This document shows positions 1 through 15,588 of a stretch of DNA of 15,588 nucleotides, in pieces. Position numbers and translations under genes: made by a program. Where the stretch lies: positions 1-15,588 of the forward strand of contig JALZWJ010000146.1 in the NCBI GenBank assembly GCA_023300065.1, in the 5' to 3' direction. The stretch is from Akkermansiaceae bacterium (GTDB lineage Bacteria; Verrucomicrobiota; Verrucomicrobiia; Verrucomicrobiales; Akkermansiaceae). Below the pieces are notes generated by a model that ran no database searches, had not been told where the DNA came from, and saw only the letters and a program-made list of their open reading frames with translations. The stretch's first letter is position 1. Each line of letters begins with the position of its first letter.

Positions 1-336
1 GCTCTTTTGGATGATCCGAGGGTGACGGTGCTGAAGAAGGATGTTTTTAAGATCATGCAGGGTGGGCAGCGCTATGATGCGATTTTGTTAGATGTGGACA
101 ATAGTCCTGACCCGTTGGTGCAGAAGGGGAATGGGCGGCTTTATCAACGGCGTGGCTTAGAGATTGCAAGGGCTGCTTTGAGGCCACGGGGGAGGGCTGT
201 TTATTGGTCAGCGCATGAGGATCCGGGGTTTGTGAAGTTGCTGCGGAAGGTCTTTTCTCGCGTGGATGCGATCCCTGCGAAGGCGTATCCGCGGGCGAAG
301 CGGTTTACGCATACTTTGTTTTTGGCGGAGAGGTAG
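1..336 (+). CDS. Spermidine-synthase-like class I methyltransferase fold protein, 3' end only
   Basis: The gene runs in from beyond the left edge; 111 codons are visible in frame 1 and end at TAG. The fragment holds the second half of a Rossmann-type SAM-dependent fold as found in spermidine/spermine-synthase-like proteins. A conserved strand YDAILLDVDNSPDPL (about residues 25-39 of the visible part) is followed by a helix leading into an L-R-P-R-G-R turn and the strand AVYWSA. It ends in the usual C-terminal strand H-T-L-F-L-A. Family assignment rests on this pattern. The N-terminal glycine-rich SAM-binding loop lies outside the window, so substrate and catalytic competence cannot be judged. 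It is followed after 18 bases by a strong hairpin terminator, so it ends its transcript. Confidence 0.7.
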   Translation, partial: ALLDDPRVTVLKKDVFKIMQGGQRYDAILLDVDNSPDPLVQKGNGRLYQRRGLEIARAALRPRGRAVYWSAHEDPGFVKLLRKVFSRVDAIPAKAYPRAKRFTHTLFLAER

Positions 337-354
337 TTTGATGTTTTAGAAATA

Positions 355-390
355 AAAAACCCGGCACTGTCAGGGACAGGCCGGGTTTTT
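355..390. terminator. Bidirectional intrinsic terminator
   Basis: AAAAACCCGGC (355-365) pairs perfectly with GCCGGGTTTTT (380-390). An inner stem CTGTC/GACAG (367-371 with 375-379) closes on a 3-base loop, leaving one bulged A at 366. The stem is flanked by A-tracts on the left and T-tracts on the right, so it can end the + strand gene stopping at 336 and the - strand selenoprotein gene stopping at 418. Confidence 0.9.
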
Positions 391-417
391 CGTTTGAATT
401 TCTGGAAAGGGCAGTCC

Positions 418-981
418 TTAGAGTGGGCTACTTGTCTTAGTAGCAGTCTTGATGACTGACTTACGATTTGCGGTCATTTTACCGATCTTTTCCTCGTCGA
501 AGGAACCGGTAGAGGCCATGAGAAGGGTAATGTTGCCTTCGTTTACGAAGGCAGCACTGACTTCATCTAACTTTTCGAGATCGGCACGCAATCTCTCGTT
601 AGTCTGTGCTCATGTGCCACCGCTGATTGCGATGCTGTAGGTTTCTTGTGGGGAGGTAATCTCCTTTTTGCCGACACGCTCGACTTTGAGGCCGGACTTT
701 TCGAAGGCCTTACGGACGGTTCCTCGACTGATTTTTACGTCGTCTCCTGAAGTAGTGACGAAAGCAGTCATGCCGGAAAGCATGACTTTATCGACGCCTT
801 CCATTTTAGTCAAAGCCGCACGGGCTTTGCTTGCTGCGCCTCAACCACCACCGCTGAAGGACACGTTGTATCCTTGGATAGTTGATGCGGCGACCTCTTC
901 AGCAGTAGCCGAAGTCACCAAGGCGACTGGGGCGATTGCTCCGAAGGCACACAACATGCCAAATCTGATTTTTGAATTCAT
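418..981 (-). CDS. Exported selenoprotein with two HMA (MerP-like) repeats, Sec at residues 47 and 124
   Basis: One frame runs from ATG (979-981) to TAA (418-420), 187 codons, interrupted only by TGA at 841-843 and 610-612. Residues 1-27 form a Sec signal peptide (basic N-terminus, hydrophobic core, cleavage after A-T-A). Two repeats follow, about residues 38-104 and 115-180. Each begins Y-x4-S-G-G-(G/T)-U, offset by 77 residues, then a helix and, in repeat 1, L-x-K-M-E-G-V-D-K-V, as in heavy-metal-associated domains such as MerP. There HMA proteins have G-M-T-C-x-x-C. Here Sec takes the first Cys position, and the second Cys is Ala in repeat 1 and Thr in repeat 2. The only Cys (residue 11) lies in the signal peptide. 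Metal binding or selenol redox chemistry in the periplasm is inferred; the true role is unknown. The gene is monocistronic, between the rpsU terminator and the terminator at 355-390. The start fits the signal peptide, though no clear Shine-Dalgarno is seen. Stop-only translation would leave a 46-residue stub. Confidence 0.85.
577..612 (-). promoter_or_regulatory. Second UGA (Sec124) with bacterial SECIS-like hairpin
   Basis: The TGA codon is 610-612 read on the minus strand. Starting 15 nt after it, the mRNA forms GAGAUUG (595-589), loop CGUGC (588-584), CGAUCUC (583-577): a 7-bp stem with one U-G wobble and a 5-nt loop. The loop has the same sequence as the one after the first UGA although the stem sequences differ, and it starts 22 nt after the UGA instead of 19. 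A shared loop on unrelated stems is what a common SelB binding site would require. Confidence 0.78.
811..843 (-). promoter_or_regulatory. First UGA (Sec47) with bacterial SECIS-like hairpin
   Basis: The TGA codon is 841-843 read on the minus strand. Starting 12 nt after it, the mRNA forms CAAAGCC (829-823), loop CGUGC (822-818), GGCUUUG (817-811): a perfect 7-bp stem with a 5-nt loop. The loop's second base is G and is followed by U. Bacterial SECIS elements need a hairpin inside the reading frame just 3' of UGA with a G among the first loop bases, and SelB of E. coli contacts a loop G and U. The loop begins 19 nt after the UGA, within the usual range. The function is inferred from this fit. 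Confidence 0.78.
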
Positions 982-1051
982 ATCAGGGGTAGTTTAGCGT
1001 GTTCATTGATTCCTGCAAGGGGTGTTTTACGGATGAGGCGCTCCGCGCGAT

Positions 1052-1080
1052 ACTATAAGGGTGGAGAAGCTTACTGTTTT
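1052..1080 (-). promoter_or_regulatory. Candidate promoter for the selenoprotein gene
   Basis: On the minus strand a TATAGT (-10 like, 5 of 6 to TATAAT, plus 1052-1057) lies 17 nt downstream of AAAACA (weak -35, plus 1075-1080). It would give a leader of roughly 60 nt before the ATG at 981. The -35 is poor, so this is only a candidate. Confidence 0.25.
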
Positions 1081-1118
1081 AGGGCTCAGCTTGGTTGAGA
1101 TTGGATTGGGATGTGGGC

Positions 1119-1152
1119 AAAAAAGCACCTCGAAGGAGAATCCCGCGAGGTG
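1119..1152 (-). terminator. rpsU terminator
   Basis: CACCTCG (1126-1132) pairs with CGAGGTG (1146-1152) around a 13-nt loop. Read on the minus strand the stem is followed by G-C and six T residues (1124-1119). It lies 40 nt past the rpsU stop codon. A T-tract at 1155-1161 also follows on the plus strand, so it may work both ways. Confidence 0.8.
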
Positions 1153-1192
1153 AATTTTTTTGTTGGACCCAGTATGGGTGTTTTAAAAGAGT

Positions 1193-1450
1193 CTATTCGG
1201 CGTTGCGGGCTGCGGCTGCAGCGGCTGCGGTGGCGACTTGTCCTTCGCTCTGGAATCTCCAACGGACTTTATTGCGCTTAGGAGCGGTGCGGGCCTTGCG
1301 AATCGCACGGGTGATGGTGCTTTCGTGCGCACGACGGCGGCGCATCTCTTCAAGAATACCTTCTGTGTCGAGCTTGGTTTTCAAGCGCTTGAGAGCACGA
1401 TCTACGCTCTCTCCATTTTTGAGTTCAACTCCGCGAGTATGTTTTTCCAT
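1193..1450 (-). CDS. rpsU: 30S ribosomal protein bS21
   Basis: This 85-residue basic protein joins the small ribosomal subunit near the 3' end of 16S rRNA and assists initiation. The family pattern is visible: V-E-L-K-N-G-E-S-V-D-R-A-L-K-R-L-K (about residues 8-24), then E-G-I-L-E-E-M-R-R-R-R (about 30-40), and a basic stretch with K-R-N-K-V-R-W-R. The tail is extended by an alanine run, about residues 71-81, ending R-N-A-E. ATG at 1448-1450 is chosen because the protein then starts directly at the conserved domain; the open frame upstream to 1741 has no bS21-like sequence. No clear Shine-Dalgarno is seen. A candidate promoter lies just upstream and a terminator follows, so it is probably transcribed alone. 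In many bacteria rpsU has neighbours dnaG/rpoD or gatB-like genes; not so here. Confidence 0.93.
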   Translation of the reverse strand: MEKHTRGVELKNGESVDRALKRLKTKLDTEGILEEMRRRRAHESTITRAIRKARTAPKRNKVRWRFQSEGQVATAAAAAAARNAE

Positions 1451-1484
1451 GATAAAAATCCCCGGGGTCCAGCGGGGAGGCGGG

Positions 1485-1513
1485 ACGCTATGAGGACGTT
1501 GGGGTAGGGTCAA
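1485..1513 (-). promoter_or_regulatory. Candidate rpsU promoter
   Basis: Minus strand TTGACC (1513-1508, 5 of 6 to TTGACA), a 17-nt spacer, then TAGCGT (1490-1485), which keeps the T-A-x-x-x-T core of a -10 box. The implied start is about 28 nt upstream of the rpsU ATG. The rest of the rpsU to protease intergenic stretch (1514-1746) shows nothing else I can support; the protease promoter must lie there but I cannot place it. Confidence 0.42.
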
Positions 1514-1746
1514 GCCCCCATTTTTGGGAAAAGTGAGGATTTTGTAAATGAGGCGGCAGTCTGGCCGACTCTGGCTGACGATTCTCATTTGGTGTGCGGG
1601 GCTCTTTAGGTGTTCTGAGATGACAGTTTTGCCGCTGGGTGCCGTTCTATGTTGTGAACTCGGGCTGTTTGTAAATGGAATCGACAGTGGCCTGTATGCT
1701 GTCAAAGTCTCCTGACAGTCGGTTTTCGTTACTTTGGTCACGCTCT

Positions 1747-4089
1747 ATGCTCAAGCTCCCATCTTTTATCTCCTCCACTTGTGCCGCGTTTGGCCTGAGT
1801 GTTATTGTTTCGATGTCTGCTCCCGCCGCGGAGTTTGAGCTGGTGGGGCGGGAGATGACGCGGCTCCTGCAAAACGGGCATTACGCGCGTTTGCCATTTA
1901 ATGAGGATCTGAGTGTTCGTTTTTTGGAGCGCTATTTATCGCACCTAGATGGGGAGAAGACCTATTTCTTGCTTTCGGAGGTTGAGGAGTTCCGGCGCCT
2001 TTATGAGCGTAGCTTGCATGATCATATTAGTACGAAGACTTTTATGCCAATTGCGGAGCGGCTCTTTGATGTTTATCGGAGAAGGGTCACGGGACGGGTG
2101 TCCTACGTGCGCCAACTTTTGGAGATTGATCAATTCGATTTCGATGAGGAGCGCTCTGTGATGCGTGATCGTGAAGATGCGGAGTGGCCGGTGGATGGGC
2201 CTGCGATCCAGAAAATCTGGAGAGAGTCATTAGAGGAAATGATTCTCAGCGAGGAGGTTTACCGTGAACGCCTCCAAGCCCGCGCTCTAGCTACGGGGAA
2301 GCTAGATCCTTTTCGTGATGGCCCCACGGCGAAGGAAAAGGTCTCGCTTCGGTTTGATCGACTTCTGAAAACGGTCGAAGGGGTTAATCAGGAGGATATT
2401 ACAAATTATTTTCTGAGCGCTGTTACGAATGCTTATGATCCACATAGCGAGTATTTTAGCGCGAATGAGATGGAGCAGTTTAGGATCGATGTGAGTAATG
2501 CTCTTGTCGGGATCGGAGCGCGGCTCTCGATGAATGATCAGGGGGAGACGGAGATTTACGGTATCGTGAATGATGGACCGGCGGATCGCCATGGTGAGCT
2601 TGAGCTGGGTGACCGGGTTATCGCGATTTCACCCGAGAATGACGGGGTGTGGGAGGATATTATGTTCAAGCCCATCAATAAGGTCATTGAGTATATTTTA
2701 GGGGAAGAAGGTTCACCTGTGGGGCTTCGGGTGAACCGGGAGCTTGATGGAGTAGATGAGGTTCTAGAAATTGTGATTCCACGTGGAGTGGTCACGCTGG
2801 AGGATGATCTGGTCTCGGCTAAAATCTACGAATACAAGAAGGTGATAGAGGTGGAGATTGAGGAGATTGAGGAGATTGAGGAGATTGAGGAGATTGAAGG
2901 AGTTGAAGGAGTTGAAGGAGTTGAGGAGGTTGAGGAGGTTGAGGAGGTTGAGGAAGTGGTGGAGTTTACGAAGTTGGCGGTCATCACGGTGCCTTCATTT
3001 TATTTTGATTTTGATGATGTTGGAAATCGTGTTTCGGTCGATGTGGAGCGATTGTTGAAGAGGCTAAAGACGGAGGAGATTGATGGGATCATGCTCGATC
3101 TCCGTGATAATGGAGGGGGCTCGCTGTCCGAAGTGCAGCGGATGACGGGTTTATTTATGGGTCGAGGTCCCGTGGTGCAGGTGAAGGCGCTTAATGGGCA
3201 GGTTCGCTCGTTGAAATCGCTCCACCGTAAGCCGCTTTATGATGGCCCGCTCATCGTCCTTACTAACCGGGGGAGCGCCTCGGCGACTGAGATTTTAGCG
3301 GGGGCATTGCAGGACTATAATCGAGCGGTGATCGTGGGGGCGGCGGCGACTTATGGAAAAGGGACAGTTCAAAAAACGATGGATATCGCTGACTACATGC
3401 CCATCTTTTCTGATCGCGCACGGGCGGGTTGGTTGAAGCTTACTTTCCAAAAATACTACCGTGTTTCTGGGAGTTCAGTGCAGATTAAAGGGGTGGTTCC
3501 TGATTTGATTCTTCCTGACATGAGCGATGCTTATGAGGTTGGCGAGGGCTACGAGAAATACGCACTTCCGCATGATGTGATTCGCGCGGCAGATGCTTTT
3601 AAGCCCCGTGAGAGATCGGGGCTTTTTATCGCTCATCTCCAAGATCGGAGTCGACAAAGGATGGAGAACGAACCGTATTTTAAATACCTTTTGAGTGATA
3701 TTGGGCGAGCTAAGGATGAGATTGCGGAGAATGTGATATCGCTGAAGCGTGAGACTCGTCTCGCGCAACTCGATGAAAGTGAACAGCGCCGAAAAACCCG
3801 CAAGGAAGAGCGACAGGCCCGCTTCGCGACCGTGGAAGAACTTGATCAAAAAACCTTTAAGATTTTCCGTCTCAAGCTTGATGATCTTGATCGTGACGAG
3901 CTTCCGCTTTTGGATTTTGATGATCACTCGGAGGATCACATACGTGAGGCCGTTGATGAACTCGCGGATTTAGAGGAGTCGCTGAAGTGGCCGAGTGGGA
4001 TTGATGCTGTAAAGCGAGAGGGCTTAGGAGTCCTCCATGATTTGGTCGATGCCGCACGAGCTGGGCGGGCTACAGGCGGGATTAAGTAG
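1747..4089 (+). CDS. prc: Carboxy-terminal processing (tail-specific) protease, S41A family
   Basis: A 780-residue exported serine protease of the Prc/Tsp type, which clips or degrades periplasmic proteins from their C-termini. From ATG 1747 the first 28 residues are a signal peptide ending A-P-A-A. An ATG in frame at 1675 would prepend 24 residues, so 1747 is preferred. Order: helical N-terminal Prc domain (about 30-245, with F-L-E-R-Y-L-S-H-L-D and Y-D-P-H-S-E-Y-F), PDZ (about 249-345), an acidic tandem repeat (369-404), the S41 catalytic domain (about 407-580) and a charged C-terminal tail. The Ser-Lys dyad is visible: S512 in G-S-A-S-A-T-E and K538 in Y-G-K-G-T-V-Q, one residue further apart than I count in E. 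coli Prc. D-L-R-D-N-G-G-G is also present. The repeat sits between PDZ and protease domains, where the two communicate. E. coli Prc is 682 residues, so this one is long. The gene stands alone, convergent with the cytochrome gene. Confidence 0.9.
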   Translation: MLKLPSFISSTCAAFGLSVIVSMSAPAAEFELVGREMTRLLQNGHYARLPFNEDLSVRFLERYLSHLDGEKTYFLLSEVEEFRRLYERSLHDHISTKTFMPIAERLFDVYRRRVTGRVSYVRQLLEIDQFDFDEERSVMRDREDAEWPVDGPAIQKIWRESLEEMILSEEVYRERLQARALATGKLDPFRDGPTAKEKVSLRFDRLLKTVEGVNQEDITNYFLSAVTNAYDPHSEYFSANEMEQFRIDVSNALVGIGARLSMNDQGETEIYGIVNDGPADRHGELELGDRVIAISPENDGVWEDIMFKPINKVIEYILGEEGSPVGLRVNRELDGVDEVLEIVIPRGVVTLEDDLVSAKIYEYKKVIEVEIEEIEEIEEIEEIEGVEGVEGVEEVEEVEEVEEVVEFTKLAVITVPSFYFDFDDVGNRVSVDVERLLKRLKTEEIDGIMLDLRDNGGGSLSEVQRMTGLFMGRGPVVQVKALNGQVRSLKSLHRKPLYDGPLIVLTNRGSASATEILAGALQDYNRAVIVGAAATYGKGTVQKTMDIADYMPIFSDRARAGWLKLTFQKYYRVSGSSVQIKGVVPDLILPDMSDAYEVGEGYEKYALPHDVIRAADAFKPRERSGLFIAHLQDRSRQRMENEPYFKYLLSDIGRAKDEIAENVISLKRETRLAQLDESEQRRKTRKEERQARFATVEELDQKTFKIFRLKLDDLDRDELPLLDFDDHSEDHIREAVDELADLEESLKWPSGIDAVKREGLGVLHDLVDAARAGRATGGIK
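2851..2958 (+). repeat. 12-unit, 9-bp in-frame tandem repeat coding an acidic strip
   Basis: Twelve consecutive 9-base units inside the S41 protease gene: GTGGAGATT, then GAGGAGATT four times, GAAGGAGTT three times, GAGGAGGTT three times, and GAGGAAGTG. They code for V-E-I, E-E-I x4, E-G-V x3, E-E-V x4 (residues 369-404). Identical units are grouped in blocks, which is the pattern left by slippage or unequal exchange. The repeat keeps the frame. Confidence 0.95.
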
Positions 4090-4120
4090 CAGACAAGATG
4101 AAGGCGGGGATAAGGTGGCG

Positions 4121-4134
4121 GGGGATACCTCCCC
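4121..4134. terminator. Possible weak shared terminator between convergent genes
   Basis: GGGGA (4121-4125), loop TACC, TCCCC (4130-4134) forms a compact GC stem between the protease stop (4089) and the cytochrome stop (4149). The downstream T-run is poor on the plus strand (TCTTTT after 5 other bases). It is the only hairpin I see in this convergent gap. Confidence 0.3.
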
Positions 4135-4148
4135 TCGTGTCTTTTCGC

Positions 4149-6095
4149 CTACTCGGTTGGTCGCGGGCAATTTGCAGGTTTCCCTTTGAGGCTCTGCCAT
4201 TCTTGCGTCCAGGCCTTCGATTCGCGGATGAGTAAACCAAGGTTGGTGATGTTAAAGTCGCTTTTCTTGAGTTCTCCAGCGAGCCATTCGAGGAGGTCAG
4301 CATGTTCTGGAAGAGGGTCGCTCGTTCCTAGAGAGTGAGCGAGGGGGGAGCCAAAGTGCCTTCTCCAAATCTCATTAGCGAGAGAGCGGGACAAGAGGTC
4401 CTTGTTCAGGCTTTGTGCGAATTTGAGGCGGTTTTTAAATTTGCGTGGTTCCTGTGAGTTCGCCTCGCGCTCTGCCTCCGTCTCTGTTTTTTCGGCCATC
4501 ACTAAGTAAGCTGGCAAGGCGTCTTCTGTCTTGAGGAGTTTTCGCCCTAGGCTTAGGATGCGTGCTTGGCGTTCTTTTTCTCCCTTTCCAAAGTGCCGTT
4601 GATAGAAGTCGCGGAGATCTCCGCCTTCTTGGTAGGATTTTACGAGGCTTGTTCCATCGAAGATTTGCCGAACTCCAATCGGGGTTAAGACATCAGCGTA
4701 GAGTTGGAATTCATCGAGTAAGAGTCCCTTGCCTGAGACGACTAAGGCCTCGTTCTTAGGTAAGACTGATTTCATGAGCTCAGTGGCCGTGGTCTCCATT
4801 TTGACGGGGAAGCCATTTAAATAGATTTGTATCCCTGAGGCGAGGCGGGTGCCGTCATAACTCACGGCGACATGGGCCCAGCGATGTGGTGCGATTTGTG
4901 GTAATTGTGAAGTCGCGGCCATTGCCAGTTGTGGCCAGAAACGGGTCCAGCGTGCTTGGAGTTTTCCGCCCATTACGCGGAACTCGAAGCCTCGCTCGCG
5001 CGATCCAATTGTGACGATTGGAGTATCGTCCAGTGCTTCTGGTCCGAGCTTAATCCAAGTTGAAATTGTGAAGCGATCTAACTCGCTGCTCCCTGGGAGT
5101 TCCGTCAAGATGAGTTGGTTCAGGCCATTGAAAAACAAGCCCTGTCCATGGATGCCATCGCCCGCGGTGAGGTCCTTGCCATCTGCCTTTACCGAGCCCA
5201 TGGGGGCGAGGTTGTGGAGGTGGCCGCCCTCGAAGGAGTAGGCTGCGACTAGCCCGGGTAAAGATGGGACGCCCTCGTCGAGGGCGAGCCAGTTAAGGTA
5301 ATCATCATCATCTGCTGCGGCGCTTTTTGATGCGTCTACCACCGCCGCTTTGAGTTCCTTGATCCTCATCGCTTCTTCCTCGCTGACTTTGACTAAGAGA
5401 GGGGGGAGGGCCTTGGGCAGATGATCGTAGGGGGTTGTAAAAAGATCGGCTAATTCTTGGTAGCGAGAGTGTGGCCATTTTTCGCTCGGATGATCGTGGC
5501 AGCTTGCGCACTCAATTCTTAGCCCTAGGAATTCTCGGGCCACCTTAGTCGCTCGCCAATGCGGAGTGTCGTCGCCTTGACGTAGGTAACCAGTGGAGAC
5601 CGCCCGCATTTTGTCCGGCATTAAATCGCCCGCTAAGAGGTCTACGACTGATGCGGTAAACATGGCCTGAGGGGCCTCACGTGGTTCGGCCTTTTCTGGG
5701 GCTGATTTTAGGAAGTCATCGATCGAGTTGCCCTCCACTTTACGTAAAGGCGTCTCGGCCCAGTGCGAGTCCATGAGGCGTCCTTGCTCGACCCATTTTT
5801 TTAAAAGCTCGGGGGTTTGGATGTCCTCTTTATGAGCATGGAGGACGTCCCATCCGGCGGGGTCATGGAGAGGGATGTCAGTGTGGCAGGAGACGCAGTT
5901 CTCAATTAAAATCGGCCGGACTTCTGTTGAGAAAGAGATTCGAGGTGCCTCGACAGGTCTACGAGGCTTCACTTCCGTGGAGTCGTTCTTACAAGCAGTC
6001 AAGGCAAACAGGGGGAGGGGGAGCCAGATCAATCGCACGCCGAAAGCTAAGATGGAATTGTCGCTGAGGTCAATCCTGAGACGTTGGTTCGTCAT
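4149..6095 (-). CDS. Di-heme planctomycete-type cytochrome c lipoprotein with LamG domain (PSCyt1/DUF1549/DUF1553 type)
   Basis: Encodes 648 residues from ATG 6093-6095; a TTG nine bases upstream is possible but less likely. It begins with a lipoprotein signal, lipobox L-T-A-C with lipidation Cys35. A first heme motif C-V-S-C-H (67-71) follows V-R-P-I-L-I-E-N, the hallmark of planctomycete cytochrome c (PSCyt1). A second, C-A-S-C-H-D-H-P (196-203), lies in a DUF1549-like part. A LamG/concanavalin-like beta sandwich (about 280-470) starts near L-V-A-A-Y-S-F-E and includes F-T-I-S-T-W-I-K-L and A-H-V-A-V-S-Y-D-G-T. The C-terminus has the start of DUF1553 (L-A-N-E-I-W-R-R-H-F-G) but ends about 75 residues later, shorter than usual for that domain. 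In PVC bacteria such proteins are abundant, often beside DUF1501 sulfatase-like partners and linked to polysaccharide use; no partner is seen here. Electron transfer or glycan binding at the outer envelope is inferred. It is divergent from the barrel gene at 6403. Confidence 0.82.
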   Translation of the reverse strand: MTNQRLRIDLSDNSILAFGVRLIWLPLPLFALTACKNDSTEVKPRRPVEAPRISFSTEVRPILIENCVSCHTDIPLHDPAGWDVLHAHKEDIQTPELLKKWVEQGRLMDSHWAETPLRKVEGNSIDDFLKSAPEKAEPREAPQAMFTASVVDLLAGDLMPDKMRAVSTGYLRQGDDTPHWRATKVAREFLGLRIECASCHDHPSEKWPHSRYQELADLFTTPYDHLPKALPPLLVKVSEEEAMRIKELKAAVVDASKSAAADDDDYLNWLALDEGVPSLPGLVAAYSFEGGHLHNLAPMGSVKADGKDLTAGDGIHGQGLFFNGLNQLILTELPGSSELDRFTISTWIKLGPEALDDTPIVTIGSRERGFEFRVMGGKLQARWTRFWPQLAMAATSQLPQIAPHRWAHVAVSYDGTRLASGIQIYLNGFPVKMETTATELMKSVLPKNEALVVSGKGLLLDEFQLYADVLTPIGVRQIFDGTSLVKSYQEGGDLRDFYQRHFGKGEKERQARILSLGRKLLKTEDALPAYLVMAEKTETEAEREANSQEPRKFKNRLKFAQSLNKDLLSRSLANEIWRRHFGSPLAHSLGTSDPLPEHADLLEWLAGELKKSDFNITNLGLLIRESKAWTQEWQSLKGKPANCPRPTE

Positions 6096-6402
6096 TTCTA
6101 TCAAGCTTTTAGCTTCTTCCGTTATTTAAAGATTGATGAACGGAAATTACTCGAGCGATGAGTGATGCTGAATGTCTCTTAAAAGGGACGGGCGATCCTG
6201 TGCATGAGCCTCGGATACCTTAGCATTCTAGTTTGCTTTTTATTATGGGACTCTTTATTTAGCCCGTAGCGACGATCGCTCGAGTTGGGAAGCACAAAAA
6301 TAGGCGGTTGATGATGAAAAAAAATCATAGGAATGATTGTCAAAGCGCTCTGGGAAAGTTATCTAACCACTTCGTTGGTTTCAAGGAGCCACCCCCATTA
6401 TT
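6096..6402. other. Divergent intergenic region, about 300 bases
   Basis: It must hold the promoters of the cytochrome (-) and barrel (+) genes, but no convincing -35/-10 pair stands out. An A-rich tract (AAAAAAAATCATAGGAATGATTG, described here in two parts: eight A at about 6319-6326, then an imperfect AATCAT/ATGATT inverted repeat) lies upstream of the barrel gene. An AAGGAG at 6383-6388 lies 14 bases before the barrel ATG, a long but usable ribosome-site spacing. The 11-bp inverted repeat at 6149-6285 is listed separately. No coding sequence is supported. Confidence 0.5.
6149..6285. repeat. 11-bp inverted repeat pair around a 115-bp core
   Basis: ACTCGAGCGAT at 6149-6159 is the exact reverse complement of 6275-6285. 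The arms enclose 115 bp with no supported gene. No target-site duplication is evident outside the arms. It could be a widely spaced operator pair, the base of a structured RNA, or the ends of a small non-autonomous element; the sequence alone does not decide. Confidence 0.5.
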
Positions 6403-7869
6403 ATGAAAAAACAACTCTGTTTATTCGCCGGTCTTACGGCTCACGCACTTGCGGCTTCTTCCGCAGGAGATTATTTAAATGCACTTTCTCTCTCTCCAGC
6501 TCCAGGGTCGCCTTGGGAAGTTACTGGAGCAGCGAGTCTTGGCTTCTCTGAGGGTAACTCAGACAACCTCTCTTATACCCTTCAACTTCTGGCCACTTAT
6601 GAAGAGGGTGCCAATGAGGGATTTGTTGGAGCTGATCACGTTTACTCGGAAAGCAACGGCGCGGCCTCGACGAATAGCTTTCGTGTTTTCGGTCAATATA
6701 ACCGCCTTCTCTCGGAACGAGCCTATGTCGGTGTGCACGGTTCTTACCTCAATGATGAGATCTCAGACATCAAGTATCGTGTCGATCTTGGAGTCGGCCT
6801 TGGTTATTACACAATCAAGAATAGCACCACGAGCCTCTCTTTTGAAGTTGGTCCTGGCATTGCCTGGGAAGAACAAGGCGGTGTGGCGCGTGACTTCGCA
6901 ACCATCCGTTTCTCTGAGCGATTTGAGCACCAGCTTAGCCGCCGCTCTAAGCTTTGGCAGTCCGCCGTTTTTTCTCCAAGAGTCGAAGATTTTAACGATT
7001 ACCTGCTCAACGTAGAGGTCGGTATTGACACTCTTATTTCTCAGCAGTGGGCCGTGCGGACCTTGGTGCGCTACCAGTATGATAGCAGCCCCGCTGCGGG
7101 TCAGCAGTCGGATGATACCACGCTCTCAATGGGTCTCTCTTATGCCCTTGGTGGTTTCTCAGATCCCGGTGCAGATGGTCACCAGCCCCTCAAACCAGAC
7201 AGCGCTGGTCCTGATGCCATCCAGGGTGGTTGGAGCACTTCAGCCGCTCTCGGAGTGGCACTTGCCAAAGGTAACTCGGATAATCTTTCCATCGGTGTCT
7301 CCATTGACAGCGCTTACCGCGAACGGAATCAGGAACTCTTCCTCACTGCGAACTACACCTACGCTGAAGATGAGGGGGATACGAGCGCTGACTCCCTCCG
7401 GGCTTCTGTTCAGTATAACCGTATCCTCAGTGATCGCGCGTTTGTCGGTTCCAGCGTTGGCTTCCTTCGTGATGATATTTCTGACATCACTTACCGTGTC
7501 ACTCCAGCTGTGACTGCTGGTTACTATCTCGTCAAGAATGACGAAATGACTCTGAGTGTCGAAGCTGGACCTGGCTTTACTTTCGAGGAAGTTGCGGGAA
7601 CGACGGATGATTACTTCTCTGCCGTAGCCGTTGAGAAATTCACTTGGGAGCTGAGCGATCGTATGACTCTCAAGCAGAGCTTCGGTGCGGTGTTTGATCC
7701 TACAAACGGTCAGAACTACACTCTCGTGGGCGATGTCTTCCTCGACACCGATATCACCAACAACCTCGCTTGGCGGGTTGCTCTGGGTTGGACTTACGAC
7801 AACGTTCCTGCTTTAGGACTTGGTAAGGACGACACGACTCTCACCAGCGGTATCTCGGTGAAGTTCTAA
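6403..7869 (+). CDS. Outer-membrane beta-barrel with two DUF481-like repeats
   Basis: Encodes 488 residues with a short signal peptide (M-K-K-Q-L-C-L-F-A-G-L-T-A-H-A-L-A-A, cleavage near residue 18-22). The body consists of alternating polar/aromatic beta strands and ends in F, as outer-membrane barrels do for Bam recognition. It is an internal duplication. Copy 1 spans about 38-250 and copy 2 about 276-488, with G-N-S-D-N-L at 51-56 and again at 290-295 (offset 239). Shared blocks include Q-Y-N-R-(L/I)-L-S-(E/D)-R-A, D-(E/D)-I-S-D-I-x-Y-R-V and E-(V/A)-G-P-G. The G-x-x-x-x-G-N-S-D start matches DUF481 / YdiY-like 'salt-induced outer membrane protein' barrels, which normally have a single copy of about 200-250 residues. 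It could be one large barrel or two fused small ones. Many codons end in C, suggesting good expression. A strong terminator follows. Confidence 0.8.
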   Translation: MKKQLCLFAGLTAHALAASSAGDYLNALSLSPAPGSPWEVTGAASLGFSEGNSDNLSYTLQLLATYEEGANEGFVGADHVYSESNGAASTNSFRVFGQYNRLLSERAYVGVHGSYLNDEISDIKYRVDLGVGLGYYTIKNSTTSLSFEVGPGIAWEEQGGVARDFATIRFSERFEHQLSRRSKLWQSAVFSPRVEDFNDYLLNVEVGIDTLISQQWAVRTLVRYQYDSSPAAGQQSDDTTLSMGLSYALGGFSDPGADGHQPLKPDSAGPDAIQGGWSTSAALGVALAKGNSDNLSIGVSIDSAYRERNQELFLTANYTYAEDEGDTSADSLRASVQYNRILSDRAFVGSSVGFLRDDISDITYRVTPAVTAGYYLVKNDEMTLSVEAGPGFTFEEVAGTTDDYFSAVAVEKFTWELSDRMTLKQSFGAVFDPTNGQNYTLVGDVFLDTDITNNLAWRVALGWTYDNVPALGLGKDDTTLTSGISVKF

Positions 7870-7894
7870 GAACTTCTCTTGAACCATCCATTTT

Positions 7895-7929
7895 AAACCC
7901 GCTCGGAGCTTCTCCGAGCGGGTTTTTTT
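7895..7929 (+). terminator. Strong intrinsic terminator after the barrel gene
   Basis: A 14-bp stem (7895-7908 with 7912-7925, AAACCCGCTCGGAG/CTCCGAGCGGGTTT) closes on the 3-base loop CTT and continues into seven T residues (7923-7929). It lies 26 bases past the barrel stop. An A-stretch on the left side may let it also serve the convergent manA gene stopping at 7946. Confidence 0.93.
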
Positions 7930-7945
7930 GTGAAGGGGTGACGCT

Positions 7946-8875
7946 TTATTCCGGAATCAGAGTCTGGAGGACTTTGGCCTGAGTCTGAGCGGTGAGGGGG
8001 GAAGCGCCTCGGGGAAGGATGAGGAAGTCTCCTTTTTTAAAGACACGGCCATTGGTGGCCGTGACCTCGCCGGAGACGATGGTGATGATGGAGAAGCGGT
8101 CGTTTTGATTCGCGATGAGCTCTCCAGCTTGGAGGTCGTGTTGATCGACGACGAAATATTCGCAGCGCGCTAGGGTGTTGCCATCGGGCTGATCCATGCC
8201 GGGTTCGAAGTCGGTGAAGTCGATGGAAGCGAGTGATTCTTCGACGTGGAGGTCGCGGGGAGTGCCATCAAGCCCCATACGGTTCCAGTCGAAGACTCGG
8301 TAAGTGGTGTCGGAGTTTTGTTGAATCTCGTAGATGAGGAATCCGGAGCCGATGGCGTGGAGGCGGCCGGAAGGGATAAAGATCGATTCGCCGGGAGTGG
8401 GGGTTACGGCATGGACTTGTTGCTCGACGGTGCCATCGAGGAGGGATTGCTCAAAGCTCTGGCGGGTCGTTCCATTTTTGAGGCCGATGTAGAGTTTTGC
8501 CTCTGGATCACAATCCGCGATATACCACATTTCGGTCTTAGGGTCGCCGCCGAGGGTGGGGGCGATTTCTTGAGGTGGGTGGACTTGGATCGAGAGGTCA
8601 TCACGCGCATCAAGAATTTTAATGAGGAGGGGGAAGCGGTCGCCCAAGAGGCCTTCGCCAAAAATCTCCTCGCGTTGGTTTGCCCAAAGATCGTGCAGGG
8701 TTTTACCGGAGAAGGGGCCTTCGCAGATGACGGATTGTTCGCCTTCGCGGTCCGTGATTTCCCAGGATTCACCGTAGGGTTGATCATCGGGGAGAGGGCG
8801 CTGGTAGTTTTCTTCCAAGGAGCGGCCGCCCCAGACGCGGGTCATATAGAGAGGGGACAAGATGATTGGGTCCAT
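7946..8875 (-). CDS. manA: Mannose-6-phosphate isomerase, class I (short form)
   Basis: A 309-residue cytosolic zinc enzyme interconverting mannose 6-phosphate and fructose 6-phosphate, linking mannose use and GDP-mannose supply to glycolysis. It is a cupin-fold protein. The zinc ligands of the family are all visible: Q97 and H99 in S-I-Q-V-H-P-P, E115 in K-T-E-M-W-Y, and H173 in G-R-L-H-A-I-G. The substrate-side arginine motif T-T-Y-R-V-F-D-W is present near residues 199-206. The length fits the short bacterial form (about 310-320, as in Bacillus ManA) rather than the 390-residue E. coli form. The start ATG at 8873-8875 gives the typical opening P-I-I-L-S-P-L-Y with V-W-G-G close behind. No Shine-Dalgarno is evident. 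It is divergent from ftsK and convergent with the barrel gene. Confidence 0.93.
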   Translation of the reverse strand: MDPIILSPLYMTRVWGGRSLEENYQRPLPDDQPYGESWEITDREGEQSVICEGPFSGKTLHDLWANQREEIFGEGLLGDRFPLLIKILDARDDLSIQVHPPQEIAPTLGGDPKTEMWYIADCDPEAKLYIGLKNGTTRQSFEQSLLDGTVEQQVHAVTPTPGESIFIPSGRLHAIGSGFLIYEIQQNSDTTYRVFDWNRMGLDGTPRDLHVEESLASIDFTDFEPGMDQPDGNTLARCEYFVVDQHDLQAGELIANQNDRFSIITIVSGEVTATNGRVFKKGDFLILPRGASPLTAQTQAKVLQTLIPE

Positions 8876-8985
8876 GGCTGGACGTTGGAGAGGCGGCTAA
8901 ATACTGACAAGATAATAGTTCTATGAGATAAACTTAGGTAGTTTTGACTATGCAGCTTCCCTTAAGTTCCTCCTTGCTTCAAGAC

Positions 8986-9019
8986 CCTCCCATGTGTGAT
9001 ATTCTTACTCACAGGGAGG
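8986..9019 (+). promoter_or_regulatory. Hairpin in the ftsK leader that buries a purine-rich GGGAGG
   Basis: CCTCCC (8986-8991), one bulged A, TGTG (8993-8996), a 13-nt loop, CACA (9010-9013), GGGAGG (9014-9019) form a 10-bp stem. GGGAGGA is the best Shine-Dalgarno-like sequence before ftsK, but it lies more than 20 bases from the ATG at 9043, and the in-frame TAG at 9031 excludes an earlier start. A role in leader folding is only a possibility. Confidence 0.35.
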
Positions 9020-9042
9020 ATTGTCTTTCCTAGATTAAGATC

Positions 9043-11523
9043 ATGGCCAAGCAGAATAAGCCGAGGAAACAGCACGCCGTGTTGCAGAGGGAGGGTGGCC
9101 AGGAATTGGTCGGAGTTGGATTAATTATCGTGGGGCTTCTCATGTTCTTTTCTTTATTGCGTTATACTCCAGTGGATTTTGTCGATTGGGTCGTGGTGGA
9201 TAGCTTCGCTCCGGATGGGGCGGTGGATGGAGAGACTAAGAATTTGATCGGACCGATCGGGGCTTTGATTGGGCTGGTGTTTATCGGGCTCTTTGGGGCA
9301 GCGGCTTATATCGTGGCGGCAGGGGTGATTTGGTTAGGAGTGGCAGTCGCTTGGTTTAAGAGCCGGCTAGGGATGCGCACGGTCCTTGGTTTTTCAATTT
9401 TGATGTTGGCGAGCGCGGCGCTCTTTAATGTTTTGGGGATTTTTAAAGGGATCCATCTCGGCGGTTGGTCGGGTGGAGCACTGGGCGAAGGCTTGGGGAA
9501 TTATCTGTTCCGTAGCCTCTTCGGTACAGCGGGATCGGCGATCCTGCTCTTTGGTGTTTATTTTGCGAGCTTGATGCTCCTGATGGGATGGCACCCGGTG
9601 GAATTTGTGAAGTCGGCTACGGCTTCGACAAAAGAATGGATTTCTTATTGGCGTGAAGGTGGCCAGAGAGCTTCGGCCCCCGTCTCTGCCGTCGCTGAAG
9701 TGCCGGCACGTAAGAAAGCGGCTCGCAAGAAAGCGAAAGTGGTGGAGGAGATGGTCGAGGCTGATGGCACGAAGGTTGAGGAAAGTGGCCAAGTGGTGCT
9801 GCCTCTCCGTGAGACCCCGGCTCCACAGATTATCGATTCATCGAGCCGAAAGGCGGCGAACCCTGCGATGGGGGCACGTCCATTTGAGCGCAAAAAGCCA
9901 GGCCACACAGGCTTGAGCACGGAGGGATTTGAGGACTACGAATTACCCGGTTTTGATCTGCTAGAATTTGACGAAGAAGAAGATGAACCAGAGGACTTCA
10001 GTGAGGAGTTGTTGGCAACTCAGACCATCATCATTGAAACTTGCCGAGCCTTCGGCGTCGAAGTAACAGCGGGAGACATCACACGTGGTCCTACGATCAC
10101 GCGATACGAAATTTACCCTGCGATTGGTCTCCGCGTGAGCCGTATCACGCAGCTTGAGGCTGACTTGGCACGTGCCACGAAGGCAGAGCGCATTAACATC
10201 CTCGCTCCGATTCCGGGCAAGGACACGGTGGGAATCGAAATAGCGAATGACGTCAAGGTGGCGGTCGCGCTCCGTGAGCTTTTGCAGGACGATGCGTTCC
10301 GCAGCTCTAAGAGAAAGATCCCGCTCGCTCTCGGAAAAGACGTTTACGGAAATACCGTGGTGGGAGACCTCGCTGCCATGCCTCACTGCCTCGTTGCTGG
10401 TGCCACGGGTGCGGGTAAGTCAGTTTGTATCAACTCGATCATCACGAGTATTCTCTACAAATTCGGGCCAGATGAACTGCGCTTCATCATGATCGATCCG
10501 AAGGTGGTAGAGATGCAGGTTTACGCCAAGCTCCCTCACCTCGTGGTCCCAGTGGTCACCGATCCTAAGCGGGTCGTGGGTGCACTGAAGTGGTGCGTGA
10601 ATGAGATGGAGCGTCGCTACAAAGTCTTTGCGAAGCTCGGAGTGAGAAACTTCGATAGCTTCAATGACCGCGTCCGTCCGGAAGTGGAGGAAGAAGTCAT
10701 TACGGAAGAGGAGCAGGAAGACCTGGACTCAATCGTCGATGAAGAAGCCGTGGAGTCGATGGCTAGAGCCTTCGAAGATGGTGACCTTGGCCCGATCGCT
10801 ACGGAAGAGGAGCGGGAGGAAGAGGAGTTTGAGATCCCAGATCGTTTCCCATACATCGTGGTTATTATTGATGAGCTTGCAGACCTCATGCAGACCGCTC
10901 CGGCGGATGTTGAGAGCAACATTGCCCGCATCGCTCAGAAAGCCCGTGCGGCTGGGATCCACCTCATTGTGGCGACCCAGACTCCACGTGCAGATGTTGT
11001 GACTGGAATCATCAAAGCGAACATCCCGAGCCGGATTGCCTTCCAGGTGTCGTCTTCTCTCGATAGCCGCGTGATCCTCGATAACAAAGGCGCTGAGAAG
11101 TTGGTCGGTAAGGGTGATATGCTCTTCCTTCCTCCGGGTTCTGCGAAGTTGGAGCGCTGCCAGGGTGCCTTTGTCTCCGATGAGGAGGTGGAGCAGATCG
11201 TGGGCTTCTGTGCGAATCAGAGTGAACAGAAATTTGAAAAGAGCATCCAACAAGTCATCGAAAGCGGTGGCTCGGGTGGCGATGGCGGCGAGGATGAAGT
11301 CTCCGATGCGGATGAGGAAACAATCGAGCGCTGCATCGAGGTTCTTCGCGCAGAGGGTAAGGCGAGCACCTCGCTCCTGCAACGTCGCCTCCGTCTCGGT
11401 TACACCCGTGCAGCAAGGATGATCGATATTCTCGAAGCCCGTGGCATGGTCGGACCTGGTGATGGCGCTAAGCCTCGTGAGGTTCTCTTACCAGGTTGTG
11501 GAAGTGTTCCCGCAGGTGAGTAG
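9043..11523 (+). CDS. ftsK: DNA translocase FtsK/SpoIIIE
   Basis: Encodes 826 residues. This septal, membrane-anchored motor pumps the chromosome terminus and coordinates dimer resolution with division. The N-terminus has four or five membrane segments (about 22-39, 68-105, 113-134, 155-185), followed by a Lys/Ala-rich linker (about 200-300) that is shorter than in E. coli FtsK. The alpha/beta motor domains follow, with Walker A G-A-T-G-A-G-K-S at 453-460 and Walker B V-I-I-D-E-L-A-D-L at 607-615; F-I-M-I-D-P-K and V-A-T-Q-T-P-R-A-D-V are also present. A very acidic stretch (about 546-600) is inserted just before Walker B. The C-terminus (about 755-815) is the winged-helix gamma domain that reads polar DNA motifs, with S-T-S-L-L-Q-R-R-L-R-L-G-Y-T-R-A-A-R. 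The start is fixed by a TAG in frame at 9031. The NlpC/P60 gene begins 58 bases downstream with no terminator between, so cotranscription is likely. Confidence 0.95.
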   Translation: MAKQNKPRKQHAVLQREGGQELVGVGLIIVGLLMFFSLLRYTPVDFVDWVVVDSFAPDGAVDGETKNLIGPIGALIGLVFIGLFGAAAYIVAAGVIWLGVAVAWFKSRLGMRTVLGFSILMLASAALFNVLGIFKGIHLGGWSGGALGEGLGNYLFRSLFGTAGSAILLFGVYFASLMLLMGWHPVEFVKSATASTKEWISYWREGGQRASAPVSAVAEVPARKKAARKKAKVVEEMVEADGTKVEESGQVVLPLRETPAPQIIDSSSRKAANPAMGARPFERKKPGHTGLSTEGFEDYELPGFDLLEFDEEEDEPEDFSEELLATQTIIIETCRAFGVEVTAGDITRGPTITRYEIYPAIGLRVSRITQLEADLARATKAERINILAPIPGKDTVGIEIANDVKVAVALRELLQDDAFRSSKRKIPLALGKDVYGNTVVGDLAAMPHCLVAGATGAGKSVCINSIITSILYKFGPDELRFIMIDPKVVEMQVYAKLPHLVVPVVTDPKRVVGALKWCVNEMERRYKVFAKLGVRNFDSFNDRVRPEVEEEVITEEEQEDLDSIVDEEAVESMARAFEDGDLGPIATEEEREEEEFEIPDRFPYIVVIIDELADLMQTAPADVESNIARIAQKARAAGIHLIVATQTPRADVVTGIIKANIPSRIAFQVSSSLDSRVILDNKGAEKLVGKGDMLFLPPGSAKLERCQGAFVSDEEVEQIVGFCANQSEQKFEKSIQQVIESGGSGGDGGEDEVSDADEETIERCIEVLRAEGKASTSLLQRRLRLGYTRAARMIDILEARGMVGPGDGAKPREVLLPGCGSVPAGE

Positions 11524-11581
11524 CCTTGTGAAAAGTTATTCTGTTGGCGGGGATGAGGGGCTGAGGTTAGGCTGACGTTTA

Positions 11582-12325
11582 ATGGATGAGAGCAGACCGA
11601 AACCTTTTTGGGAGAAAATCACGCTGAGGCAGTTCCTGCTTTTGATCACGCTGGGCTCGATCGCGGCGGTCGTTTTGATTGCTTGGAGCCCGGTTAATAA
11701 TACTCAGTTCAAGTTGATCACGCTGGCTTTTTTGGGAGTGGCTTGGGTTGGTATGCTTTTTCTTTTCTGGAAGAAACGAGGGCTGGTTCTTTTGTTTTCG
11801 GTGGTGGTGACGGTTCCCTTTTTTCTTCCGGGGCGAGCCATTGAAACGGCTGTGTTGCGCCGTGACTATCTGGAGCGACTAGGGGGCTTTGAGGGTTCTA
11901 CGTATTCTTGGGGAGGCGAGAGTTCGGTGGGAATCGACTGCTCGGGTTTGATGCGCCGTGCCTACCGCGATGCCCTTTTGAGCTACGGAATCCGCCGTGT
12001 GAACGGGGTGGCCCTGCGAGCTTGGGCCGAGCAATGGTGGTTCGATGCGAGCGCCCGTGCCCTGCGCGATGGTTATCGAGGCTACACCGTGCCAACCAAA
12101 ATTGAGGGAAAGATTCGCGAAATGGATTATGGAAACCTCCTGCTCGGTGACCTCGCCGTGACCCATGGTGGGGCCCACATCTTAGCCTATGTAGGAGATG
12201 ATAAGTGGATCCAAGCTGATCCGGGCATCAGCGCCGTGGCGACGCTCGATGGGAGGACAGATAAGAATGTCTGGTTTGGAATTCAGGTTACGATCCACCG
12301 CTGGTGTCTGCTTGGAGATGGCTGA
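11582..12325 (+). CDS. Membrane-anchored NlpC/P60-family cell wall hydrolase
   Basis: Encodes 247 residues. Three hydrophobic segments (about 18-36, 43-62, 67-84) anchor the N-terminus. The rest is an NlpC/P60 (C40) papain-like fold: Y-S-W-G-G then I-D-C-S-G-L-M-R-R-A-Y with nucleophile C120, L-L-L-G-D-L-A at about 186-192, and G-G-A-H-I-L-A-Y-V-G-D with base H199. The third polar residue is probably Q211 in W-I-Q-A. The family usually cuts D-gamma-glutamyl-meso-diaminopimelate bonds in peptidoglycan stems; that activity is inferred. The spacing between the Cys and His motifs (about 79 residues) is longer than usual because of an insert with several aromatic residues (about 140-180). It follows ftsK in the same direction, which fits a division-linked role. 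Its TGA stop lies 19 bases from the stop of the pseudogene on the other strand. Confidence 0.82.
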   Translation: MDESRPKPFWEKITLRQFLLLITLGSIAAVVLIAWSPVNNTQFKLITLAFLGVAWVGMLFLFWKKRGLVLLFSVVVTVPFFLPGRAIETAVLRRDYLERLGGFEGSTYSWGGESSVGIDCSGLMRRAYRDALLSYGIRRVNGVALRAWAEQWWFDASARALRDGYRGYTVPTKIEGKIREMDYGNLLLGDLAVTHGGAHILAYVGDDKWIQADPGISAVATLDGRTDKNVWFGIQVTIHRWCLLGDG

Positions 12326-12344
12326 TTTGAAGAGGACGATGTGT

Positions 12345-12841
12345 TTACTTCTGGTAGAGAGGGTTCTCTTTGTCACCCATCGAGAGGATATAGGCGAGGA
12401 GGTCTAGGATGTCCAAATCCTCTAAGGTGTTCATGGGGCCGGTGGGCATTATGGAGTATTTTGTGGTCTTAAGTGACTTGATGCTGGAGGTCTTGATATT
12501 GGTCATTTGTCCGGATCGATCAGGTCTGTGATGACTTCGCAGGTTTCTCCTCGAAGGTTTACGATGCGGCCTACGACTTGTTTTTTATTCTTCAAAGTGA
12601 AGGTCATGGAACCGCATTGATCGTTGATTTCTTTACTGGGTTCGATGATTGATTCGAGGAGGTCGTGCGGGCTAAATTTTCCAACCGAGCTGCCGTTGTC
12701 GGTGTTTACGCCCTCAGTGGCAGAGTCGTTGGCGTTATTGTCGAGTTTCCAGTAACCGAGTAGATCATCGGAGGGCGCCGCAAGGACCAATGATGCCAAT
12801 AAGAAGAATTGGGCAATGAAGATCGGAAAGATCTGGCGCAT
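12345..12841 (-). pseudogene. Decayed 'putative heme-binding domain, Pirellula/Verrucomicrobium type' protein
   Basis: From ATG 12839-12841 a signal peptide (M-R-Q-I-F-P-I-F-I-A...A-A) is followed by the first strand of a LamG domain (L-L-G-Y-W-K-L-D-N-N-A-N-D-S). It then jumps to the C-terminal part of a PVC heme-binding domain: F-S-P-H-D-L-L-E-S-I-I-E-P-S-K, then V-V-G-R-I-V-N, then D-P-D-K. The frame stops at TGA 12503-12505, but the expected continuation M-T-N-I-K...I-M-P-T-G-P-M-N-T-L...I-L-D-L-L-A-Y-I-L-S is intact in the next frame and ends at TAA 12345-12347. One missing A in the run before the ATG would explain the shift. The heme motif C-x-x-C-H, normally upstream of this part, is absent, so a larger internal deletion came first. 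Dead gene most likely; a sequencing error could explain only the frameshift. Confidence 0.8.
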
Positions 12842-12945
12842 AGAGATCCAAGACCGATACTCCATGGATTGGTAGAAGGCCAATTGAAAGGTTGTCTGTT
12901 TGCTCTCTGATTTCTTGATGAGGGTTGATGGTAAGTTCCTTAGGT

Positions 12946-12955
12946 GGGGGGGGGG
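12946..12955. repeat. Run of ten G residues upstream of the kinase gene
   Basis: An uninterrupted G10 tract (C10 on the other strand) lies 90 bases before the kinase ATG, in the gap between the pseudogene and the kinase. The rest of the gap (12842-13045) is AT-rich near the kinase start and shows no clear promoter. Such tracts slip easily in replication and sequencing. Confidence 0.7.
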
Positions 12956-13045
12956 ACGAGCGCGGTGTTATGGGTTATTTAAATATTTAGCTGGATGGTG
13001 TTTTCGAGTTGTTCTTTTTGATTTTGATAAACATTCTATTTTTCA

Positions 13046-14788
13046 ATGAGCGGATCTGTAAACTATGATGGTTTTGTAGCTCCTCGGGTTGAGGATCTGA
13101 ATCAATGGAATTCAAGCTATGAATTTATTGATCTCATCGCCTGTGGTGGGATGGGTGCCGTTTATCGGGCTCGCCAGATTGCTCTGGATCGGATGGTGGG
13201 GATTAAGATTCTCCCACCCGAGTTAGTGGTGAATGAGGCTTTTCGTAAAAGCTTTGAAGCGGAGGGGAAAGCGATGGCTAAGGTCTCCCATGCCAATCTC
13301 GTGGGCGTCTATGATTTTGGCGAAATATCGGATATGCTCTATCTCGTCATTGAGTTCGTAGACGGGAGTAATCTGTATGAATCGATGGGAGGGGTTGCGA
13401 TTGATCGCGATGTCGCGGTGACTTTAGTTCATGCCGTGGCATCTGGACTTGCTGAGGCGCACCGCATGGGGATCGTCCATCGCGATATCAAGCCGGCAAA
13501 TATTCTGATCAATAGGGAGGTTGTTCCTAAGTTAGGTGACTTTGGGTTGGCGGTTCCTGATTCAGATATCGAATCAGGATTAGTAATGGGGACTCCCGCT
13601 TACCTTGCCCCCGAGGTGCTGAGCGATCCCGCGGCGGCAAGTTTCTCATCGGATACTTATGCGCTTGGCGTCATTCTCTATGAACTCTTGTGTGGTCGCT
13701 CGGTAGAGAGGGGGGATGCTCTAGATTTAGCGTTTGTTCCTCCTGGGGTGAACTTACTGGAGATTCTCCGGAAGGTGATCCACCCAGACCCAGCGCTCCG
13801 GTTCCAAGACGGGGGAGAGTTGGAAGTTGTTTTAAAGGCGTGGCTTGATCGGCCTAATAAGGTGGGCTTAGCGCTAAATGCGGGGGTGGGAGCAGCCCCG
13901 CGAAGGGTGGTGCCGTTGGCCTCCCAACAGAGTCGGGGTGGGGGAGGATTAGTGATTGGGCTGGTGAGTGTCTTGATCCTAGGGCTGGTGGTCATGTTGG
14001 TGCTAGGAACGGGGGGAGATACCAAGGGTGCTAAGGGTGAAAGCCCTATGCCTACGGAGGAAGACCGTCCCTCTGCCTTATCCAAGGAAAGGGTTCTGAG
14101 TGACTTAAAGGTAAGCCAGGTTAGGGCCTTGGCGAAATTACAGGAGCGTGTCCGAGAGAAACGTTCAGCGAATCGGCGCGAATTTCTAAAGGCAGGGGGA
14201 GAGGAAGCTGAGGAGTTTCTGAAGTGTCAACCTGTGGGGACATTGGAACTGCCGCGATACTTTAACAATCGAGAGGTGAGAGTGAGTCGTCCGCTTTTGG
14301 GTCATGTGAGAGAGTTCGCGAAGGTTAAGCAAGGGGAGATTAATTCGAGCGCTTGGAAAGCGCTCGGTCTACTTCATGTGAAAGCGATCAGAGATTTAAA
14401 GACTGCGAAGGTTAATTTCCCGGAAGGGGTTACGGAATCGGCTGGGAACTGGGTGGAGTGGCTTGGCGTGAATCCGATGAAGCTTATGCAATCATCGATG
14501 GCTGGATCTTGGCGTTTTTCTCGGGAATTTAGGATCCGTATCAGCGCAACTGGAAAGGTGGAGATATTGGTTGAGGACGAATGCCTAAAGGGAGGTGACT
14601 TGATCAAGGTCGGAGGAGGGGGGAGTATTTCCGTGAACTGTAAGACGGCATCTAATCTTAATTTCCCGTGGACTTTACGATGGCAAGGCGACCAGATGGT
14701 CGGGGTTGATCGGAAAGGAAAGGCACGCGTTTTAACGCGGGGCTCGTATAATTACACGCGGCTTCTGAAGTCCGTACAAGTGGAGTGA
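13046..14788 (+). CDS. Transmembrane Ser/Thr protein kinase (PknB-like) with unrecognised extracytoplasmic domain
   Basis: Encodes 580 residues. A Hanks-type kinase domain occupies about 25-275: glycine loop A-C-G-G-M-G-A-V-Y (its first Gly is replaced by Ala), catalytic Lys54 in V-G-I-K-I-L, H145-R-D147-I-K-P-A-N, D165-F-G, G-T-P-A-Y-L-A-P-E and D-T-Y-A-L-G-V-I-L-Y. All residues required for phosphotransfer are present. A single membrane helix (about 302-322) follows, then about 255 residues outside the membrane. The first part is a charged, probably helical stretch (about 345-390); the end is beta-rich with W-R-F-S-R-E-F-R-I-R-I-S. I do not recognise this domain; it is not a PASTA repeat. 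It has Cys residues in E-C-L-K-G and V-N-C-K-T that could form a disulfide. The ligand and targets are unknown. Neighbouring genes give no clear partner, though wall-active proteins lie upstream. ATG 13046 has no obvious Shine-Dalgarno. Confidence 0.88.
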   Translation: MSGSVNYDGFVAPRVEDLNQWNSSYEFIDLIACGGMGAVYRARQIALDRMVGIKILPPELVVNEAFRKSFEAEGKAMAKVSHANLVGVYDFGEISDMLYLVIEFVDGSNLYESMGGVAIDRDVAVTLVHAVASGLAEAHRMGIVHRDIKPANILINREVVPKLGDFGLAVPDSDIESGLVMGTPAYLAPEVLSDPAAASFSSDTYALGVILYELLCGRSVERGDALDLAFVPPGVNLLEILRKVIHPDPALRFQDGGELEVVLKAWLDRPNKVGLALNAGVGAAPRRVVPLASQQSRGGGGLVIGLVSVLILGLVVMLVLGTGGDTKGAKGESPMPTEEDRPSALSKERVLSDLKVSQVRALAKLQERVREKRSANRREFLKAGGEEAEEFLKCQPVGTLELPRYFNNREVRVSRPLLGHVREFAKVKQGEINSSAWKALGLLHVKAIRDLKTAKVNFPEGVTESAGNWVEWLGVNPMKLMQSSMAGSWRFSREFRIRISATGKVEILVEDECLKGGDLIKVGGGGSISVNCKTASNLNFPWTLRWQGDQMVGVDRKGKARVLTRGSYNYTRLLKSVQVE

Positions 14789-14835
14789 TCGAGAGCGCCC
14801 GGTTTCAGGCACCAAGATCGGAAGCAGGATCCCCC

Positions 14836-14860
14836 CCGCGATCCTGTGAGAGGATCGCGG
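14836..14860. terminator. Strong hairpin between convergent kinase and fumarase genes
   Basis: CCGCGATCCT (14836-14845) and AGGATCGCGG (14851-14860) form a perfect 10-bp stem with loop GTGAG, preceded by a C-run. It is centred in the 93-base gap between the two stop codons. Neither strand has a T-run after it, so it is not a classical intrinsic terminator; it may still stall polymerase or protect transcript ends. Confidence 0.5.
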
Positions 14861-14881
14861 TAAAGGGACGCTGGCGGTGAA

Positions 14882-15588
14882 CTAGTGCACGGGGCACTGG
14901 CTGATCTGAGTGAAGAAGTCATTCCCTTTATCATCAACGAGGATGAAGGCTGGGAAATTTTCGACTTTAATCTTCCAGACCGCTTCCATGCCGAGCTCGG
15001 GGAAGTCTACGACTTCTTGAGACTTGATGTGTTCCTTGGCCAGGAGGGCAGCTGGGCCACCTGCGGATCCAAGATAGAAGCCGCCGTGCTTGTTGCAGGC
15101 GTCGGTGACCATCTGGGAGCGGTTGCCTTTCGCCAGCATGACCATGGATGCTCCGTTTTCTTGGAAGAGGTCGACGTAAGGGTCCATGCGGCCAGCGGTG
15201 GTGGGGCCGAATGAGCCGGAAGCCATGCCCTCAGGAGTCTTAGCTGGGCCAGCGTAGTAGACGGGGTATTTTTTAAAGTAGTCGGGGAACTCGCCTTTGG
15301 CTTCGAGGATTTCCTTGAGCTTCGCGTGGGCGATGTCACGCGCCACGATGATGTGACCACTGAGTGAGACAGCGGTCGTGACGGGATATTTCGAGAGGGT
15401 GGCGAGTGTGGACTCCATGCCTTTGTCGAGGTCGATCTCGACACCTTTAAATTTCCAATCGTGGAATTCCTCGGGGATGAATTGGCCGGGATTATCTTCG
15501 AGCTTTTCGAGGAATATGCCGTCCTTCGTGATTTTAGCTTTGGCTTGGCGGTCGGCGGAGCATGAGACACCGAGGCCGACGGGGCAGG
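14882..15588 (-). CDS. fumA: Fumarate hydratase class I (iron-sulfur), C-terminal part
   Basis: The gene enters from the right edge; 235 codons are visible and end at TAG (14882-14884). Class I fumarases use a [4Fe-4S] cluster to interconvert fumarate and malate in the TCA cycle. The visible part is close to the E. coli FumA/FumB C-terminus: [71 protein letters not shown] and P-E-L-G-M-E-A. These carry the beta-domain substrate and catalytic residues. The frame is open to the edge, so the internal Met at 15416-15418 is not the start. The cluster-ligand region is mostly outside; a Cys in G-V-S-C-S-A-D-R near the edge is a possible ligand. Single-polypeptide rather than two-subunit (TtdAB-like) organisation cannot be confirmed from the part seen. 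Confidence 0.9.

Follow-up and report, generated by a model that had tools for sequence, protein, structure and literature searches.

A conserved gene of Akkermansiaceae predicted to encode a tandem HMA-like protein with one selenocysteine in each domain

The sequence analysed here (the window) comprises 15,588 nucleotides, read on the forward strand, of contig JALZWJ010000146.1 from a draft genome of an Akkermansiaceae bacterium (GCA_023300065.1). Near its left end, on the minus strand at 418..981, lies a gene of 187 codons with its ATG at 981 and a TAA at 418-420; the plus strand of the same interval is not open in frame 1. The minus-strand translation agrees with the original prediction of a single frame running from ATG to TAA and interrupted by two TGA codons only, at residue 47 (841..843) and residue 124 (610..612), with no further stop. 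As had been claimed, both TGAs follow the shared motif Y-x4-S-G-G-(G/T), and they are spaced 77 residues apart. With TGA translated as selenocysteine (Sec, U), the frame specifies 187 residues followed by TAA, and the proposed coherence of this protein is borne out by two repeats of about 67 residues; the signal peptide ascribed to it is better described as a signal-like N-terminus, recognized by eye, covering residues 1 to about 27 (901..981, minus strand). From this feature, and from lipobox-like sequences in some copies of the two-Sec protein, we predict that the protein is probably exported.

Inspection by eye of the flanking sequence revealed a candidate promoter (991..1018, minus strand) composed of a -35 element TTGCAG and a -10 element TAAACT and ending 9 nt before the ATG. 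A -10-like element placed about 9 nt ahead of the start codon suggests a nearly leaderless mRNA. The sequence CTTGC occurs upstream of the gene in 21 of 23 same-genus copies. A candidate intrinsic terminator, also assigned by eye, lies 3' of the stop codon (352..390, minus strand), and similar hairpins follow the stop codon in relatives; a scan for consensus promoters and terminators listed neither this element nor the candidate promoter. Neighbours of the gene in the window are ribosomal protein S21, a tail-specific protease and one ORF without a Pfam match, and no mer gene occurs among the 10 window ORFs scanned. When 16 loci were compared, neighbour clusters common to at least three loci were restricted to the window's genus, the one exception being two ORF clusters found near the gene, at differing distances, in one g11 genome. 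Neither these 16 loci nor the window ORFs disclosed a conserved metal gene or reductase partner among the neighbours of the two-Sec gene. The tail-specific protease (1675-4086, plus strand) carries a long low-complexity Glu/Ile/Val insert ahead of its S41 domain, and a relative at L016 has a similar Glu-rich insert. Farther along the window, at 6403-7866 on the plus strand, two DUF481 stretches were matched in one protein, apparently by tandem duplication.

The two-Sec gene was found in 51 of the 260 genomes of the window's family, representing five of 16 genera. One of these copies (G225) is truncated where its contig ends and has one TGA in its remaining part; it was left out of the set of 50 considered below. 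A comparison with homologues had been proposed in the original prediction, and in each of the 50 uncut copies the matched stretch contains exactly two TGAs, one at each site, and no other stop, a recurrence far above what chance would give. This count was computed separately from the 50-copy alignment (pairwise identity 23-97%, mean 41%), in which both columns show U in all 50 rows; since the script that extracted the alignment demanded U at both sites, the separate stop count, made without that demand, is the unbiased figure. A contig scan retrieved five relatives, in metagenome-assembled genomes named Verrucomicrobiales or Akkermansiaceae, with 73-78% identity in the best segment and 74-79% across the alignment, and all five have TGA at both sites; these loci apparently also stand among the 50 copies under other handles. 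Among 386 genomes from the order we found four copies in other families (G263, G264, G267 and G271), each with two TGAs, and 387 genomes from the phylum gave full-length matches only in the own genome and in two known carriers, the remaining significant matches being weak, partial and mostly without TGA.

Interrogation of 5.8 billion predicted proteins, with 7998 candidates scored, yielded 12 matches, of which 11 (P0002-P0012) have Trp at both sites. The longest contigs encoding these 11 measure 667-1802 bases, and because they are so short we read the Trp residues as the product of gene calls that take TGA as Trp. P0013, a weak database match having neither Cys nor Trp at the Sec sites, was not counted as a member. 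No Cys form of the two-Sec protein appeared in the genomes of the family, order or phylum or in the protein database searched, and the alternation of TGA with Cys that had been expected at residues 47 and 124 failed to emerge: Sec was invariant in everything searched. The expectation that ordinary gene callers miss the gene did prove right, in that calling with table 11 breaks this conserved protein at its TGAs; such broken calls, and the occurrence of Trp at both sites on short contigs, imply that the selenoproteomes of Verrucomicrobiota are probably underestimated.

Within genus, pooled pN/pS (23 sequences) was 0.37 upstream of the first TGA, 0.42 between the two and 0.37 downstream of the second, and this similar degree of purifying selection in the three segments argues for selection on the protein to its end. 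In a tree that took in four copies from other families (L102-L105), which are outside the 50, neither g9 nor g13 formed a single clade and the g21 copies sat among those of g9, a pattern suggesting that some transfer is possible.

Each of the two TGAs is followed by a SECIS-like hairpin with a 7-bp stem and a 5-nt loop, the loop starting 18 nt after UGA 1 in hairpin 1 (811..829, minus strand) and 21 nt after UGA 2 in hairpin 2 (577..595, minus strand). Both hairpins have a G in the loop in all 50 sequences, and the next position is U in 49 of 50 at site 1 and in 47 of 50 at site 2. The closing pair at site 2 is formed in all 50 sequences by differing combinations (GC in 22, CG in 22, UA in five and AU in one). 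Covariation reached 0.384 in hairpin 1 versus 0.216 in shuffled alignments, and 0.719 versus 0.277 in hairpin 2, values attained by none of 500 shuffles at either site. Sliding the partner strand reduced pairing from 90% at site 1 and 94% at site 2 to 21-54%, and none of the 7-bp hairpins in 70 control windows per site exceeded 67% pairing. Further pair types showed no excess over shuffles (the count was reached by 156 of 500 at site 1 and by 468 of 500 at site 2), nor did double-sided pair changes at site 2 (431 of 500), and the outermost stem pair is formed in only 27 of 50 sequences at site 1 and 33 of 50 at site 2. Folding energy gave no signal at site 1 (mean z -0.31 versus -0.44 in controls) and a moderate one at site 2 (mean z -1.47 versus -0.46). 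At gathering scores, Rfam models matched nothing in the window, and around the gene there were only two matches, both at chance level (E 8.5 and 9.2). An invariant Arg located eight residues after Sec 2 (R132) is encoded by CGT in 47 copies and CGG in three; among the other Arg codons of two-Sec genes, CGT accounts for 50 of 228. As the RNA hairpin constrains this codon, Arg132 is not to be over-read as a catalytic residue.

The genes selA, selB, selC and selD had been named as those to look for in the genome of origin, an assembly that is 65% complete and divided among 414 contigs, and all but the last were recovered at least in part. The tRNA-Sec scored 54.4 bits (cut-off 47), with the anticodon tca assigned by ARAGORN; selA scored 483 bits (cut-off 268); and the start of selB, positioned at a contig end, scored 141.9 bits over model positions 2-108 of 581, below the full-length cut-off. 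For selD this 65% complete assembly gave no acceptable match, only two weak ones that we take to be other enzymes of the superfamily. Among 24 genomes searched, selD exceeded its cut-off in all but the own genome; 21 of these 23 selD-positive genomes carry the two-Sec gene, so that selD is present in 21 of the 21 other carriers tested. SelD itself has one in-frame TGA in 23 of the 24 genomes (for example L122-L125) and is therefore probably a selenoprotein here. Of 30 carriers tested for selB, 27 were over the cut-off and three below it. Among the matches listed, tRNA-Sec was counted by eye in 42 of 51 carriers, the other nine showing none, and in 11 of 209 non-carriers, under a filter (at least 88 nt and a score over the Rfam cut-off) that was set after the table had been seen. 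Matches of 83-86 nt, tRNA-like and scoring about 45-51 bits, are widespread; some of them pass the Rfam tRNA-Sec cut-off, and a match over that cut-off alone is thus no proof of Sec use in these genomes.

The original reading of both TGAs as Sec is supported by the TGA pairs in 50 of 50 uncut copies, covariation in the SECIS-like hairpins, selection along the frame and the presence of Sec machinery; on this comparative sequence evidence we consider residues 47 and 124 almost certain to be selenocysteine. In the mechanism we propose, SelB, tRNA-Sec and the SECIS hairpin after each UGA would direct the insertion of Sec at these two positions.

The two repeats correspond to HMA-like domains: (i) domain 1, containing Sec47 and spanning residues about 38-104 (670..870, minus strand), defined by a match to Pfam HMA (E 0.00077) and by profile comparison; and (ii) domain 2, containing Sec124 and spanning residues about 115-182 (436..639, minus strand), defined by comparison of the family profile with CopA in PDB and by profile comparison. 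The window protein scores 20.2 bits against Pfam HMA (PF00403), below the gathering score of 24.8. In alignment A2, which holds 42 of the 50 copies, the model matches 19 of the 42 members at E <=0.01 (best 1.2e-7), and HydF_tetramer is a competing weak match in four. The HMA-type ancestry put forward for the repeats was confirmed when the family profile was compared with PDB: the domains of CopA from B. subtilis gave the best match (E 1.9e-8), with Sec 2 opposite the first Cys of GMTCxxC, followed by HMA4 (3.6e-5), mercuric reductase (0.0014), CopZ (0.005), and MerP and ZntA (0.01-0.03). A thioredoxin-like fold was matched neither by Pfam in the 42 members nor by the family profile in PDB. In profile comparison Sec 1 likewise falls at the first Cys of Cys-containing HMA domains, and domains 1 and 2, a single-domain Sec protein described below and the Cys HMA domains are mutually homologous, with pairwise profile probabilities of 93.5-98.4%. 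The notion that Sec takes the place of an HMA Cys accordingly stands for the first Cys of CxxC but not for the second, which is lost in both domains: it aligns with a gap in domain 1 and with Thr in domain 2. With this loss, neither domain is a canonical HMA metal site having the two ligands of CxxC.

Besides Met1, the residues invariant in the 42-row alignment are G44, G46, U47, S69, G70, G121, U124 and R132. In the known HMA topology the Sec loop and the S69-G70 turn are at the same end of the domain. In 47 of 50 copies Cys is absent from the stretch that starts 12 residues ahead of Sec 1 and runs to the C-terminus, so that in most copies the two Secs are the only thiol-like groups of the mature part; His residues are few. 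The Sec-Sec spacing is 76 residues in 33 copies and 77 in 17, and Thr occupies the third position after Sec 2 in 43 of 50.

Several known systems resemble this protein in part. The N-terminal HMA pair of CopA, and CopZ (1p6t, 2rml, 6ff2), belong to the same domain family, and CopA is also tandem; they differ in having two Cys per domain and are either segments of an ATPase or chaperones of one domain, whereas the two-Sec protein would be a free protein with one Sec per domain. MerP (TIGR02052), a periplasmic mercury-binding protein with a single domain and CxxC, is similar as an exported HMA domain, and the window protein scores 25.6 bits against its model (cut-off 92.55). A MerP with Sec is named among the selenoproteins of the Global Ocean Sampling paper (PMC2398784). 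The closest curated family is NF041115 (UxxU_metal_bind), in which an HMA-type sequence has Sec as a metal-loop residue; it is matched by 30 of 42 members at E <=0.01 (best 4.5e-9), below cut-off, the window protein itself scoring 20.5 bits (cut-off 95). The NF041115 model, of 74 positions, places both Secs in one UxxU loop, whereas in the two-Sec protein the Secs are split between two domains, neither of which has a second chalcogen ligand; the UxxU motif is absent from the window protein and from all 50 copies. Table 1 of PMC13188914 lists UxxU with two Sec, and also MbdU (NF045648), a metal-binding double selenoprotein with two Secs. MbdU differs from the two-Sec HMA protein in its CU motifs, and NF045648 is not among the 18 NCBIfam families matched by any of the 42 members. 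No NCBIfam model reached its cut-off for the window protein, the one copy tested in full, and no listed match among the 42 members was better than E 4.5e-9. No tandem HMA protein bearing a single Sec in each domain is described in the passages searched of PMC13188914, PMC2398784 and PMC9312934, and a wider search of open-access papers was likewise without one; the original prediction had known of no two-Sec tandem-HMA family, and none was found in the literature searched. With Sec-containing MerP and UxxU HMA proteins in print, Sec in an HMA domain is not itself new; what appears to be new is its occurrence once in each of two tandem domains.

We propose, giving the statement as a whole an even chance, that the gene encodes a small exported two-Sec protein whose selenolate pair would bind one soft metal. 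Each Sec would replace the first metal-binding Cys of one HMA domain, the second Cys being gone, and the two domains would together present their selenolates to one thiophilic ion, for example Cu(I), Hg(II) or Ag(I), with the protein perhaps serving as a periplasmic scavenger or chaperone. HMA ancestry, the location of Sec at a metal-ligand Cys, the Cys-free mature part and the constant Sec-Sec spacing favour a metal role, and the naming of NF041115, with its Sec in the HMA loop, as metal-binding favours metal over redox chemistry; the broken CxxC pair, the scarcity of His and the lack of a conserved metal-gene neighbour count against it. With somewhat less confidence, falling just short of an even chance, we suggest that the two-thiolate site of single HMA domains has given way to one that the two domains share and that consists solely of two selenolates, Sec being obligatory across the sampled tree. 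If true, the protein would be a naturally occurring bis-selenolate trap for metals or else a purely diselenide protein. Many selenoproteins have Cys homologues, and why Sec is retained at positions that Cys could fill is a standing question. Here 47 of 50 copies have no thiol-like residue in the mature part other than the Secs, and Cys forms were not met even at 23% identity, which makes the advantage of Se over S directly testable.

The principal rival, which we consider unlikely though a serious competitor, is an exported two-Sec peroxidase or reductase whose selenols would alternate with an intramolecular diselenide, one Sec resolving the other. HMA domains are known for carrying metals, not for oxidoreductase activity, a thioredoxin-like fold is unmatched and the gene lacks a reductase partner among conserved neighbours, all of which weigh against such chemistry; the absence of any other thiol from the mature part of those 47 copies and the constant distance between the Secs would suit it. 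It also gains from the view given in PMC13188914 that the majority of bacterial selenoproteins presumably have redox functions, and from the Thr three residues after Sec 2 (43 of 50 copies), which resembles the UxxT motifs that the review lists for several selenoproteins.

A store, carrier or sink for selenium, with the Secs serving Se delivery or Se-dependent signalling, would account for the lack of Cys replacements in the sequences searched and for the large overlap between carriers and the Sec trait; we judge it improbable, since two Sec in 187 residues make a poor store and the strictly conserved residues around each Sec point to a defined site. Decoding of the TGAs as tryptophan, or by general readthrough, is far less probable still. 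Trp at both sites in 11 of the 12 database matches is what calling with TGA as Trp would give, and an alternative code is rejected because TGA serves as an ordinary stop in three of 10 window ORFs, in 27 of 90 long neighbour ORFs with the stop in view and in one of 50 family members, and because covarying hairpins follow both TGAs in genomes with Sec machinery. A pseudogene or sequencing error, suggested by two in-frame stops in an incomplete, fragmented draft, is the least credible explanation of all and is rejected, as the same TGA pair recurs in every uncut copy from separate genomes under purifying selection throughout.

Related proteins with a different complement of Sec and Cys were also encountered. 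A single-domain HMA protein with one in-frame TGA is encoded in the own genome (L082; contig C131, 639-992, plus strand), and also at L073, L074, L076 and L117-L121; its motif is G(L/M/V)xU-xx(x)-C, its N-terminus is signal-like and its TGA is followed by a hairpin. Judged from these sequences, it is a one-Sec relative that keeps the Cys partner. At a further locus (L106; contig C47 of genome G213, 5529-6041, minus strand), a tandem HMA protein with two TGAs retains UxxxC in each domain, and could be either an intermediate form or an independent doubling.
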